Source of the DNA: Ornithinimicrobium cerasi
Lineage (GTDB): Bacteria; Actinomycetota; Actinomycetes; Actinomycetales; Dermatophilaceae
DNA length: 64,000 bases
Reading direction: 5' to 3'
NCBI RefSeq assembly: GCF_003702705.1
Contig: NZ_QZMN01000015.1
Coordinates: forward strand, 1-64,000
Position 1 is the stretch's first letter. Every line of letters starts with the position of its first letter. Below the pieces are notes generated by a model. The model saw only the letters and a program-made list of their open reading frames with translations, did no database searches and had not been told where the DNA came from. The translations under genes were made by a program, and so were the position numbers. Of this stretch, positions 1-64,000 are shown piece by piece.

Positions 1-66
1 GCTGGACGCGGTCGAGGCGGTCTCGAGGTGCTGCTGTACGAGCTCTGTCAGTGACTCTTTGGGCAT
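1..66 (-). CDS. 5' end of an unidentified gene (partial)
   Basis: The first 22 codons of a gene that runs off the left edge of the window. It starts at ATG (complement of 64-66) and begins MPKESLTELVQQHLETAST. A good ribosome binding site, AGGAG, lies five bases upstream of the ATG, and this is the main reason for calling it. The visible peptide is polar and helix-like; it is too short to assign a family. It lies at the left end of the low-GC accessory region. Confidence 0.45.
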   Translation of the reverse strand, partial: MPKESLTELVQQHLETASTASS

Positions 67-355
67 CGGTTCTCCTCATCAGTGAGTGAACACTCTGGAT
101 CACACGCCTGCGGGTCTGGCTGGTGCTGTCTAGGCTAGCCAACAATCCTCACGGACACGTCCGGGTCTGCGCCGCCACCACCCGCCGCATCTGCCTGACC
201 AGCGGACGCACACAACTGCGCATGGAGTGTGCACGCACGCCGGTGCCGCATGAGAACCAGACGCGCGCCTCTGCCGCCCTCCGCACATTGGGCCGGTGAC
301 GAGAAGCTCTTCCAGGAGTACCGTTTGCCTCTCGTCCACGTCGGAAGGTCGCAGG

Positions 356-709
356 GTGAGTCGAAGGTCCGGCAGCGCGGGACGTCGAACCCGGTCGATC
401 GCCTGTGCAATGAGCGCCGTTGCCCTCCTCAGCGGTTGCCAGGTCTCAGCGCCTGTCATCGAGGTATGGGTGGGAACGGATGATCGAGAACTGCAAGTAA
501 CCGTCGATTCGTGCAACCGTGAGCCGGAAGTCACCGTTGTGGAGACGGCCGAGGAGGTACTCCTTCAGGCACGCGTCGACCGCTCCTTCGCGGTGGCGAC
601 CAACGACTGTGCCGACGGCGCAATCGTGATGCTTGAGGAGCCCCTCGGGAAGCGTCCGGTGATGGACGAAAGCACTGGAGCGCAGTTGACCGTTCAGAAG
701 ACCGGCTAA
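356..709 (+). CDS. putative small lipoprotein, no recognised family
   Basis: This 117-residue protein starts at GTG 356, with GGAAGG seven bases upstream; an in-frame start at 296 has no ribosome binding site. The N-terminus is Arg-rich (RRSGSAGRRTR), followed by a hydrophobic stretch and a lipobox, ALLSGC, with the lipid-modified Cys at about residue 28. The mature part is short, acidic and rich in beta-type residues, with two further Cys that could form a disulfide outside the cell. The likely location is the outer face of the membrane. I recognise no family. A second lipoprotein of the same build lies at 2452. Confidence 0.6.
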   Translation: MSRRSGSAGRRTRSIACAMSAVALLSGCQVSAPVIEVWVGTDDRELQVTVDSCNREPEVTVVETAEEVLLQARVDRSFAVATNDCADGAIVMLEEPLGKRPVMDESTGAQLTVQKTG

Positions 710-895
710 CGCTTGCCAGGGCCAGTCCACCTGGTAGGCAGCGCAAAGCCGCGAGAAGCACCCGCCCGGGACCCTTACTCTCATGCCGCTGTGATCGCGT
801 AGCATCCGACCATACCGCCGGTCGCTCGTGCCGAAGTGCGGGTGACGCTGACTACTGGTACGCGATCACCTGGGGCAGCCTTGTCCGTTTCGGTT

Positions 896-1345
896 TCACT
901 CGCACTGGTCGCATGCTCCCGTGGCAGGGAGTTCGACGAAGTGAACCGGGCAGGTCTTGACGCTGGCAGGCGCAGCACGGTCGGTGGCAGACCGAGCCCT
1001 TGGCGCTCGACTCTGTTGCGGTGCGGTGGAGAACTCGATGATGACGTACTGGTCGTACTCGCCACGACTTCCCGGGAAAGCACGAGCCGTCAGGTCAGGA
1101 GGCAGGTCGACGTCGCGGTCAACAGCGAGGTGATGCAGATGGAGGTAGAGGGGGACACGTGAGGTGCCTGCGGCAGGCTTGAGTGCCCAGTAGCTCTGCC
1201 TACGATACGCGTGATCGACGCGTTCCGACACAGCATCCAAAACCCGCCGCAACGTCTCACGGTCCACATCTGTCCATTGGGGATTGCGTGCCAGAAACTC
1301 GGAACGCGTGATGCGCTCGGGACCGCTTCCACTCCAGTCCTTCAT
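896..1345 (-). CDS. hypothetical protein with C-terminal zinc-knuckle-like tail
   Basis: A 149-residue protein starting MKDWSGSGPERITRSEF. Residues 1-60 are charged and helical (RNPQWTDVDRETLRRVLDAV), followed by a hydrophobic His-rich strand (LYLHLHHLAV). The last 20 residues hold a CPVHF...CDQC motif that resembles the Cys/His tails common on small actinobacterial proteins and may bind zinc. No enzyme motif is visible. It is transcribed in the same direction as the DUF4145 gene at 1504-2190, about 160 bases apart. The function is unknown; that it is a real gene is supported by length, the motif and the lack of a better frame. Confidence 0.6.
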   Translation of the reverse strand: MKDWSGSGPERITRSEFLARNPQWTDVDRETLRRVLDAVSERVDHAYRRQSYWALKPAAGTSRVPLYLHLHHLAVDRDVDLPPDLTARAFPGSRGEYDQYVIIEFSTAPQQSRAPRARSATDRAAPASVKTCPVHFVELPATGACDQCE

Positions 1346-1503
1346 CTTGCCTACCCTACGATGGGGGCATTGGACTGTTCGAATCAGCCCGTGACTCCCT
1401 GCTCCAGCACCTCTGTGAACGCACCTAATTGCCGCAGGTAGGGACCGAACGGTCGGAGCTGAGAGAGCGCCCGAACGCGTGGAGGCCGACCCTCCACAAG
1501 CGG

Positions 1504-2190
1504 CTAGGCTGTCGCCGAGTCGCGCCTGGCCTTCCGCGCGGCCCGCATCGCCCGCTTCTCCTCGGGCTGAACATAGAGGACGAGCACTGCCTCTTCAATC
1601 AGTCTCGCAACGTCTTCCACCTCATCTGCCGAATAGATGATGCCGGCATGAATGCTGTCGTTCCCGAGCATCCTCGCCTCGTGGAGATCCTGAATCAAAT
1701 CGACGGGCAACTGACCCTGGAGGCTGTCGATCTTTGTGTAGAGGTCACGACCAGTGGCGTTTTGGTCCTTCACCAGCTCCTCGACGGTCGCGCGATACAT
1801 TACGCCGGCCGCGCGGAACGCCGTGGCCCTCTCACAGATGCTCGCCTCGGCGAACAGGCTCCGCACCCCTGCAGGTGCTGCTTCGTGCAGCGTCCGCGGA
1901 GACTCGGACGGTGAGACCAGCGTGCGCCAAGTCTGAACTTCCTCCTCCCCGCCAGCCTCATCCGGGGGTAGTCTGGCCTCGGTTTCCAAAACGATCACTG
2001 ACTTCTTGCAGTGCAGGCACTCCAAGATCATGACGCCGGTGTGCACCGGGTCGTTGGGGAACTCTCGACTCGTCGCCGAGCCCATGTGCGAGTAGAAGTG
2101 CGGTGAGGCGTAGTTGAGCGAATGGACAACTTTGAAAGAGCTGTCCCGCTTGTGCCAGGGACAGAATCCCACCCCATCCTTGAATAACAT
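1504..2190 (-). CDS. DUF4145 domain-containing protein
   Basis: A 228-residue protein. The N-terminus has a CPWH (residues 10-13) and a later CLHC pair that could form a zinc site. The C-terminal half matches the DUF4145 pattern: a helix ERATAFRAAGVMYRATVEEL, then a KI..L helix, and the family hallmark of a Gly-Asn followed by His (LGNDSIHAG), ending in a long helix before EEKRAMRAARKARR. DUF4145 proteins often occur next to restriction or other defence genes, and the domain is believed to act in nucleic-acid related conflict, but no activity is established. The neighbours here are equally accessory. It could be an orphan part of a degraded defence system. Confidence 0.75.
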   Translation of the reverse strand: MLFKDGVGFCPWHKRDSSFKVVHSLNYASPHFYSHMGSATSREFPNDPVHTGVMILECLHCKKSVIVLETEARLPPDEAGGEEEVQTWRTLVSPSESPRTLHEAAPAGVRSLFAEASICERATAFRAAGVMYRATVEELVKDQNATGRDLYTKIDSLQGQLPVDLIQDLHEARMLGNDSIHAGIIYSADEVEDVARLIEEAVLVLYVQPEEKRAMRAARKARRDSATA

Positions 2191-2451
2191 GCGTGTACCC
2201 CTTACGTCCGATCATCTGTTGGCCATGATGATCATCGCAGAGCATGCCGACTTCCCGGTGAGTGGCGGTGACCCGAGGAGTGGCCTGCTGCGATCCCCTG
2301 CTGGGCAGGGCACTCATCTGCCGCCGGTCGGTCGTCCGGCCCAAGCAGCGTTCGAAAGCGATGCGCAGCACGGTCCCGGCGGCGCATCCCGCGAGCGTGC
2401 CACACTTCTACTGACGCCGTGGGTCAGGCTCGGCCGATGGAGGTTTCGCCG

Positions 2452-2808
2452 GTGACCAAGAGTATATTCAGTGCAATCTCTGCATCGGGGCTAGCCGCCC
2501 TCTTTTTGACGGGGTGTCAGACCGACGGTGAGGATCCCCTCGTCGAGGCGGGGCGCGTCGCTCTCGACGATGCAAGGATTCCCGACGGCTGGCTTCAGGG
2601 CACGACGCTGAGCGTGACGTCCGATGCAGATGCTTTTCGAGTGGTCTACACGCTTGCTCAGCCACGTGAGCATCTCGAGTGGCCGGAGGCGACCTGCGCC
2701 ATTGAGCACGGGGAGACCATCACGGCCATCGAGTGGCTCATTTCAAGGGAGAACGAGATCGAGGCTATGTCGCCCGTGTGGGATGAGGTCTCATGCCTCT
2801 CTGGGTGA
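2452..2808 (+). CDS. putative small lipoprotein, no recognised family
   Basis: A 118-residue protein. The start is set at GTG 2452 because GGAGG lies eight bases upstream; an in-frame start at 2419 would place eleven extra residues before a perfect signal. The signal reads VTKSIFSAISASGLAALFLTGC, with the lipobox Cys at residue 22. The mature domain holds two more Cys (near ATCAIEH and at the VSCLSG end) and an aromatic-rich core. It is predicted to be anchored outside the membrane. I do not recognise the family. Its build is like that of the lipoprotein at 356-709, but the sequences are not obviously alike. Confidence 0.65.
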   Translation: MTKSIFSAISASGLAALFLTGCQTDGEDPLVEAGRVALDDARIPDGWLQGTTLSVTSDADAFRVVYTLAQPREHLEWPEATCAIEHGETITAIEWLISRENEIEAMSPVWDEVSCLSG

Positions 2809-2959
2809 CTCGGCGGGCGGGTCTCTGACAGTTCGCGGACGGGCGCGACCCCCTCGTTCTTGCGCGCTGTGGAGTGCGCGCTTCTGCCGCATGTACTCAA
2901 TCCGGCTCAAGCCTGCCAACGTGCGCCGCGCGAGGGCGCCCCGATCGCGGCATGTTGCG

Positions 2960-3613
2960 TTACGGGAGTCCGATCATGGCTTTCCAACGCACGGCGTGCT
3001 CGCCGTGAGGGTCGATCATCCCGTCGGTGGGGTTGCTGAAGATGTGCCACTGGCAGAACTCGGGGCCGGGCTGGCCAAGCGGGCTCCAACGCTCGAGCAG
3101 GTCGGTCAGACTGGAGGCCATGCGGTAGCCGTTCCCGGCGTCGGTGAGCCCGTGAGCCTCTAGGTAGATGACTTCACCGGCCCGCTCGGGGTGCAGATCG
3201 ACGGCCAGGTAGTCACCGTTTCCTACCGCGCAGATGGGCAGCGTCTCGCGCCAGGGCTGACCGGCTGCGTCCCCCGGGTCGGGAAAGATGATGTCGACGG
3301 CCTGCTGCCTGTGCTCGTTGAGCAGGGGTAGGTGATCCAGCCGGAACCACGTCGAGCCGCAGAAGATGTCGTCGAATGGGGCGGGGAGGTCCGCCCCGTC
3401 GGGCACCCACCAGGACCACTCGACCTGTCGTGTGATGGTCAGGAACGCCGTCCGCAGGCTGTCCGGCAGCGTGAATCCCAGCTGCAATTCGACCGCTGCC
3501 ACCTCCGTCTCGGTCGCCGGCGCATGCACTTTCTTGTCCTTAACGTCCAACCCAAACCGCTCAAGTGGCGCAGCACACCCATCGAGTTGACGAACCAGCT
3601 CCCCATGATCCAT
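2960..3613 (-). CDS. SMI1/KNR4 (SUKH) family protein
   Basis: A 217-residue protein. After a short N-terminus comes the SUKH core: an ATETEVAAVELQLGFTLP segment (family pattern: acidic helix then LP), a helix DSLRTAFLTITR, then the WSWW and PFDDI strands, and the late pattern ICAVGNGDYLAVDLHP followed by VIYL. SUKH proteins are best known as immunity proteins of polymorphic toxin systems in bacteria, and also occur alone. No toxin gene is seen next to it, so it is either an orphan immunity gene or a cargo gene of the island. Confidence 0.75.
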   Translation of the reverse strand: MDHGELVRQLDGCAAPLERFGLDVKDKKVHAPATETEVAAVELQLGFTLPDSLRTAFLTITRQVEWSWWVPDGADLPAPFDDIFCGSTWFRLDHLPLLNEHRQQAVDIIFPDPGDAAGQPWRETLPICAVGNGDYLAVDLHPERAGEVIYLEAHGLTDAGNGYRMASSLTDLLERWSPLGQPGPEFCQWHIFSNPTDGMIDPHGEHAVRWKAMIGLP

Positions 3614-3732
3614 GGACGCACGCTACTGCCGGGGCGAGTGCGCCTGTGCGGCGGCATGGGGCCGCGGTACCCCATGAGGTGGCCGTGGGCGGACTGCTGC
3701 CACGTCGACGTCTTTCCTTCTACTGTGGGGTC

Positions 3733-4203
3733 ATGCTCGAGCTCAGCCAGCTTGACTTGGACGAGATCGCCACGGCTCTGTCCGACCAGACCGACTACGA
3801 CCACCGGTGGCTGATCGACCCAAAGTCGGGGCAGGTGGCTTTCTGGACCTCGGACACTGGCCTGGACGGGGAAAACCCCGTGGACTTTGAGGACCTGGAT
3901 CTCACGCCCATCGATCCGCTCCCGTCGCACGTCTGGTATCAAGACATGGCCGACTTCGCGGACCGGATCAGCGATGATGCTGCGGGACGCCGACTAGCAC
4001 GAGCCATTGCAGGCAAGGGCGCCTTCCGGCGGTTCAAGAACGCGTTGTACGAGGAGCTTCCCCAGCTCCTACCGGCCTGGCACGCCTTCCGAGAAGCCCG
4101 CGCCAACAGGCGAGCCGTCGAATGGCTCGCGGATGAAAGTCTCATCCCAGAGGAAGACGCCGACCAGTATCGAGAGAACCACCCCGACCCCGACGTGCCC
4201 TAA
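3733..4203 (+). CDS. UPF0158 family protein
   Basis: A 156-residue acidic protein starting at ATG 3733 (MLELSQLDLDEIATALSD), with a GGGG just upstream. Family features seen: a helix followed by a WLIDPKSGQV strand, the IDPLPSHVWYQDMADF segment, the AIAGKGAFRRFKNAL helix with its conserved GAFRRF core, and the WLADESLI C-terminus. UPF0158 proteins are widespread and of unknown function, often found with phage or island genes. It is divergent to the SMI1/KNR4 gene across a 119-base gap. Confidence 0.8.
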   Translation: MLELSQLDLDEIATALSDQTDYDHRWLIDPKSGQVAFWTSDTGLDGENPVDFEDLDLTPIDPLPSHVWYQDMADFADRISDDAAGRRLARAIAGKGAFRRFKNALYEELPQLLPAWHAFREARANRRAVEWLADESLIPEEDADQYRENHPDPDVP

Positions 4204-4462
4204 CCACGGAGTCACTCAGCGCCCTTCGGGGGGCGCACTCATTTGCCGCGTGGAGGACGGCTGCGCTCGTCCGACTTTGCCGCCGATCGAGTGGCCGGTT
4301 CGGCACCGTGTCTGCGCCGGCCCTGTGCGTCAGGATGGGGTGAGACGCCAGCCCTGCTGACGTTCGCACTGCACGAGGCGAGATCGGACCACTACTGAGA
4401 TGACGATTAGGACTGCTAACGTCGGCGCCGATGATGGGGTCATGTTCCCTTGCGCTGATTAG

Positions 4463-4720
4463 CCGAAGCGGCGCAAGTTCACCGCGGAGTTCAAGGCGGC
4501 GATCCTCGCCGAGTACGACGCGGCTGAGCGTGGCGTGATCCCGCGCCGGGAGGGCCTGTACACCTGCTGCCACATCATCGAGTGGCGAAAGGCCGCCTCT
4601 GCGGGTGCGCAGGCAGGGTTGGGCGACAAGCCACGAGACCGGCCGGGCGGGGGGATTCAGAACGCACAGCCGAGCGTCTGGCCAAGGGGCAATACGCTGC
4701 GGCGGAGGCGGGTGCCAGCT
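4463..4720 (+). pseudogene. IS3-family transposase OrfA remnant
   Basis: From 4463 the reading is PKRRKFTAEFKAAILAEYDA, followed by REGLY and HIIEWRKA and an Ala/Gly-rich linker, as in the helix-turn-helix half of IS3-type OrfA proteins. There is no usable start codon. Near 4655 (a run of G) the reading moves to another frame, where ERTAERLAKGQYAAAEA continues the expected leucine-zipper region. Frameshift, missing start and no OrfB behind it show that this is a dead fragment. The 258 bases before it, from the UPF0158 stop, hold no gene that I can support. Confidence 0.7.
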
Positions 4721-4906
4721 TTGTGACAGGTCTGCGGGCGTTATTTGCTCACTCGTGCACGGGTCCGCAGCAAAATTGGGCCTGTCCACCGCGAGGCCCT
4801 AGTTCCCACCAGCGCCGTGACCTGCGCTGTTCAGGTTGCGTCCTGGTATCGCCCGGGAGGCGCCTTGCTCCAGAACGATCACGGCGAAGTCGCTGTCCTC
4901 CTCCAC

Positions 4907-5116
4907 CGGGGCAACACGAGCACGTGTGGCGGCGCCGCGGACGTCCTGGCCTACTTCGGTCGGACGCACACTAGCAACGGACCGACCGGGGCCGTGAATG
5001 GTCGGCTCGAGCACCGGCGCGGCCCCGAGGTCAGGTTCCGCAATCCCATCAACATCGTCGCCCCAGCCCTGCTCGAAGCCGGCGGATTCGGACCAGAGCT
5101 ACGCCCTGAATTGTAA
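4907..5116 (+). pseudogene. ISL3-family transposase C-terminal remnant
   Basis: The last about 60 residues of an ISL3-type transposase: ADVLAYF, then TSNGPTGAVNGRLEH (ISL3 consensus SNGPTEAxNxRLE/IK), RFRNPINIVAPALLEAGGF and a stop after ELRPEL. Several consensus positions are altered (the E of SNGPTEA is G, and GFRN is RFRN). The rest of the transposase is absent; the DNA upstream in this frame has no similarity that I recognise. It is therefore a decayed insertion-sequence end. The following 265 bases (5117-5381) hold no gene that I can support. Confidence 0.65.
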
Positions 5117-5381
5117 GGAGCCCCTTCACCGCGTCCGCTACCGCTCGGTCGCGGACAACGGCGCCACCGACGCCGCACCAGCACTACGTGATGGGCAGCG
5201 CCCTGACGCACGCACATCCGAAGGACGCGGGACGGACCGCGCTCTCGCCTCGTGGGAAGGGACGCGTCGTCCACAACCCGCCAGTCTCGGCACGGCATCG
5301 TCGCGATCACGACCGAGTGAACGCAGTGACAACGCGACCACGCATCCGTAGAATGGCGGAAGAACCGACCGAGGGGTAGAC

Positions 5382-5771
5382 ATGCTGAACTTACCGGGTC
5401 CCGAACGGGCCAAGGCGCTTGACCCGTTTGGCAGGATCGACCTAGCCGACGTGGTGGCCTACCTGCGCACGGAACTTAGCGATGCGTCGACCTTGTCTGA
5501 AGACGAGCATGTGCAGTTCGAGTTGGGTCCTATCGAGCTCACCTTGGCAGTCCAAGTCACCAAGGAAGCTACTGCTGGAACCGAGGTTGGAGGAAAAATA
5601 CGATTCTGGGTTCTCGACGCGGATGCCAAGGCGTCAGCGTCGGCGTCCGCCTCATCACAGACGACCCAAACCATCAAGCTCACGCTGTCCCCCGTCGATC
5701 TGAGGAACCCGAATCGCGACCCCGCTACCCCGGTTCGGATAAGGGGGCGACAGGCTCTGGGGGAAGCGTAG
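5382..5771 (+). CDS. Trypco2-like (trypsin-co-occurring domain) protein
   Basis: A 129-residue protein with GAGGGG upstream of ATG 5382. The layout fits the trypsin-co-occurring domain 2 family: a helix DLADVVAYLRTEL, then alternating strands VQFELGPIELTLAVQV and GGKIRFWVL, a low-complexity Ala/Ser linker (ASASASASS) and a final strand TIKLTLSPVD. In actinobacteria such small domains are encoded next to trypsin-like proteases and STAND NTPases, in predicted NTP-dependent conflict systems described by computational work from the Aravind group. Here the next gene, 76 bases downstream on the same strand, encodes just such a protease-NTPase. The inferred role is regulator, adaptor or target-presenting partner. 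No experimental function is known to me. Confidence 0.75.
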   Translation: MLNLPGPERAKALDPFGRIDLADVVAYLRTELSDASTLSEDEHVQFELGPIELTLAVQVTKEATAGTEVGGKIRFWVLDADAKASASASASSQTTQTIKLTLSPVDLRNPNRDPATPVRIRGRQALGEA

Positions 5772-5847
5772 GAACCATGTCTCTTGCGCACACGCTACAT
5801 AGACTTGCTTTCCCACGCAGGAGTCTACGCCTCAGTTGGAGGCCGCA

Positions 5848-8800
5848 ATGAGTGAGGGATTGCAGGCGGAACGGGTGACTCAAATACTGGCGGAGACAGA
5901 GGAAGGACACTTCCGTGGTTCTGGCTACTTGATTAGCCAAAACCTTGTTCTCACCAGCGGACATGTTATTGCCGGCGCGAAGAGTATCAATGTTGTTGTG
6001 TTCTCCCCCGAACACAGGGAGGAAGTCATACCGGCCCTTTCGTGGCTTCTTTCTGATGAGGACGTCCCGCACTTCGGTCTAGTTATACTGCCGCACGTCA
6101 ACGTCTCAAACGATGAGAACCCGCCATTCGGCAGACTGAAGCGGCGAGCCGCAGTACTGACCGCGGAGACCTTGGGCTTTCCATTATACAAGCTTCGCCC
6201 CATCGCGGGCAATGACAGCAATGACGAAACGGGGTCTAGCCGGGTACTGGTAAGAGACTCCCTGCATGTGCCACAAGGAAAAATTGCGCTCCTTAGCAAC
6301 TTGCGCAACGGCACACTTGCCCTGAGTACAGGCGAGGAACCTACTTGGAGCGAGGGGGCCGACAACCCGTGGGAGGGTATGTCTGGTGCGCCCGTGTTCA
6401 TTGCTGAACACATCATAGGTCTTATTGACTGTAGATACCCGGGTGAATCGCCAGGTACACTAACAGTTCGCCCCATCGAAGACCTCAAGTCAATGCCCAG
6501 CCACAATCTTGAGTTCAGTACCATGCTTGGTCTTCCTGCGGATTTGGACAGCCTCCCCGATATGACTCAAGGCAGCAGCAGGACGAGTGCTGTCCTTGCA
6601 GCCTACGCGCGTGACGTTAGAGCGATCGCACCAGAAACTCTTTTTGGACGCAGCTCTGAACTTGCGGACCTCGTCTCTTTCATCGCAAGCCACGAACAAT
6701 ATCTGTGGTGGCAGGCGGGGCCCTGGGCAGGGAAGACAGCATTCTCTGCAACCATCGCTTTCGATCCGCCGGGCGGCGTCGAAGTCGCCTCATTCTTTAT
6801 AACGGCCCGACTTCCGAGCCAGTCGAACTCAGCCGCGTTCCTGCTTGCGATGATCGACCAGTTGGCTGGCATTGCGGATGAGGCCAGAGTTACTTTGGAT
6901 TCCCGACCTGGTCAAAGAGGACGCTATTTCGCCTTAATTGAGGCGGCAGGAAAAGCGGCCGCAGCAAGACGGCATCGGCTCCTCTTGGTTGTTGACGGCC
7001 TGGATGAGGATCAAGGTACGGGTCAGGAGAGCATAGCCTCGCTGATACCGGAAGTCCTGCCGGACAACGTCAAGGTTCTTGTTACTAGCAGAGCAAACCC
7101 GGGGCTCCCCCAGGACGTTGGCGCGAAGCACCCTTTGAGAGACTGCCTCTCGCCCTCCTGGCCCGAATCTGAGTATGCCGCTGAGGTTCGAGATCGAGCG
7201 GACGCGGAACTGGGAAGAATTCTCAAGTACGCGGAACCAACAGAGATCGCCATTCTTCAGGCAGTAACAGTATCCGGCGGCGGCCTGTCTGTTCATGACA
7301 TCTGTGCAATCACCAAGATGCCGCGGTGGGTGATTCGCGACTGCCTCACACAGTCATTCGCACGCTGTCTACGATCTCGCTCGCCGGTTCATTCGCCGGC
7401 CACCGGACCAGTCTTCCTCTTTGCGCACGATAAACTCAGGGAAGCGGCGGAGGAAGCCTTGAGCGACGACCTAGAAGACGTTCGTTGCAACTTGATCTCG
7501 TGGGCAGACGGGTACCGCGATGATCGCTGGCCGATGGATACTCCCGAGTACCTTCTGCGATCATATCCTCGAGTGCTGGGAACGCACCTTCGAAAGAACG
7601 ATACCGTTTCCATCGTTATCGACTTAGCGCGACACGAGCGCATAGTCTCGCGGACGGGGTCGGGGCTCTTATCGATGTCCGAATTGGCCGAGGCAGCAAG
7701 ACTGCTAAAGTCAGACCATTCCACAGAGTCCGTGGCCGCTCAACTCGCCGCAGTCGGAATGGAGGATTTCGTGCGACAGTCCGACATCCCCGACATGCTG
7801 GTTGACGTGATAAAGGTTCACGCACTGCTGGGGGAGTTTGGACCGGCGGAGGGGAGGGTTTATTACCTTGGGACGATGTTGGAGCGCCTAGACGGCATGC
7901 TCGCCATTGCCGAAGCGGCAGCCGAGAACTCGGTCGTCTGGGCAAGGGAGTTGGCCCGAGACGCGTCTACCCTCATGCACACTGTGCCAGACGGGACGAC
8001 GCGAAATCTGCTCCTACATCGTTTTGCGGTTCTGCACGCGCGCCTGGGGGAGGTCGAGCTGGCTAAGAGACGGATCCTCGAACTTTCCTCTCCCGAGCTG
8101 AGAGCCCGATGCGCGGTCGAATGCGCAGCTGGGAGTCATAGGCTGCCAAGCGATACCGTAGCGGACCTAAAGTCGGAGATTCTTTCCGAGCTTTCCGCCC
8201 GCAGCAGTGTCGAGCTTGGTGCAGCCTCACTGGATGCCTTTGGGGTCGACTTCATCAAGGCCGCCGGAGTAGAAGTTGCCACTCTTGGACGACGGATTGT
8301 CCAGTCACTACCGCACCCGCAGGCTGTCATGGCTCTCTCCCGCGCAACGCCTGTGTTCGTCGCTAACGGGAAGGCTTCCATTATTGAGGAGGGAGTGTCC
8401 ATCTTGGGAACTTCGCGAGCAGCCGCCAGCGCAGCAATTGGACTAACTGCCGCGTATTGGGCCGCGGGGGATCAGGAGCAAGGCCTGAAGTGGAGGAGGG
8501 ACGCGGAAGCGCTGCTGCGCAAAGAATCATCCGTGGTGCCCAGGTTTCGACTGCTCGGAGAACTGTCGGTCGTAGACGCTACGTGGCCTGCATTTTCTGC
8601 GGACGTCTCTCAAGGGTTACGACGGCACATCCTTTGGCTGCAAGATCGGCTCGGAGAGGATCGACCGGATGTCAGCGCGATGCTTGCGCTAGCGGAGACC
8701 GAAGGGACGACATTCAGGGATCACGCCAGCGAACTCGTTAGCAGGGCTGAATCCATTCTGCGGAAACGAAACAGGTCGCCCCACGTAAGCCGCGCTCACG

Positions 8801-9837
8801 CTGCTCTCTTGACAGCTTTCCTGTCAAATGGGGACACTGCTCAGGGAGTGCGGGCCGCTTGGGCTGCACCTGTCAATGACCGCGACCGCCTGTTAGAGCG
8901 GGTCTTTCGTTGGTCCGTGGACCATGACGACCTTGATAGCGCACTCCGCGCCTTGCCCAGAATGTCGTCAGGAGTGAGAATCGTTGAGGTTCTGGCGCCC
9001 GCTTTGGAGTCACTGCTGGATCAAAGGAAGTGGAGTTTTGTCCTCAGTTTGCTTGCGGAGGTTCAACGCATCAATCTGCCCCTTGAGGATACACTGGTCA
9101 TTGAATTGTTCAACAATGCCATTGCGGATGATAGGACGGACGTGGCCACTGCAGCGGTCGCGTTGCGCGCGCAACGAGCGGCGGAATTTACTGACTTGCT
9201 GTTCATTGCTGACATGGTCACCGTGCGCGGTCACAGGGAGGACGTGTTGGCCATCGGTAGTCGACTGCGGGAGCTCACGAGGCACGGCCATGGCGGGGTT
9301 GGAGGGCTGGAAGGGCTTATTCGATTCGCAGCCCAGAGCAAGCAGCAGTTCTTACTACGGGGTCCGGACGATCCTGCTCTGGAGTCCCTAGTGACGTCGA
9401 TGTTCGAAGTTGCCCTGCCGTTGGTCCCCGGCAAGGACGGCACCCAACGTGGTGACCATCTTGGAGGTCTCTTGAATAAGATTGCAGGCGACTTTCCAGG
9501 GCTCGATCTCTCTGAGGAACTGAACGTAGCGGCAAGCAGAATCGGTTGGAATCCCCGACTTCCGGGCTCGCTTTGGGCCCCCGGGCAGCCACGCCTAGCC
9601 GGCGCACTACCGGGAGATGAGGTGCAACGGATCGGCGCCGCACCCCAAAGGGCCGGGGGTGGGATCGCCCCCCCTCGCCCCCCTCTATACGACCCAGAAG
9701 TTGGGGACCACATTGAGGACCAAGGCACGGCAACTGCACAGGCACTCGAGATCTCAAGGGAACGCCCCGAGCTCTTGTCCCGAGTACTTCTCGTGTTGGA
9801 GGGACAAGCCATCGATTGGAACCTCGGGGGCTCCTAG
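5848..9837 (+). CDS. trypsin-like protease fused to NACHT/STAND NTPase with helical C-terminus
   Basis: A 1,329-residue protein. The start is set at ATG 5848, with GGAGG five bases upstream; TTG 5836 lies inside that site. Residues 20-215 form a trypsin-like fold: GSGYLIS, the catalytic His39 in LTSGHV, and Ser179 in WEGMSGAPVF. The Asp position is unclear (DVPHFGLVIL in place of the usual D-L-A-L). Residues 263-520 form a NACHT/STAND-type P-loop NTPase with FGRSSEL, Walker A AGPWAGKT (290-297), Walker B LLLVVDGLDED (378-388) and sensor VLVTSR. Residues from about 560 to the end are helical, probably an alpha-solenoid that senses a trigger. No signal peptide or membrane segment is seen, so it is cytoplasmic. 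The likely mode is NTP-dependent oligomerisation that activates the protease. Codon use is clearly less GC-rich than in genes right of 11 kb, which suggests transfer. Confidence 0.85.
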   Translation: MSEGLQAERVTQILAETEEGHFRGSGYLISQNLVLTSGHVIAGAKSINVVVFSPEHREEVIPALSWLLSDEDVPHFGLVILPHVNVSNDENPPFGRLKRRAAVLTAETLGFPLYKLRPIAGNDSNDETGSSRVLVRDSLHVPQGKIALLSNLRNGTLALSTGEEPTWSEGADNPWEGMSGAPVFIAEHIIGLIDCRYPGESPGTLTVRPIEDLKSMPSHNLEFSTMLGLPADLDSLPDMTQGSSRTSAVLAAYARDVRAIAPETLFGRSSELADLVSFIASHEQYLWWQAGPWAGKTAFSATIAFDPPGGVEVASFFITARLPSQSNSAAFLLAMIDQLAGIADEARVTLDSRPGQRGRYFALIEAAGKAAAARRHRLLLVVDGLDEDQGTGQESIASLIPEVLPDNVKVLVTSRANPGLPQDVGAKHPLRDCLSPSWPESEYAAEVRDRADAELGRILKYAEPTEIAILQAVTVSGGGLSVHDICAITKMPRWVIRDCLTQSFARCLRSRSPVHSPATGPVFLFAHDKLREAAEEALSDDLEDVRCNLISWADGYRDDRWPMDTPEYLLRSYPRVLGTHLRKNDTVSIVIDLARHERIVSRTGSGLLSMSELAEAARLLKSDHSTESVAAQLAAVGMEDFVRQSDIPDMLVDVIKVHALLGEFGPAEGRVYYLGTMLERLDGMLAIAEAAAENSVVWARELARDASTLMHTVPDGTTRNLLLHRFAVLHARLGEVELAKRRILELSSPELRARCAVECAAGSHRLPSDTVADLKSEILSELSARSSVELGAASLDAFGVDFIKAAGVEVATLGRRIVQSLPHPQAVMALSRATPVFVANGKASIIEEGVSILGTSRAAASAAIGLTAAYWAAGDQEQGLKWRRDAEALLRKESSVVPRFRLLGELSVVDATWPAFSADVSQGLRRHILWLQDRLGEDRPDVSAMLALAETEGTTFRDHASELVSRAESILRKRNRSPHVSRAHAALLTAFLSNGDTAQGVRAAWAAPVNDRDRLLERVFRWSVDHDDLDSALRALPRMSSGVRIVEVLAPALESLLDQRKWSFVLSLLAEVQRINLPLEDTLVIELFNNAIADDRTDVATAAVALRAQRAAEFTDLLFIADMVTVRGHREDVLAIGSRLRELTRHGHGGVGGLEGLIRFAAQSKQQFLLRGPDDPALESLVTSMFEVALPLVPGKDGTQRGDHLGGLLNKIAGDFPGLDLSEELNVAASRIGWNPRLPGSLWAPGQPRLAGALPGDEVQRIGAAPQRAGGGIAPPRPPLYDPEVGDHIEDQGTATAQALEISRERPELLSRVLLVLEGQAIDWNLGGS

Positions 9838-9980
9838 TGGATCGGCCAGGGCCATTCTTGCATCACTTCGGTACCAGTCTTAGGTCGGTGCGCGGGATGA
9901 AGGGCACTTGACCCCAGTGGTCGGGACTGCTGCACGGGTAGGTGACATCTGTGACGGCTTCGAGGTGTCGCTGGAAGGGA

Positions 9981-10165
9981 TGTGACCCGCTCCTCCGCGA
10001 GCTGGCCGGCGACGGGGGCCCCGTCACGGTGACGTGCCGGGTGCTGAGGATCGCTCGCCAGTCCTACTACCGGTGGCTGGCCAACCCGGTCACCGAGGCC
10101 GAGCTGGTGGCCGCCTACCGCCCGACGCCCTGTTCGACGCGCACCAGGACGACCCAGAGTTCGCT
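9981..10165 (+). pseudogene. IS3-family transposase OrfB remnant
   Basis: The reading PLLRELAGDGGPVTVTCRVL, then SYYRWLANPVTEAEL, matches the N-terminus of IS3-type OrfB. At about 10123 the frame breaks: the next frame gives ALFDAHQDDPEF, the segment that normally leads into the DDE core. After that the similarity is lost. The DDE catalytic domain is missing, so it is a dead fragment. I see no gene in the rest of the 9838-10379 interval. Confidence 0.65.
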
Positions 10166-10379
10166 TCGAATCGCGCCAGCACGCATCCGCATTTCTCTGG
10201 TGGGCCAAGGACAAGTCGTAGCCCGACGCTACTGGCGGCAGCGCCGAACGTCCGCGCAGGCGGCCGTGATGCTCACTCTCATGCCGCAGGTCGCTCGCGT
10301 CAATTGGGTGTGATGATTCGCGGAACCTTCCCACCTGGACGTCACGGGACTGCTCACCCGGCGCTGGGGGCAGGACAGT

Positions 10380-10625
10380 TCAGGCGGTATCGAGGTAGCT
10401 CGAGAGCGCTTCGCGGACGACGGCGTCGGGCGACTGCCCATCTTTGGCGGCTCGCTCGTCGATGGCGTCCAGCAGATCCTCGGGCACCAGCTGAACCCGA
10501 TGGAAGTGCGGATTCGGCTCGGAGGGGCGGGTCTTCAGGTCGTGGCCGGCCTCCGCTTCCTGGACCAGGTCGGCGACCTGCGCATCCGTGAGTCCGGGCA
10601 CGCTGTCAGTGATCTCATAACTCAT
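10380..10625 (-). CDS. ribbon-helix-helix type antitoxin
   Basis: An 81-residue protein with a strong AGGAGG site before ATG 10625. The N-terminal part (GLTDAQVADLVQEAEAGHDL) is helical. The C-terminal part (HFHRVQLVPEDLLDAIDERA, then DAVVREALSSYL) is the strand-helix-helix of CopG/RHH proteins, here placed at the C-terminus. It overlaps the upstream gene by 11 bases. The pair fits a toxin-antitoxin module in which the antitoxin binds its own promoter and neutralises the toxin. The arrangement is known for this family; activity here is inferred. Confidence 0.7.
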   Translation of the reverse strand: MSYEITDSVPGLTDAQVADLVQEAEAGHDLKTRPSEPNPHFHRVQLVPEDLLDAIDERAAKDGQSPDAVVREALSSYLDTA

Positions 10626-10866
10626 GCGTGTGCCCTCCTTTCGGGTAGTACCGCTTGCGCAACTTCATCGCGTGGATGACAACCTCGGCACCATCATCCC
10701 CTGCCACCGTGACGATCTCCAGTGGTCTGGCCGATCCGTCCACACCGACGTAGAGCCACCTGTCCGGGTCTTCGCCGACCTGAGTGCGTTGCCAGGCAGT
10801 GGCGACGGCGAGCGCGATGTCCGACGGCGTGCATCCGTGCTTCAGCGCCGATCGGAGGATCCTCAC
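10615..10866 (-). CDS. putative toxin of a toxin-antitoxin pair
   Basis: An 83-residue protein if started at GTG 10866 (VRILRSALKHGC); the frame stays open to a possible start at 10992, and neither start has a clear ribosome binding site. The shorter form is chosen because members of this family begin at the S-A-L-K-H-G segment. Other features: the WLYVGVDGSARPLEIV strand pair and the C-terminal VIHAMKLRKRYY, typical of small basic toxins paired with RHH antitoxins. The antitoxin's ribosome binding site lies inside the toxin's last codons, so the two are translationally coupled, with the toxin gene first. The molecular target cannot be told. Confidence 0.6.
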   Translation of the reverse strand: MRILRSALKHGCTPSDIALAVATAWQRTQVGEDPDRWLYVGVDGSARPLEIVTVAGDDGAEVVIHAMKLRKRYYPKGGHTHEL

Positions 10867-11119
10867 GAGATTGAGTCTGGCAGGAGCCACCGACACGGAC
10901 GCACGCGCCCAACGGCAGCTCGGATCCTTCGCGCTTCCACTCTCGGCGCCTTTGACAAGGCTGTAGCCAGCCGCGCGAATCTCCAGCGCCATGTGGTCGC
11001 TGGCGTAGGCCGTCAGTAGGCCGTCACAGGTTCAGAACATCGTCTCTCTGCTGCGCTAGCTAACGACGTTTGTGCAGGTCAGCACCCTACAGGTGTCGAC
11101 CACCTACCCCCTGGACGCC

Positions 11120-11163
11120 CTTTTAATCCGTAGGTTGTGGGTTCGAGTCCCACGGGGCCCACC
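11120..11163 (+). other. 3' part of a tRNA-Lys(UUU) gene, putative attachment site
   Basis: The segment reads as the anticodon loop CTTTTAA (anticodon TTT), the 3' anticodon stem, the variable loop, a perfect T-arm (GTGGG TTCGAGT CCCAC) and the acceptor strand GGGCCCA followed by CC. The D-arm and 5' acceptor strand are absent upstream: the bases before 11120 do not pair. This is the classic scar left where an integrating element used the 3' end of a tRNA gene as its attachment site. The complete tRNA would then lie at the other end of the element, left of this window. It marks the change from low-GC accessory genes to high-GC genes. Confidence 0.7.
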
Positions 11164-11237
11164 TCAGCGTCTTTGCAGGTCAGGTCATCTGTGGCCCCTA
11201 CCGGGTGGGCCCGTCACGAGGATGGGCACGCGGGCAG

Positions 11238-11735
11238 TCACGCCTGTTGCGGCGTGAGCAGCGGCTCGTCGTCGAGGCCAGCTGCCCCTGCAGGAGATGC
11301 GGCACGGCGGGGCCAGGCCCAGGCGGCGCGCAGGATGAACGCCAGGATCAGCACCTCGATCCCGATGTGCAGGCCGTAGTAGAAGGCCCAGTCCCAGGAC
11401 GCCCCTGCGGCGTTGAACACCATGACGGGGACGTAGAGCGATGCCACGACGAGGTTCGTGGCACGGTTCACCCGCGCGGGCAGCGCCATGGAGAGCATCA
11501 CCATCAGGGCCGGGATCCCGATCACCACGACAAAGATGGTCATCAACGCCGGGGTGATCTCGAACTCGAAGACGCCGCCACCGCGGATCTGGTCGATAGC
11601 GCCCGGCTGGTAGAGGTGGAAGTAGTCGATGTAGATGACGAAGAACATCAAGCTCGTCCAGGCCGCCGCAAGTTTGGCCTGCACGGGGATCGGCGGGTTG
11701 TCGAGAAGGCTGGGCGTGCTCGTTCGGGTGGTCAT
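11238..11735 (-). CDS. DUF6326 family membrane protein
   Basis: A 165-residue integral membrane protein with about four hydrophobic segments (around LAAAWTSLMFFVIYIDYFHLY, ALMTIFVVVIGIPALMVML, NLVVASLYVPVMVFNAAG and GLHIGIEVLILAFILRAAW). The early DYFHLYQPG motif is typical of the DUF6326 family. It is probably the last gene of the minus-strand unit that starts at 13694. The function is unknown; such genes are often under TetR control next to oxidoreductases. Confidence 0.75.
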   Translation of the reverse strand: MTTRTSTPSLLDNPPIPVQAKLAAAWTSLMFFVIYIDYFHLYQPGAIDQIRGGGVFEFEITPALMTIFVVVIGIPALMVMLSMALPARVNRATNLVVASLYVPVMVFNAAGASWDWAFYYGLHIGIEVLILAFILRAAWAWPRRAASPAGAAGLDDEPLLTPQQA

Positions 11736-11836
11736 CGGTTCTTCCTTTCAAGAAGGGGGGGGTCCGTTCGCCGGGGTTGGCGCCACGTCTGAAAGTGCGT
11801 CGCACGGCTTGAGTCGTCTCGTCGGCCGCCACCACG

Positions 11837-12583
11837 TCAGCCCCGCCTGCGGATGAGCCGTACGCCGCTGCTCAGGAGCCAGACGAGCCACGCGGCCAGG
11901 CCCAGGACCCCGACGAACACCAGGGGCGAGCCATCTGCGATCGCGAGGTTTCCGGCGCCGGCCAGGATGAGCAGGCCGCCGCCAGCCGCGCCGAGCAACC
12001 GCTGCCACGGTGGGGTCAGCCCGCTGGCGTGGCCGGCAAACGCCGCACCGATGAAGGTCGCCCCGAGCGCGGGTAGCGAGAGCGCCCAGGTCGCGGCGTG
12101 GAGCTGCCAGAGCAGCTCGAAGGCGGGGGTCGGCTCCGTCAGGCCGTCCGCGGCGAGCACGACCGCGGTGTGCGTGGCGATGACGAGGGCGGATATCGCC
12201 GAAAGCGTCGCTCCGGCTGCCACCGCGAGCCGCGACCAGTCCGCCCCTGCACCGCCGCGGCGCTGCACGAGCCCTTGCAGTCCCGTGAGGAACAGCAGGA
12301 GCAGCGGCAGGTTCAGGGCCTCCAGACCCACGGCGATCTCCACGGCGCCCCGGTTGGCGGCATGGTAGGCGAGGACCTCACCAAGAGGATCGCCGTAGGT
12401 GGGAGCCGCCGTGCCGTCGCCAAGGCCGAGGAGCTGGGCCACACCACCCACGAACATCGCGTTCTGCACGATCACCGACGCGGCGTAGGCGAGCGCGACA
12501 CCGCCGACGACTCGCGTCGTGGAAACCCGGTCCAGGACCTGCCGGTCCCCTCGCGCGGTGAGTTCTGCTTTCGGGGTCCACAC
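11837..12583 (-). CDS. six-segment integral membrane protein, function unknown
   Basis: A 248-residue protein with a GTG start at 12583 and GGAG seven bases upstream. Six hydrophobic segments are visible, beginning VVGGVALAYAASVIVQNAMF and ending FVGVLGLAAWLVWLL. The C-terminus is Arg-rich (RLIRRRG), consistent with a cytoplasmic tail. It lies 70 bases downstream of the oxidoreductase gene and 102 bases before the DUF6326 gene on the same strand, so all three probably form one operon. I recognise no named family. Confidence 0.7.
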   Translation of the reverse strand: MWTPKAELTARGDRQVLDRVSTTRVVGGVALAYAASVIVQNAMFVGGVAQLLGLGDGTAAPTYGDPLGEVLAYHAANRGAVEIAVGLEALNLPLLLLFLTGLQGLVQRRGGAGADWSRLAVAAGATLSAISALVIATHTAVVLAADGLTEPTPAFELLWQLHAATWALSLPALGATFIGAAFAGHASGLTPPWQRLLGAAGGGLLILAGAGNLAIADGSPLVFVGVLGLAAWLVWLLSSGVRLIRRRG

Positions 12584-12653
12584 GTCGTTGCTCCATCGTC
12601 AGTCGGGCGGCGGGTTGTCGGGCAGGTACGGGGTGTTGGTCCGGTTCGTGCCG

Positions 12654-13694
12654 TCAGAGGGTGACGACGACCTTCCCTCGGGTGTGGCCAGCCCCGACGT
12701 AGCGGAGGGCGTCGGCTGCCTCGTCGAGGGGGTAGGTGCGGTCGATGACCGGCGTGACCTGCCCGGTCGCAAGGAGGTCGGCCAGGGTGAGCAGGTCCTG
12801 GTGCTTCTCGACCGACGTGAAGGGCCTCAACCGCTGACGGGTGAACCAAGACAGCACACGCGCCTTGACGATCCGACCGAGAGGGCCGAGCCAGCGACCG
12901 CCGTGTCCGCTGTTGGGGATCAGGGTGCCGGCGGGCGTCAGCGCTCGGCGGACAGCCGCCAGGGGCTGGGCCTCCACGTTGTCGAGGATGACGTCGTAAC
13001 GCTTCTCGGTGCCGGTGAAGTCAGTCCTCGTGTAGTCGACGACATGGTCGGCCCCGAGGGACCGGACCAGGTCGGCGTTGCGGGTGCTGCACACACCCGT
13101 CACCTCGGTGCCGAACGCCTTGGCGATCTGTACGGCGAAGGAACCGACCCCGCCCGATGCGCCTGTGACCAGCACCGTCTGTCCTGGCCGAACGCTCGCG
13201 ACGTCGCGCAGGGCCTGCAACGCCGTCATGGCCGACGTGGGCACGGCTGCTGCTTCCAGGACCGACAGGCTGGAAGGCACGGGCACGAGGTGATCCGCCG
13301 GGACGCAGGCATACTCCGCGAGCGTCCCAGCGGTGCTCCAGCCGAACACCTTCTCACCGAGTCGGAGAGCGGTGACGTCCTCCCCGACCGCTGCCACCAC
13401 GCCCGCGAGGTCCCGGCCGGGGATGCCGTGGCGGGGCCGGCGCAGCCCGAACACCAGGCGCAGCACGTACGGCTTGCCGGTCATCACGAAGTAGTCGCCG
13501 GGATGGACCGAGGCCGCGCCCACCCGGACGAGCACATCGCCTGGGCCGGGTATCGGTAGCGCGACCTCGGACGGCTCGAGCACGGAGGGTGGGCCGTAGC
13601 GGTGCTGGACGGCGGCCCGCATCGTCGTCGCCCGGGCCGGACTCGTCCCCGGCACCCCGTGTGCCGTGGCACTCGATGGCTGTTCGGCTTCCAC
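12654..13694 (-). CDS. MDR-family NAD(P)-dependent oxidoreductase (quinone reductase/alcohol dehydrogenase type)
   Basis: A 346-residue protein. GTG 13694 is chosen because GAGGAG lies six bases upstream; the frame is open further but would run through the operator. The zinc-type MDR fold is present: catalytic GroES-like part (GDVLVRVGAASVHPGDYF, GRDLAGVVAAVG), then the Rossmann part with the nucleotide loop VTGASGGVGSFAVQIAK. The catalytic zinc ligands of true alcohol dehydrogenases are not evident, so an NADPH quinone reductase or enone reductase is more likely. It is the first gene of the minus-strand unit, divergent to tetR, and probably induced when the TetR repressor binds a small electrophile or drug. 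Confidence 0.85.
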   Translation of the reverse strand: MEAEQPSSATAHGVPGTSPARATTMRAAVQHRYGPPSVLEPSEVALPIPGPGDVLVRVGAASVHPGDYFVMTGKPYVLRLVFGLRRPRHGIPGRDLAGVVAAVGEDVTALRLGEKVFGWSTAGTLAEYACVPADHLVPVPSSLSVLEAAAVPTSAMTALQALRDVASVRPGQTVLVTGASGGVGSFAVQIAKAFGTEVTGVCSTRNADLVRSLGADHVVDYTRTDFTGTEKRYDVILDNVEAQPLAAVRRALTPAGTLIPNSGHGGRWLGPLGRIVKARVLSWFTRQRLRPFTSVEKHQDLLTLADLLATGQVTPVIDRTYPLDEAADALRYVGAGHTRGKVVVTL

Positions 13695-13728
13695 AGAAAG
13701 CTCCTCACGTGCTGGATAGGTCAAGTTC

Positions 13729-13780
13729 GTACATCGTACGAAGTCAGTCGTACGATGTACTGTCGACGTACACCGTACGA
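13729..13780. promoter_or_regulatory. TetR operator: 13-bp inverted repeat plus a third half-site
   Basis: Positions 13729-13741 (GTACATCGTACGA) and 13748-13760 (TCGTACGATGTAC) form a perfect 13-base inverted repeat with a 6-base spacer. A third copy, 13768-13780 (GTACACCGTACGA), repeats the left arm with one mismatch. All lie in the gap between the oxidoreductase start (13694) and the tetR start (13815), so a bound repressor could control both promoters. It is the natural operator for the neighbouring TetR protein. Confidence 0.85.
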
Positions 13781-13814
13781 TTGTCAAGGACCACTCAAGC
13801 TGGTGAGGAGATCT

Positions 13815-14489
13815 GTGGCTGCGAGGAGACGACGCCAGGTCGCATCAGAGACGGGCTTGAGCAAGCAACGGGTGGTGCTCGAGGCGATCCGGCTCGCCGA
13901 CCGCGAGGGGGTGGACGGGCTGAGCATGCGCCGGCTGGCTGGTGCGCTCGGTGCGGGCGCGATGTCGCTCTACCACTATGTGGCGAGCAAGGAGGAGCTG
14001 CTGGACGCCATGATCGACGCCATGTTCGCGGAGATCGAGCTCCCTCCCGAGCAGACCGACTGGCAGTCGGCGATGCGACGCCGGGCGGTATCCACTCGAC
14101 AGGTCCTGGTGGAACACCCGTGGGCGAACGGCCTGATGGGGTCGCGGACAACGCCCGGGCCGGCGAACCTGCGCCACCACGAAGCGGTCACGGCCTGCCT
14201 GCGCAGGGCCGGCTTCTCGGTCGCGATGGCGACGCACGCCAACTGGCTGCTCGACAGCTACGTCTACGGGCACGCCCTGCAGGAGACCAGCCTGCCCTTC
14301 GACACCGCCGACGAGCTCGCGGACCTGGTCGAGGACGTCTTTCTGCCCCAGCTTCGACCGGAGGAGTTCCCCTACCTCAACGAGTCCGCAGCGGAGCTCC
14401 TCGCGGTCGGCTACGACCCGGCAGGGGAGTTCAGCTTCGGCCTCGACCTCATCCTCGCCGCCCTCGAGCCACTGAGAGCCTCTGCCTAG
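13815..14489 (+). CDS. TetR/AcrR family transcriptional repressor
   Basis: A 224-residue protein. The start GTG 13815 has GAGGAG four bases upstream. The N-terminal HTH is clear: VVLEAIRLADREGVDGLSMR, then RLAGALGAGAMSLYHYVASKEELLDAM (residues about 18-65). The C-terminal domain holds the ligand pocket, with a TetR_C-type pattern (HPWANGLMG, HANWLLDSYVYGHAL). It should repress itself and the divergent oxidoreductase unit through the operator at 13729-13780. The 226 bases between this gene and 14716 hold no gene or clear promoter that I can name. Confidence 0.9.
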   Translation: MAARRRRQVASETGLSKQRVVLEAIRLADREGVDGLSMRRLAGALGAGAMSLYHYVASKEELLDAMIDAMFAEIELPPEQTDWQSAMRRRAVSTRQVLVEHPWANGLMGSRTTPGPANLRHHEAVTACLRRAGFSVAMATHANWLLDSYVYGHALQETSLPFDTADELADLVEDVFLPQLRPEEFPYLNESAAELLAVGYDPAGEFSFGLDLILAALEPLRASA

Positions 14490-14715
14490 CTGGGCGTCGG
14501 GTACTGCGCGGCCTCGCCAGGCGCCTCGCGGTCGGCCTGCGCCGCCCGGTCCCGCACAGAAGGCGCGCAGCGCCGAACCGCAGCCCGGGAGACGAGAGAC
14601 CCTGCCGGCGAGGCCGCTTCGTCGGTGCCCATTGCGCCGGCGGCCGGACCGGGACAGGATGGGCCACCCAGGCGGAGCGGCCGTTAGCCCTCCTCGGACC
14701 GACTGATGAGGCAGC

Positions 14716-15564
14716 ATGACGACGGTACGCGCGGCGATCACCCAGACGAGCTGGACGGGTGACAAGGAGTCGATGCTCGACAAGCACGAGCAGTTCGCCC
14801 GGGACGCCGCAGCCCAGGGTGCCCAGGTCATATGCTTCCAGGAGCTGTTCTACGGCCCGTACTTCGGCATCACCGAGGACGTGAAGTACTACGACCTCGC
14901 AGAGGCGGCCGACGGTCCCATCGTGCAGCGCTTCGCAGCGCTCGCGCGCGAGCTCGGCATGGTGATGATCCTGCCGATCTACGAGGAGGAGCAGCCAGGC
15001 GTCTACTACAACACCGCCGTGGTGGTGGACGCCGACGGCGCCGTCCTCGGGTGCTACCGCAAGCACCACATCCCGAACCTCGACAAGTTCTGGGAGAAGT
15101 TCTACTTCCGCCCTGGCAACCTGGGTTACCCCGTGTTCCAGACCGCCGTCGGGCCCATCGGTGTCTACATCTGCTACGACCGGCACTTCCCCGAGGGCTG
15201 GCGCGAGCTCGGTCTGGGCGGGGCGCAGATCGTGTTCAACCCCAACGCGACCAAGCCCGGCCTCTCCAACCGACTCTGGGAGATCGAGCAGCCTGCGGCT
15301 GCGGCGGCCAACGGGTACTTCGTCGCCGCCCCCAACCGGGTCGGTCGGGAGGACAACGAGTACGGCGACCTCGCGGTGACCTTCTACGGCATGAGCCAGT
15401 TCTGCGACCCCCAGGGCAACCTCGTCGGGGACTACGGCTCGGGCGATCACGAGGAGGTGGTGGTTCGCGACCTGGACCTGGACATGATCCGTCAGGTGCG
15501 CAACGCCTGGCAGTTCTACCGCGACCGCCGCCCTGAGTCGTACACCCTGATCCCCAAGCCGTAG
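14716..15564 (+). CDS. beta-ureidopropionase / N-carbamoyl amidohydrolase (nitrilase superfamily)
   Basis: A 282-residue protein. The nitrilase catalytic triad is present: Glu43 (FQELFYG), Lys116 (YRKHHIP) and Cys153 (ICYDRHFPEG). The whole sequence, including the NPNATKPGLSNRLWEIEQP segment, fits enzymes that hydrolyse N-carbamoyl-beta-alanine or N-carbamoyl amino acids to the free amine, CO2 and ammonia. It is followed after 25 bases by the dihydropyrimidinase gene, so it most likely performs the last step of reductive pyrimidine breakdown. It is cytoplasmic. A hydantoinase-pathway carbamoylase role is the alternative. Confidence 0.9.
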   Translation: MTTVRAAITQTSWTGDKESMLDKHEQFARDAAAQGAQVICFQELFYGPYFGITEDVKYYDLAEAADGPIVQRFAALARELGMVMILPIYEEEQPGVYYNTAVVVDADGAVLGCYRKHHIPNLDKFWEKFYFRPGNLGYPVFQTAVGPIGVYICYDRHFPEGWRELGLGGAQIVFNPNATKPGLSNRLWEIEQPAAAAANGYFVAAPNRVGREDNEYGDLAVTFYGMSQFCDPQGNLVGDYGSGDHEEVVVRDLDLDMIRQVRNAWQFYRDRRPESYTLIPKP

Positions 15565-15589
15565 ACCCGTTCCGTCGAGAGGGCACCCC

Positions 15590-17011
15590 ATGGCCACCAC
15601 ACTGATCTCCGGCGGTACCGTCGTGAGCGCCACCGGGCGGGCCGCGGCCGACGTGCTCGTCGACGGTGAGACCGTGCGGGCGCTGCTGCAGCCCGGCAGC
15701 CCGCTGCTCGGTGCGGACGTCGCCGCCTCCGTCGACCGCGTCATCGACGCGACCGGCAAGTACGTCATCCCCGGGGGCATCGACGGGCACACCCACATGC
15801 AGCTTCCCTTCGGCGGCACCGAGGCCTCGGACACCTTCGAGACGGGCACCCGCGCGGCAGCCTGGGGCGGAACGACGACCATCATCGACTACGCCGTGCA
15901 GACCTACGGCCAGCGCATCCAGGACGGCCTGGCCGCGTGGCACGAGAAGGCCGCCGGCAACTGCGCGATCGACTACGGGTTTCACCAGATCGTCGGCGAC
16001 GTGACGCCGGAGTCCCTGATCGCCATGCGCGGCCTGCCCGACGAGGGCGTCACGAGCTTCAAGATGTTCATGGCCTACCCGGGGGTCTTCTACTCCGACG
16101 ACGCGCAGATCCTGCAGGCCATGCAGGTCTCCCGGGAGACCGGGATGCTGACGATGATGCACGCCGAGAACGGCCCGGCCATCGACGTCCTGGCCCAGCA
16201 GCTGGTCGATGAGGGCAAGACCGACCCCTACTTCCACGGCATCGCCCGGGCCTGGGAGATGGAGGAGGAGGCCACCCACAGGGCGATCATGCTCGCCAGG
16301 CTCACCGGCGCCCCGCTCTACGTCGTGCACATGTCGGCCAAGCAGGCCGTCGCCCAGGTCGCCTGGGCCCGCGACCAGGGCCAGAACGTCTTCGGCGAGA
16401 CCTGCCCGCAGTACCTATACCTCTCCCTGGAGGAGCAGCTCGGTTCCCCCGGCTTCGAGGGCGCCAAATGGGTCTGCTCGACGCCGTTGCGCTCCCGGGC
16501 GGAGGGGCACCAGGACGCCATGTGGCAGGCCCTGCGCACCAACGACCTGCAGACCGTCGCCACCGACCACTGCCCCTTCTGCATGAAGGACCAGAAGGAG
16601 CTCGGGCTGGGCGACTTCCGCAAGATCCCGAACGGGATCGGCTCAGTCGAGCACCGGATGGACCTCATGTACCAGGGCGTCGTCGCGGGTCACATCACCC
16701 TGGAGCGTTGGGTCGAGCTGACCAGCACCACGCCGGCGCGGATGTTCGGGCTGTACGGCACCAAAGGTGTCATCCAGCCCGGCGCGGACGCCGACATCGT
16801 CGTCTACGACCCCGCCGGGCACACCTCGATCGGCTATGACGCGACGCACCATATGAACATGGACCACTCCGCCTGGGAGGGCTTCGAGATCGACGGCCAC
16901 GTCGACACCGTGCTCTCGCGGGGCAAGATCATCGTCGACGGGAACTCCTACCTCGGCGCCAAGGGTGACGGCCGGTTCCTGCGGCGTGACCTCAGCCAGT
17001 ACCTCGTCTAG
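15590..17011 (+). CDS. hydA: dihydropyrimidinase (D-hydantoinase)
   Basis: A 473-residue amidohydrolase, the usual length. All binuclear metal ligands are visible: His67 and His69 (DGHTHM), the carbamylated Lys158 (TSFKMFMAYPG), His191 (MMHAENG), His247 (VVHMSAK) and Asp326 (ATDHCPF). It opens 5,6-dihydrouracil or dihydrothymine, or hydantoins, to N-carbamoyl acids, the substrate of the preceding gene's product. It is the middle gene of a three-gene operon (spacings 25 and 16 bases). Confidence 0.93.
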   Translation: MATTLISGGTVVSATGRAAADVLVDGETVRALLQPGSPLLGADVAASVDRVIDATGKYVIPGGIDGHTHMQLPFGGTEASDTFETGTRAAAWGGTTTIIDYAVQTYGQRIQDGLAAWHEKAAGNCAIDYGFHQIVGDVTPESLIAMRGLPDEGVTSFKMFMAYPGVFYSDDAQILQAMQVSRETGMLTMMHAENGPAIDVLAQQLVDEGKTDPYFHGIARAWEMEEEATHRAIMLARLTGAPLYVVHMSAKQAVAQVAWARDQGQNVFGETCPQYLYLSLEEQLGSPGFEGAKWVCSTPLRSRAEGHQDAMWQALRTNDLQTVATDHCPFCMKDQKELGLGDFRKIPNGIGSVEHRMDLMYQGVVAGHITLERWVELTSTTPARMFGLYGTKGVIQPGADADIVVYDPAGHTSIGYDATHHMNMDHSAWEGFEIDGHVDTVLSRGKIIVDGNSYLGAKGDGRFLRRDLSQYLV

Positions 17012-17027
17012 AGAGAGCGGAACCCGG

Positions 17028-18044
17028 ATGGAGTTCGGAGCGGTCCTGCAGACCAACCCCCCGGCGTCGCGCACCATCCAGCTCGCGAAGCTCGCGGAGG
17101 TGCAAGGTTTCAGCCACGTCTGGACGTTCGACTCGCACGTCCTGTGGCAGGAGCCGTACGTCATCTACAGCCAGATCCTGGCGCAGACCCAGCGCATCAA
17201 GGTCGGGCCGTTCGTCACCAACCCCGCGACCCGCGACTGGACGGTCACGGCCTCGGTCTTCGCGACGCTCAACGAGATGTTCGGCAACCGGACCGTCTGT
17301 GGCATCGGCCGCGGTGACAGCGCCGTGCGTCTCACGAACGGCAAGCCCACGACGCTCACCGAGCTGCGAGAGTCGATCCACGTCATCCGGGAGCTCGGCA
17401 ACTCCAGGTCTGTCGACTACAACGGCTCGAACATCCGGTTCCCGTGGAGCCGGGGCTCCCAGCTCGAGGTCTGGGTGGCGGCCTACGGTCCCATGGCCCT
17501 GAAGCTGGCCGGCGAGGTCGGGGACGGCTTCATCCTGCAGCTGGCCGATCTCGACATCGCCGAGTGGATGATCAGGACGGTGCGGGAGGCCGCGGAGGCT
17601 GCAGGGCGGGACCCGCTGTCGGTGAAGTTCTGCGTCGCGGCACCGATGTACGTCGGGGAGGACTGGGAGCACATGCGCGACCAGTGCCGCTGGTTCGGGG
17701 GCATGGTCGGCAACCACGTGGCCGACATCGTCGCGAAGTACGGCTCCGACGGCGCCGTGCCGCAGGCCCTGACCGACTACATCCGCGGCCGGGAGGGATA
17801 CGACTACAACCAGCACGGCAGAGCGGGCAACACCCACGCCGACTTCGTTCCCGACGAGATCGTGGACCGCTTCTGCGTGCTCGGCACGGCCGCTCAGCAC
17901 ATCGACAAGCTCCAGCAGCTCGCCGAGCTCGGCGTCGACCAGTTCGCCGGCTACCTCCAGCACGACAACAAGGAGGAGACGCTCCGCGTCTACGGCGAGA
18001 CGGTGATCCCCGCGCTCACCGACCCCGTCTCGGCCACGGGGTGA
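17028..18044 (+). CDS. LLM-class flavin/F420-dependent oxidoreductase (TIGR03842-like)
   Basis: A 338-residue protein; ATG 17028 is 16 bases after the dihydropyrimidinase stop. It has the luciferase-like TIM-barrel pattern: MEFGAVLQTNPP, HVWTFDSH, the KVGPFVTNP strand, GIGRGDSA and VWVAAYGPMALKLAGEVGDG. The subfamily with this start and context is usually called F420-dependent and recurs beside dihydropyrimidinases. No classical dihydropyrimidine dehydrogenase is seen nearby, so this enzyme may reduce the pyrimidine ring or act on a product. Cofactor (F420H2 or FMNH2) and substrate are inferred from context only. Confidence 0.8.
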   Translation: MEFGAVLQTNPPASRTIQLAKLAEVQGFSHVWTFDSHVLWQEPYVIYSQILAQTQRIKVGPFVTNPATRDWTVTASVFATLNEMFGNRTVCGIGRGDSAVRLTNGKPTTLTELRESIHVIRELGNSRSVDYNGSNIRFPWSRGSQLEVWVAAYGPMALKLAGEVGDGFILQLADLDIAEWMIRTVREAAEAAGRDPLSVKFCVAAPMYVGEDWEHMRDQCRWFGGMVGNHVADIVAKYGSDGAVPQALTDYIRGREGYDYNQHGRAGNTHADFVPDEIVDRFCVLGTAAQHIDKLQQLAELGVDQFAGYLQHDNKEETLRVYGETVIPALTDPVSATG

Positions 18045-18050
18045 CCGCCC

Positions 18051-18071
18051 GGGTGGCATACCCCGCCACCC
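18051..18071 (+). terminator. terminator-like hairpin after the pyrimidine operon
   Basis: GGGTGGC (18051-18057) pairs with GCCACCC (18065-18071) across a 7-base loop ATACCCC, seven bases after the LLM gene stop. There is no U-tract, as is common in high-GC actinobacteria. Confidence 0.5.
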
Positions 18072-18113
18072 TGGTGGTCGGCGCGGGCACGGCGGTGAGG
18101 AGCGGGGACAGTC

Positions 18114-18548
18114 TCAGGTGGTCGACCGACCGGTCCCGCGCGTGAAACGGTCGGCCCACAGCTTCCACTGGCACAGGGTGAGAGCCATGAAGACCCCCGT
18201 GCCGGCGACCGCCGCGGTCTTCCTGTGCTGATGGCTGGCGACCATGGCGCCCACGAGGGATGCGCTCGCCAGGCTCGACAGGGCCAGGGTCAAGGGCTCG
18301 GACGTGGGGTCCCGTGTCCAGGACTCCTCACCCAGGATCGCCCGCGTCGCGAAGGACGACACGTCTCGGGCCGGTGGTGTCATCACCGGGTTGACCGCGA
18401 ACCACACCCCGATGGGCACGTACAACCCCCAGCGCCGGTTCCACAGGGGCACCAGGAGCAGAGGTGCGCTCAGGAGCCTCGACCAGGCGCTGAACGGATG
18501 AGCGTGTCGTCGGAAGAGGAGGGTGTAGGAGCTCTGCCCGGTAGCCAC
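18114..18548 (-). CDS. DUF6653 family membrane protein
   Basis: A 144-residue protein if started at GTG 18548 (VATGQSSYTLLFRRHAHPF); the frame is open to 18743, but that would cover the divergent gene's start. Family features: the HAHPFSAWSR N-terminus, RRWGLYVPIGVWFAVNPVMTP, the ATRAILGEESW motif, and two C-terminal hydrophobic segments. It is probably a four-segment membrane protein. The function is unknown. Its 3' end points at the hairpin behind the pyrimidine operon (convergent). Confidence 0.7.
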   Translation of the reverse strand: MATGQSSYTLLFRRHAHPFSAWSRLLSAPLLLVPLWNRRWGLYVPIGVWFAVNPVMTPPARDVSSFATRAILGEESWTRDPTSEPLTLALSSLASASLVGAMVASHQHRKTAAVAGTGVFMALTLCQWKLWADRFTRGTGRSTT

Positions 18549-18669
18549 GCGTCCAGCCTGACACCGCCATGCCGTCGGCGACAGAGCAAGGAGCGGGTCG
18601 CCGGCGGTCAGCAGGGCCACCGGGCTGGCCGCAGGGTCCACACTGGTGGCCTGGAGAAGGCGGAGGGCC

Positions 18670-19736
18670 ATGTCGACGTTCGTTCCGGGAGCCGAGCTGA
18701 GCCGGCGGTTGTACGCGGAGGTCGTGCGGCCCCTCCTGAGCACGTGGTTCCCGGACCTGCCGCACTCGGCGGCGTTGCTCGGCCGGGGGTCGGAGGTGCT
18801 CGGCTTCGATGACGCGATGTCGACCGACCACGACTGGAAACCCCGGGCCCTGGTCTTCCTGGCCGAGGAGGGCGAGGCGCGCCACGGCGCAGCGGTCCGG
18901 GAGGTGCTGCAGCAGAACCTTCCCGCGACCTTCGCCGGTCACCCGACCGCCTGCGAGGTCCACACCGTCCGCAGCTACATCCGGCAGGAGCTGGAGCTGG
19001 ACATCACTCTGGAGATCGAGCCACCCGACTGGCCGACACTGCCGGAGAGCGGGCTGCGCATGCTCACCTCGGGAGTCGTCTTCCACGACGAGGTGGGCCT
19101 GCAGGCTGCGCGGGACCGTCTGTCCTCCTACCCCCACGACGTCTGGCTGTACCTGCTGATCGCCGGTTGGTGGCGCGTCCACCCCGAGATGAACCTGGTC
19201 GGCAGGGCGGGGTCCGCAGGCGACGAGCGCGGCTCCTCGCTCATCGGGCTCGTCTGGTCGGGGACCTCATGCGGCTGGCCTTCCTCATGGAACGGCGGTA
19301 CGGCCCGTACTCGACGTGGTTCGGGACGGCCTTCTCGCGCCTGGGGTGCGGCCCGGAGCTCACCCCGGTCCTGCGGGACGTCGGGCGCGCGGAGTCCTGG
19401 CAGGACCGCGAAGCTGCCCTGACGACGGTCTACGAGAGGCTGGTCCTGATGCACAACGCGCTCGGCCTCACCGCTCCCGTGGCACCTGAGGTCGTGCAGC
19501 TGTGGGACCGACCCTTCAGGGTCGCCTGGGCCGACATCCCGGGACTGCTCCACCCCTTGATCCATGACCCAGCGGTCCTGAGCATCGCGCAGAGATGGCC
19601 GGTCGGACCCGTCGACCAGTTCCGCGAGCTGTACTGGCCACCGAGGAACCGTCCCCTGCTGCGGCGCCTCTTCGACGAGCAGGATGCAGGCCAGTTGCGG
19701 GACCTATCGAAAGTCGATACCATCGAAGAACGATAG
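18670..19736 (+). pseudogene. DUF4037 protein gene with a frameshift
   Basis: ATG 18670 has GGAGG just upstream and opens a frame with the DUF4037 hallmarks (LLGRGSEVLGFDDAMSTDHDW, then VHPEMNLVGRAGSAGDERGS), a nucleotidyltransferase-like fold. The frame derails near 19250 after SSLIG. One base over, it continues RLVGDLMRLAFLMERRYGP through to the stop at 19736. One extra G in the run GGG at about 19248-19250 would join the halves (reading IGARLVGDLMRL), so a single-base deletion in a G-run explains it. It is either a recent mutation or a sequencing error. If intact it would encode a protein of about 355 residues. Its 3' end overlaps the palindromes that precede the DUF2975 gene. Confidence 0.75.
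19705..19734 (+). promoter_or_regulatory. tandem palindromes upstream of DUF2975/XRE genes
   Basis: TATCGA-AAG-TCGATA (19705-19719) is a perfect 6-3-6 palindrome. Three bases on, ATCG-AAGAA-CGAT (19722-19734) forms a second. They lie about 40-70 bases before the DUF2975 ATG and overlap the end of the preceding gene. A likely ligand is the small XRE protein encoded at 20377, in an autoregulatory circuit. Confidence 0.55.
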
Positions 19737-19774
19737 GGATGGCAGGGTGCCTCCCACGAACGAAGGGGCGTCCC

Positions 19775-20377
19775 ATGACCACCACCTCCCGAGGCCAGCG
19801 TGACCGGCTCCGCTTCGACCGTCTCGACCGGCTCGCCACCACCGTCGTGCTCTGGTTCGTGGTCGGCGGGGCGGCGGCATACCCCCTCTTCGTCGCCCTC
19901 GACTGGGCACTGCGCCGCCAGGTCACCCTCACCGGTGTGCCCGTGGATCTCGGACCTCAGGACGCCGGTGTCGGCGAGGTCGTCGGTGGCCCCGCCGAGG
20001 CCGTCGTCCTGGTGGGCGACGTCGGCGCGGGTCACTTCACCCTGCTGATGCTGTCAGCCGTCCTGGCGGTCGTGGCGGCGGTCTGGGGAGGGGTGCTGCT
20101 CAGCCGGTTCCTCCACGACCTCGGTGCGGGTGCTCCCTTCGCCTCGGCGAACGTCCGGCGGCTGCGGGTCGTCGCGCTCCTGCTCATGCTCGTGCCGCCG
20201 GTCTCCGAGGCGGTCTACAGCCTGGCGAGAGGCCTGATCATCGACGCCGCGGGAGGCGTGGGCTTCATGCTCTCGTTCACCCCCGGGTGGCTGGTCGCGG
20301 GGCTGCTCGTGGCGGCCGTCGCCCAGGCGTTCGCCGCCGGGAACCGCCTCCAGGACGACGTGGAGGGGCTGGTCTGA
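19775..20377 (+). CDS. DUF2975 family membrane protein
   Basis: A 200-residue protein. ATG 19775 is chosen (AAGGGG upstream); the frame is open further left without a better site. There are four hydrophobic segments (near TTVVLWFVVGGAAAYPLFVAL, FTLLMLSAVLAVVAAVWGGVL, LRVVALLLMLVPPVSEAVY and GWLVAGLLVAAVAQAF). The pattern LGAGAPFASANVRRLRVVAL and the closing AFAAGNRLQDDVEGLV are typical of DUF2975, whose members are nearly always followed by a small XRE gene, as here. The function is unknown. Confidence 0.85.
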   Translation: MTTTSRGQRDRLRFDRLDRLATTVVLWFVVGGAAAYPLFVALDWALRRQVTLTGVPVDLGPQDAGVGEVVGGPAEAVVLVGDVGAGHFTLLMLSAVLAVVAAVWGGVLLSRFLHDLGAGAPFASANVRRLRVVALLLMLVPPVSEAVYSLARGLIIDAAGGVGFMLSFTPGWLVAGLLVAAVAQAFAAGNRLQDDVEGLV

Positions 20378-20625
20378 TGCCGCCGGAGGACGACCACCGC
20401 GTCGTGTGCCACCTCGACGACCTGCTGGCGGCCCGGGGGATGACGGTCACCGCACTCGCGGAGGCCGTCGGGGTCACCCCGGTGAACATCTCGGTGCTCA
20501 AGAACGGCCGGGCGAGAGCCGTCCGCTTCTCCACCCTCACGGCGATCTGCGACGTGCTGGGTTGTCAGGTGGGGGACCTGCTCAGCGTCGAACCGGTCTC
20601 CCTGTCCGTCACGGTCCCCAGGTAG
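20377..20625 (+). CDS. small XRE-family regulator (YozG-like)
   Basis: An 82-residue protein whose ATG overlaps the stop of the DUF2975 gene (TGATG), indicating coupled translation. It is almost only a helix-turn-helix: DDLLAARGMTVTALAEAVG, VTPVNISVLKNGRARAVRFS, TLTAICDVLGCQVGDLL. This is the usual partner of DUF2975 proteins. Probably a DNA-binding repressor of this pair acting at the palindromes near 19705. The 3' end overlaps the convergent spermidine synthase-like gene by 61 bases. Confidence 0.88.
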   Translation: MPPEDDHRVVCHLDDLLAARGMTVTALAEAVGVTPVNISVLKNGRARAVRFSTLTAICDVLGCQVGDLLSVEPVSLSVTVPR

Positions 20626-21317
20626 ACCGTGTTGGTGGAGGTGCGGTCCTGCAGAGGGTTCGGGAACTCGACGACCTCCGCGGTGACGTCGGTGAACACC
20701 GCCCTCAGGATCTCGAGGTAGCTCTCGTCCGGAGGGTCGTTGGACCACAGGGCGTAGACGCCCCCGGGCCGGATCAGCCTCGCGAGCGCCTCGGTCCCGG
20801 AGAGTCGGTAGAAGGGTGCGCTGCCGTCGGCGAGCAGGTGTCGCGGGGAGTGGTCGATGTCGACGACGACCGCGTCCGCGAGGGCGCCCGGGTGGTCGGG
20901 GTCGAGGCCGCCGCCTGCCGCCATCGCGAAGAAGTCGCCGTGCACCAGACGGCACCGCCCGTCCGTGGTGAGCTCCTGACCCAGGGGGACCAGGTGCTGC
21001 TGGTGCCAGGCGATGACCGGCTCGAGCGCGTCGACCACGACCAGGTCCCGGACCCGGGGGTCCTCCAGCACCGCTCGCGCCGTGTAGCCGAGGCCGAGGC
21101 CGCCGACGACCACCGAGAGGTCGGTGCCGGTGAGCCGGGCCAGCGCCAGCCGGGCCAGCTCCTCCTCGGCGACCGTGAAGAGGCTCGACATGAGGAACTC
21201 CTCGCCGAGCTTGACCTCGTGCACCTCCCTCCCGGTGACCGGCTCCCGGCGCCGACGCAGGCTCACCTCCCCGAGGGGCGTCGCAGCCCAGGCCAGCTCC
21301 TCGAAGCGTGCGCTCAC
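20565..21317 (-). CDS. spermidine synthase-like methyltransferase-fold protein
   Basis: A 250-residue protein with the spermidine synthase fold: TDLSVVVGGLGLGYTARAVLEDPRV (nucleotide-binding GxGxG-like loop), DLVVVDALEPVIAWH, RCRLVHGDFFAMA, ADAVVVDIDHSP and RLIRPGGVYALWSNDPPDE. The gatekeeping catalytic Asp region of true SpeE is altered (VDIDHSP), and no SpeD or ornithine decarboxylase is near, so a polyamine role is not certain. The start overlaps the MerR gene's stop (ATGA), so it is the third gene of a coupled unit. Confidence 0.75.
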   Translation of the reverse strand: MSARFEELAWAATPLGEVSLRRRREPVTGREVHEVKLGEEFLMSSLFTVAEEELARLALARLTGTDLSVVVGGLGLGYTARAVLEDPRVRDLVVVDALEPVIAWHQQHLVPLGQELTTDGRCRLVHGDFFAMAAGGGLDPDHPGALADAVVVDIDHSPRHLLADGSAPFYRLSGTEALARLIRPGGVYALWSNDPPDESYLEILRAVFTDVTAEVVEFPNPLQDRTSTNTVYLGTVTDRETGSTLSRSPT

Positions 21318-21760
21318 GTCCTCGTCCCCGCCCGGCCGTCCCGAGCCTGCACCGGCAGCGGTGCGGCGTCGGGCCGCAGCTGCCCCAGCCGGCTGGTGAA
21401 GGCCTCCGCGCGCACGGTGGCGGCCTTGAGCTCGGCGACGCGCTCCTGGGCGGTGGCGCGGGTGCGGTCGACGACGGCCCGAGCGGCCGCGCGGCCGTCC
21501 TCGGTGCCCTCCGGTCCTCTCAGCACGTCCAGAGCCACGAGCAGGTCACGGATCTCTTCGATGGTGAAGCCCAGCGGCTTCATGGGCATGACCAGGAGGA
21601 GCCGCTCGATCCCGGCCGCGTCGTACAGCCGGAAGCCACCCTCGGTCCGCGCAGCAGGCTCGACCAGCCCCATCTCCTCGTAGTAGCGGATGGTGCGGTG
21701 GGACAGGCCGGTGCGCTCGGCCACCTCCCCGATGTGGACCAGGGCCGTCCCTCCCGTCAC
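21314..21760 (-). CDS. MerR family transcriptional regulator
   Basis: A 148-residue protein. GTG 21760 overlaps the prfC stop (GTGA), so I take it as the start although the frame extends further. The winged HTH is clear: VHIGEVAERTGLSHRTIRYY, then EEMGLVEPAARTEGGFRLY, with the PMKPLGFTIEEIRDLL segment. The C-terminus is a long helix for dimerisation with no Cys-rich metal site, so it is not a metal sensor of the MerR/CueR type. It sits between prfC and the spermidine synthase-like gene in a coupled operon. Confidence 0.85.
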   Translation of the reverse strand: MTGGTALVHIGEVAERTGLSHRTIRYYEEMGLVEPAARTEGGFRLYDAAGIERLLLVMPMKPLGFTIEEIRDLLVALDVLRGPEGTEDGRAAARAVVDRTRATAQERVAELKAATVRAEAFTSRLGQLRPDAAPLPVQARDGRAGTRT

Positions 21761-23358
21761 GAGACGTCCCGACCGCCGGTGTCGAACATGGGCAGCAGGC
21801 TGCCGGCGGGCAGCTCGGTCTCGACGGTGCCCATGCGCCACCTGTCGGTGAACAGGGCGACGAGGGTGCCGTCGGTGCGCCGCAGGACCTCGGCCCCGTG
21901 CTTGCCGTCGACGGCCGGGGTGGCGCTGGCCGTGGTGCGGCGCGCGATCCCGTAACCCAGGGGTTCCAGGACGGTCCGGGCGCCGAACTCGTGCTCGAGG
22001 CGGTGCGTGGCGACCTCGAACTGCATCGGCCCGACGGCGGCGAGGACGGGTGCCTGCGCGCCGCGGCGGTCGGAGACCAGAACCTGCACGACACCCTCCT
22101 GGTCGAGCAGGTCGATCCCGCGTCGGAACTGCTTGGACCGACCGGTGTCGCGGGCGCGCACGACGGCGAAGTGCTCGGGGGCGAAGCGGGGGAGCGGCGG
22201 GTAGCGCACGGCCGGGCCGTCGTGCAGGGTGTCGCCGACGTGCAGGGCGTGGGCGTTGACGAGACCGACGACGTCACCGGGGTATGCCTGGTCGATCGTC
22301 TCCCGCTCGCGACCGAAGACGGACTGGGCGTACTTGGTCTGGAACGGGCGCCCGGACGCCCCGTGGGTGAGGATCATGCCGCGCTCGAACCGCCCCGAGC
22401 AGACCCGCATGAACGCGACCCGGTCCCGGTGCGAGGGGTCCATCCCGGTCTGCACCTTGAAGACGAACCCGGAGAAGGGTGCGTCCACCGGCCGTGGCCG
22501 ACCCTGGACGTCCTGCCAGGCCTGCGGCGGCGGCGCCAGGGAGGTGATCGCGGCCAGCAGCTCGGCGACACCGAAGTTGAGGACCGCGGCCGTGAACAGC
22601 ACCGGTGTGGTGCGCGCGGCGAGGAACTCGGCCTGCTCGTGGACCTGCCCGGAGGCGGTCAGCAGCTCCAGCTCCTCCACCGCGGTGCGCCACTCCCGTC
22701 CGTGCCGGCGGGCGGCCTCGGCGGCGTCCAGCTCCTCACGGCGGGCCACGGTCGCACCGCCCGGGGTGCGGGTGAACTGGGTCATGGTGTCGGCGGCCGG
22801 GTCGAGCACGCCGCGGAAGTCGCCGGCGATGCCGACCGGCCAGTTCAGCGGGGTGGGGAGGATGCCGAGGCGGCTCTCGATCTCGTCCAGCAGCGCCAGC
22901 GGTTCCTGCCCCGGGCGGTCCCACTTGTTGATGACGGTGATGACCGGGGTCCCGCGGACCCGGCACGCCTCGAACAGCTTCAGGGTCTGCGGCTCCAGCC
23001 CCTTGGCGGCGTCCAGCAGCATGACGGCGCAGTCGACGGCGGAGAGCACCCGGTAGGTGTCCTCGGAGAAGTCGGCGTGACCGGGGGTGTCCAGCAGGTT
23101 GAGGACCACGTCGTCAACCGTGAGCTGCAGCACCGCCGAGGTGATCGAGATGCCGCGGGCCTGCTCCATGTCGAGCCAGTCCGAGACGACACCCCTGCGT
23201 GAGCCCTTGCCGTGCACCGCCCCGGCCTGGGCGATGGCGCGGGCGTGCAGGGCCAGCGCCTCGGTCAGGGTCGACTTGCCCGCGTCGGGGTGGGAGATGA
23301 CCGCGAAGCTGCGCCGACGGGAGGCCTCAGCCGTCACGTCCGCGGAGGACGCACTCAT
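21757..23358 (-). CDS. prfC: peptide chain release factor 3
   Basis: A 533-residue translational GTPase, full length for RF3. GTPase motifs: G1 SHPDAGKST, switch I RGISITSAV, G3 DTPGHADF, G4 NKWD. Domain II (FSGFVFKVQTGMDPSHRDR) and the C-terminal domain (GPMQFEVATHRLEHEFGA) follow the RF3 pattern rather than EF-G, which has extra domains. It recycles RF1/RF2 from the ribosome after peptide release. It is the first gene of a minus-strand operon with MerR and the spermidine synthase-like gene. Confidence 0.95.
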   Translation of the reverse strand: MSASSADVTAEASRRRSFAVISHPDAGKSTLTEALALHARAIAQAGAVHGKGSRRGVVSDWLDMEQARGISITSAVLQLTVDDVVLNLLDTPGHADFSEDTYRVLSAVDCAVMLLDAAKGLEPQTLKLFEACRVRGTPVITVINKWDRPGQEPLALLDEIESRLGILPTPLNWPVGIAGDFRGVLDPAADTMTQFTRTPGGATVARREELDAAEAARRHGREWRTAVEELELLTASGQVHEQAEFLAARTTPVLFTAAVLNFGVAELLAAITSLAPPPQAWQDVQGRPRPVDAPFSGFVFKVQTGMDPSHRDRVAFMRVCSGRFERGMILTHGASGRPFQTKYAQSVFGRERETIDQAYPGDVVGLVNAHALHVGDTLHDGPAVRYPPLPRFAPEHFAVVRARDTGRSKQFRRGIDLLDQEGVVQVLVSDRRGAQAPVLAAVGPMQFEVATHRLEHEFGARTVLEPLGYGIARRTTASATPAVDGKHGAEVLRRTDGTLVALFTDRWRMGTVETELPAGSLLPMFDTGGRDVS

Positions 23359-23529
23359 GTGTCCCCCTGCGCGCCGGGCAGACGGGTGGTGCTGGAGGAG
23401 GAGGACATCTGCTCAGTCTAACGTTGCGGCAGAGTTGGTCGGTCAGCGTCGTCGCGCATCACCGACCAGCTCAGCGGCACGCCCGGCGAGGGGCACTGAG
23501 CGGATGCGCGTCCCGCCGGGCGGGTCTGA

Positions 23530-24114
23530 TCAGGTGAACTTCCGCCACCACTTGGGCTCGACCTCGCCGACCGCCAGCGTCCGCACCCTGATCTCGCTGA
23601 ACGCGCCGTAGTGCAGGACCTTGAGCCGCCACATCGCGGGGTCCCGCGCCCCTGGCGGGTCGGACTTCTCGTCGCTGAACAGGGACGCCCCACCTCCCCA
23701 CTCCACGTCCACGCCGGGCGGGACGATGATCTTGCAGTCCGCGAACCCGCCGTAGATCCGCAGCTCGACCACGGGCGAGGTGACGACCGCCTCGCGCAGG
23801 TCGAGCCGGACCTCGGAGAAGCCCTGCACGAGGGACAGCACCGCCGGCACCTCCCACCGTCCGGTCCGCCGCACGGTGCTGAAGAACCCGGTCAGCGAGG
23901 TGCCCGGGTCGCCCGTCCGTGCCGGCAGGTGCGCGGCGGGACCGCCACCGTGCTGGTATGCCGGGGGCTGGGCGGGTGCGGCTCGCCACGGCGGGGTGTC
24001 CTCGGCCGCCGGTCCGCCGATGATGGTCATCGGCCGGTCGACGTCCTCGACCGGGCCCGGCAGGGGAGGGGCTGGATGCTGCTGCGGCTGGCGTTCGTCC
24101 GGTGTCCCCGTCAT
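23530..24114 (-). CDS. LiaF-like cell-wall stress domain protein
   Basis: A 194-residue protein. A Pro/Gln-rich, probably disordered N-terminus (to about residue 75) is followed by a beta-rich domain: VPAVLSLVQGFSEVRLDLREAV, VVELRIYGGFADCKIIVPPG, then FSEIRVRTLAV, like the C-terminal domain of LiaF/DUF2154-type proteins. No transmembrane segment is seen. It is divergent to the dicarboxylate transporter gene, with dyads between them. Confidence 0.7.
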   Translation of the reverse strand: MTGTPDERQPQQHPAPPLPGPVEDVDRPMTIIGGPAAEDTPPWRAAPAQPPAYQHGGGPAAHLPARTGDPGTSLTGFFSTVRRTGRWEVPAVLSLVQGFSEVRLDLREAVVTSPVVELRIYGGFADCKIIVPPGVDVEWGGGASLFSDEKSDPPGARDPAMWRLKVLHYGAFSEIRVRTLAVGEVEPKWWRKFT

Positions 24115-24120
24115 GGGCAC

Positions 24121-24175
24121 AACCTACGCCGCGCCGCCGCCGGCCGACAGTGACGACTGTCACCGGCGGTAGGTT
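24121..24175. promoter_or_regulatory. nested inverted repeats in a divergent promoter region
   Basis: Inner dyad GACAGT-GACG-ACTGTC (24146-24161), outer dyad AACCTAC (24121-24127) with GTAGGTT (24169-24175). They fill the 96-base gap between the LiaF-like gene and the SLC13 gene. They could be an operator for a dimeric regulator; no regulator gene adjoins. Confidence 0.4.
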
Positions 24176-24210
24176 GATCGAGCCGAATCCGCGACGAAGG
24201 GGACACGACC

Positions 24211-25833
24211 ATGAGCGAGCGCAGCCGCCCGGTTCCGGGAGACCACCTCCGGGACTACGGCCCCGACCCGCACCGCGGCGAGGAGGTCGAGCAGCGGTCA
24301 CCGGGTGAGCGCGCCTCGGCGCTCGACCCGCGCACGCTCAAGATCCGGTGGGGCGGGCTGCTGGCCGGCCTCCTCGGCGCAGCGCTCGTCTACCTCCTCA
24401 TGGGTGACGTCGAGCACCCCGCCAAGCTGACCGCGGCGACCGCGGTCCTCATGGGCGTCTGGTGGATGACCGAGGCGCTGCCGATCCCGGCGACCGCCCT
24501 CGTGCCCCTCATCGTGTTCCCGGTCCTGGGCCGGGACGTGAGCGTCGACGACGTCGGCGCCTCCTACGGCAACAACATCATCTTCCTGTTCATGGGCGGC
24601 TTCCTGCTGGCCCTGGCGATGCAGCGCTGGAACCTGCACCGCCGGATCGCCCTCGTCACCGTCCGCGCCATGGGGACCAACCCCGCCATGGTGGTCGCCG
24701 GCTTCATGGTGGCCACCGGGTTCCTGTCGATGTGGGTCAGCAACACCGCGACCGCGGTGATGATGCTGCCCATCGGCGTCTCGGTGCTCATGCTCGTCGC
24801 CAACCTCTCCGACGACGTGGACGCGCCCGCCTCCCCCGGTGACGGGAGCGAGATGGACCTGGAGAGCGAGGCGGTCAAGGAGGCCGTCATCAAGTCCAAC
24901 TTCGGCACCGCGCTGATGCTGGGCATCGCCTACGCCGCCTCGATCGGCTCCCTCTCCACGATCATCGGCACGCCGCCCAACACCCTCCTGGTGGGCTACC
25001 TCGACGAGGCGCACGGCGTCTCCATCGGCTTCGGCCAGTGGATGCTCGTCGGCCTTCCGCTGGCGATCGTCTTCCTGGTCATCTGCTGGTTCCTCCTGAC
25101 CAAGGTCCTCTTCAAGCCCGAGATCGACAAGATCCCCGGCGGCCGCGAGCTGATGACCGAGGAGATCGGCAAGCTCGGCCCGATGTCCCAGGGCGAGATC
25201 CGGGTGCTGGCGATCTTCGTGCTCGCGGCGCTGTCCTGGGTCTCCGTCCCGCTCCTCTTCGACGAGCCGCCGATCTCCGACGCCGGCATCGCGATGGCCG
25301 TCGGACTGCTGCTCTTCCTCCTGCCCGCGGGCGCCAACCGCGGGGTCCGGCTGCTCGACTGGGAGAGCGCCGTCCAGCTGCCCTGGGGCGTGCTCCTGCT
25401 CTTCGGCGGAGGGCTCGCGCTGTCGCGCCAGTTCGGCGACTCCGGCCTGACCGCCTGGATCGGCGAGCAGGCCTCCGGGCTCGGCGGTCTGCCCGTGGTG
25501 CTCCTCGTCGTCGTCTTCACCGCGGCGATCATCTTCCTCACCGAGCTCACCTCCAACACGGCGACCGCCGCGACCTTCCTGCCGGTCGCGGGCGGGATCG
25601 CCGGCGGGCTCGACGTGGACCCCATGCTGCTGGCCATCCCGGTGGCGCTGGCGGCCACCTGCGCGTTCATGCTGCCGGTGGCGACCCCGCCCAACGCGAT
25701 CGCGTACGGCTCCGGCTACGTGACCATCCCGCAGATGATGCGGGGCGGGCTGTGGCTCAACCTCGTCGGCATCGTGCTGATCACGGTGACCGTCATGACC
25801 CTGGCCGTGGGGGTCTTCGGCATCGTCTACTGA
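24211..25833 (+). CDS. SLC13/DASS family sodium:dicarboxylate symporter
   Basis: A 540-residue membrane protein with AAGGGG before ATG 24211. A polar N-terminal tail of about 45 residues precedes some 12 hydrophobic segments. The two SNT signature motifs that bind sodium and the carboxylate are present, SNTATAVMMLP and SNTATAATFLP, as are the IGTPPN and ATPPNAIAYGSGY motifs of the two inverted repeats. It probably imports succinate, fumarate or malate with sodium. A cytoplasmic insert (DAPASPGDGSEMDLESEAVK) lies between the halves. It ends in a strong hairpin shared with the convergent endonuclease gene. Confidence 0.9.
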   Translation: MSERSRPVPGDHLRDYGPDPHRGEEVEQRSPGERASALDPRTLKIRWGGLLAGLLGAALVYLLMGDVEHPAKLTAATAVLMGVWWMTEALPIPATALVPLIVFPVLGRDVSVDDVGASYGNNIIFLFMGGFLLALAMQRWNLHRRIALVTVRAMGTNPAMVVAGFMVATGFLSMWVSNTATAVMMLPIGVSVLMLVANLSDDVDAPASPGDGSEMDLESEAVKEAVIKSNFGTALMLGIAYAASIGSLSTIIGTPPNTLLVGYLDEAHGVSIGFGQWMLVGLPLAIVFLVICWFLLTKVLFKPEIDKIPGGRELMTEEIGKLGPMSQGEIRVLAIFVLAALSWVSVPLLFDEPPISDAGIAMAVGLLLFLLPAGANRGVRLLDWESAVQLPWGVLLLFGGGLALSRQFGDSGLTAWIGEQASGLGGLPVVLLVVVFTAAIIFLTELTSNTATAATFLPVAGGIAGGLDVDPMLLAIPVALAATCAFMLPVATPPNAIAYGSGYVTIPQMMRGGLWLNLVGIVLITVTVMTLAVGVFGIVY

Positions 25834-25839
25834 CCTCGG

Positions 25840-25890
25840 GTATGCCGTGGGGCCGGGTCCGCGCACGAGCGACCCGGCCCCACGGCATAC
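25840..25890. terminator. bidirectional terminator hairpin, 20-bp perfect stem
   Basis: Arms 25840-25859 and 25871-25890 are perfect inverse complements over 20 bases, with an 11-base loop. The hairpin sits six bases after the SLC13 stop and seven bases before the end of the convergent endonuclease gene. Each arm carries one copy of the recurrent GTATGCC/GGCATAC heptamer. Confidence 0.85.
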
Positions 25891-25897
25891 ACAGGAC

Positions 25898-27118
25898 TCA
25901 GGGGCGGTGCGGCAGGCGCACGTCCACCCAGACCAGCCGGTGGTCGCTGGTCGGGAACGGGAAGGTGCCCACCAGCCGGAACAGCGGGTCGTCCGAGGTC
26001 GGCCAGAACACGCCGGCGTCGAGGATGCGCAACGAGGTGCTGGGCAGCACGTAGTCGACCCGCAGGTTGCCGGGCGCCCCGTCGGCGAAGTCGGCCGTGT
26101 CGAAGGCGGGGTCGCCGCGGTGGGTCAGGTTGGCACCGCCCTGGAGGGCGGCCTGCTCCACCGCGCCTGCGCTCGCCGGGGTCATCGAGGTGTTGACCCG
26201 GGGGTGCTCGAGCAGCTGGTGGATGGCACCGTCGAGGGAGTCCCCGTCGAGGGGGTCGGCGTTGTAGTCGCCGACGATGACGAACCGCTCGCCCGGCTTC
26301 AGACCGCCCGTGCCGCCCTCGTCGTCGTAGATGTAGGACGACTGCCGCGGCGAGCCGACGTAGTCGGCCCAGAAGCGGATCTCGTCGTGGTTGCGGCGGC
26401 CGTTGCGGTCCTCCGGGCCGTCGAAGGTCGGCGGCGTGGGGTGGGCGGCGAGCACGTGGACGACCTTGCCGCCGACGTCGACCGGCACGTCCCAGTGCGA
26501 CTTGCTCGACAGCGGCAGCTCGGCCAGCTCGGCGGGGGAGTACCACCCTTCCGGCAGCACGTTGCCCGGCATGTCCGCCCAGCGGAAGTGCTGGAAGGTG
26601 CGGACCGCGTCCATGTCGATCGGGTAGCGGGAGTAGACGACCATGCCGTACTGGCCAGGGAAGAAGCCGAAGCCCCAGGCGTCGTCCGGCCCGGCGATCA
26701 CGCCGTTGTTGTTGAGGTCGAACCCGCTGGGGACGCCGGTGTTGGACGGCGCGATGTAGGCGTAGGGGTAGTCGACCGGGTCGGCGCCGTTCTGGCCGAC
26801 GGCCAGGTAGTTGTCGCGGAACAGGTCCTCGTTGCCCGGTGCGTAGTCGAACTCGTTGATGAGCACCACGTCGGGACGGGTGCGCTGGATGGTCTCGGCG
26901 ACGTTGCGCGCCTGCAGGTTGTCGGGGGTCGACAGGTCGGCGGCGAGCTCGCCGTCCGCGTTGCGGTTGAGGGAGGCGTTGAAGGTCGCCACGCGCAGGT
27001 CGTGGTCCGGCGGCCCGGTAGGTCCGGGCGCGGCCTGCGCCGGGACCAGGGCGGCTCCGGCGAGCGCGAGGGTGAGGGTGGTGGAGGCGACGACGGCGCG
27101 GCGGGTCAGAGACGTCAT
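25898..27118 (-). CDS. secreted endonuclease/exonuclease/phosphatase family protein
   Basis: A 406-residue protein. ATG 27118 starts a signal peptide with two Arg (TRRAVVASTTLTLALAGAAL) and a cleavage site after QAA. The EEP fold motifs are in order: VATFNASLN, LINEFDY (metal-binding Glu), HPTPP, GDYNADP and the closing TSDHRLVW (catalytic Asp-His). It is predicted to cleave a phosphodiester outside the cell; DNA, RNA or phospholipid cannot be told apart. A phosphate transporter (PiT) lies 2.2 kb away, which would fit phosphate scavenging, but the two are not in one operon. Confidence 0.85.
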   Translation of the reverse strand: MTSLTRRAVVASTTLTLALAGAALVPAQAAPGPTGPPDHDLRVATFNASLNRNADGELAADLSTPDNLQARNVAETIQRTRPDVVLINEFDYAPGNEDLFRDNYLAVGQNGADPVDYPYAYIAPSNTGVPSGFDLNNNGVIAGPDDAWGFGFFPGQYGMVVYSRYPIDMDAVRTFQHFRWADMPGNVLPEGWYSPAELAELPLSSKSHWDVPVDVGGKVVHVLAAHPTPPTFDGPEDRNGRRNHDEIRFWADYVGSPRQSSYIYDDEGGTGGLKPGERFVIVGDYNADPLDGDSLDGAIHQLLEHPRVNTSMTPASAGAVEQAALQGGANLTHRGDPAFDTADFADGAPGNLRVDYVLPSTSLRILDAGVFWPTSDDPLFRLVGTFPFPTSDHRLVWVDVRLPHRP

Positions 27119-27204
27119 ACCCGGCAACCTAGAGGGGTATGGCGAACGCCGCACCCGGGTGCGGTGAAGCGCTGGTGGACGAGCGGTGTGGGAGAGTTCG
27201 TCCT

Positions 27205-28716
27205 ATGAGCGAGAGGACCGCGACGACGCGGCTCAGCGAGTCCGAGCGGCGTCTGGTCGAGACCACCGGCATCGAGGTGATCGACGAGGGCCAGCGCACC
27301 GCGAAGCCGTCGGACCTGTTCTGGCCGTGGTTCGCCGCCAACGTGTCGGTCTTCGGGATCAGCTACTCCAGCTTCGTCTACGGCTTCGGCATCAGCTTCG
27401 TGCAGGCGCTGGTCGTCACCGTCGTCGGGATCGTGCTGTCCTTCCTCGCCTGCGGGATCATCGCGATCGCCGGCAAGCGGGGGTCGGCCCCCACGATGGT
27501 CCTCTCGCGGGCAGCCTTCGGGGTGAACGGGCAGAAGGTGCCGGGGGTCTTCTCCTGGCTCATCTCCATGGGCTGGGAGACCTTCCTGGCGATCATGGCG
27601 GTGCTGGCCACGGCGACGGTGTTCCGCCAGCTCGGCTGGAGCGACGGGACGACGACCAAGGTGCTGGCCTGCGCGGTGATCGCCGGGCTCATCGTGCTCG
27701 CCTCCGTCGCCGGCTACCACACGATCATGCGGATGCAGTCGGTGCTGACCTGGGTCACCGGTGCGGTGACGATCGCCTACGTGGCGATGACGCTGGACCG
27801 GGTCGACCTGGGCGCCGTGATGGCACGGGAGGCCGGGCCGCTGGAGGCCGTCATCGGGGCGCTCGTCCTGCTGATGACAGGCTTCGGCCTGGGCTGGATC
27901 AACATCGCCGCCGACTGGTCGCGCTACCAGCGCCGGGACGCCCCGGGCGCCTCGATCGCGTTCTGGAACACCCTCGGCGGCGCGCTGGCGCCGACCCTGC
28001 TCGTCATCTACGGACTGCTCCTCATCGGCTCCGACCCGGCGCTGGAGGAGGGCATCGTCAACGACCCGATCGGCACCCTCGCGACGATCCTGCCCCTCTG
28101 GTTCCTGGTGCCCTTCCTCCTCGCCGCGGTCCTGGCGCTGGTGAGCGGCGCGGTGCTGGGCATCTACTCCTCGGGGCTGACCCTCCTCTCGCTGGGGGTG
28201 AAGATCCCCCGCCCGACCGCGGCCCTCATCGACGGCACCATCCTGACCCTGGGCACCATCTGGGTCGTCTTCTTCGCGCAGAGCTTCCTCGCGCCGTTCC
28301 AGAGCTTCCTCATCACCCTCGGCGTGCCGATCGCGGCGTGGGCGGGCATCCTCATGGCCGACGTCGCGCTGCGCCGCCGCGACTACGACGAGCGGGCGCT
28401 CTTCGACCGCACCGGCCGGTACGGCGACTGGAACTGGGTCGCGATCGGGATCATGGCGGTCGCCTCCGTCATCGGCTGGGGACTGGTCATCAACCTCTTC
28501 GCCGACGCTGCGCCGTGGAACAACTGGCAGGGCTACCTGCTCGGGCCGATCGGGGGCAGGGAGGGCACCTGGGCGTGGGCCAACACCGGCGTGCTCGTGT
28601 CCCTGGCCATCGGCTTCCTCGGCTGGCTGGCCCTGGGCCGCTCGATCGTGCGCCGGCAGGAGGAGGGCCTCACGCCCGCGGCCGACGCCCGCCCCGACCG
28701 CGTGGTCACGTCGTGA
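27205..28716 (+). CDS. NCS1-family nucleobase/cytosine permease
   Basis: A 503-residue protein with about 12 membrane segments. NCS1 marks: the ETTGIEVI start, PSDLFWPWFAANVSVFGISY, GKRGSAPTMVLSRAAFG, GLGWINIAADWSRYQRR and DYDERALFD in the C-terminal half. Members take up cytosine, purines, allantoin or related compounds with H+ or Na+. The next gene overlaps it (GTGA) and encodes a cysteine hydrolase, so the imported compound is probably split by that enzyme. It is divergent to the endonuclease gene. Confidence 0.88.
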   Translation: MSERTATTRLSESERRLVETTGIEVIDEGQRTAKPSDLFWPWFAANVSVFGISYSSFVYGFGISFVQALVVTVVGIVLSFLACGIIAIAGKRGSAPTMVLSRAAFGVNGQKVPGVFSWLISMGWETFLAIMAVLATATVFRQLGWSDGTTTKVLACAVIAGLIVLASVAGYHTIMRMQSVLTWVTGAVTIAYVAMTLDRVDLGAVMAREAGPLEAVIGALVLLMTGFGLGWINIAADWSRYQRRDAPGASIAFWNTLGGALAPTLLVIYGLLLIGSDPALEEGIVNDPIGTLATILPLWFLVPFLLAAVLALVSGAVLGIYSSGLTLLSLGVKIPRPTAALIDGTILTLGTIWVVFFAQSFLAPFQSFLITLGVPIAAWAGILMADVALRRRDYDERALFDRTGRYGDWNWVAIGIMAVASVIGWGLVINLFADAAPWNNWQGYLLGPIGGREGTWAWANTGVLVSLAIGFLGWLALGRSIVRRQEEGLTPAADARPDRVVTS

Positions 28717-29237
28717 CCGCTGAGCCCTGGCTCGTGGTGGTCGACGCGCAGCGCGTCTTCGCCGACCCCGCGTCCCCGTGGTGCGCCCCGCGGTTCGCGG
28801 GGACGGTCGAGCCGATCCACCGCCTCGTCGCCCAGCACGGCGATCGGGTGGTCCAGACCCGGTGGGTCCCTCCCCACGTCAAGCACGGGTCCTGGGTCCC
28901 CTACTTCGAGCAGTTCCCCTTCGCCGACCGTGAGCCGCACGACCCCCTCTTCGAGCTGGTCGAGGAGATCGAGGGCCTGCACCTGCCCCACACGGTCACC
29001 GAGCCGACCTTCGGCAAGTGGGGGCCGCAGCTGCGCGGGGTCGTCGGTCACGACGCCCACCTCGTGCTCGCGGGGGTCGCCACCGACTGCTGCGTCCTGT
29101 CGACGGCGCTGGCCGCGGCGGACGCCGGCTGCCTGGTGGAGGTCGTCGCCGACGCGTGCGCGGGCAGCAGCGACGAGGCCCACGAGCGGGCCCTCGAGGC
29201 TATGCGCCTCTACGCGCCGCAGATCCTCGTGCGCTGA
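28713..29237 (+). CDS. isochorismatase-like cysteine hydrolase
   Basis: A 174-residue protein; GTG 28713 overlaps the permease stop. The cysteine-hydrolase triad is seen: Asp in VVVDAQRVF (residue 11), Lys in EPTFGKWG, and Cys in GVATDCCVLSTALAAADAG. The fold includes nicotinamidases, ureidoacrylate amidohydrolases and N-carbamoylsarcosine amidases. Coupling to an NCS1 permease favours a nitrogen-salvage amidase acting on a nucleobase-related amide. The substrate is inferred, not shown. Confidence 0.85.
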   Translation: MTAEPWLVVVDAQRVFADPASPWCAPRFAGTVEPIHRLVAQHGDRVVQTRWVPPHVKHGSWVPYFEQFPFADREPHDPLFELVEEIEGLHLPHTVTEPTFGKWGPQLRGVVGHDAHLVLAGVATDCCVLSTALAAADAGCLVEVVADACAGSSDEAHERALEAMRLYAPQILVR

Positions 29238-29254
29238 CGGGCGGTCCGCCCGTC
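29236..29254 (+). terminator. terminator-like hairpin after the cysteine hydrolase gene
   Basis: GACGGGCGG (29236-29244) and CCGCCCGTC (29246-29254) are inverse complements, beginning within the stop codon. The closest inner pairs would open to make a loop. No U-tract follows. Confidence 0.5.
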
Positions 29255-29341
29255 GGACGGAGGCCGCCGGGATCGCCGCTCGGGCGTCCCGAGCACGACC
29301 GGCGCGTGAACGCCGGGTGAACGGGTGCACAATGGTCGCTC

Positions 29342-30583
29342 GTGAGCGCCGAGCTGACCGTCCTCGTGCTGGTGGTCGTCGTGGCCCTGGCCTTCGACTT
29401 CACCAACGGCTTCCACGACACGGCGAACGCGATGGCGACCTCCATCGCCACCGGTGCGCTCGCGCCCCGCGGGGCGGTCGCGCTGTCCGCGGTGCTCAAC
29501 CTCGTCGGGGCGTTCCTGTCCGTCGAGGTCGCGCTGACCGTGACCAACTCGGTGATCAACATCCAGGACGCCGACGGCGCACCACGGCCGGAACTGCTCG
29601 GGGACGGTGGGCTCGCACTGCTGGTCGTGCTGCTCGCCGGCCTGGTCGGCGCCATCCTCTGGAACGTCCTGACCTGGCTCCTCGGCCTGCCGTCCTCCTC
29701 CTCCCACGCGCTGTTCGGCGGGTTGATCGGCGCCACCGTCGCCTCGCTGGGCTGGGGCGGGGTGAAGTGGGTGGGCGACGGGAGCAGGCTGGACGGGGTC
29801 ATCGGCAAGGTCGTGCTCCCGGCCCTGATGTCGCCCGTCATCGCGGTGGCGGTCGCGGCCGTCGGTACCTGGCTGGTCTACCGCATCACCCAGGGGGTCG
29901 CCGGGCGCTACCGGGAGAACGGCTTCCGCTGGGGCCAGATCGGGTCCGCGTCCCTGGTGTCCCTGGCCCACGGGACCAACGACGCGCAGAAGACCATGGG
30001 CATCATCACCCTCGCGCTCATCGCGTCCGGGCAGTGGACCGACACCGGGAGCGTGCCGTTCTGGGTCAAGGCCTCCTGCGCGCTCGCGATCGCCGTGGGC
30101 ACCTACCTGGGCGGCTGGCGCATCATCCGCACCCTCGGGAAGGGGCTGGTGGAGATCTCCTCGCCGCAGGGGATGGCCGCCGAGTCGTCCTCGGCCGCCG
30201 TCATCCTCACCGCGAGCCACCTCGGCTTCGCCATCTCCACGACGCACGTGGCCACCGGGTCGATCCTCGGCTCCGGGGTCGGCCGCCGCGCCGAGGTGCG
30301 GTGGGGCGTCGCCGGCCGGATGCTCGTGGCCTGGCTGATCACCCTGCCGATGGCCGGTCTCGCCGGAGCCCTGACCTGGTGGATCGGGAGGCTGGCCGGT
30401 GGCGGGGCCGTGGCCGCCGCCGTGATGACGGCCCTGCTCGTCGCCGCCTGCTGGTGGATGTGGCGCCGCTCGCGGCAGCGACCGGTCAACAGGCACAACG
30501 TCAACGAGGACTGGGACGGGGCCGCGTCACCCGACGGGGGCACGACGGCACCCGCCCGGTCGACCACGGAGGTGGAGTGGTGA
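29342..30583 (+). CDS. PiT-family inorganic phosphate transporter
   Basis: A 413-residue membrane protein starting at GTG 29342. It carries both PiT signatures: FDFTNGFHDTANAMAT near the N-terminus and AHGTNDAQKTMGII in the second half, and the GLPSSSSHALFGGLIGA and ISTTHVATGSILGSGV motifs. It imports phosphate, as a metal-phosphate complex in known bacterial members, driven by protons. It is the first gene of a coupled three-gene unit with a small membrane protein and DUF3349, as in other actinobacteria. Confidence 0.93.
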   Translation: MSAELTVLVLVVVVALAFDFTNGFHDTANAMATSIATGALAPRGAVALSAVLNLVGAFLSVEVALTVTNSVINIQDADGAPRPELLGDGGLALLVVLLAGLVGAILWNVLTWLLGLPSSSSHALFGGLIGATVASLGWGGVKWVGDGSRLDGVIGKVVLPALMSPVIAVAVAAVGTWLVYRITQGVAGRYRENGFRWGQIGSASLVSLAHGTNDAQKTMGIITLALIASGQWTDTGSVPFWVKASCALAIAVGTYLGGWRIIRTLGKGLVEISSPQGMAAESSSAAVILTASHLGFAISTTHVATGSILGSGVGRRAEVRWGVAGRMLVAWLITLPMAGLAGALTWWIGRLAGGGAVAAAVMTALLVAACWWMWRRSRQRPVNRHNVNEDWDGAASPDGGTTAPARSTTEVEW

Positions 30584-30882
30584 ACGGGCTGCTCGGCCAC
30601 GCCCTGCAGGGCGCCGCCCAGGTCCTCCTCGTCGGGCTGCTGCTCGGCGCAGGCCTGCCCGCGATCTTCGCCCTGGGCATCCGGGCCCTCGCCTGGGCCG
30701 AGGGCGGGGACGCCGAGGTGTCCCACGCGGAACCGCAGCCCCTGGGCCGGTTGCTGGCCTACCTCTGCTTCGCGGTCGCGGGGATCGGCGTGCTCCTCGG
30801 CCTCGCGGTGATCGTCAGCGGCGGCGTCGGCATGGAGCTGGTGATGGACGGCCTGGTCCCGACCATCAGGAGGGAGGGGTGA
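30580..30882 (+). CDS. small two-segment membrane protein in the PiT operon
   Basis: A 100-residue protein whose GTG overlaps the PiT stop. Two hydrophobic segments (AAQVLLVGLLLGAGLPAIFAL and LLAYLCFAVAGIGVLLGLAVIVSGG) are joined by a loop of about 25 mostly polar residues. The stop overlaps the DUF3349 start. The tight coupling suggests an accessory subunit or regulator of phosphate uptake; no family is recognised. Confidence 0.75.
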   Translation: MNGLLGHALQGAAQVLLVGLLLGAGLPAIFALGIRALAWAEGGDAEVSHAEPQPLGRLLAYLCFAVAGIGVLLGLAVIVSGGVGMELVMDGLVPTIRREG

Positions 30883-31250
30883 GCGTGGCGGAGCCGGAGC
30901 GTCGGCCGGGGGTCATCTCCCGGGTCGTGAGCTGGCTGCGCGCGGGCTACCCGGACGGGGTCCCGACCGGGGACTACGTCGCCCTGCTCGGGGTGCTGCG
31001 CCGTCGGCTCGGCGAGGCCGAGATCCAGGCCATCGCCGAGGAGCTGGCCGCGCAGCGCGACCTGGGCCTGACGTCGGAGCGCGTGCGTGAGCTGATCCGT
31101 GAGCACTCGCTTCTCGACCCGCACGAGGAGGACGTCGCCCGCGTCAGCGAGGTGCTCGCGAGTACCGGCTACCCGGACGAGGACGAGGACGAGGACGAGG
31201 CGGAGGGCGAGCAGGACGAGGCGGGCCGAGGCCTCAGCCCCGACCCCTGA
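30879..31250 (+). CDS. DUF3349 domain-containing protein
   Basis: A 123-residue soluble protein. GTG 30879 overlaps the preceding stop. The DUF3349 core is all-helical: VVSWLRAGYPDGVPTGDYVALLGVL, then RRRLGEAEIQAIAEELA and SERVRELIREHSLLDPHEEDVARVSEVL. The C-terminus is a run of Asp/Glu (codon repeat GACGAG) of low complexity. DUF3349 genes commonly accompany PiT genes in actinobacteria; the function is unknown. The last 17 bases overlap the convergent gene. Confidence 0.85.
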   Translation: MSVAEPERRPGVISRVVSWLRAGYPDGVPTGDYVALLGVLRRRLGEAEIQAIAEELAAQRDLGLTSERVRELIREHSLLDPHEEDVARVSEVLASTGYPDEDEDEDEAEGEQDEAGRGLSPDP

Positions 31251-31638
31251 GCACCGCGAGCAGCGCCAGCCCGTAGGCCTCCTCGGCGTCGGGGTGGACG
31301 AACGTCTGCGGCGCGCCCTCGATCAGGGCGACCACGGCATACTCCCGGCCCTGCATCCCCAGGCCCACGAAGTCGTGCCCGAGCACCGCGCGGAGCTGGT
31401 CCTCCCGGGGTAGCCACAGGGTCTCCTCCAGGTTCACGGAGTCCAGCGCCCACTCGGTCACCCCGTTGAAGCCGATGACCGACCCGCCGACGAAGGTGTG
31501 CACCTCGACCGTCATGTCGGCCAGGTAGAAGACCTCCTCCCCGAGGGCAGGGCGGTCGACGACGAAACGGTCGCCCGGCAGGGGCGACCAGTTCAGTCCG
31601 GCGTCGAGCAGGCGTCGGGCGAGCTCCGTGGACAGCAT
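31234..31638 (-). CDS. conserved actinobacterial hypothetical protein
   Basis: A 134-residue protein. The pattern MLSTELARRLLDAGLNWSPL, PGDRFVV, VEVHTFVGGSVIGFNGVTEWAL and WLPREDQLRAVLG recurs in actinobacteria, sometimes under the misleading name of pilus assembly protein CpaE. No signal peptide or membrane segment is seen; it is mixed alpha-beta and acidic. The function is unknown. It is a single gene between a hairpin upstream and the PiT operon, convergent to it. Confidence 0.8.
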   Translation of the reverse strand: MLSTELARRLLDAGLNWSPLPGDRFVVDRPALGEEVFYLADMTVEVHTFVGGSVIGFNGVTEWALDSVNLEETLWLPREDQLRAVLGHDFVGLGMQGREYAVVALIEGAPQTFVHPDAEEAYGLALLAVLRGRG

Positions 31639-31650
31639 CGACCCAGTATG

Positions 31651-31686
31651 ACGAGGGGCCGGCCTGCGAGCAGGCCGGCCCCTCGT
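31651..31686 (-). terminator. terminator hairpin with a 17-bp perfect stem
   Basis: ACGAGGGGCCGGCCTGC (31651-31667) pairs with GCAGGCCGGCCCCTCGT (31670-31686), with only GA between them, so the top pairs must open. It lies 16 bases after the stop of the minus-strand membrane protein gene that ends at 31702. Confidence 0.75.
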
Positions 31687-31701
31687 GGCGTGCTGGGGAG
31701 G

Positions 31702-32133
31702 TCAGGCGCGGGCGGCGACCCGGTCCCGGGCGTCGTCCGGGCGGGCGCGCAGGCCGATCCCTCCGAGGATCATGGCGACCCCGACACCCATCGCCATCGC
31801 GGCGACGCCGAAGGCGACGACCGAGGTGAAGAGCGAGGCGCGCAGGAACGAGGCCGACATCGCGACCTGGCGCAGGGGGTCCTCGCGGTCCAGCTCGGCG
31901 TAGGTCTTGCCGCCGGTGGACTCCAGGGCGTGCTTGTCGATGATCTGGGCCTGGGAGTAGGCGGAGAACGGGCCGTCGACCGTGTCACCCTGCAGGAAGG
32001 CGGCGTCGTCGGCGACCGTGACGTTGGCCCGGCTCAGCTCCTGGCTGACCAGGACGTAGGTGGCTCCGCCAGCAATGACGAAGATGAGTCCGAGGACGAT
32101 GAGGATGGTACCCATGGCGCGGCTGGTGCGCAT
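31702..32133 (-). CDS. two-segment membrane protein (LigA-like misnamed family)
   Basis: A 143-residue protein; ATG 32133 has AAAGG nine bases upstream. The N-terminal segment (MGTILIVLGLIFVIAGGATYVLV) acts as an anchor. Then comes an outside domain with DDAAFLQGDTVDGPFSAYSQ and the ALESTGGKTYAELDREDP motif, and a second segment VVAFGVAAMAMGVGVAMILGGIGL. Relatives in this family of bacteria are often labelled aromatic ring-opening dioxygenase LigA, for which I see no evidence here. It is divergent to the helicase gene. Confidence 0.8.
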   Translation of the reverse strand: MRTSRAMGTILIVLGLIFVIAGGATYVLVSQELSRANVTVADDAAFLQGDTVDGPFSAYSQAQIIDKHALESTGGKTYAELDREDPLRQVAMSASFLRASLFTSVVAFGVAAMAMGVGVAMILGGIGLRARPDDARDRVAARA

Positions 32134-32157
32134 GTCTGTGTGCCTTTCTGGCGGTGG

Positions 32158-32186
32158 TTGACGCGTCAATACTACACACAATAGGA
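32158..32186. promoter_or_regulatory. palindrome and candidate promoter between divergent genes
   Basis: TTGACGCGTCAA (32158-32169) is a perfect 12-base palindrome whose left half also reads as a -35 box (TTGACG). Seventeen bases later ATAGGA could act as a weak -10 box for the helicase gene. The gap between the divergent genes is 87 bases. Either a promoter, an operator, or both. Confidence 0.4.
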
Positions 32187-32220
32187 GTAATGCCGTCCGA
32201 CATGCCGGACAATGGTGCCA

Positions 32221-34833
32221 ATGCCCTCCGAACCCACCCTGACCGACCTCGTCCCCCCGGGGGCGGCCGCGAGCGACCCCGACGCCCTCTACGAGGTGTT
32301 CGCGACCTGGGCGCAGGAGCAGGGACGGCCGCTGTACCCGCACCAGGAGGACGCCTTCCTCCACCTCCTCGACGGCAGCAACGTCGTGCTCGCCACGCCG
32401 ACCGGCAGCGGCAAGTCGCAGGTCGCGACGGCCGCCCTGTTCGCGGCGCTCGCCGCCGACCGGGTGGCGTTCTACACCGCCCCGATCAAGGCGCTGGTGA
32501 GCGAGAAGTTCTTCGACCTCTGCCGCACCTTCGGAGCCGAGAACGTCGGGATGCTCACCGGTGACGCCGCCGTCAACGCGGACGCCCCGATCGTCGTGTG
32601 CACCGCGGAGATCCTGGCCAACATCGCGCTGCGAGAGGGAGCCGGGGCCGACGTCGGCATGGTCGTCATGGACGAGTTCCACTACTACGCCGAGCCCGAC
32701 CGCGGCTGGGCCTGGCAGGTGCCGCTCCTCGTGCTGCCCCAGGCGCAGTTCCTGCTCATGTCGGCCACGCTCGGGGACATCTCCGGCATCACGGAGGACC
32801 TCTCCGCACGCACCGGCCGGGAGACGGCCTCGGTCACCGGCACCGAGCGCCCGGTCCCGCTGCACTTCGCCGACAGCCTGGTGATGACGCACATCACGGA
32901 GACCGTCGCCGACCTGCTCCTGGAGCGGCGGGCGCCCGCCTACGTCGTCCACTTCACCCAGAAGGAGGCGCTGGAACGCGCGCAGGCGCTGCTGTCGACC
33001 CCGCTGCTGAGCAAGGAGGAGAAGGAGGCGGTCCGCGAGAAGATCGGCGCCTTCCGGTTCACGGCCGGCTTCGGGCGGACCCTGTCCAAGCTGGTGCGCC
33101 ACGGCGTGGGCGTGCACCACGCCGGGATGTTGCCGCGCTACCGCCGGCTCGTCGAGCAGCTGGCCCAGGACGGGCTGCTCAAGGTCATCTGCGGCACCGA
33201 CACCCTCGGCGTCGGCATCAACGTGCCGATCCGCACGGTGCTGTTCACCGGGCTGGCCAAGTACGACGGGACGCGCTCCCGGATCCTGCGGGCCCGCGAG
33301 TTCCACCAGATCGCGGGGCGTGCCGGGCGGGCGGGCTACGACACCGAGGGGTATGTCGCCGTGCAGGCCCCCGAGCACGCCATCGACAACTTCAAGGCGG
33401 TGGAGAAGGCCGGGGACGATCCGAAGAAGCTGCGTAAGGTGCAGCGCAGGAAGCCCCCGGAGGGTTTCATCAGCTGGACCGAGGAGACCTACGCCAAGCT
33501 CGTCTCCGCACCGCCGGAGCCGCTGGTGTCCCGGATGCGCGTCGACCACTCGATCATCCTCAACACCGTCGCCCGGGCCGGCGACCCCGTCACCAACCTG
33601 GCCCGGCTTCTCCGGGACAACCACGAGGAGCCCCGCGCGCAGGCCCGTCTGCAGCGCAAGGCGATCGCGCTGGGCCGCTCGATGCTCGACAGCGGCATCC
33701 TCGTGCGGGCGGACCCGCCGGGTCCGGGAGGCCGCACCGTGGACCTGGCCCCCGGCGTGGCGGAGAACTTCGCGCTCAATCAGCCGCTGGCCCCCTTCGC
33801 CCTGGCGGCCCTGGACCTGTTCGACCGGGAGGACCCGGCCTACGCCCTCGACGTCGTGTCCGTCGTGGAGGCGGTGCTCGACGACCCGATGCCGGTGCTG
33901 GTGGCGCAGCGCTACCGTGCCAAGGGCGAGGCGGTGGCCCGGATGAAGGCGGACGGGATCGAGTACGACGAGCGGATGGCGCTGCTGGACGACGTCACCT
34001 GGCCGCGCCCGCACGCCGAGCTGCTCGAGGGCACGCTGGCGATCTACCGGCAGACGCAGCCGTGGGTGCGCGAGGACGCCCTCTCCCCGAAGTCGGTCGT
34101 GCGCGACATGTGGGAACGCGCGATGAGCTTCACCGAGTTCGTCGGGTTCTACCAGCTCGCACGCTCGGAGGGGGTGCTGCTGCGCTACCTCACCGACTGC
34201 TACCGCACGCTGCGCCAGACGCTCCCTGCGTCGGCGCTCACCGAGCAGCTCGAGGACGTCGTGCACTGGCTCGGCGAGACGATCCGCCAGACCGACTCCT
34301 CGCTGCTGGAGGAGTGGGAGGCGCTGACCGACCCCGACCTCGTCGCGGCGGCGCTAGCCCGCGAGGCCGCCGGGGAGGCGGCCGTGCCGACGCGGCCGAT
34401 CACGAGCAACGAGCGCGCGTTCCGGGTGATGGTCCGCAACGCCGCCTGGCGACGCGTCGAGCTCGTCGCCGACGACGCCTGGGAGGCGCTGGGCGAGCTG
34501 GAGGCACAGGTCGCGGCCCTGCCCGAGGCGGCCCTCGAGCCGCTGATGTCCCGGCAGGACTGGGACGAGGCGATCGAGGGCTACTACGACGAGCACGGCT
34601 CGGTGGTCCTCGACGCCGACGCGCGCGGCCCCCTGCGGCTCGCGGTGGAGCCGTTGCCGGGGGAGCGCTCGGCGATCACCGACGGCCGCCCGGGGCGGGT
34701 ATGGCGTGTGGTCCAGACCCTCACCGACCCCGCCGGGCACCTCGACTGGGTGATCGAGGCGGAGTGCGACCTCGACGCCAGCGACCTCGTCGGCGAGCCG
34801 GTGCTGCTGGCGACGGCGATGCGGCGCCTCTGA
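32221..34833 (+). CDS. Ski2-like DEAD/DEAH-box RNA helicase with DUF3516
   Basis: An 870-residue protein starting at ATG 32221 (an in-frame ATG also lies at 32212; neither has a clear ribosome binding site, so the mRNA may be nearly leaderless). Helicase core: Walker A ATPTGSGKS, motif Ia TAPIKALVSEKF, motif II VVMDEFHYY, SATLGD, then motif V DTLGVGINVP and motif VI HQIAGRAGRAG. The C-terminal half (from about residue 430, near SRMRVDHSIILNTVARAG) is the DUF3516 region typical of actinobacterial members. It probably remodels RNA in decay or ribosome maturation. Confidence 0.92.
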   Translation: MPSEPTLTDLVPPGAAASDPDALYEVFATWAQEQGRPLYPHQEDAFLHLLDGSNVVLATPTGSGKSQVATAALFAALAADRVAFYTAPIKALVSEKFFDLCRTFGAENVGMLTGDAAVNADAPIVVCTAEILANIALREGAGADVGMVVMDEFHYYAEPDRGWAWQVPLLVLPQAQFLLMSATLGDISGITEDLSARTGRETASVTGTERPVPLHFADSLVMTHITETVADLLLERRAPAYVVHFTQKEALERAQALLSTPLLSKEEKEAVREKIGAFRFTAGFGRTLSKLVRHGVGVHHAGMLPRYRRLVEQLAQDGLLKVICGTDTLGVGINVPIRTVLFTGLAKYDGTRSRILRAREFHQIAGRAGRAGYDTEGYVAVQAPEHAIDNFKAVEKAGDDPKKLRKVQRRKPPEGFISWTEETYAKLVSAPPEPLVSRMRVDHSIILNTVARAGDPVTNLARLLRDNHEEPRAQARLQRKAIALGRSMLDSGILVRADPPGPGGRTVDLAPGVAENFALNQPLAPFALAALDLFDREDPAYALDVVSVVEAVLDDPMPVLVAQRYRAKGEAVARMKADGIEYDERMALLDDVTWPRPHAELLEGTLAIYRQTQPWVREDALSPKSVVRDMWERAMSFTEFVGFYQLARSEGVLLRYLTDCYRTLRQTLPASALTEQLEDVVHWLGETIRQTDSSLLEEWEALTDPDLVAAALAREAAGEAAVPTRPITSNERAFRVMVRNAAWRRVELVADDAWEALGELEAQVAALPEAALEPLMSRQDWDEAIEGYYDEHGSVVLDADARGPLRLAVEPLPGERSAITDGRPGRVWRVVQTLTDPAGHLDWVIEAECDLDASDLVGEPVLLATAMRRL

Positions 34834-34870
34834 GCCCTAGGGTGGTCGGACACCCGCGAGAGGACACGCC

Positions 34871-35302
34871 ATGACCGGCACCGACGGACCCGGGATCGTC
34901 GTGAGCCAGCACGTCCCGGCACCCGTGGACGTGGTCTGGCGGTCGTGGGCCTCCGCCGCGGGCTGGGCACGGTGGTGGTGGCCGCAGTGGCCGGACACCG
35001 TCTACGAGGTCGACCTCCGCCCCGGCGGGGGCTACCTGGCGCGCAGCGCTGTCGGCAGGGCCGGCGTCGAGGGCGAGGTCGTGGCGGCCGACCCCCCTGG
35101 AACCTTCGAGCTGACGTGGCGGTGGGACGGCGAGGGTGTCGAGGACCGGGTGCTGGTGCGCCTCGGGACCGAGGGGGAGGGGACCCTGGTCACGGTGCGC
35201 CACCGGACGTCCGCCCCCGGGCCGGACAGCTACCGCCAGGGCTGGGAGTTCGTGCTCGGCAACCTCGCCCGGGTGCACTCCGCGGCCGACGAGCGGCTCT
35301 GA
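34871..35302 (+). CDS. SRPBCC/AHSA1-domain protein
   Basis: A 143-residue protein with GAGAGG upstream of ATG 34871. The START-like fold is seen in VVSQHVPAPVDVVWRSWAS, WWPQWPDTVYEVDLRPGGGY, EGEVVAADPPGTFELTWRW and the final helix YRQGWEFVLGNLARVH. It is an Aha1-type ligand-binding domain of unknown ligand. It is 37 bases after the helicase gene, on the same strand. Confidence 0.85.
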   Translation: MTGTDGPGIVVSQHVPAPVDVVWRSWASAAGWARWWWPQWPDTVYEVDLRPGGGYLARSAVGRAGVEGEVVAADPPGTFELTWRWDGEGVEDRVLVRLGTEGEGTLVTVRHRTSAPGPDSYRQGWEFVLGNLARVHSAADERL

Positions 35303-35356
35303 CCGGGGGACGTGACCCTGGATCACCCCGTGAGCCTGTGTCACGTGGCCGCAGGG

Positions 35357-36133
35357 TCAGAGCACCCCGTCGAGGTAGTCGAGGACCGAGGTCCGCACCG
35401 GCATGAGGTAGACGTGCTGGCCGTGCTCCTGGGCGACGTCGATCACCCGGCGTGCCAGGTCGCGCTGCCACTGCAGCGTCAGCTCGAAGTCCCTCGGGAA
35501 GGCGACCATGTTGCGCCGCCTCCAGTAGCCGACCGACGCCGGCGTGGTCACCGTCGTCGCCCCCCACCACACCTCGAGGTCCTCCGGGAGCAGCGCCGAC
35601 CACGCCCGCAGGTAGGAGGTGTCGAAGAAGGGCTGGGTGAAGACACCGGCCGCGCCCGCGGAGAGCTTGCGCTCCAGGTAGCGCATCTCGGCGGCGATCC
35701 CGTTGCGGTAGGGGTCGAGACCGGCATACACCTTGACGTGCGGCAGCTCGGCGCGGAACCGACGGATCACGTCGACGGCGTCCACCGGGTAGGTGTGGTG
35801 GGTGAAGTAGTCGGCGTCGTCCCCGGAGACCACGAGCACCTCCTCGACACCGTGCTCCACGATGGCCTCGGCCATCGGGAGCGGGGCGTCGGGGTCGACG
35901 TCCGCAGCCCGCACGTGCGGGATCGCCGGATAGGCCCTGCCGTCGGGTCGCGCGGGAAGGGCGCGCAGCACCCCGCACGCGTCCCAGCTGCGGAGCTCGA
36001 ACTTCAGCAGGTCGGGCACGTTGATGGTGCTCACCCACGGCAGGCGGGATGCGATGTCGCCCACCTCGGCGGCCAGCGACTCGGCGCTGCGCGGGACGAG
36101 CTCGACGGAGATACGGGTCTGGGGGCCGGTCAT
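35357..36133 (-). CDS. metF: methylenetetrahydrofolate reductase-family protein
   Basis: A 258-residue protein, a little shorter than the usual 290-300, starting at ATG 36133 (MTGPQTRISVELVPRSAESL). TIM-barrel features: STINVPDLLKFELRSWD, the EVLVVSGDDADYFTH strand, KVYAGLDPYRNG and AAGVFTQPFFDTSYL, the last being a strong MTHFR signature. It supplies methyl-tetrahydrofolate, the substrate of methionine synthase, whose gene lies just beyond on the same strand (37104-40853). A DUF5995 gene on the other strand separates the two. Confidence 0.8.
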   Translation of the reverse strand: MTGPQTRISVELVPRSAESLAAEVGDIASRLPWVSTINVPDLLKFELRSWDACGVLRALPARPDGRAYPAIPHVRAADVDPDAPLPMAEAIVEHGVEEVLVVSGDDADYFTHHTYPVDAVDVIRRFRAELPHVKVYAGLDPYRNGIAAEMRYLERKLSAGAAGVFTQPFFDTSYLRAWSALLPEDLEVWWGATTVTTPASVGYWRRRNMVAFPRDFELTLQWQRDLARRVIDVAQEHGQHVYLMPVRTSVLDYLDGVL

Positions 36134-36302
36134 TGCGGCCCATTCTGGCGATCTTCGACGCAGGTCGCGAAATCGGCGTCGGGGGCGAGGCTCCTGCGGC
36201 CAGGACGGCCGACGACCGAAGGCCAGGGCTGATGCGCACGGTCCAGGACGTGCCGACCGATCGTCTCGTTGCGCGACGCGCGGCGCGGTGGTCGAATCAG
36301 CC

Positions 36303-37073
36303 ATGGGACTGCGCGACCTCCTCACCTCGGTCCGGCGGCGGCTGCGGCTGCCGCCCGTGGGCAGGGGCCGTTCTCCCGTCCCCCCGCACCAGCTCCCGGA
36401 CGTCCCCTCCGTCGTGTCCGCGCTCCGGACCCTGCACGAGGAGCTGCCGCCCGGGGACGGCGTGCGACAGTTCAACCGGATGTACCTCCAGGTCACCGAG
36501 CTGGTCGGCCGACGACTGGGGGAGGGCTACTTCCGGAACGCGGAGTTCATGGAGCGCCTGGACGTCGTCTTCGCCCACCTCTACCTCGACGCCGTCCGCG
36601 ACGACCGGGAGGGGCGGGTGCTGCCGCAGTGCTGGGAGCCGGTCTTCGCGAGCCGCGCGGCCCCGCTGGCACCGATCCAGTTCGCCGTCGCCGGCATGAA
36701 CGCCCACATCAACCACGACCTCCCCGTGGCCGTCATCACGGCCTGCGAACAGCTCGGTCTGAACCCCCGCAGCCGTGGCGTGCGGGAGGACTACGACAAG
36801 GTCAGCCTCCTCCTCGCCGAGGTGCACGAGGAGGTGCGACGGTCCTTCGTGCGCAGCGTGATCCCGGAGGTCGACCGCGAGCTGAGCCCGCTGCTGACCC
36901 TCGTCGGCTCGTGGAGCGTAGGCCGCGCCCGGGACGCGGCCTGGGTCAACAGCGAGGTGATGTGGGCCCTGCGCGCTACCCCGCAGCTGCGCGAGGAGTT
37001 TCGGGTGAGCCTGTGCCGGTCCGTCGGGCTGGCGGGGCGGACGCTGCTGGTCCAGGTGCCGGAGCCGGTATGA
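36303..37073 (+). CDS. DUF5995 family protein
   Basis: A 256-residue soluble, all-helical protein. Family pattern: LPPGDGVRQFNRMYLQVTEL, FMERLDVVFAHLYLDAVR, CWEPVFASRA and the strongly conserved QFAVAGMNAHINHDLPVAVI, where His and Asn/Asp suggest a metal or haem-like site. The function is unknown. It lies between MTHFR and MetH, on the opposite strand, so it is probably unrelated to methionine synthesis. Confidence 0.85.
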   Translation: MGLRDLLTSVRRRLRLPPVGRGRSPVPPHQLPDVPSVVSALRTLHEELPPGDGVRQFNRMYLQVTELVGRRLGEGYFRNAEFMERLDVVFAHLYLDAVRDDREGRVLPQCWEPVFASRAAPLAPIQFAVAGMNAHINHDLPVAVITACEQLGLNPRSRGVREDYDKVSLLLAEVHEEVRRSFVRSVIPEVDRELSPLLTLVGSWSVGRARDAAWVNSEVMWALRATPQLREEFRVSLCRSVGLAGRTLLVQVPEPV

Positions 37074-37103
37074 GGCCGCGCCTCGCCGGTCGGGGGCCAG
37101 GGG

Positions 37104-40853
<3,750 letters not shown>

Positions 40854-40900
40854 CTCCCCACTCTAGGTGCCGTGGGGTCAGGCGCCCAATCAGCGACCGC

Positions 40901-41098
40901 TCACCGCATCTTGCTCTGCTCCCAGCGCTCGGGCAGGTTGTTCCACCCGCAGACCGGGCAGATCATGAACTCGGGGTGCTCGTGGCGCGGGGGCTCGTCC
41001 GCCAGGGCGGCACGGGCCTTGTCGATGACCGCGCGCAGCAGGCTCGGCTTGCGGCAGGTCGGGCACTCGGTGGTCTCGGTGGTGTCGTGGTCTCCCAT
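40901..41098 (-). CDS. small zinc-ribbon-like protein
   Basis: A 65-residue protein starting at ATG 41098. Two CxxC pairs, ECPTC (Cys12, Cys15) and ICPVCGW (Cys47, Cys50), are split by a helical, charged segment (LLRAVIDKARAALAD), giving a likely Zn4-Cys site. There is no clear ribosome binding site. It lies 47 bases upstream of metH on the same strand and could be cotranscribed. The function is unknown. Confidence 0.6.
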   Translation of the reverse strand: MGDHDTTETTECPTCRKPSLLRAVIDKARAALADEPPRHEHPEFMICPVCGWNNLPERWEQSKMR

Positions 41099-41150
41099 GG
41101 GACGAGAGTGGCAGGCCCGGACCGTCCTGACAACGGTCGAGGCCGGGCGG

Positions 41151-41660
41151 TCAGCGGATCTGGCCGCGGACCTCACCGCCGGGGAAGTCCCCGGGACCGG
41201 TGTTCGTCTCGCCCGTGCCGTCGTTGGTGTGGACGTTGACGTAGGCGTCGCCCGCCTCGAACGCGGTGATGAGGTCCTCCATCGACATCCCGGCCAGCGG
41301 GCCGATGAGGTCGTCCTCGGTGATGGTGCCGGTGGCGAGCACGCCGTTCGTCGCCCCGCCGCCGAGGGGGAGCGGGCCGGCCAGGAAGGCCACCACCGGT
41401 CCGTTCGTGCCGGCCTCACCCAGGTGGATGTGCGCCGCGACGACGTTGTCGATGTTGGCGACGATCAACCGGTAGTCCAGCTCCGTCCGGTCGCCGGACA
41501 GCTTGAGCACCGTCGTGCCCCGCGCCCTCGTCTCCCTCTCCGGCACCTCGTTCGCGCTGCTGAGCCGGGCGGTGTAGGTGTCGGTCGCCTGGGCGGGTCC
41601 GACGAGCCCGAGGCTCACCAGGACCACCACCGGGGCCAGCACGAGACGGTTCGTCCTCAC
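41151..41660 (-). CDS. secreted CHRD-domain protein
   Basis: A 169-residue protein; GTG 41660 has AGGAGG five bases upstream. The signal peptide (VRTNRLVLAPVVVLVSLGLVG, cut near AQA) is followed by the CHRD fold: YTARLSSANEVPERET, TELDYRLIVANIDNVVAAHIHLGEAGTNGP, then AYVNVHTNDGTGETNTGPGDFPGGEVRGQI, the closing CHRD signature. It is exported; in bacteria such domains are thought to be structural or adhesive. It is divergent to the metalloprotease gene. Confidence 0.88.
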   Translation of the reverse strand: MRTNRLVLAPVVVLVSLGLVGPAQATDTYTARLSSANEVPERETRARGTTVLKLSGDRTELDYRLIVANIDNVVAAHIHLGEAGTNGPVVAFLAGPLPLGGGATNGVLATGTITEDDLIGPLAGMSMEDLITAFEAGDAYVNVHTNDGTGETNTGPGDFPGGEVRGQIR

Positions 41661-41825
41661 CGCATCCTCCTGGGCTTCGTCGCCGGGCCGGGCGGGGCGC
41701 TCGGCCCTCGGTTCATGGTCGACCGCCCGGGGGCAGGTGTCAACGCCGTCCGAGTGTCCCGTGTATCTGCCGGCCGGTGCCCGCCTCCGAGCAGGTGCAG
41801 GACCCGACCGAGAAGAGGAACCGTC

Positions 41826-43859
41826 ATGGGTGCAGCACCGACACGCCGCAGGATGTCGTCCGTCCGGAGGGCCGAGCACGACCTGGCCCTCGCGATCGAG
41901 GCGGCGTCGGCCGACGAGTCGTCCCCACCGGTCGACAGCGACGACGACGCCAGGGTGTCCGCAGCCGTCGACGCCATCCTGGCGAGGGCGGGGGGAACGG
42001 AGATGGACGAGGCGGGGGCGGACTCCGGTGTCCTCACGCCGCGTCCTCCGGCTCGCGTCGTGGTCCGGCTGGACGCCCTCGAGGTCACCCAGGAGGTCCA
42101 GGACCTGCCGCACTCGGTGCCGCTGGTCGCGGGCAAGTCGACCATCGTGCGGGCCTACCTGAGCAGGCCGGGCACCGCCGTCACCGTCCGGGGGGAGCTG
42201 CGGGTCGCGCGCTCGGTCCGGGGGCCGTGGCGCAGCGTGCCCTCGCTCGGCACCGCCCAGCTCTCACCGTCCCGCCAGGGGACGACGCCGGAGGACCTCC
42301 GCTCGCGCCGGGCCGACCTGCGCTACAGCCTCAACTTCCGCCTTCCCGCCGACCTGGTGGCCGACCCCGGCACCCTGTGGCTGCGGCTGGGGACGCTGCG
42401 CCGCTCCCGCGGGGTCGGCGCCGTCCCCTCGGTGGCCCACGTCCGGCGGCACCGCCGCACGCTCAGCCCAGGCGTCCCGCTGCGGCTGCGCCTCGTGCTC
42501 CTCCCCTACACCTCCGGCGGCACGACCCACACCCCCACGGCCACGGACGTCGACCACCTCCGGTCCTACCTCCGCCGCGCCTACCCGGTGAGCGAGGTGC
42601 TGATGACGACCCGGACGGTCCCGGCCTCCAGCCCGGCCCCCTTCACGGCTGCGCAGGTCAACGCCCAGCTGGCCGCGATCCGCGCGGTGGACGTCGCCAC
42701 CGGCACGGACGCCCGGACCCACTACTACGGGATGGTCTCGTCCGGCGGGTTCTTCATGAGGGGCCAGGCGTCCGGCATACCGGGCACGCCCCAGCCCGCC
42801 ACGGTCGCCTCCGGGCCCACCGGCAGCTCGGGGTTCGCCTGGGACACCGACGGGTCGTGGGGCGACTGGTACGGCGCGCACGAGCTCGGGCACACGCTGG
42901 GCCGTCTGCACGCGATGTTCTGCGGTGCGGGCGGCGGCGGTCCCTACCCGTTCGCGAACGGCCAGCTCTCCGACGCGGACCAGGCGTTCGTCGGGATCGA
43001 CGACGGCGAGACCGCGCTCGGGCTGCCGACCAGGGTGTGGCAGCCGATCACCTCGCACGACGTCATGACCTACTGCGACGACCAGTGGCTCAGCTCGTTC
43101 ACCTACCAGGGCATCTACGACCGCCTGGTCGCCGAGAACGCCCTCGCCTCCGGCGCCGTTCCGGGCGCGGGGGCCGGCGCCGACGGGGGAGGATGGGGTA
43201 TGCGTCTGTTCGCCTCGCTCAACCTGGACCGTGCCGAGGGGTCGATCGCCGCGGTGCTGCCGACCGAGCTGGTCGGGGAGGCAGCCGTCGACAGCGCCGC
43301 GGACGAACGGGACGCCCGGGACGACCGTGGGGACGGGGCGGGGCGGACGGCCACGGTGGTCAGCCAGGTCCTGGATGCCGACGGGACGGTGCTGGACGAG
43401 CGTCCGGTCCCCTTCGTCCTGAGCAGCTGCGAAGACCCCGACGAGGACGTGACCGCCACCGTCGACGCGGTGCTGCCGGACCGGGAGGGCGCGGCCGTGG
43501 TCCGCCTGCTCGTGAACGGCACCGTGGTGGCCGAGCACCAGGTCGGCGGCCGGGCCGTGGCGCCCTCGCTGCCGGACACCCAGACCGACACCGGGGGAGA
43601 CGGGCCGGGCGGGGACGGGCCGGACGTCCTCCACCTCGAGTGGGCGGCCCCGGGCGCGTCGGGCTCGCAGCGGTACGTCGTGCAGGTGAGCAGCGGTCCC
43701 GACGGCGAGGTCTGGGAGACCGTCGCGGTCGACCTCGCGGAGCCGGTGCTGGACCTGCCCGGTGACCAGTTCGAGACGGAGACCGTCCGGGTCCGCGTGC
43801 TCGCCACCACCGGCACGGGCACGGTGGAGGTCCAGGACGTGCAGGTCCAGCTCCGCTGA
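41826..43859 (+). CDS. metzincin-type zinc metalloprotease
   Basis: A 677-residue protein; ATG 41826 has AGAGGA upstream. Residues 1-75 are charged and low complexity. Then comes a beta-rich domain, followed by the catalytic part with HELGHTLGRLH (HExxHxxGxxH zinc site, near residue 355) and a Met-turn SHDVMTYC. The C-terminal third contains two beta-sandwich-like regions (one ending RAVAPSLPDT, then a Gly/Asp linker and a fibronectin-like end). No signal peptide can be seen, which is odd for such a protease. It may leave by another route or act inside. Confidence 0.82.
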   Translation: MGAAPTRRRMSSVRRAEHDLALAIEAASADESSPPVDSDDDARVSAAVDAILARAGGTEMDEAGADSGVLTPRPPARVVVRLDALEVTQEVQDLPHSVPLVAGKSTIVRAYLSRPGTAVTVRGELRVARSVRGPWRSVPSLGTAQLSPSRQGTTPEDLRSRRADLRYSLNFRLPADLVADPGTLWLRLGTLRRSRGVGAVPSVAHVRRHRRTLSPGVPLRLRLVLLPYTSGGTTHTPTATDVDHLRSYLRRAYPVSEVLMTTRTVPASSPAPFTAAQVNAQLAAIRAVDVATGTDARTHYYGMVSSGGFFMRGQASGIPGTPQPATVASGPTGSSGFAWDTDGSWGDWYGAHELGHTLGRLHAMFCGAGGGGPYPFANGQLSDADQAFVGIDDGETALGLPTRVWQPITSHDVMTYCDDQWLSSFTYQGIYDRLVAENALASGAVPGAGAGADGGGWGMRLFASLNLDRAEGSIAAVLPTELVGEAAVDSAADERDARDDRGDGAGRTATVVSQVLDADGTVLDERPVPFVLSSCEDPDEDVTATVDAVLPDREGAAVVRLLVNGTVVAEHQVGGRAVAPSLPDTQTDTGGDGPGGDGPDVLHLEWAAPGASGSQRYVVQVSSGPDGEVWETVAVDLAEPVLDLPGDQFETETVRVRVLATTGTGTVEVQDVQVQLR

Positions 43860-43868
43860 ACGTCCCGG

Positions 43869-45206
43869 TCAGGCCCCTGGGCGCACCCACCGGTAGCCGC
43901 ACGGCAGGAGCGGGTCGTCCAGGCCAGGCTGGTCGGGCGGGTGCTGGCGGACGTCGTTCATCGACCTCGGGAGGTCGAAGGGCAGCCGCCCCCTGGCCTG
44001 TCCGCGCAGAGCGGCGACGAGGGCCGGACCGCTGGTGCCGTAGCTCGCGACGACCGCGTCCGCGGCGTCGATCACGGGCCCCACCACGGCCGGGCGGTCG
44101 AGGGTGATGTCGACGACCAGCGGGCAGGAGGCCCTGATCCGGGACAGCCGGACGGGCAGCCCGGGAGGGAAGTCGAGCGAGCCCGCGCGGAACCACGCCT
44201 CCAGGAAGAGGTCCGAGCGCGGCTCGAAGGGCGCCTCGAGCCGCACGACGGCCAGGTCGGCGTCCTCGGGCCGTCCCACGACGGTGCCCAGCGCGGTCGC
44301 GTCCTCCGCCGACAGTCCCTCCACGTAGACCCGGATGCCCCCGTCGCGGAGCGGCAACAGCCCGCGTGGGTCCTTCAGCACCGTGACAGAAGCAGCCTGC
44401 GCCGCCAGCCCGGCGGCGACGAAGTCGTGGCACCCCACGGTCTCCGCCGCGACACCCTCGTCGACGTAGGGATCGTCGAACAGACCGAGGCGGAACTTCA
44501 CGAGCAGCAGCCGTGCCGCCGACTCGTCGATCCTCCTCTCGCTCACCCGGCCCAGCGCCACCAGCTCCGCCAGGAGCTCCACGCACTCCTCCCCACCGAA
44601 CTGGTCGCAGCCAGCCTCGAGCATCAGCTCCATCCGCCCGAGGGGGTCCAGGTGCTCGACGCCCCACGCCCGCGCAGGGAGCACCTGGTCACCGACGTGG
44701 TTGTCGTTGATGAGCTCCCAGTCGGAGAGCACCACCCCGTCGTAGCCGAGCTCCTCCCGGAGAAGACCCTGCAGGATGCGCCGGTTGAAGCCGAAACCCA
44801 CCTCGGGCACCGGCTCGCCGGCCAGCTCGAGGCCGACCGGCATCCCGTAGTAGGGCATCATCGCGGCGACGCCGGCGGCCACCGCGTCCCGGAAGGGCTC
44901 CAGGTGGTCGGCGAACCGGCCGGCCGGGTAGACCTGCTCCCGCCCGTACGGGAAGTGCGCATCCTCCCCGTCCTTCTGGGCGCCGCCGCCGGGAAAGTGC
45001 TTCGCGGTGCACGCCACGGAGCCCGGGCCGAGGCTCTCGCCCTGCAGGCCACGCAGGAACGCCACCCCCAGCTCCGCGACGACCGCCGGGTCCTGCCCGA
45101 AGGTGTGCTGCTGGCGCGCCCAGCGCGGCTCGGTGGCCAGATCGATCGTCGGGTGCAGGGCGGCCCGGATGCCGACCGCGACGTACTCCCGACGGACGAC
45201 TGCAGG
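43869..45206 (-). pseudogene. GH3 glycoside hydrolase gene lacking its 5' end
   Basis: The frame runs without stop from 45206 to 43869 but has no proper start. It opens inside the GH3 domain (VRREYVAVGIRAALHPTIDL, then EPRWARQQHTFGQ), so about 150 N-terminal residues of a protein of about 600 are gone. The rest is intact: KHFPGGGAQKDGEDAHFPYG, the nucleophile Asp in GVVLSDWELIND, and the C-terminal alpha/beta domain. GTG 45065 could serve as a start, but the barrel would be incomplete. Relatives are beta-glucosidases. The break at about 45207 coincides with the start of the damaged GH94-like gene on the other strand. Confidence 0.8.
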
Positions 45207-45208
45207 TC

Positions 45209-48200
45209 ACGTCCACGGGAGCCCCCCGCGCGGCGTCCGCTCACGGCGTCTCGCTCCTCCTGCACCCCGCCACCGAGCTCGAGGACGGGCTTGCCGGGTT
45301 GTGGCTGCGGGTCCGGGCCGAGGGCACCGACGCCCACCAGCCGCACGCGCTTCTCGGCACCGCGTCGGGCGGGACGACATGCAGGCGGGAGGCGTCCTCG
45401 AGCGGCGGTGCCCGTCTCGTCCGGCACGGGCTGGTCGACGGTCTGCGCTGGAGCTGGTCGCTCTCGTTGCTCGAGGAGCAGGTGGAGGGCCGGGCCGGCT
45501 GGTCGTGGGAGGTGCTCGTCACCAACGAGCGGAGCCAGCCGGTGGAGGTCGACCTGGTCCACGCGCAGGACCTGGCGCTGTCCCCCGCAGCGGTCCTGGC
45601 GGCCAACACCCTCTACCCCAGCCAGTTACCTCGACCTCACCCCCGTCGACCTCGGGAACGGCGGGACGGCGGTCGCGGTGCGCCAGAACATGCCCGGCCC
45701 CACGGCGCCGTGGGCACTCGTCGCCTGCCGCACCCCCGCGACCCGCTGGGCGACGGACCTCCTGCAGCTGACGGGGCGCGGTCTCCCCGAGGGTTCCCCG
45801 TGGCCCGGGCTGCGGCGCGACCTTCCCACCACGCGGCTGCAGCACGAGCACGCCGCGGCGGTCCTGCAGTCGGACCCCGTCACGCTGGCGCCGGGGACGA
45901 GCTGGCACAGCGGGTTCGTCGTCGTCACGCTGGCCGACCACCCCGGGGCGACGTCCGACGCGGACGCGACCGAGCTCGAGGGTGTCGCCCGGCCGGGCGA
46001 GGCGCTCCGCCATGCCGGCACCGACGAGGGCTCGGGAGAGCGAGGGGCCAGCCTTGTCGGGACGGGCGACGGCACACCTGCCGGTGCGGGCCCTCACCGG
46101 CGCCGAGCTCGACGACCTCGCCGGCCCTCGCCGCGACCACCCCGAGACCGTCGCCGGGACGGTGCTCAGCTGGTTCGACGACCACGGCGCCGACCTGGTG
46201 ACGGCGGCGAAGCAGGCGGCCGTGCTCAGACCGCACGGGCAGATCCTGCGCCCGCTCGGGGAGCACGACGTCACGACCACGGTGTGGATGGACGGCAGCT
46301 TCTGCTCCCACCTCACCAGGGTCACGCCGCGCTGGGACGCTCGTTGTCGCTGCGACCGAGCCCGCTCGGGCTCGGCCGCGTGCACGGGCTGCGCGTCGCC
46401 ATCGACCTCGGGCAGGGTTGGCAGCTGATGGGGACGCCGTCCCTGTGGCGGAGCGCGCTCGACTCGGCCACCTGGTGGTATGCCGTGGACGACCACCTCC
46501 TGCGCGTGCACGCCGACGGGCCGACCGCGGACGGACGGTGCCGGGTGGCCGTCGAGACCCTGCAGGGTGAACCGGTGCCGTCGATGGTGCTGCTGGCCCT
46601 CGACTGGAGCGGGGCTCCCGGTGCGACCGGAGACGTGGACGTGGCGGGCGGGGCCCTCACCGTGCGCGCGCCGGCGGATGCGCTGTCCGGGGCCGCCCCC
46701 GACGCGCGTCTGGAGGTGCGCGTCGACGGGTGCGAGCTGAAGGAGGTCGGCGACGACGCTGCCCTGTTCTCGGACGGTACGAGTCGTGGCGAGCCGGTGG
46801 TGACGATGAGGCTCGGGGCGGCTCGGTCCTGGTCGGTCGAGCTGACGGCACGCACGACCGGCGCGGACGGCGACGGCCCCCCAGCCCGGGAACGCGGGTG
46901 GTCCGACGTCGGCCGAATGGTCGGGCTCGGCACCGAGGCTGCGGGTCCTGCGGCGGACCTGCTCAGGCGGCTGGACGCGATCACCGGGTGGTACGCCCAC
47001 GACGCGCTGGTCCACTACCTCTCGCCGCGCGGCCTGGAGCAGCACACGGGTGGAGCCTGGGGCACGCGTGACGTCTGCCAGGGTCCGGTCGGGCTGCTGC
47101 GGGCCTGGGGCGCCCACCCGCAGTGGCGCGAGCTGCTGCTGCTGATCTTCCGGGCGCAGCACGAGCGGGGCGACTGGCCGCAGGCCTTCGACTTCCTGCC
47201 GGCGCACCGGGTGGACGTGGTGGACACCGCACACGGAAACGTCGTCTACTGGCCGCTGCTCGCGCTCGGTCAGTACCTCGTCGCCACCGCCGACCACGGG
47301 ATCCTGGACGAGGACGTGACCTTCACCGGAGACGGGTCGCCGGGATCGACCGCCTCGCTGCTCCATCACGTGCAGCGGGCGCTGGACGCGGTCGAGAGCA
47401 CCTTCGTCGGGGGATACTCGTTGCCGGCCTACGGCCACGGCGACTGGAACGACTCGCTGCAGCCGGCCGACCCCGGGCTGGCACGCCAGATGGTGTCCAC
47501 CTGGACCGTCGTCCTCCAGGCCGAGGCGCTGCGGCGGCTGGCCGACGTGGTCGGTGAGCGGCACGTCGAGACGGCGTCGCGTGACGACCGCACCGGGCTG
47601 CACTACTCGCTGCTGCCGATGATCCACGCGATCGCCGGTGACCTGCTCAGCCCCGAGGAGGCACGGGCGCACCTCGCGATCGTCGCGGAGCACCTCACCG
47701 GGCCCGACGGCGCCCGGCTCTTCGACCGCCCCGTCGCCTACCGCGGCGGACCGGTGGAGATGTTCCAGCGGGCGGAGGCCAGCACCTTCTTCGGCCGCGA
47801 GATCGGCATCATGTACGTCCACGCCCACCTCCGGTACGCCGAGGCTCTGGCTCGTGTCGGGGACGGAGCGGGACTGCTCCGGGCGCTCGCCCGCGCGGTG
47901 CCGATCGGCGTCACCGACCTCGTCCCCAGCGCCGCACCCCGCCAGGCCAACGCCTACTCCTCCTCCTCCGACGGGGCGTTCGCCGACCGATACCAGGCCT
48001 CGAGGGACTACGACCAGCTGCTTGCCGGCGAGGTCGCGCTGGAAGCGGGGTGGAGGGTCTACTCCAGTGGCCCCGGCCTCTTCCTCGAGGTGCTCACGCA
48101 GGGGATGGTGGGGCTCCGGCACGCGGGCGACGAGCTCGAGCTCGACCCCGTGCTCGACCCCGCGCTCGGCTCGGTGAGCGCCACGCTCGAGACCTCGGTC

Positions 48201-48389
48201 GGTGCGTTGCGCGTCGAGATCCGCGCCGGGGAGGCGGGCTTCGGCCCCGTCTCGGTCACCGCCGGTGCGAGGCCGTTGTCGGTCCGGCGCCTCGAGAACC
48301 CTTACCGCGTAGGCGGTGTGGCCGTTCCGATCTCCGAGGTGGCCGCGGTGGCAGGCACGGGAGAGCCGGTCGTCATCCAGCTCGGGTGA
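45209..48389 (+). pseudogene. GH94-like / cellobiose phosphorylase-family gene with frameshifts
   Basis: The coding similarity starts at about 45209 (AHGVSLLLHPATELEDGLAG) without a start codon and is split by three shifts. At 45626-45627 an extra T breaks YPSQ|YLDLTPVDLG. Near 46060-46080 it moves frame before HLPVRALTGAELDDL. At about 46317 a missing C breaks SHLT|QGHAALGRSL. From there the frame is open to 48389, with HGDWNDSLQPADP (general-acid Asp of the family), EMFQRAEASTFFGREIG and EVLTQGMVGLRHAG. An intact protein would split or transfer beta-glucosides by phosphorolysis. It points away from the truncated GH3 gene. The first of the shifts could be sequencing errors, but the missing 5' end is not. 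Confidence 0.78.
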
Positions 48390-48482
48390 GGTGGCGCCGT
48401 CGCGAGGAACCGCCCGCCTGGTCGCGCCGGACCGCGCGCTCGGTCGGCAGAGGGCCGTGAGTGCTGGGACACTGGACCGGCC

Positions 48483-50930
48483 ATGACGAACCCCGACACC
48501 GCCGAGCGCCGTCCCCTGACCGCCACCTACCGCATGCAGCTCCACGCAGGATTCACCTGCGACGACGCCCTGGCCGCGCTGCCGTACGTCGAGGAGCTGG
48601 GTGTCAGCCACGTCTACCTCTCGCCCGTCCTCACCGCGGTCCCCGGCAGCGAGCACGGCTACGACGTCCTCGACCACTCCCGGGTCAACTCCGAGATCGG
48701 GGGCCGACCGGCCCTCGAGCGGCTCGCTGCGGCGGCCCACGCCCGCGGCATGGGCGTCGTCGTCGACATCGTCCCCAACCACATGGCCCTCGTCTCCCCG
48801 TTCTGGCGCAACGCCCCCCTGTGGCAGGTCCTGCGCGAGGGCCCGACGTCGGGGCGCGCGCACTGGTTCGACGTGGACTGGGAGCACCTGGGCGGACGGT
48901 TCGGCATACCCGTGCTCGGGCAGCCGCTCGAGGACGCCCTCGCGGCCGGGGAGATCGAGGTCGGGACCGGCCGCGAGGACGAGGGGCCGGCGGCGGGGCA
49001 GCCGGTGGTCCGCTACTTCGAGCACGTGCTGCCCGTGGGGACCGGCACCGAGCACCTCACGGACGACCTGCCGGCGCTGCTGGAGGCCCAGCACTGGCTG
49101 CTCGGGCACTGGCAGGACGCCGCCGACGTGCTCAACTACCGCCGGTTCTTCGAGGTGGACGGGCTGATCGGGGTGCGCGTCGAGGAGGCCGACGTCTTCG
49201 AGGAGACGCACGCCGAGCTGCTGCGCCTGCACCACGACGGCGTCGTCGACGGCTTCCGGATCGACCACCCGGACGGTCTCGCCGACCCGGGCGGCTACCT
49301 GGCCATGCTGCGCGCGCACCTCCGTCCCGGTGCCCCGGTGTGGGTGGAGAAGATCCTCGAGGGGGCCGAGCGGCTCCCCTCCGCGTGGGCGTGCGAGGGC
49401 ACCACGGGGTATGACGCGAACGCCGCCGTGCTCGGCGCGCTCGTGGACCCCACCACCGCGGACGTGGTGAGCACCGCGTGGTTCGCGACCGGTGGCGAGC
49501 CCGACCTCGACGTCGAGGTCGAGCGCTGCAAGCGGCAGGCCGTCGACGCGCTGCTCCAGCCCGAGGTCACCCGCCTCGTGCGGCGCGCCAAGGAGGCGTT
49601 GCCGCACGCCGACGAGCACCGGCTGCGTGCGGCGCTGACCGAGCTGCTCGTCGACGTCCACGTCTACCGCGCCTACATCCGCCCCGGCGAGCTCCCGGAG
49701 CCGGCGCTCGAGCAACCCCTGCTCGACGCGATCGAGCGTGCCCGCGCCACCCGGCCCGACCTCGAGGGCGAGCTCGTCGAGCTCGGCCAGCTGCTCCGCC
49801 GCCCGGACGTGAGCGTCGTCGACGCCGCGGCGGCCGCCGACCTGTGCGTGCGCTTCCAGCAGACCACCGGGCCGGTCATGGCCAAGGGGATCGAGGACAC
49901 CGCCTTCTACCGCTGGCACCGCCTGGTCGCCCTCAACGAGGTCGGCGCGGACCCCCGTGCCGGGGAGGCGCCGGAGGTGACCACGCTGCATACCTGGGCG
50001 GTCCACCAGGCGAGGCACTGGCCCCTGGGCCTGACGACCCTGTCGACCCACGACACCAAGCGGAGCGAGGACGTGCGCGCGCGGATCCTCGCGGTCGCGG
50101 GGGACGCCGAGGCGTGGCGCTCGCTCTCGGCCGCCGGCGCGGCCGCGGCGCAGCGGCACGGCGTCGACGCACCCACCGCGCACCTCGTCTGGCAGACCCT
50201 CGTGGGGGCCGGTCGGGTCGAGCCGCACCGGCTGCACGCCTACCTGACCAAGGCCGTCCGCGAGGCCAAGCTGCACACCACCTGGGTCGAGCCGGACGAG
50301 GACTACGAGGCGCGCGTGCTCTCGCTGGCCGACGAGATGGTCTCGCACGAGGGGGAGGTCAGCGCGGCGATCGCCGAGGCGGTGCGCGACAACGAGCAGA
50401 CGATCCGCACCCTGACCCTGACCCAGAAGCTCGTCCAGCTGACGCTGCCCGGCGTGCCGGACACCTACCAGGCCGCGGGGCTCGCGCTCGTCGACCCGGA
50501 CAACCGTCGCCCGGTGGACTACGAGGAGCGGCTGGAGCGGCTGCGCCGGCTCGACGCGGAGGGACGCCCGCACGACCTCGCCGACGAGGTGCTGTGGCTG
50601 CGCTCGCGGGTGCTGCGGCTGAGGTCCTGGCTCCCGCAGGCCTACGGCCCCGGGGCCGGCTACCAGCCCGTGGAGGCCGGGCCGCACGTGCTCGGCTTCC
50701 TGCGCGGCGGGGTGGCGGCCACCCTGACCATCCGGGCGCCGCGGGCGCTCGGCGGCGCGGGCGGGCTCGGCGGGACGCGGGTCCCGTTGCCCGCCGGGCA
50801 CTGGCGCGACGCGCTGACGGGCACCGACCACCACGTCGACGAGGAGGGCGTGCTCGCCGTCGACGTCTTCGCCGCCGGGCCGGTCGCCCTGCTCGTGACG
50901 GCCCGCGACCTCGAGGAGGGACCCCGGTGA
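48483..50930 (+). CDS. treY: malto-oligosyltrehalose synthase
   Basis: An 815-residue GH13 protein. Signature parts: TYRMQLHAGFTCDDALAALP, GSEHGYDVLDHSRVN, VDIVPNHMAL, the nucleophile region VDGFRIDHPDGLADPGGYL, the acid WVEKILEGAE, and LSTHDTKRSEDVRAR for the third carboxylate. It turns the reducing end of maltodextrin into a trehalosyl unit. The next gene overlaps it by four bases (GTGA) and encodes TreZ, which releases trehalose. No glycogen debranching gene (treX/glgX) is in the window. Confidence 0.95.
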   Translation: MTNPDTAERRPLTATYRMQLHAGFTCDDALAALPYVEELGVSHVYLSPVLTAVPGSEHGYDVLDHSRVNSEIGGRPALERLAAAAHARGMGVVVDIVPNHMALVSPFWRNAPLWQVLREGPTSGRAHWFDVDWEHLGGRFGIPVLGQPLEDALAAGEIEVGTGREDEGPAAGQPVVRYFEHVLPVGTGTEHLTDDLPALLEAQHWLLGHWQDAADVLNYRRFFEVDGLIGVRVEEADVFEETHAELLRLHHDGVVDGFRIDHPDGLADPGGYLAMLRAHLRPGAPVWVEKILEGAERLPSAWACEGTTGYDANAAVLGALVDPTTADVVSTAWFATGGEPDLDVEVERCKRQAVDALLQPEVTRLVRRAKEALPHADEHRLRAALTELLVDVHVYRAYIRPGELPEPALEQPLLDAIERARATRPDLEGELVELGQLLRRPDVSVVDAAAAADLCVRFQQTTGPVMAKGIEDTAFYRWHRLVALNEVGADPRAGEAPEVTTLHTWAVHQARHWPLGLTTLSTHDTKRSEDVRARILAVAGDAEAWRSLSAAGAAAAQRHGVDAPTAHLVWQTLVGAGRVEPHRLHAYLTKAVREAKLHTTWVEPDEDYEARVLSLADEMVSHEGEVSAAIAEAVRDNEQTIRTLTLTQKLVQLTLPGVPDTYQAAGLALVDPDNRRPVDYEERLERLRRLDAEGRPHDLADEVLWLRSRVLRLRSWLPQAYGPGAGYQPVEAGPHVLGFLRGGVAATLTIRAPRALGGAGGLGGTRVPLPAGHWRDALTGTDHHVDEEGVLAVDVFAAGPVALLVTARDLEEGPR

Positions 50931-52702
50931 GCGGACGCCCGAGCCCCGCTGCCGACCCCCGCACCTACCGGCTCTGGGCGCCCGACGCCTCGGCCGTCGA
51001 GCTGCGGCTGGGGGCCGGCTCCGCTCTCGCCGTGCCGATGGCGCGGGTGGACGGGGGCTGGTGGGAGGTCGCCGCCGACCCCGGGGACGGCCGTTACGCC
51101 TTCGCCCTGGACGGTCGCCCGCCGGTGCCCGACCCCCGCTCGCGGCACCAGCCGGACGGGGTCCACGCGCCCAGCGCGCTGGTCGACACGTCGGCGTTCG
51201 CCTGGACCGACCACGGCTGGCGCGGCGTGCCGCTGCAGGACGCGGTCGTCTACGAGCTGCACGTCGGCACCTTCACGCCCGAGCGCACCTTCGACGGGGT
51301 GGTCCGCCACCTCGCCCACCTCGCCGACCTCGGGGTCACCGTGGTCGAGCTGATGCCGGTCGCCGCGTTCCCGGGGCGGCACGGGTGGGGCTACGACGGG
51401 GTCGCGCCGTATGCCGTGCACGCCCCCTACGGCGGTCCCGAGGGGCTGGTCCGGCTCGTCGACGCCGCCCACGCCCGGGGGCTCGCGGTCTGGCTCGACG
51501 TCGTCCACAACCACCTCGGGCCGAGCGGCAACTACCTCGGCCAGGTCGCCCCCTACTTCACCGACCGCCACCACACCCCGTGGGGCGACGCGGTCAACCT
51601 CGACGGCCCCGGCAGCGACGAGGTCCGCGCCTACCTGCTCGACAACGTCCGCCTGTGGCTGGAGGACTACCACCTCGACGGGCTGCGCCTGGACGCGGTG
51701 CACGCCCTCCACGACGAGCGGGCCGTCCACCTCCTCGAGGACCTCTCCGCCCTCGCGGACGAGATCAGCCGGAGCAGCGGCATACCCCGGAGCCTGGTCG
51801 GGGAGAGCGACCGCAACGACCCGGCCACGGTCGCGCCCCGCGCCGGCGGCGGGGTCGGCGGGACGGGCCTGCACGGGCAGTGGGCCGACGACGTCCACCA
51901 TGCGCTGCACGTCGCGCTGACGGGGGAGGACCAGGGCTACTACGCCGACTTCGCCGACCCCGGCGCGCTGCCGAAGGTGCTGGGGGACACGCCCTTCTTC
52001 CACGACGGGACGTGGTCGAGCTTCCGCGGGCGGCGGCACGGCCGGCCGGTGGACCCCGCGGTCACCCCCGGGTGGCGGTTCGTCGCCTCCCTGCAGACGC
52101 ACGACCAGGTCGGGAACCGGGCGATGGGCGACCGGATCGGGCACGGCATCCCGGCGGGTCGGGCGGCGGCCGGGGCGGCGCTGCTGCTGACCTCCCCCTA
52201 CACGCCGATGCTGTTCATGGGCGAGGAGTGGGGCGCCTCGACGCCGTGGCAGTACTTCACCGACCACGAGGAGGAGGAGCTGGCCGCGTCGATCCGGGAG
52301 GGGCGGCAGCGGGAGTTCGCCGAGCACGGCTGGGCCGGCCAGGTCCCGGACCCTCAGGACGAGGGGACGGTCTCCGCGTCGACGCTGCGCTGGGACGAGG
52401 TGGCCGGCGGGGGTCACGCGGAGCTGCTGGGGTTCTACCGCGAGCTGATCCGGCTGCGGCGCACGATTCCGTCGCTGCGGTCCACGCCGCTCGGCGAGGG
52501 GCGCGTGTCGCGGCCGGAGGAGGGCGTGGTCCTCGTGGAGCGTGGTGACGTGCGCGTCGTGGCGGTGCTCGGGAGCGGGTCGACGTCGGTGCCGACGCCG
52601 GACGGGGCGGAGGTGCTGGCGAGCTTCGGCGAGGTGACGGCAGGGGACGGGCGTATCGTCGTGGGGCCGGAGTCGGTCGTGGTGGTCGGAGGTCGAGGAT
52701 GA
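50927..52702 (+). CDS. treZ: malto-oligosyltrehalose trehalohydrolase
   Basis: A 591-residue protein; GTG 50927 overlaps the treY stop. An N-terminal beta-sandwich (TYRLWAPDASAVELRLG) is followed by the GH13 barrel: VYELHVGTFTPERTFDGV, DVVHNHLGPSGNYL, nucleophile GLRLDAVHALHD, acid LVGESDRNDP, and LQTHDQVGNRAMGDR. It hydrolyses maltooligosyl-trehalose to free trehalose, a stress protectant. Its stop overlaps the next gene (ATGA). Confidence 0.95.
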   Translation: MSGRPSPAADPRTYRLWAPDASAVELRLGAGSALAVPMARVDGGWWEVAADPGDGRYAFALDGRPPVPDPRSRHQPDGVHAPSALVDTSAFAWTDHGWRGVPLQDAVVYELHVGTFTPERTFDGVVRHLAHLADLGVTVVELMPVAAFPGRHGWGYDGVAPYAVHAPYGGPEGLVRLVDAAHARGLAVWLDVVHNHLGPSGNYLGQVAPYFTDRHHTPWGDAVNLDGPGSDEVRAYLLDNVRLWLEDYHLDGLRLDAVHALHDERAVHLLEDLSALADEISRSSGIPRSLVGESDRNDPATVAPRAGGGVGGTGLHGQWADDVHHALHVALTGEDQGYYADFADPGALPKVLGDTPFFHDGTWSSFRGRRHGRPVDPAVTPGWRFVASLQTHDQVGNRAMGDRIGHGIPAGRAAAGAALLLTSPYTPMLFMGEEWGASTPWQYFTDHEEEELAASIREGRQREFAEHGWAGQVPDPQDEGTVSASTLRWDEVAGGGHAELLGFYRELIRLRRTIPSLRSTPLGEGRVSRPEEGVVLVERGDVRVVAVLGSGSTSVPTPDGAEVLASFGEVTAGDGRIVVGPESVVVVGGRG

Positions 52703-53322
52703 GCGGGATGCGGGAGCGGCGGCCGTTCCACCGCCCGACGCTGCGCCCGTCCGAGGTCCTCGAGGACGTCGCCGGGGGGATCGACCCGCTCGAGGCCGTC
52801 GAGGCCGCGCACCGCACGGCCGAGCTGGTGGTGGGGCGCGGGCGGGACACCGACGACCCGCGGCTGACCGCACGGCTGGTGGCGCTCGTGCAGGAGGTGG
52901 GCCTCTCGACCGTCGCGGAGATGTGGGCCGACCGGCCGGCGCGGACGCTGCCCGGCGCCCTGTGGCGGCTCTACCTCCTGCACGAGTGGGTCCAGCGCCA
53001 GCCCGAGGAGACCGCGCGGCTGTTCGCCGCCGGTGCCGGGCACGCGGAGGTCTACCGGGCCATCGCCGGCGTGGCCGAGCCGCCGGACACGGAGGGCCTG
53101 CGCAGGCTCACCGAGCAGATCCTCACCGGGGTGTTCACCGGTGACCTCGCCATCGCGCTCGAGCGGGCCGCCGCGTTCTGCCAGGTGATGGCGGTGGGAC
53201 TGGCCGAGCCCGGTGTCGAGCACGTGCCGCTCGAGCAGGTCCGTCGTGGCGCGCGGATGCGCGACACCGCCGACGACCTGTCCGCCTGCGCCCGGCTCTG
53301 GCGCCTCGGCGACCTGCACTGA
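52699..53322 (+). CDS. conserved actinobacterial hypothetical protein coupled to treYZ
   Basis: A 207-residue helical protein whose ATG overlaps the treZ stop. Conserved pieces: FHRPTLRPSEVLEDVAGG, VALVQEVGLSTVAEMWADRP, LPGALWRLYLLHEWVQR, EVYRAIAGVAEPPDTEGL and ILTGVFTGDLAIALERAAAFC. Relatives occur in many actinobacteria, sometimes with the wrong label of RNA polymerase subunit. No catalytic motif or membrane segment is visible. The coupling may be by position rather than by pathway, since relatives also occur away from treZ. Confidence 0.75.
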   Translation: MSGMRERRPFHRPTLRPSEVLEDVAGGIDPLEAVEAAHRTAELVVGRGRDTDDPRLTARLVALVQEVGLSTVAEMWADRPARTLPGALWRLYLLHEWVQRQPEETARLFAAGAGHAEVYRAIAGVAEPPDTEGLRRLTEQILTGVFTGDLAIALERAAAFCQVMAVGLAEPGVEHVPLEQVRRGARMRDTADDLSACARLWRLGDLH

Positions 53323-53736
53323 CCGCGAGCGCGTCGTTCGGCGGCGCCATCCACGTGGACGCCGTGAGCCCGCTGTGCGACGTCCGCCTCTGTGGTGGCT
53401 GACTGTTCTCAGGGCGACACCGGGCCACCCCGGTGCTCGGCACGAGGACGGTGCCTCGAGGCTGGCGCGTGCGGAGGAGACCCGCCTCACACCGGGAACA
53501 GACGGCAGGCCGGGCCCGTTGGACTGGTCGCGTGCCGGGCCGCGGCAGCCCCGGGCTCCAACATTCGCCGCCTTGAGCGGCCTCGCGCCGAGAGGCGCTC
53601 CCGGTCCGGCACGCACCAGCTCCCACCTGACGGCGGCGGCCCCTCACGGTCGGTCGGACGCTCTCCGGGTCGGTCCGCGACCTCCCCCTCCGTCAGTGGG
53701 GTGGTGTCGTCCGTCAGTGGGGTGGGAGTGTTGTCG
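53323..53736. other. 414-base interval without a supportable gene
   Basis: Several frames stay open here only because of the base composition. The left part holds no motif that I recognise. The right end holds three copies of a short direct repeat (see 53691-53748). Convergent genes end on both sides, so it is a terminator-type spacer, longer than others in this compact window. Confidence 0.5.
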
Positions 53737-53748
53737 TCAGTGGGGCGG
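53691..53748. repeat. three copies of a 14-base direct repeat over a stop codon
   Basis: CGTCAGTGGGGTGG at 53691-53704 and 53712-53725, and CGTCAGTGGGGCGG at 53735-53748. On the minus strand each copy reads CCCCACTGACG; the third contains the real stop codon of the NUDIX/phosphatase gene (CAC TGA). It looks like repeated duplication of that gene's 3' tip. Confidence 0.7.
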
Positions 53749-54678
53749 GCGGTGTCGCTCGACCGCCTCCACCGTGGCATCGGCTCCCGTGCCGCGCATC
53801 GTGCACACGAGGATCTCGCCCTTGTCCAGTGACGTCCTCGCCAGCCCCGACAGGAGCTGGCGGTCGCCGCGCGACAGGACCGACCCGGCCCGTCGCCGCA
53901 GGGTCGACAGCACCGGCCCGAACAACGGCCCGTGGCTGCACAGGACCGTGGGCCGGGCCGCCTCGAGCACGCGGGCCAGGTGCTTGTCGACCTTTCCCGG
54001 GCGTGCCTCGAAGCCCTCCTCCGACAGCCCTTTCCGGGTGAGGAGCTCGGCCCCGCTCGCGTCGAGGAACGGCCGTACCGTGGCGACGCACCGTTCGGCC
54101 GGGCTGGAGAGCACGGCCACCGGCGCGTAGGCCTGCAGCACGGGGACCATCCGGGCCGCCTGCCGGCGGCCCACCTCGTCCAGCGGTCGCAGGGGGTCGG
54201 GCCGGGACCAGCTGCCCCGGGCGACCGCCACCGCATGACGCACGACGAGCAGCGGCCAGGTCGCCAGCCGACCTTGCGTCAGCAGCCCCGCCACGGCGTC
54301 GAGCTGGTCGCGGTCGCGGGCGTAGGTCAGCCGCCCGGCCGCTTCCTCGACCCCGAGCCAGGCGACCTCGTCGACCTCGTGCTCCAGCTCGCCGGTGCCG
54401 TCGACCACCTCCGCGGCCCAGTACCGCACCCGCTTCCACCCACCGCTCTGGAGCGTGTACGCGGACTCGGGAAGCGGCATACCCAGACGCACCCTCAGCC
54501 CCGTCTCCTCGAGGGTCTCCCGCGCAGCGGCGGCCGCCCAGTCCTCGCCGCGGTCCAGCTTGCCCTTGGGCCAGGACCAGTCGTCGTAGCGCGGCCGGTG
54601 CACGAGCGCGACCTGCAGGCGTTCCCCCGTCCCGCGGAACGGGACCGCGCCGGCAGCCCGCACCGTGACCCGGTTCAC
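53737..54678 (-). CDS. NUDIX hydrolase fused to a histidine phosphatase domain
   Basis: A 313-residue, two-domain protein; GTG 54678 overlaps the mshD stop. Residues 1-125: NUDIX fold with the box GKLDRGEDWAAAAARETLEETGL (GX5EX7REUXEEXGU pattern). Residues 140-310: histidine phosphatase with LLVVRHAVA (RHG-like motif), a second Arg in LSSPAERCVAT, and LCSHGPLF (catalytic His). This is the MutT1 type known in mycobacteria, which removes oxidised nucleotides (8-oxo-dGTP/GTP) or acts on diadenosine polyphosphates. It is cytoplasmic. Confidence 0.9.
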   Translation of the reverse strand: MNRVTVRAAGAVPFRGTGERLQVALVHRPRYDDWSWPKGKLDRGEDWAAAAARETLEETGLRVRLGMPLPESAYTLQSGGWKRVRYWAAEVVDGTGELEHEVDEVAWLGVEEAAGRLTYARDRDQLDAVAGLLTQGRLATWPLLVVRHAVAVARGSWSRPDPLRPLDEVGRRQAARMVPVLQAYAPVAVLSSPAERCVATVRPFLDASGAELLTRKGLSEEGFEARPGKVDKHLARVLEAARPTVLCSHGPLFGPVLSTLRRRAGSVLSRGDRQLLSGLARTSLDKGEILVCTMRGTGADATVEAVERHRPPH

Positions 54679-55628
54679 GAGGCGTCTGGGCCTGCGGCGT
54701 ACATGACGTCGACGGCGGAGCGCTCGAAACCGAGCTTGCCGTAGGTCGCGATCGCCGCGGCGTTGTCACCGTCGACGTACAGGGTCGCCGTCTCGCAGCC
54801 GACCGCGCGCAGGTGGTGCAGCCCGAGCACCGTGATCGAGCGACCGAGACCGCGGCCCTGGTAGTCCGGGTCGACGCCGACGACATACACCTCGCCCGTG
54901 GAGGAGCCCGGCTCGACCTTGGTCCAGTGGAACGCCGCCAGTCGCGGCCCGCCGTCCGGGTCGCGCGCCGTGACGTCCTCGACGAGGAGGAAGCCCTGCG
55001 GGTCGAACCACGGCTCGGACTGGCGCTCGCGCAGGTCGGTGCCGGTCATCCGTCCCTGCTCGGCGTGGTGCGCGAAGGCCCGGGCGTTGACCGCCAGCCA
55101 GGGCTCCTCGTCCGACCCGACGCGGAAGGGCCGGACGACGAGGCCCTCCGGCAGGTCGCGCACCTCCGGCAGCTCGCACCACTCCCCACGCAGCGGAAGG
55201 CTCATCTGCCACAGCTCGCGCACCACGACGAGCGAGCGCGAGGTGTAGAGGCGTCGGGCGTCCTGGAGGTCGCCGTGCGACCACAGCCGCACCGACGGCC
55301 ACCGGCGGAGCGCGTGGTCGAGGAGCGCGCCGCCGACGCCGCGGCGACGGTGGTCGGGATCGACCACGAGCTCGGCGGAGGGAGCCTGCGCGTCACCCTC
55401 GTCGACGTGGCCGTAGGCGACGACCCGGTCGTCCTGCGTCGCGACGAGGTGCGTGGAGGCGCTCCCGGTCGGAGCCTCCTCGGCGACCCTGCGCGCCTCG
55501 AGCACGGTCTGCTCCGACAGGGGGCGGACGCCGTCGTGCCGGGCGGCCCGGACGGCGAGGGCGAGCACGTCGCCGGAGAGACGCGGAGGCAGCGTGCGCA
55601 GCTCCTCGACGGTGATGGGGCCTGGCAT
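54675..55628 (-). CDS. mshD: mycothiol synthase
   Basis: A 317-residue protein with two GNAT domains. First: SELV-type acetyl-CoA strand AELVVDPDHRRRGVGGALLDHAL. Second: EVYVVGVDPDYQGRGLGRSITVLGLHHL with the closing ATLYVDGDNAAAIATYGKLGFE. It acetylates the Cys-GlcN-Ins precursor to mycothiol, the main low-molecular thiol of actinobacteria. It is 32 bases downstream of the GlnR-like gene and overlaps the NUDIX gene by four bases, forming a likely three-gene operon. Confidence 0.92.
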   Translation of the reverse strand: MPGPITVEELRTLPPRLSGDVLALAVRAARHDGVRPLSEQTVLEARRVAEEAPTGSASTHLVATQDDRVVAYGHVDEGDAQAPSAELVVDPDHRRRGVGGALLDHALRRWPSVRLWSHGDLQDARRLYTSRSLVVVRELWQMSLPLRGEWCELPEVRDLPEGLVVRPFRVGSDEEPWLAVNARAFAHHAEQGRMTGTDLRERQSEPWFDPQGFLLVEDVTARDPDGGPRLAAFHWTKVEPGSSTGEVYVVGVDPDYQGRGLGRSITVLGLHHLRAVGCETATLYVDGDNAAAIATYGKLGFERSAVDVMYAAGPDAS

Positions 55629-55660
55629 GGGCGCCAGTCTCGCACGACCGGCCGACCTCG

Positions 55661-56392
55661 TCAGCGATGGTCGCCCCGCGGCCCGCTGAAGCGGTAGCCG
55701 ACGCCGCGGATGGTGCTGATGAGCGACTCCCGCTCCGGTCCCAGCTTGGCGCGCAGCCGTCGGATGTGGACGTCGACGGTCCGCGTGCCCCCGTAGTAGT
55801 CGAGCCCCCAGACCTCCTGCAGCAGCAGGTCGCGGGTCACGACACGCCCGGGGCGCTGCACGAGGTAGCGCAGCAGCTCGAACTCCTTGAAGGTCAGGTC
55901 CAGCGGCTGGCCGCCCGCGCGCACCGACCAGCTGGCCTCGTCCACCACGACGTCCGCAACGCGGATGGCCTCCGGCTCGGCGTGGCCCCCGCCCTGCGCC
56001 GGCACCGACCCCCGTCCCTGGCGGTCGCGGCCCAGGAGGAGTCGGACGCGTGCACCGACCTCGGTCGGGCCGGCCCCGGTCGCGCACACGTCGTCGGCGG
56101 GCCAGCCGGCGTCGACGAGCCCCAGCGCCGTCTCCCCGAGGACGGCGAGCACCGGGCAGCCGAGCTCCAGGGCGGCGAGCGAGCGCAGGGTGCCGTGGCC
56201 GACCATGAGGTCGGTGACGAGGTCGACGAGCACGAGGTCGGGCTCGCGGGCATGGTGGCCGTCGGTCAGCAGCACGCCGACGTCCATCCCGTGCACCGTC
56301 ACCACGTGCGGGAGCAGCGCCAGGCCGGGCAGCACGGAGGGCACCGCGTCCGCCGCGGGGAGGTGGGTGCTCAGCAGCACCAGGTCGGCCAC
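55661..56392 (-). CDS. glnR: GlnR-like orphan winged-helix response regulator
   Basis: A 243-residue protein starting at GTG 56392 (another GTG lies two codons upstream). The N-terminal receiver-like domain (SVLPGLALLPHVVTVHG, LVLVDLVTDLMVG) is divergent, as in GlnR, which works without a partner kinase. The C-terminal OmpR-type domain is strong: LDLTFKEFELLRYLVQRPGR, LLQEVWGLDYYGGTRTVDVHIRRLRAKLG and ISTIRGVGYRF. GlnR controls nitrogen genes (glnA, amtB) in actinobacteria. The assignment rests on similarity and on the kinase-free context; a MtrA-like or PhoP-like paralogue is less likely. Confidence 0.7.
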   Translation of the reverse strand: MADLVLLSTHLPAADAVPSVLPGLALLPHVVTVHGMDVGVLLTDGHHAREPDLVLVDLVTDLMVGHGTLRSLAALELGCPVLAVLGETALGLVDAGWPADDVCATGAGPTEVGARVRLLLGRDRQGRGSVPAQGGGHAEPEAIRVADVVVDEASWSVRAGGQPLDLTFKEFELLRYLVQRPGRVVTRDLLLQEVWGLDYYGGTRTVDVHIRRLRAKLGPERESLISTIRGVGYRFSGPRGDHR

Positions 56393-56431
56393 CCCCACAG
56401 GATAGGGACCGCGTACACGGATAATGGTCAG

Positions 56432-57220
56432 ATGACGACGACGCCAGCCGACACGACCCCGCGCGCCGGGGTCCCTGTCCCGGTGACCGTGGCGGTCGTC
56501 GTGGTGTGCCTGGTCCTCGGTATGGCGTCGCTCGCCTCCGCCGGTGTGCTCGCCTTCGCGCTCGCCGGCGCGGTCGTCCTCGTCGCCTGGGGGTGGGCCG
56601 GGGCGCTCGCGCTGCCGACCCCCCGGGGCACCGTGGGGACGATCGTCGTGGGCGGGTTGGCTCTCGTCGCGGCCGTCGGCCTGCCCGACGAGGGCCCCTG
56701 GCTGTCCTGGGTGCCCGCGGCGCTGGCCCTGGCGATGCTCGCGGCCTTCGTCCACCAGCTGCTGCGCCGCGACGGCCGGCCGCGCGTGGTTCAGTCGGTG
56801 AGCGCCGTGGTGCTGGCGCTGGGGCTGCTCGCCTGCGGCGTGCTGCTCGTGCCGCTCACCCGGACCGAGGCGGGCACGGAGCTGGTGATCGGTGCCCTCG
56901 CCGCCGCCCTGGCGTCCTCGGTCTCCGACCTCGCCGGCCGGTGGCCGGGGCTCGCGGGGTGGCTGACCCCCCTCGCGCTGACCGTCGGTGGTGCCGCGGC
57001 GGTCCTGGTCGCGCTGGTGATGGAGGCGGAGTGGACGACCTGGCTGCTGCTCGGCGTGGCGAGCGCGGCGCTGAGCCACGCCCTGCGCGCCGTCCTGGGC
57101 CCGCTGCCCGCGATGAGCCAGCCCCGCCCGCGACTCGTGGCCGCGCTCACCTCGGTGCTCGTGGTCGGCGTGGTGCCCTACCTCGTGGCCGGGGCGCTCG
57201 TCCCCGACGCGCTCCTCTGA
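56432..57220 (+). CDS. multi-segment membrane protein, function unknown
   Basis: A 262-residue protein, with ATG 56432 close to the divergent glnR-like gene (39-base gap). About eight hydrophobic segments, beginning VTVAVVVVCLVLGMASLASAG and ending LTSVLVVGVVPYLVAGAL. The only polar pieces are short loops. The family is conserved in actinobacteria but unnamed to me. Its 3' end overlaps the convergent nitrobindin gene by 43 bases. Confidence 0.75.
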   Translation: MTTTPADTTPRAGVPVPVTVAVVVVCLVLGMASLASAGVLAFALAGAVVLVAWGWAGALALPTPRGTVGTIVVGGLALVAAVGLPDEGPWLSWVPAALALAMLAAFVHQLLRRDGRPRVVQSVSAVVLALGLLACGVLLVPLTRTEAGTELVIGALAAALASSVSDLAGRWPGLAGWLTPLALTVGGAAAVLVALVMEAEWTTWLLLGVASAALSHALRAVLGPLPAMSQPRPRLVAALTSVLVVGVVPYLVAGALVPDALL

Positions 57221-57729
57221 CGAGGAGCGGGACAGACGCGGCGGAGCTCGGCCGACACGTGCGACTGGATCGGGTGCCCGGTGGCCGCCATGTCCATCAC
57301 CCACATCATGTTGCCCTTGACGTAGCCGTAGAGCCGGTGGGCGGCGGCATACTCCTTGGCGTGCGGGCTGCGCATGACGCCGTCGGTGCGCAGCTCGACC
57401 TTCGCGGGCGACATCTCCCCGGCGTACAGCTCCACGATCCCGGTCGGGTGGGCGAGGAGGAGCTCGACCTCCGTGCCGTCGGGCTGCGGCCGCCAGAACC
57501 CGGTCTCGACCGCCGCGGCCCGCTCCTGGTTGCCCTGCTCGTCGAGCAGCCAGGCCCGGGAGGTCCACATGAGGAACGGCCGGCCGTCGTGGGTGACGTC
57601 GATCTCCTGGCCGAAGTTGCGCGACTCGATCGAGGGGTAGCCGACCACCCCTGCCCCCGCCCAGGAGCCGATCATCCAGGCGAGCGGGGCGCACTGGGGG
57701 TGCATGGTGGGGTCGATCTCGATGGGCAC
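57178..57729 (-). CDS. nitrobindin-like haem-binding protein (FABP/THAP4 fold)
   Basis: A 183-residue protein with a GTG start at 57729. The family motif GSWAGAGVVGYP (GxWxGxG) near residue 21 is present, then FGQEIDVTHDGRPFLMWTSR, ETGFWRPQPDGTEVELLLAHPTGIVELYAGE and the C-terminal RLYGYVKGNMMWVMDMAATG, whose late part holds the haem-ligand His region (HPIQSHVSAEL). It binds ferric haem in a ten-stranded barrel; relatives isomerise peroxynitrite. It has 16 bases to the next gene (LCP) on the same strand. Confidence 0.85.
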   Translation of the reverse strand: MPIEIDPTMHPQCAPLAWMIGSWAGAGVVGYPSIESRNFGQEIDVTHDGRPFLMWTSRAWLLDEQGNQERAAAVETGFWRPQPDGTEVELLLAHPTGIVELYAGEMSPAKVELRTDGVMRSPHAKEYAAAHRLYGYVKGNMMWVMDMAATGHPIQSHVSAELRRVCPAPRQRSASGTSAPATR

Positions 57730-57745
57730 CGCCCCATGGTAGGCG

Positions 57746-58987
57746 TCAGCCGCAGACGCCGCTGAACCCGCTCGTCGGCGACACGTTGTCGACGTAGGAC
57801 CCCATGGAGTCCGTCCGCAGCGCCTCCGAGAGCCGCCCCATCTGGCTCTGCGACATCAGGACGATGGACCCGGCGACCGGGTGGTCGGAGATGCCGCACC
57901 ACGGTCCCTGCCAGAAGCTGATGTCGCCGCCGCGGACGTTGCGCATCGAGAAGCCGAGGTCGCGCATGTCACCGACCCGCAGGTCCTCGTCGACCGTGAG
58001 GTTGGTCGTGGCGGCGTCCACGAAGGAGGCCAGGCGGGCCGGGTTGGTCAGCGTCTCGCGGGAGAGCGCCTTGAGCATGACCGCCTTGACGAACTGCATC
58101 TGGCGCTCGCCCCGGGAGATGTCACCCTGGGAGAGCGAGTAGCGCTCGCGGACGAAGCGCAGTCCCTCGTCGCCGTTCATGTGCTGCACGCCGGTGCTGA
58201 ACCCGCCGCCGCCCTCGGTCACCGTGACGTCGACGCCGCCGATCGCGTCGGTCATGGCCCGGAAGCTCTCGAAGTTGACGATGACGACGTGGTCGATCGG
58301 CACGTCGACGAGCGGCTGCAGCGTCTGCACCAGGAGCGGTGCGCCACCGTAGGAGTAGGCCGCGTTGATCTTGGAGGAACCACCGGTCCCCGCGATCGGC
58401 ACGAACAGGTCGCGGGGGAAGTGGACCAGGTCGACCCGGTCGCGGTCGTCGCTGATGTGCATGAGGACGATGACGTCGGACCGGCCCCGCTCGACCCCGA
58501 GGTCCCGGCTGTCGGTCCCGATGATGAGGAAGTTGAGGGCGTCCCCGGCGGTGGGGGTGCGCTCGGGGCTCGTCGCGACCACCTCGAGCCCCTCGACGTC
58601 GATGACCGTGCCGTCCTCGGCCACGATCGGGGCGACCGGTCCGTCCTCCTCCTCACCGTCGCCGGCGCCGTCGTCACCCTCGGCGCCCGTGTCCCCCGGG
58701 GCCTCGCCCGTCTCCCCGGCGTCGTCCTGCCCCGGTCGGTTGCCGCCGGTCAGGTCGGGGGAGATCGTGATGACGTCGTCGTCGTCGGCGCGCAGCTCCT
58801 CGTGGGTGATGTTGTCCGCGACCGTGCGCTGCAGGAAGAACGCATACCCCGCCACCACGAGGATCCCGACGAGCGCCAGCACCCCCACCACCTGGGCCAT
58901 CGCGCGCAGGGGACGCCGCCGTCGCCGCTCGCGACGCGTGCCCCCCGGGACGTCGGCTGAGCCGCTCGGACGGTCCTCGTACCCCAT
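57746..58987 (-). CDS. LytR-CpsA-Psr family cell-wall transferase
   Basis: A 413-residue protein with ATG 58987. A short basic cytoplasmic tail (RRERRRRRPLRAM), one membrane segment (QVVGVLALVGILVVAGYAFF), then an acidic, disordered linker. The LCP domain follows: LNFLIIGTDSRD, SDVIVLMHISDDRDRVDLVHFPRD, SKINAAYSYGGAPLLVQTLQ, GLRFVRERYSLSQGDISRGERQ (Arg and Asp of the pyrophosphate site). It attaches wall polymers such as arabinogalactan or teichoic acid to peptidoglycan on the outer membrane face. Confidence 0.93.
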   Translation of the reverse strand: MGYEDRPSGSADVPGGTRRERRRRRPLRAMAQVVGVLALVGILVVAGYAFFLQRTVADNITHEELRADDDDVITISPDLTGGNRPGQDDAGETGEAPGDTGAEGDDGAGDGEEEDGPVAPIVAEDGTVIDVEGLEVVATSPERTPTAGDALNFLIIGTDSRDLGVERGRSDVIVLMHISDDRDRVDLVHFPRDLFVPIAGTGGSSKINAAYSYGGAPLLVQTLQPLVDVPIDHVVIVNFESFRAMTDAIGGVDVTVTEGGGGFSTGVQHMNGDEGLRFVRERYSLSQGDISRGERQMQFVKAVMLKALSRETLTNPARLASFVDAATTNLTVDEDLRVGDMRDLGFSMRNVRGGDISFWQGPWCGISDHPVAGSIVLMSQSQMGRLSEALRTDSMGSYVDNVSPTSGFSGVCG

Positions 58988-59054
58988 GGGGTGGGAGTGT
59001 ACGGTCCCCGGCTGGGGTCCGGGACCCGTCCGCAGGTGCCGTAGCGTGCAGGGC

Positions 59055-60071
59055 ATGAGTGTGCTGCTGACCCGCCCCGGCGCCGTCGTCGGCGCCGGTC
59101 CCGACGCCGGTGTCGCGTCGCACTACGGGGGACCGCACAAGGAGCAGGTGCTCCTCGCCGAGGGCCTGGCCGTCGTCGACCTCTCCCACCGCGGCGTCGT
59201 CACCGTCTCCGGCCCGGACCGTCTCTCCTGGCTGCACTCGCTCACCACCCAGCTGCTCATCGACCTGCCGCCGCGCACGTCGAGGGAGACCCTGATCCTG
59301 TCCCCGAAGGGTCACGTCGAGCACGCCCTCCACGTCGTGGACGACGGGGACACCACGTGGCTGACCACCGAGCCCGGCGCGTCCGGCGCCGTGGCCGGGT
59401 GGCTCGACTCCATGCGCTTCATGCTCCGGGTCGAGGTCGAGGACGTCTCCGACCGGTATGCCGTGCTCGGCGAGCCCGTGGGGGCGGAGTCGGTCGAGGG
59501 CGAGCCGATCGCCTGGGTCGACCCCTGGCCCACCCTCGTCGGGGACACCTTCGTCTACGGACCCGAGCCGGCCGACCACCCCGCGCTGGGCCGGTCCTGG
59601 CGCGAGCTCGTCGTCCCGGTGGAGGAGCTCGAGGCCGCCGTCGGCGACCGGCCGCTCGCCGGGACGTGGGCCGCCGAGGCGCTGCGGGTGGCGGCCTGGC
59701 GCCCGCGCGCCGGCGTCGACACCGACCACCGCACCATCCCGCACGAGCTGGACTGGCTGCGCACCGCCGTGCACCTGCACAAGGGCTGCTACCGCGGGCA
59801 GGAGACCGTCGCGCGGGTGCGCAACCTCGGCCGTCCCCCGCGCCGGGTGGTCTTCCTCCACCTCGACGGGTCCGGCCACGTGCTCCCCGAGCCCGGCGCC
59901 GAGCTCGTGCCCGTCGACGGCGGCCGCCCCGTCGGCCAGCTGACCAGCGTGGCGCGGCACCACGAGGACGGGCCGATCGCGCTGGCCGTCGTCAAGCGCA
60001 ACCTCGACCCCGCGACGGTCCTCCTGGCCGGCACCACCAGCGCGGCCCAGACCGTCGTCGTCGCCCCCTGA
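59055..60071 (+). CDS. ygfZ: folate-binding protein YgfZ / CAF17-like
   Basis: A 338-residue protein starting at ATG 59055. It has the GcvT-like fold: LLAEGLAVVDLSHRGVVTVSG, DRLSWLHSLTTQ, the conserved KGCYRGQETVARVRNLGRPPR motif with its active Cys, and a C-terminal barrel (VGQLTSVARHHEDGPIALAVVKR). YgfZ uses folate in repair or assembly of Fe-S enzymes. It is divergent to the LCP gene and followed by a hairpin. Confidence 0.92.
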   Translation: MSVLLTRPGAVVGAGPDAGVASHYGGPHKEQVLLAEGLAVVDLSHRGVVTVSGPDRLSWLHSLTTQLLIDLPPRTSRETLILSPKGHVEHALHVVDDGDTTWLTTEPGASGAVAGWLDSMRFMLRVEVEDVSDRYAVLGEPVGAESVEGEPIAWVDPWPTLVGDTFVYGPEPADHPALGRSWRELVVPVEELEAAVGDRPLAGTWAAEALRVAAWRPRAGVDTDHRTIPHELDWLRTAVHLHKGCYRGQETVARVRNLGRPPRRVVFLHLDGSGHVLPEPGAELVPVDGGRPVGQLTSVARHHEDGPIALAVVKRNLDPATVLLAGTTSAAQTVVVAP

Positions 60072-60095
60072 CGCACCACTCCTGACGCACCGACG

Positions 60096-60115
60096 GGGCC
60101 GACGGACCCGTCGGC
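60096..60115 (+). terminator. terminator-like hairpin after ygfZ
   Basis: GGCCGACGG (60096-60104) pairs with CCGTCGGCC (60107-60115), with a 2-base spacer that would widen to four. It lies 25 bases after the ygfZ stop. Two copies of the short word TGACGCACC precede it. Confidence 0.5.
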
Positions 60116-60181
60116 CGGACCTGGGCGTGCGCGCCCCGAGGCGCGTGCACGGCACACCCCCGCCCCTGAGAGGATCGGCGC

Positions 60182-61024
60182 ATGCCCGGAACGCTCATCA
60201 CCGTCGCGCCCACGGGGGCCGAGACCGCCAAGGCCGACGTGCCGCAGCTGCCCACGACCCTGGAGGAGCTGGTCGAGACGGCGCAGCGGTGCGAGGCGGC
60301 CGGCGCGGGCCTCGTCCACGTGCACGTGCGCGACAGCGACGCGGGGCACGTCCCCACCCTCGACCCCGTCCGCCTGCGCGACACCGTGCAGGCGCTGCGC
60401 GAGGCCACCGACCTCGTCGTCCAGCTCTCCACCGGCGGCTCGGTCCACGACCCCCTCGAGGCGCGGCTCACCGTCCTCGACGCCGAGCCCGACTCCTGCA
60501 GCCTGACGTGCGGCACGCTCAACTTCGGCGACGACGTCTTCCTCAACCCGTTCCCGTTCATGAGCGACCTCTACGTGCAGGCGCAGGAGCGGGAGGTGGT
60601 GCCCGAGTTCGAGCTGTTCGACCTCGGCCACGTCGCCGCGCTGCGGCGGCTGCTCGACCGCCACGGGCTGCCGTACGGCGGCAAGGTCCACGTCGACCTC
60701 GTCACCGGGGTGCCCGGCGGGATGCCCGGCACCGTCGAGGCGCTGGTGGCCGCCGTGCAGATGCTGCCCCCCGAGGTCACCAGCTGGTCGGCCACCGGCA
60801 TCGGCCGCGCCCACCTGCCGGTCGCCGCCGCCGCCCTGGCGATGGGCGGGCACCTGCGCGTCGGGATGGAGGACAACCTCGTGTATGCCCGGGGCAGGCC
60901 GGTGCAGCACAACGCCGAGCTGGTGGAGCGGGTGGCGGGCCTGGCCACGACGATGCAGCGCCCGCCCCTGCGCCCCGACGAGGCACGTGAGCTGCTCGGG
61001 GTCAAGGAGAGGCGGTCGCGATGA
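60182..61024 (+). CDS. beta-keto acid cleavage enzyme family protein (BKACE, DUF849)
   Basis: A 280-residue TIM barrel. The zinc ligands are seen as His46 and His48 (LVHVHVRD), with a late Glu in RVGMEDNLVYA, and the substrate loop in VQLSTGGSVHDP. Family enzymes such as Kce cleave 3-keto acids with acetyl-CoA. The actual substrate of this subgroup is unknown. The next gene overlaps (ATGA) and encodes an L-asparaginase II-like protein; together they could act on amino-acid derived keto acids, but this is inferred from position only. Confidence 0.87.
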   Translation: MPGTLITVAPTGAETAKADVPQLPTTLEELVETAQRCEAAGAGLVHVHVRDSDAGHVPTLDPVRLRDTVQALREATDLVVQLSTGGSVHDPLEARLTVLDAEPDSCSLTCGTLNFGDDVFLNPFPFMSDLYVQAQEREVVPEFELFDLGHVAALRRLLDRHGLPYGGKVHVDLVTGVPGGMPGTVEALVAAVQMLPPEVTSWSATGIGRAHLPVAAAALAMGGHLRVGMEDNLVYARGRPVQHNAELVERVAGLATTMQRPPLRPDEARELLGVKERRSR

Positions 61025-62097
61025 CCCAGGACCTCGGCACCGGGCGCCCCGGGCCCCTCACGACCCGGCCCCCCGGCGAGGACGACCCCGTCGCCCCGCG
61101 TGAGCGCCACGCCCCGAGCCCGCTCGGGGCGGCACCAGTCGTCGCGGAGGTGGTCCGCAGCGGCTTCGTCGAGTCGGTCCACCACGGGATCGTCGCGGCC
61201 ACCGGCCCGGACGGCAGCCTCCTGCTGGCGGTCGGCCCCGTCGACGCACCCGTCCTGCCCCGCTCCTCGCTCAAGCCCCTGCAGACGGTGGCGATGCTGC
61301 GCGCCGGTGCGGTGCTGGACGGCGAGGAGCTCGTCGCCCTCGCCTCCGCGAGCCACTCCGGCGAGGACTTCCACCAGGAGGGGGCCCGTCGCATCCTGGC
61401 CTCCGTCGGCCTGACCGAGGCGGCTCTGCAGAACACCCCCGACCGGCCGCTCTCCGAGGAGCACCGCGCCCGCTGGGTCGCGGAGGGCCGCCCGCCGGCG
61501 GCGGTCGCGCAGAACTGCTCCGGCAAGCACGCCGCGATGCTCGCCGCGTGCGTCGCCGCCGGGTGGGACACCGCCGGCTACCGCGACCCCGACCACCCGC
61601 TGCAGCGGCTCGTCGTCGAGGTCGTCGAGGAGCTGACCGGCGAGCCCGTCGGCGGCGTGACCGTCGACGGGTGCGGCGCACCGGCGCTCGCGGTCACCCC
61701 GGCCGGGCTCGCCCGGGCGTTCGGGCGCCTGGCGTCCGCCGCGCCGGGGACGCACGAGGCCCGGGTCGCGGACGCGCTCCGCGCCCACCCGCGCTGGCTC
61801 GGCGGCACCGGCCGCGACGTCACCCGGCTGGTGGAGGGCGTCCCCGGGCTCATCGCCAAGGACGGGGCGGAGTCGGTGTATGCCGTGGGGCTCGCCGACG
61901 GGACCGGCCTCGCCGTGAAGATCACCGACGGGGGCGAGCGCGCCCGGGTCGTCGTCACGACCGCGGCGCTGCGCCGGCTGGGGGCGCTCGACCTCGGCCC
62001 CGGCGTCGCCGACGTGCTGGCCGCCCTCGACGCCGAGGCGGTGGTGCGCGGTCACGGCCGGGCAGTGGGGGCCGTCCGCGCCGTCCCGCTGCCGTGA
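61021..62097 (+). CDS. L-asparaginase II-like protein
   Basis: A 358-residue protein with ATG overlapping the BKACE stop. An N-terminal tail of about 40 polar residues precedes the family core: [46 protein letters not shown] (catalytic Ser/His region), [32 protein letters not shown] and [16 protein letters not shown]. The family is unlike the E. coli type I/II enzymes despite the name. It is expected to release ammonia from asparagine in the cytoplasm. Confidence 0.88.
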
Positions 62098-62519
62098 GGG
62101 CGGTCCTGCAGCGGGTGACGCGGGCCAGCGTCAGCGTCGCCGGCGAGGTCGTCGGCGCGGTGGAGCGGCCCGGGATCCTCGCGCTCGTGGCGGCCACCCA
62201 CGACGACGGCCCGGCCGAGGTGGAGACGATGGCGCGCAAGATCGCCGAGCTGCGCATCCTGCGCGACGAGCGGTCGGTCGCCGAGGCCGGGGCGCCGGTC
62301 CTCGTCGTCAGCCAGTTCACCCTCTACGGCCACACCCGCAAGGGCCGCCGGCCCTCGTGGGGCGACGCCGCCCCCGGCCCGGTGGCCGAGCCCCTGGTCG
62401 ACGCGCTCGTCGCGGCGCTGCGGGCCCGCGGGGTGGAGGTGGCCACCGGCGTGTTCGGCGCCGCGATGGAGGTGGAGCTCGTCAACGACGGACCCTTCAC
62501 GGTGATCGTCGACACCTGA
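62094..62519 (+). CDS. dtd: D-aminoacyl-tRNA deacylase
   Basis: A 141-residue protein; GTG 62094 overlaps the asparaginase stop (GTGA). It has the two DTD motifs, SQFTLYG and NDGPFTV, and starts [21 protein letters not shown]. It removes D-amino acids, and glycine, from wrongly charged tRNAs. It is the third gene of a coupled unit with BKACE and the asparaginase. Confidence 0.95.
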
Positions 62520-62573
62520 GCGCCGCCGACCGGCGCTCCGGGACCTCCCAGCGGGACCGCATACCCTGTGGTC

Positions 62574-62900
62574 ATGATGGCGCTCAACTCCGCCCAGAAC
62601 CTCCTCGCCGCCGCCGTCGGTCTGGGGGTCTTCGCAATGATGCTGTGGGCGCTCGTCCACTGCGCGCGTACCCGGCAGGACGCCTTCCCGGCGGCCGGCA
62701 AGCGGACCAAGACGTTCTGGCTGCTGCTCACCGGGGGCGCGACGCTCGTCGGGTTCATCTTCATGCTCAACCCGTTCAACCTGTTCAACCTGGCCGCGAT
62801 CGTGGCGGCCGGTGTCTACCACGCCGACGTCAAGCCCGCGGTCAACGGCGTCCAGCGCGGCGGCCAGGGGACCCACATGGGTCCCTACGGGCCGTGGTGA
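62574..62900 (+). CDS. DUF2516 family membrane protein
   Basis: A 108-residue protein starting at ATG 62574 (a second ATG follows at once). Two hydrophobic segments: NLLAAAVGLGVFAMMLWALVHC and FWLLLTGGATLVGFIFML. Between them lies the conserved ARTRQDAFPAAGKRTKTFW, and the YHADVKPAV motif sits near the end; both are typical of DUF2516. The function is unknown. The stop overlaps the next start (GTGA). Confidence 0.88.
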   Translation: MMALNSAQNLLAAAVGLGVFAMMLWALVHCARTRQDAFPAAGKRTKTFWLLLTGGATLVGFIFMLNPFNLFNLAAIVAAGVYHADVKPAVNGVQRGGQGTHMGPYGPW

Positions 62901-63709
62901 CGCGCCCCGGCGCCCCTCGCACCCAGTTCGTCGACGGCCCCGCGGGGCCCCTGGAGATCCTGCGCACCGGCTCCGGCGACCCCAGCACGCTCCTCGTGCA
63001 CGGGCTGGCGGGGTCGATCAGCACCACCCGCCCGTACGCCACCGGGGTCCCCGGACGGCGCACCTTCGTGCACCTGCGCTGCCACGGCCGCTCGGTCACG
63101 CCCCCCGGTGGCTTCGGGTATGCCGATCTCGCGGCCGAGGTCTGGTCCGTCGCCGACCACCAAGACGTACGGGCCGACCGCGCCCTGGGCGTCAGCATGG
63201 GCGCGGGGGCGATCGTGAACGGGCTGACGCGCGACCCGGACCGGTTCGAGCGCGTCGTGCTGGTGGTGCCCGCCTCCCTGGACCGGGTGCGGTCGGACGC
63301 TGCCACGCAGGCCCTGGGCACCCTCGCCGCCCGCCTGGAGGCCGGTGACCTCGAGGCGGTGACCGACCACCTCGTGGCCGGGCAGCCGGAGTCGACGAGG
63401 GCCGACCCGGCCGTGCGGACCTGGGCCCGGGGCCAGGCGGAGCAGCTCCTCGCGAGCGGCGTCGCCCGGGCGCTGCGGGTGGTGCCCGAGCAGGTGCCGG
63501 TGCCGGACCGGTCGCTGCTGGCGCGGGTCACCTGCCCGGTGCTGGTCCTCGCCCAGGAGGGCGATCCCACCCACCCGGTGGCGGTGGCCGAGGAGCTGGC
63601 CGGCCTGCTGCCCCGCGCGACGCTGCGGGTGTCGGGGCCAGGTGGCATCATGTGGGCAGATCGTTCCGCCACCCGTGACGTCGTGGGGTCCTTCCTCGCG
63701 GGGCGATGA
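62897..63709 (+). CDS. alpha/beta hydrolase
   Basis: A 270-residue protein with GTG 62897 overlapping the DUF2516 stop. Hydrolase features: LLVHGLAGSIST (oxyanion region), HLRCHGRSVTPPGGF, the nucleophile elbow GVSMGAGAI, PVLVLAQEGDPTHP (Asp of the triad), then a C-terminal strand where the triad His would be expected. The end reads SGPGGIMWAD, with no clear His at the usual place, so the triad may be incomplete. The substrate is unknown. Confidence 0.82.
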   Translation: MTRPGAPRTQFVDGPAGPLEILRTGSGDPSTLLVHGLAGSISTTRPYATGVPGRRTFVHLRCHGRSVTPPGGFGYADLAAEVWSVADHQDVRADRALGVSMGAGAIVNGLTRDPDRFERVVLVVPASLDRVRSDAATQALGTLAARLEAGDLEAVTDHLVAGQPESTRADPAVRTWARGQAEQLLASGVARALRVVPEQVPVPDRSLLARVTCPVLVLAQEGDPTHPVAVAEELAGLLPRATLRVSGPGGIMWADRSATRDVVGSFLAGR

Positions 63710-63764
63710 GGAACCCCCCATGCAGGAGGCGCGCAGGGCGCCTCCGACGAAGGAGTGCTCTGCC

Positions 63765-64000
63765 GTGATCAGCACCAGCGACCAGCCGCCCGGGACGACG
63801 GGGAAGGACCGCACCCGTGACGTCTTCGTCACCGAGCGTCCGTGGGGGAGGTTCCAGCAGTTCGCGAGCAACGAGGTGGTCACGGTGAAGACGATCACCG
63901 TCGAGCCCGGCCACCGCCTCTCGCTGCAGACCCACGGCCACCGCGCCGAGATGTGGCACGTGCTCGACGGGGAGGTCGACGTGCAGGTGGGGGAGCGGAC
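63765..64000 (+). CDS. mannose-6-phosphate isomerase type II-like cupin (partial)
   Basis: The first 78 codons of a gene cut off by the right edge; GTG 63765 has AAGGAG upstream. After a short tail, the cupin motif begins: DVFVTERPWGRFQQFASNEV, KTITVEPGHRLSLQTHGHRAEMWHVLDGEVDV. The pattern PWGRF...SLQ.H.HRAE.WHV is that of the C-terminal isomerase domain of mannose-6-phosphate isomerase/GDP-mannose pyrophosphorylase, here probably as a stand-alone cupin. Confidence 0.85.
   Translation, partial: MISTSDQPPGTTGKDRTRDVFVTERPWGRFQQFASNEVVTVKTITVEPGHRLSLQTHGHRAEMWHVLDGEVDVQVGER

Follow-up and report, generated by a model that had tools for sequence, protein, structure and literature searches.

A Trypco2 gene next to a trypsin-STAND fusion on an integrative element of Ornithinimicrobium cerasi: a candidate NLR-like surveillance module

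The 64,000-nucleotide stretch of Ornithinimicrobium cerasi DNA analyzed here (the window) carries a gene for a Trypco2 protein directly followed by a gene that fuses a trypsin-like head to a STAND ATPase (Table 1). We give an even chance to the reading that these two genes form an NLR-like intracellular surveillance module on an integrative mobile element, and the sequences suggest that such a module probably guards against invaders. Trypco2 has been a named domain since 2020, without a tested function as far as our literature searches show. Judged from related loci, Trypco2 follows the trypsin head rather than the ATPase chassis: the same STAND chassis occurs with trypsin, caspase, TIR or HTH heads, and Trypco2 accompanies it only when the head is trypsin, which narrows its likely role to the protease head. 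This role becomes testable with two genes, the ternary machinery in which Trypco2 was first described being unneeded.

Table 1. Positions of the gene pair, its domains and the attachment repeat in the window
Feature	Position	Strand	Description
Trypco2 gene	5382..5771	+	129 aa; Pfam PF19631, E 2.7e-21
Trypsin-STAND gene	5848..9837	+	1329 aa; head, ATPase chassis and variable C-terminus
Trypsin-like head	5848..6501	+	residues 1-218; relatives-only head profile, 147 bits
His39 codon	5962-5964	+	within trypsin-like head
Catalytic-Asp region	6061..6078	+	residues 72-77; conserved position without recognizable Asp
Ser179 codon	6382-6384	+	within trypsin-like head, GMSGA
STAND ATPase core (NPHP3_N/NACHT/STAND_TPR)	6610..7692	+	residues 255-615; profiles, alignment
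Variable C-terminal region, presumed sensor	7693..9567	+	residues 616-1240; low identity among relatives
Last 89 residues, Pro/Gly-rich	9568..9834	+	alignment, by eye
3' part of tRNA-Lys(TTT), island attachment repeat	11120..11164	+	exact 45-bp match

An ORF check confirmed the coordinates and sizes that the initial annotation had given for both genes, the frames of which are separated by a spacer of 76 bp. The trypsin-STAND protein is read here from the ATG at 5848, ahead of which a GGAGG was seen by eye; a mechanical TTG start at 5836 would yield 1333 residues instead of 1329. Codon-position GC has no clear break near the end of this frame, and its 3' end is uncertain. The upstream partner had been called Trypco2-like, and its match to the Trypco2 family is a strong one (76 bits compared with a curated Pfam cut-off of 24.2). 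Proteins of this family have about 100 residues. When the window protein was aligned with 55 relatives, R29 and L102 were invariant; ahead of a conserved T-Q motif the window protein has an Ala/Ser-rich loop that is longer than in the aligned relatives shown. Pfam returned no match of Trypco2 to an enzyme or membrane family, and its profile had no significant hit among PDB sequences (the best one, E 0.016, spans 27 residues).

The head matches the Pfam trypsin family weakly (5.5e-4, under the cut-off) and reached its profile score (Table 1) with a model of 39 relatives' heads that was built without the window protein. The solved sequences nearest to it are HtrA2 and glutamyl endopeptidases. 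His39 and Ser179, the latter within GMSGA, supply the two residues of a trypsin-like site that had been claimed; no claim had been made for the Asp of the triad. At the Asp position, to which the D-I-A stretch of HtrA2 aligns, Asp is present in 62 of the 64 other trypsin heads, and both exceptions are fragments. Intact protease heads exist among the relatives. The best five-residue register of the window head scores -0.7 compared with a minimum of 6.1 among relatives, a minimum which comes from training rows because the matrix was trained on the relatives themselves. Two registers share this value, one far upstream and one in place with Gly77 at the Asp column, and the register of Asp72 scores -3.0. 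Four MAFFT alignments pair Asp72 with the conserved Asp at the price of a gap; a profile alignment, with low confidence, puts no Asp at the conserved position. In addition, the window head is off at 3 of the 17 positions that never vary among the 39 relatives, no other of the 40 rows departing at more than one in a leave-one-out comparison, and the two residues preceding the catalytic His are off consensus. From these alignments the catalytic Asp of the window copy appears more likely to have been lost, and because it is unrecognizable the protease may be weak, crippled or dead. The proposal of a protease effector is therefore less secure for the window copy.

The Walker A and B motifs of a STAND-type NTPase had likewise been read correctly. 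They are GPWAGKT and VVDGLDED, and the core is matched by NPHP3_N (E 9.6e-10, over the Pfam cut-off), by NACHT (5.4e-5, slightly below it) and by the PADLOC model STAND_TPR (PDLC01173, E 9.8e-66), in which residues 256-713 cover model positions 92-522 of 1114. G295, K296, D383, D386 and E387 do not vary across the window protein and 39 relatives. The window core keeps 21 of the 24 positions that are invariant in these relatives, the remaining three being changes of Leu to Ile. Past the STAND core the median pairwise identity of 38 systems is 0.24, compared with 0.47 in the core. Pfam recognized no repeats in the C-terminal region, which has about 700 residues, and listed no TPR or HTH match for the window protein; for the last 89 residues no clear counterpart was found by eye in the alignment of the relatives.

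The window copy could be decaying or non-proteolytic, its head a pseudoprotease and the gene a relic or a binding-only sensor. We regard this as rather unlikely. The unrecognizable Asp, the three lost invariant positions, the residues next to His39 and the unmatched C-terminal end all point that way, as do two observations from outside the gene: a search of 59 genomes returned the window's own copy only and none in the 58 other relatives, and a transposase-like remnant (weak HTH_28) lies directly downstream of the module. However, the frame of 1329 codons is open, Asp72 does pair with the conserved Asp in the MAFFT alignments, the STAND core is kept at all but three conservatively changed invariant positions and the Trypco2 gene is intact.

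A protein search of plasmid records matched 22 records; the match spans trypsin and STAND in four of them (three Streptomyces, one Rhodococcus), and all four have an annotated 'trypco2 family protein' directly upstream. A genome collection was then scanned with peptide patterns from an alignment of five, hence non-exhaustively. The scan gave 153 related stretches, the best 80 of which, all actinobacterial according to their record titles, were analyzed with purpose-built profiles. Trypco2 lies upstream of 36 of the 41 trypsin-STAND ORFs among these best 80 loci, downstream of three and beside none of the remaining two, so that the pair, first noted in a single genome, is a conserved one. In 35 of the upstream cases Trypco2 has a separate frame, and the other (L100) is a broken copy with pieces sharing one frame. 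The three downstream cases are Pseudonocardia loci, in which Trypco2 is 0.3 to 1.6 kb away and may belong to the following gene. A recheck with ORFs down to 20 residues found no Trypco2 at the two loci lacking it (L047 and L074); thus, Trypco2 is not obligatory for trypsin heads. Beside STAND chassis without trypsin it was found at none of 18 loci, four of which were rechecked with small ORFs, and the difference between chassis with and without trypsin in this first sample gives a Fisher value of 3e-13 with relatedness ignored. No third gene recurs broadly beside the pair (blastp at 1e-12, 39 loci). The widest cluster comprises 10 of the 39 loci, all from Streptomyces, and we read the shared neighbors of these ten as one fixed chromosomal site. 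Viral contigs had no match to patterns from P0002.

Trypsin heads on other proteins were less uniform. For 23 trypsin ORFs without a STAND_TPR match, Trypco2 was upstream in 18, on the opposite strand in one and absent in four. The four lacking Trypco2 are 77-85% identical to each other, and EAD2 was identified by Pfam in the one that was scanned. An exclusion of Trypco2 from trypsin-EAD2 proteins, as these four similar cases might have suggested, was rejected on a wider set of 23 trypsin-EAD2 loci from 392 genomes of one genus (search radius about 1.5 kb, median pairwise identity 0.58). Eight of these have Trypco2, six upstream and two nearby on the other strand, and 15 have none. The difference between trypsin-STAND and trypsin-EAD2 gives a Fisher value of 3e-7, again with relatedness ignored. 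All seven other loci of the same list, with trypsin on longer proteins, have Trypco2.

A second sample, 394 genomes from the class with that of the window among them, is not independent because it overlaps the first, for example in contigs of equal length behind L105 and G303 and behind L081 and G397. Trypco2 was found in 40 of these genomes. Conflict-type trypsins were defined by more than 50 bits, a line placed in the gap that separates them from HtrA-like scores (about 35-48 bits). Of the resulting 53, 43 are preceded by Trypco2 at no more than 600 bp, the pair of the window counted. Two of the other ten are at the ends of contigs and one is accompanied by Trypco1, in agreement with the mutual exclusivity of Trypco1 and Trypco2 published in 2020 (PMC7159879, available part). 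At the remaining seven of the 51 assessable trypsins neither Trypco2 nor Trypco1 was found, the Trypco1 profile having been run at one locus only. Conversely, 13 of 56 Trypco2 rows have no conflict-type trypsin downstream; several of them are fragments, and in one (L134) the protein that follows has trypsin and a weak match to CHAT. Ten of the 29 best non-window loci of this sample have trypsin, and Trypco2 is present in all ten; the other 19, with a chassis but no trypsin, have no Trypco2 within 1.5 kb.

The chassis itself has carried different heads. According to Pfam, 20 non-trypsin N-termini on it comprise three caspase, three TIR and one HTH domain, and nothing was recognized in 13. In a quick tree built from 76 STAND cores, with two long branches flagged, the trypsin head changes four times, and well-supported branches force at least three of these changes. 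Over the 3 independent pairs, Trypco2 follows trypsin in an average of 2.9 and never goes in the opposite direction; since there are only three such pairs, this is not significant (p 0.25). The simplest reading of these patterns would be that trypsin and Trypco2 form a single cassette. Distances among Trypco2 proteins correlate with those of the STAND core at r 0.884 and with those of the trypsin head at r 0.865 (partial r 0.50 and 0.37). Because they follow the STAND core slightly better, co-inheritance does not tell which domain Trypco2 touches, and the mirror-tree comparison was discarded as a non-discriminating pointer to its contact domain.

An immune function is favored by the occurrence of TIR and caspase heads on this STAND chassis, as such heads are characteristic of effectors of immunity or cell death (see also PMC7159879, available part). 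It is also favored by the trypsin heads of three relatives, which match the PADLOC profiles of LmuA, Avs1b, HamA and RT-Protease; the matches of the window's own head are weaker. The defense role proposed in the initial annotation has thus gained ground while keeping its conditional character. No phage or invader test of the Trypco2 and trypsin-STAND family was found in the literature searched, which included few subscription papers and no bioRxiv. In the mechanism that we propose, the C-terminal region would bind an invader-derived protein, and the STAND cores would oligomerize upon ATP binding. The protease heads would thereby be juxtaposed and switched on, and cleavage of host or invader proteins would stop the infection or kill the cell. 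Related arrangements are described in the available text of two reports: Avs1b, HamA and LmuA are trypsin heads fused to sensors and act upon oligomerization (PMC12799240), and in LypABC a trypsin-like peptidase works with an NLR-like ATPase (PMC13236601). Trypco2 would bind the trypsin head and either hold it latent or license it. That Trypco2 is a dedicated regulator of the head is our leading, if tentative, assignment, which falls somewhat short of an even chance; roles as substrate or adaptor share most of the rest. If it is an inhibitor, Trypco2 would act inside the cell as the safety catch of a bacterial NLR protease.

Alternatively, Trypco2 might be both the substrate of the protease and the true effector, cut by the trypsin head after sensing, much as Avs1b cuts Avs1a, so that a toxic or signaling fragment is released. 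The order of the genes is that of Avs1a and Avs1b, and in Hachiman and Avs1 trypsin heads activate a nuclease encoded directly upstream (PMC12799240, available part). The matches of relatives' heads to the profiles of such nuclease-activating proteases keep this possibility alive, and it would fit the long Ala/Ser loop ahead of the T-Q motif and the lack of any further gene recurring beside the pair outside one Streptomyces clade. Against it stand the small size of Trypco2, without an enzyme or membrane family match or a significant solved relative, and its occurrence ahead of MoxR-containing ternary-type operons with other candidate effectors (PMC7159879, available part). We consider it unlikely that Trypco2 serves as substrate and effector. 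Were it so, Trypco2 would be a new effector class, and we hold as doubtful the wider proposal that it is a protease-activated effector representing a second partner class for antiphage trypsin heads in the pro-nuclease slot of Avs1, Hachiman and Lamassu, with trypsin plus Trypco2 then portable across STAND, VMAP and EAD2 chassis.

The placement of the module on a tRNA island, which had been proposed together with its defense role, is confirmed by a repeat of 45 bp that is identical to the 3' part of tRNA-Lys(TTT) (Table 1), the intact gene of which lies in the same genome on contig C72 (C72:7463-7537). This stretch occurs once in the window and in none of 100 shuffles. ARAGORN and Rfam found no intact tRNA in the window, and Rfam gave no match there at the gathering threshold. 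C72:1-7463 encodes a tyrosine integrase adjoining the tRNA gene and a TrwC/MobF-type relaxase. In one of eight congeners examined (G011), an intact tRNA-Lys gene directly adjoins homologues of the window genes that follow the repeat, namely a DUF6326 gene and the gene at 12654-13787 (dehydrogenase-like, by eye); no tRNA-Lys was present within the stretch fetched from the seven others. On the far side of this tRNA, the DNA of G011 shares 76% identity with C72 from position 11346 onward. The distance from the tRNA to the shared stretch is 3.8 kb in C72 and 0.13 kb in G011, so that the C72 flank is not undisturbed either. We infer that the first 11.16 kb of the window and the first 7.46 kb of C72 are the two arms of one integrated mobile element. 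The other defense-like neighbors (SUKH-1, UPF0158, DUF4145 and an RHH antitoxin-like gene) are weak as defense genes. A module that serves the stability, competition or regulation of mobile elements and linear plasmids, as the integrase and MobF-type relaxase of the element and the plasmid-borne relatives might suggest, one of them in Rhodococcus with a MobF relaxase directly upstream of trypco2, is improbable in view of the chassis being shared with TIR and caspase heads and of the presumed chromosomal site common to ten Streptomyces.

The pair shares features with several known systems and differs from each of them. The Trypco2 domain received its name, and its pairing with trypsin was described, in work of 2020 on VMAP (MoxR-vWA) ternary systems (Kaur et al., eLife 9:e52696; PMC7159879, available part), where the Trypco2 gene likewise adjoins a trypsin-bearing gene; on plasmids of Methylosinus and Azospirillum, Trypco2 precedes trypsin and MoxR genes. 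In the window, however, one protein combines trypsin with a STAND ATPase whose Walker motifs are intact, and relatives have a two-gene unit; neither MoxR nor vWA turned up in the eight island ORFs scanned on the window contig and four ORFs of C72. As far as searched, neither this two-gene unit nor the chassis comparison is described in the available part of PMC7159879. AVAST type 1 also has a partner gene directly upstream of a trypsin-STAND fusion (Avs1b), the profile of which the heads of relatives match, but its partner is the MBL-fold nuclease Avs1a and not Trypco2. The window protein reaches only 13.1 bits over 66 residues with the PADLOC model of Avs1b and 10.1 bits with that of NCBIfam (cut-off 1500), far from a full-length match. 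The PADLOC STAND_TPR model shares the ATPase chassis and is described as fused to Xre-HTH and TPR, unlike the trypsin head with Trypco2 found here; by its PADLOC description it is a candidate that lies next to type I-E lacking cas1 in Streptomyces. The CARD-NLR systems of bacteria (LypABC of Caulobacter; Lysobacter) again combine a trypsin-like peptidase with an NLR-like ATPase, which has a TPR-like C-terminus, but in these the peptidase is a protein of its own that interacts with the Walker-competent ATPase through a CARD-like domain, a third gene is involved, and the available text mentions no Trypco2 (PMC13236601). Plasmid annotations already name genes such as the upstream one of the window trypco2 family proteins.

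The trypsin protein of one relative (L134), which directly follows Trypco2 and carries a weak CHAT match, would represent another chassis for the Trypco2-trypsin pair. At two further loci (L137 and L136), Trypco2 forms the N-terminal part of a single ORF. These ORFs are possible natural Trypco2 fusions: in one, Trypco2 is followed by weak trypsin matches, obtained with a profile built by us, and by nSTAND_NTPase5; in the other, no Pfam family matches the roughly 690 residues that follow it. The trypsin gene and Trypco2 lie on opposite strands at loci L190, L193 and L106, an unusual arrangement. Streptomyces lacrimifluminis (L082) has two adjacent STAND_TPR genes, which were placed in different parts of the STAND-core tree.

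Features in relatives (coordinates within each locus), in the window and on contig C72
Feature	Location	Position	Strand
Trypco2 and trypsin ORFs	L134 (G191:C1:420500-428000)	4446-4859 and 2391-4442	both -
Trypco2-N-terminal single ORF	L137 (G412:C1:379000-385000)	1589-3958	-
Trypco2-N-terminal single ORF	L136 (G236:C1:2691500-2698500)	2492-4852	-
STAND_TPR genes	L082	492-4628 and 5809-9204	
DUF4145, SUKH-1 (SMI1/KNR4), UPF0158 genes	window, island	1504-4203	
HTH_28 short frame	window	9942-10313	
RHH/CopG-like gene and 125-aa ORF	window	10380-10992	
2211-codon open frame	window	37224-43856	+
Stretch beside tRNA-Lys	G000:C72	7538-11345	

The short frame just 3' of the STAND gene matches HTH_28 weakly and resembles what is left of a transposase. 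Near the island end, the gene for an RHH/CopG antitoxin-like protein overlaps a 125-aa ORF without Pfam match, and the two are possibly a toxin-antitoxin pair. Elsewhere in the window, the 2211-codon frame, which had no Pfam match, may be spurious because the DNA is GC-rich and part of the frame faces a 1249-codon frame on the opposite strand. In the same genome, a 3.8-kb stretch flanks the intact tRNA-Lys on its other side; it lacks a counterpart in the congener G011 and is perhaps a second insertion at this tRNA-Lys.
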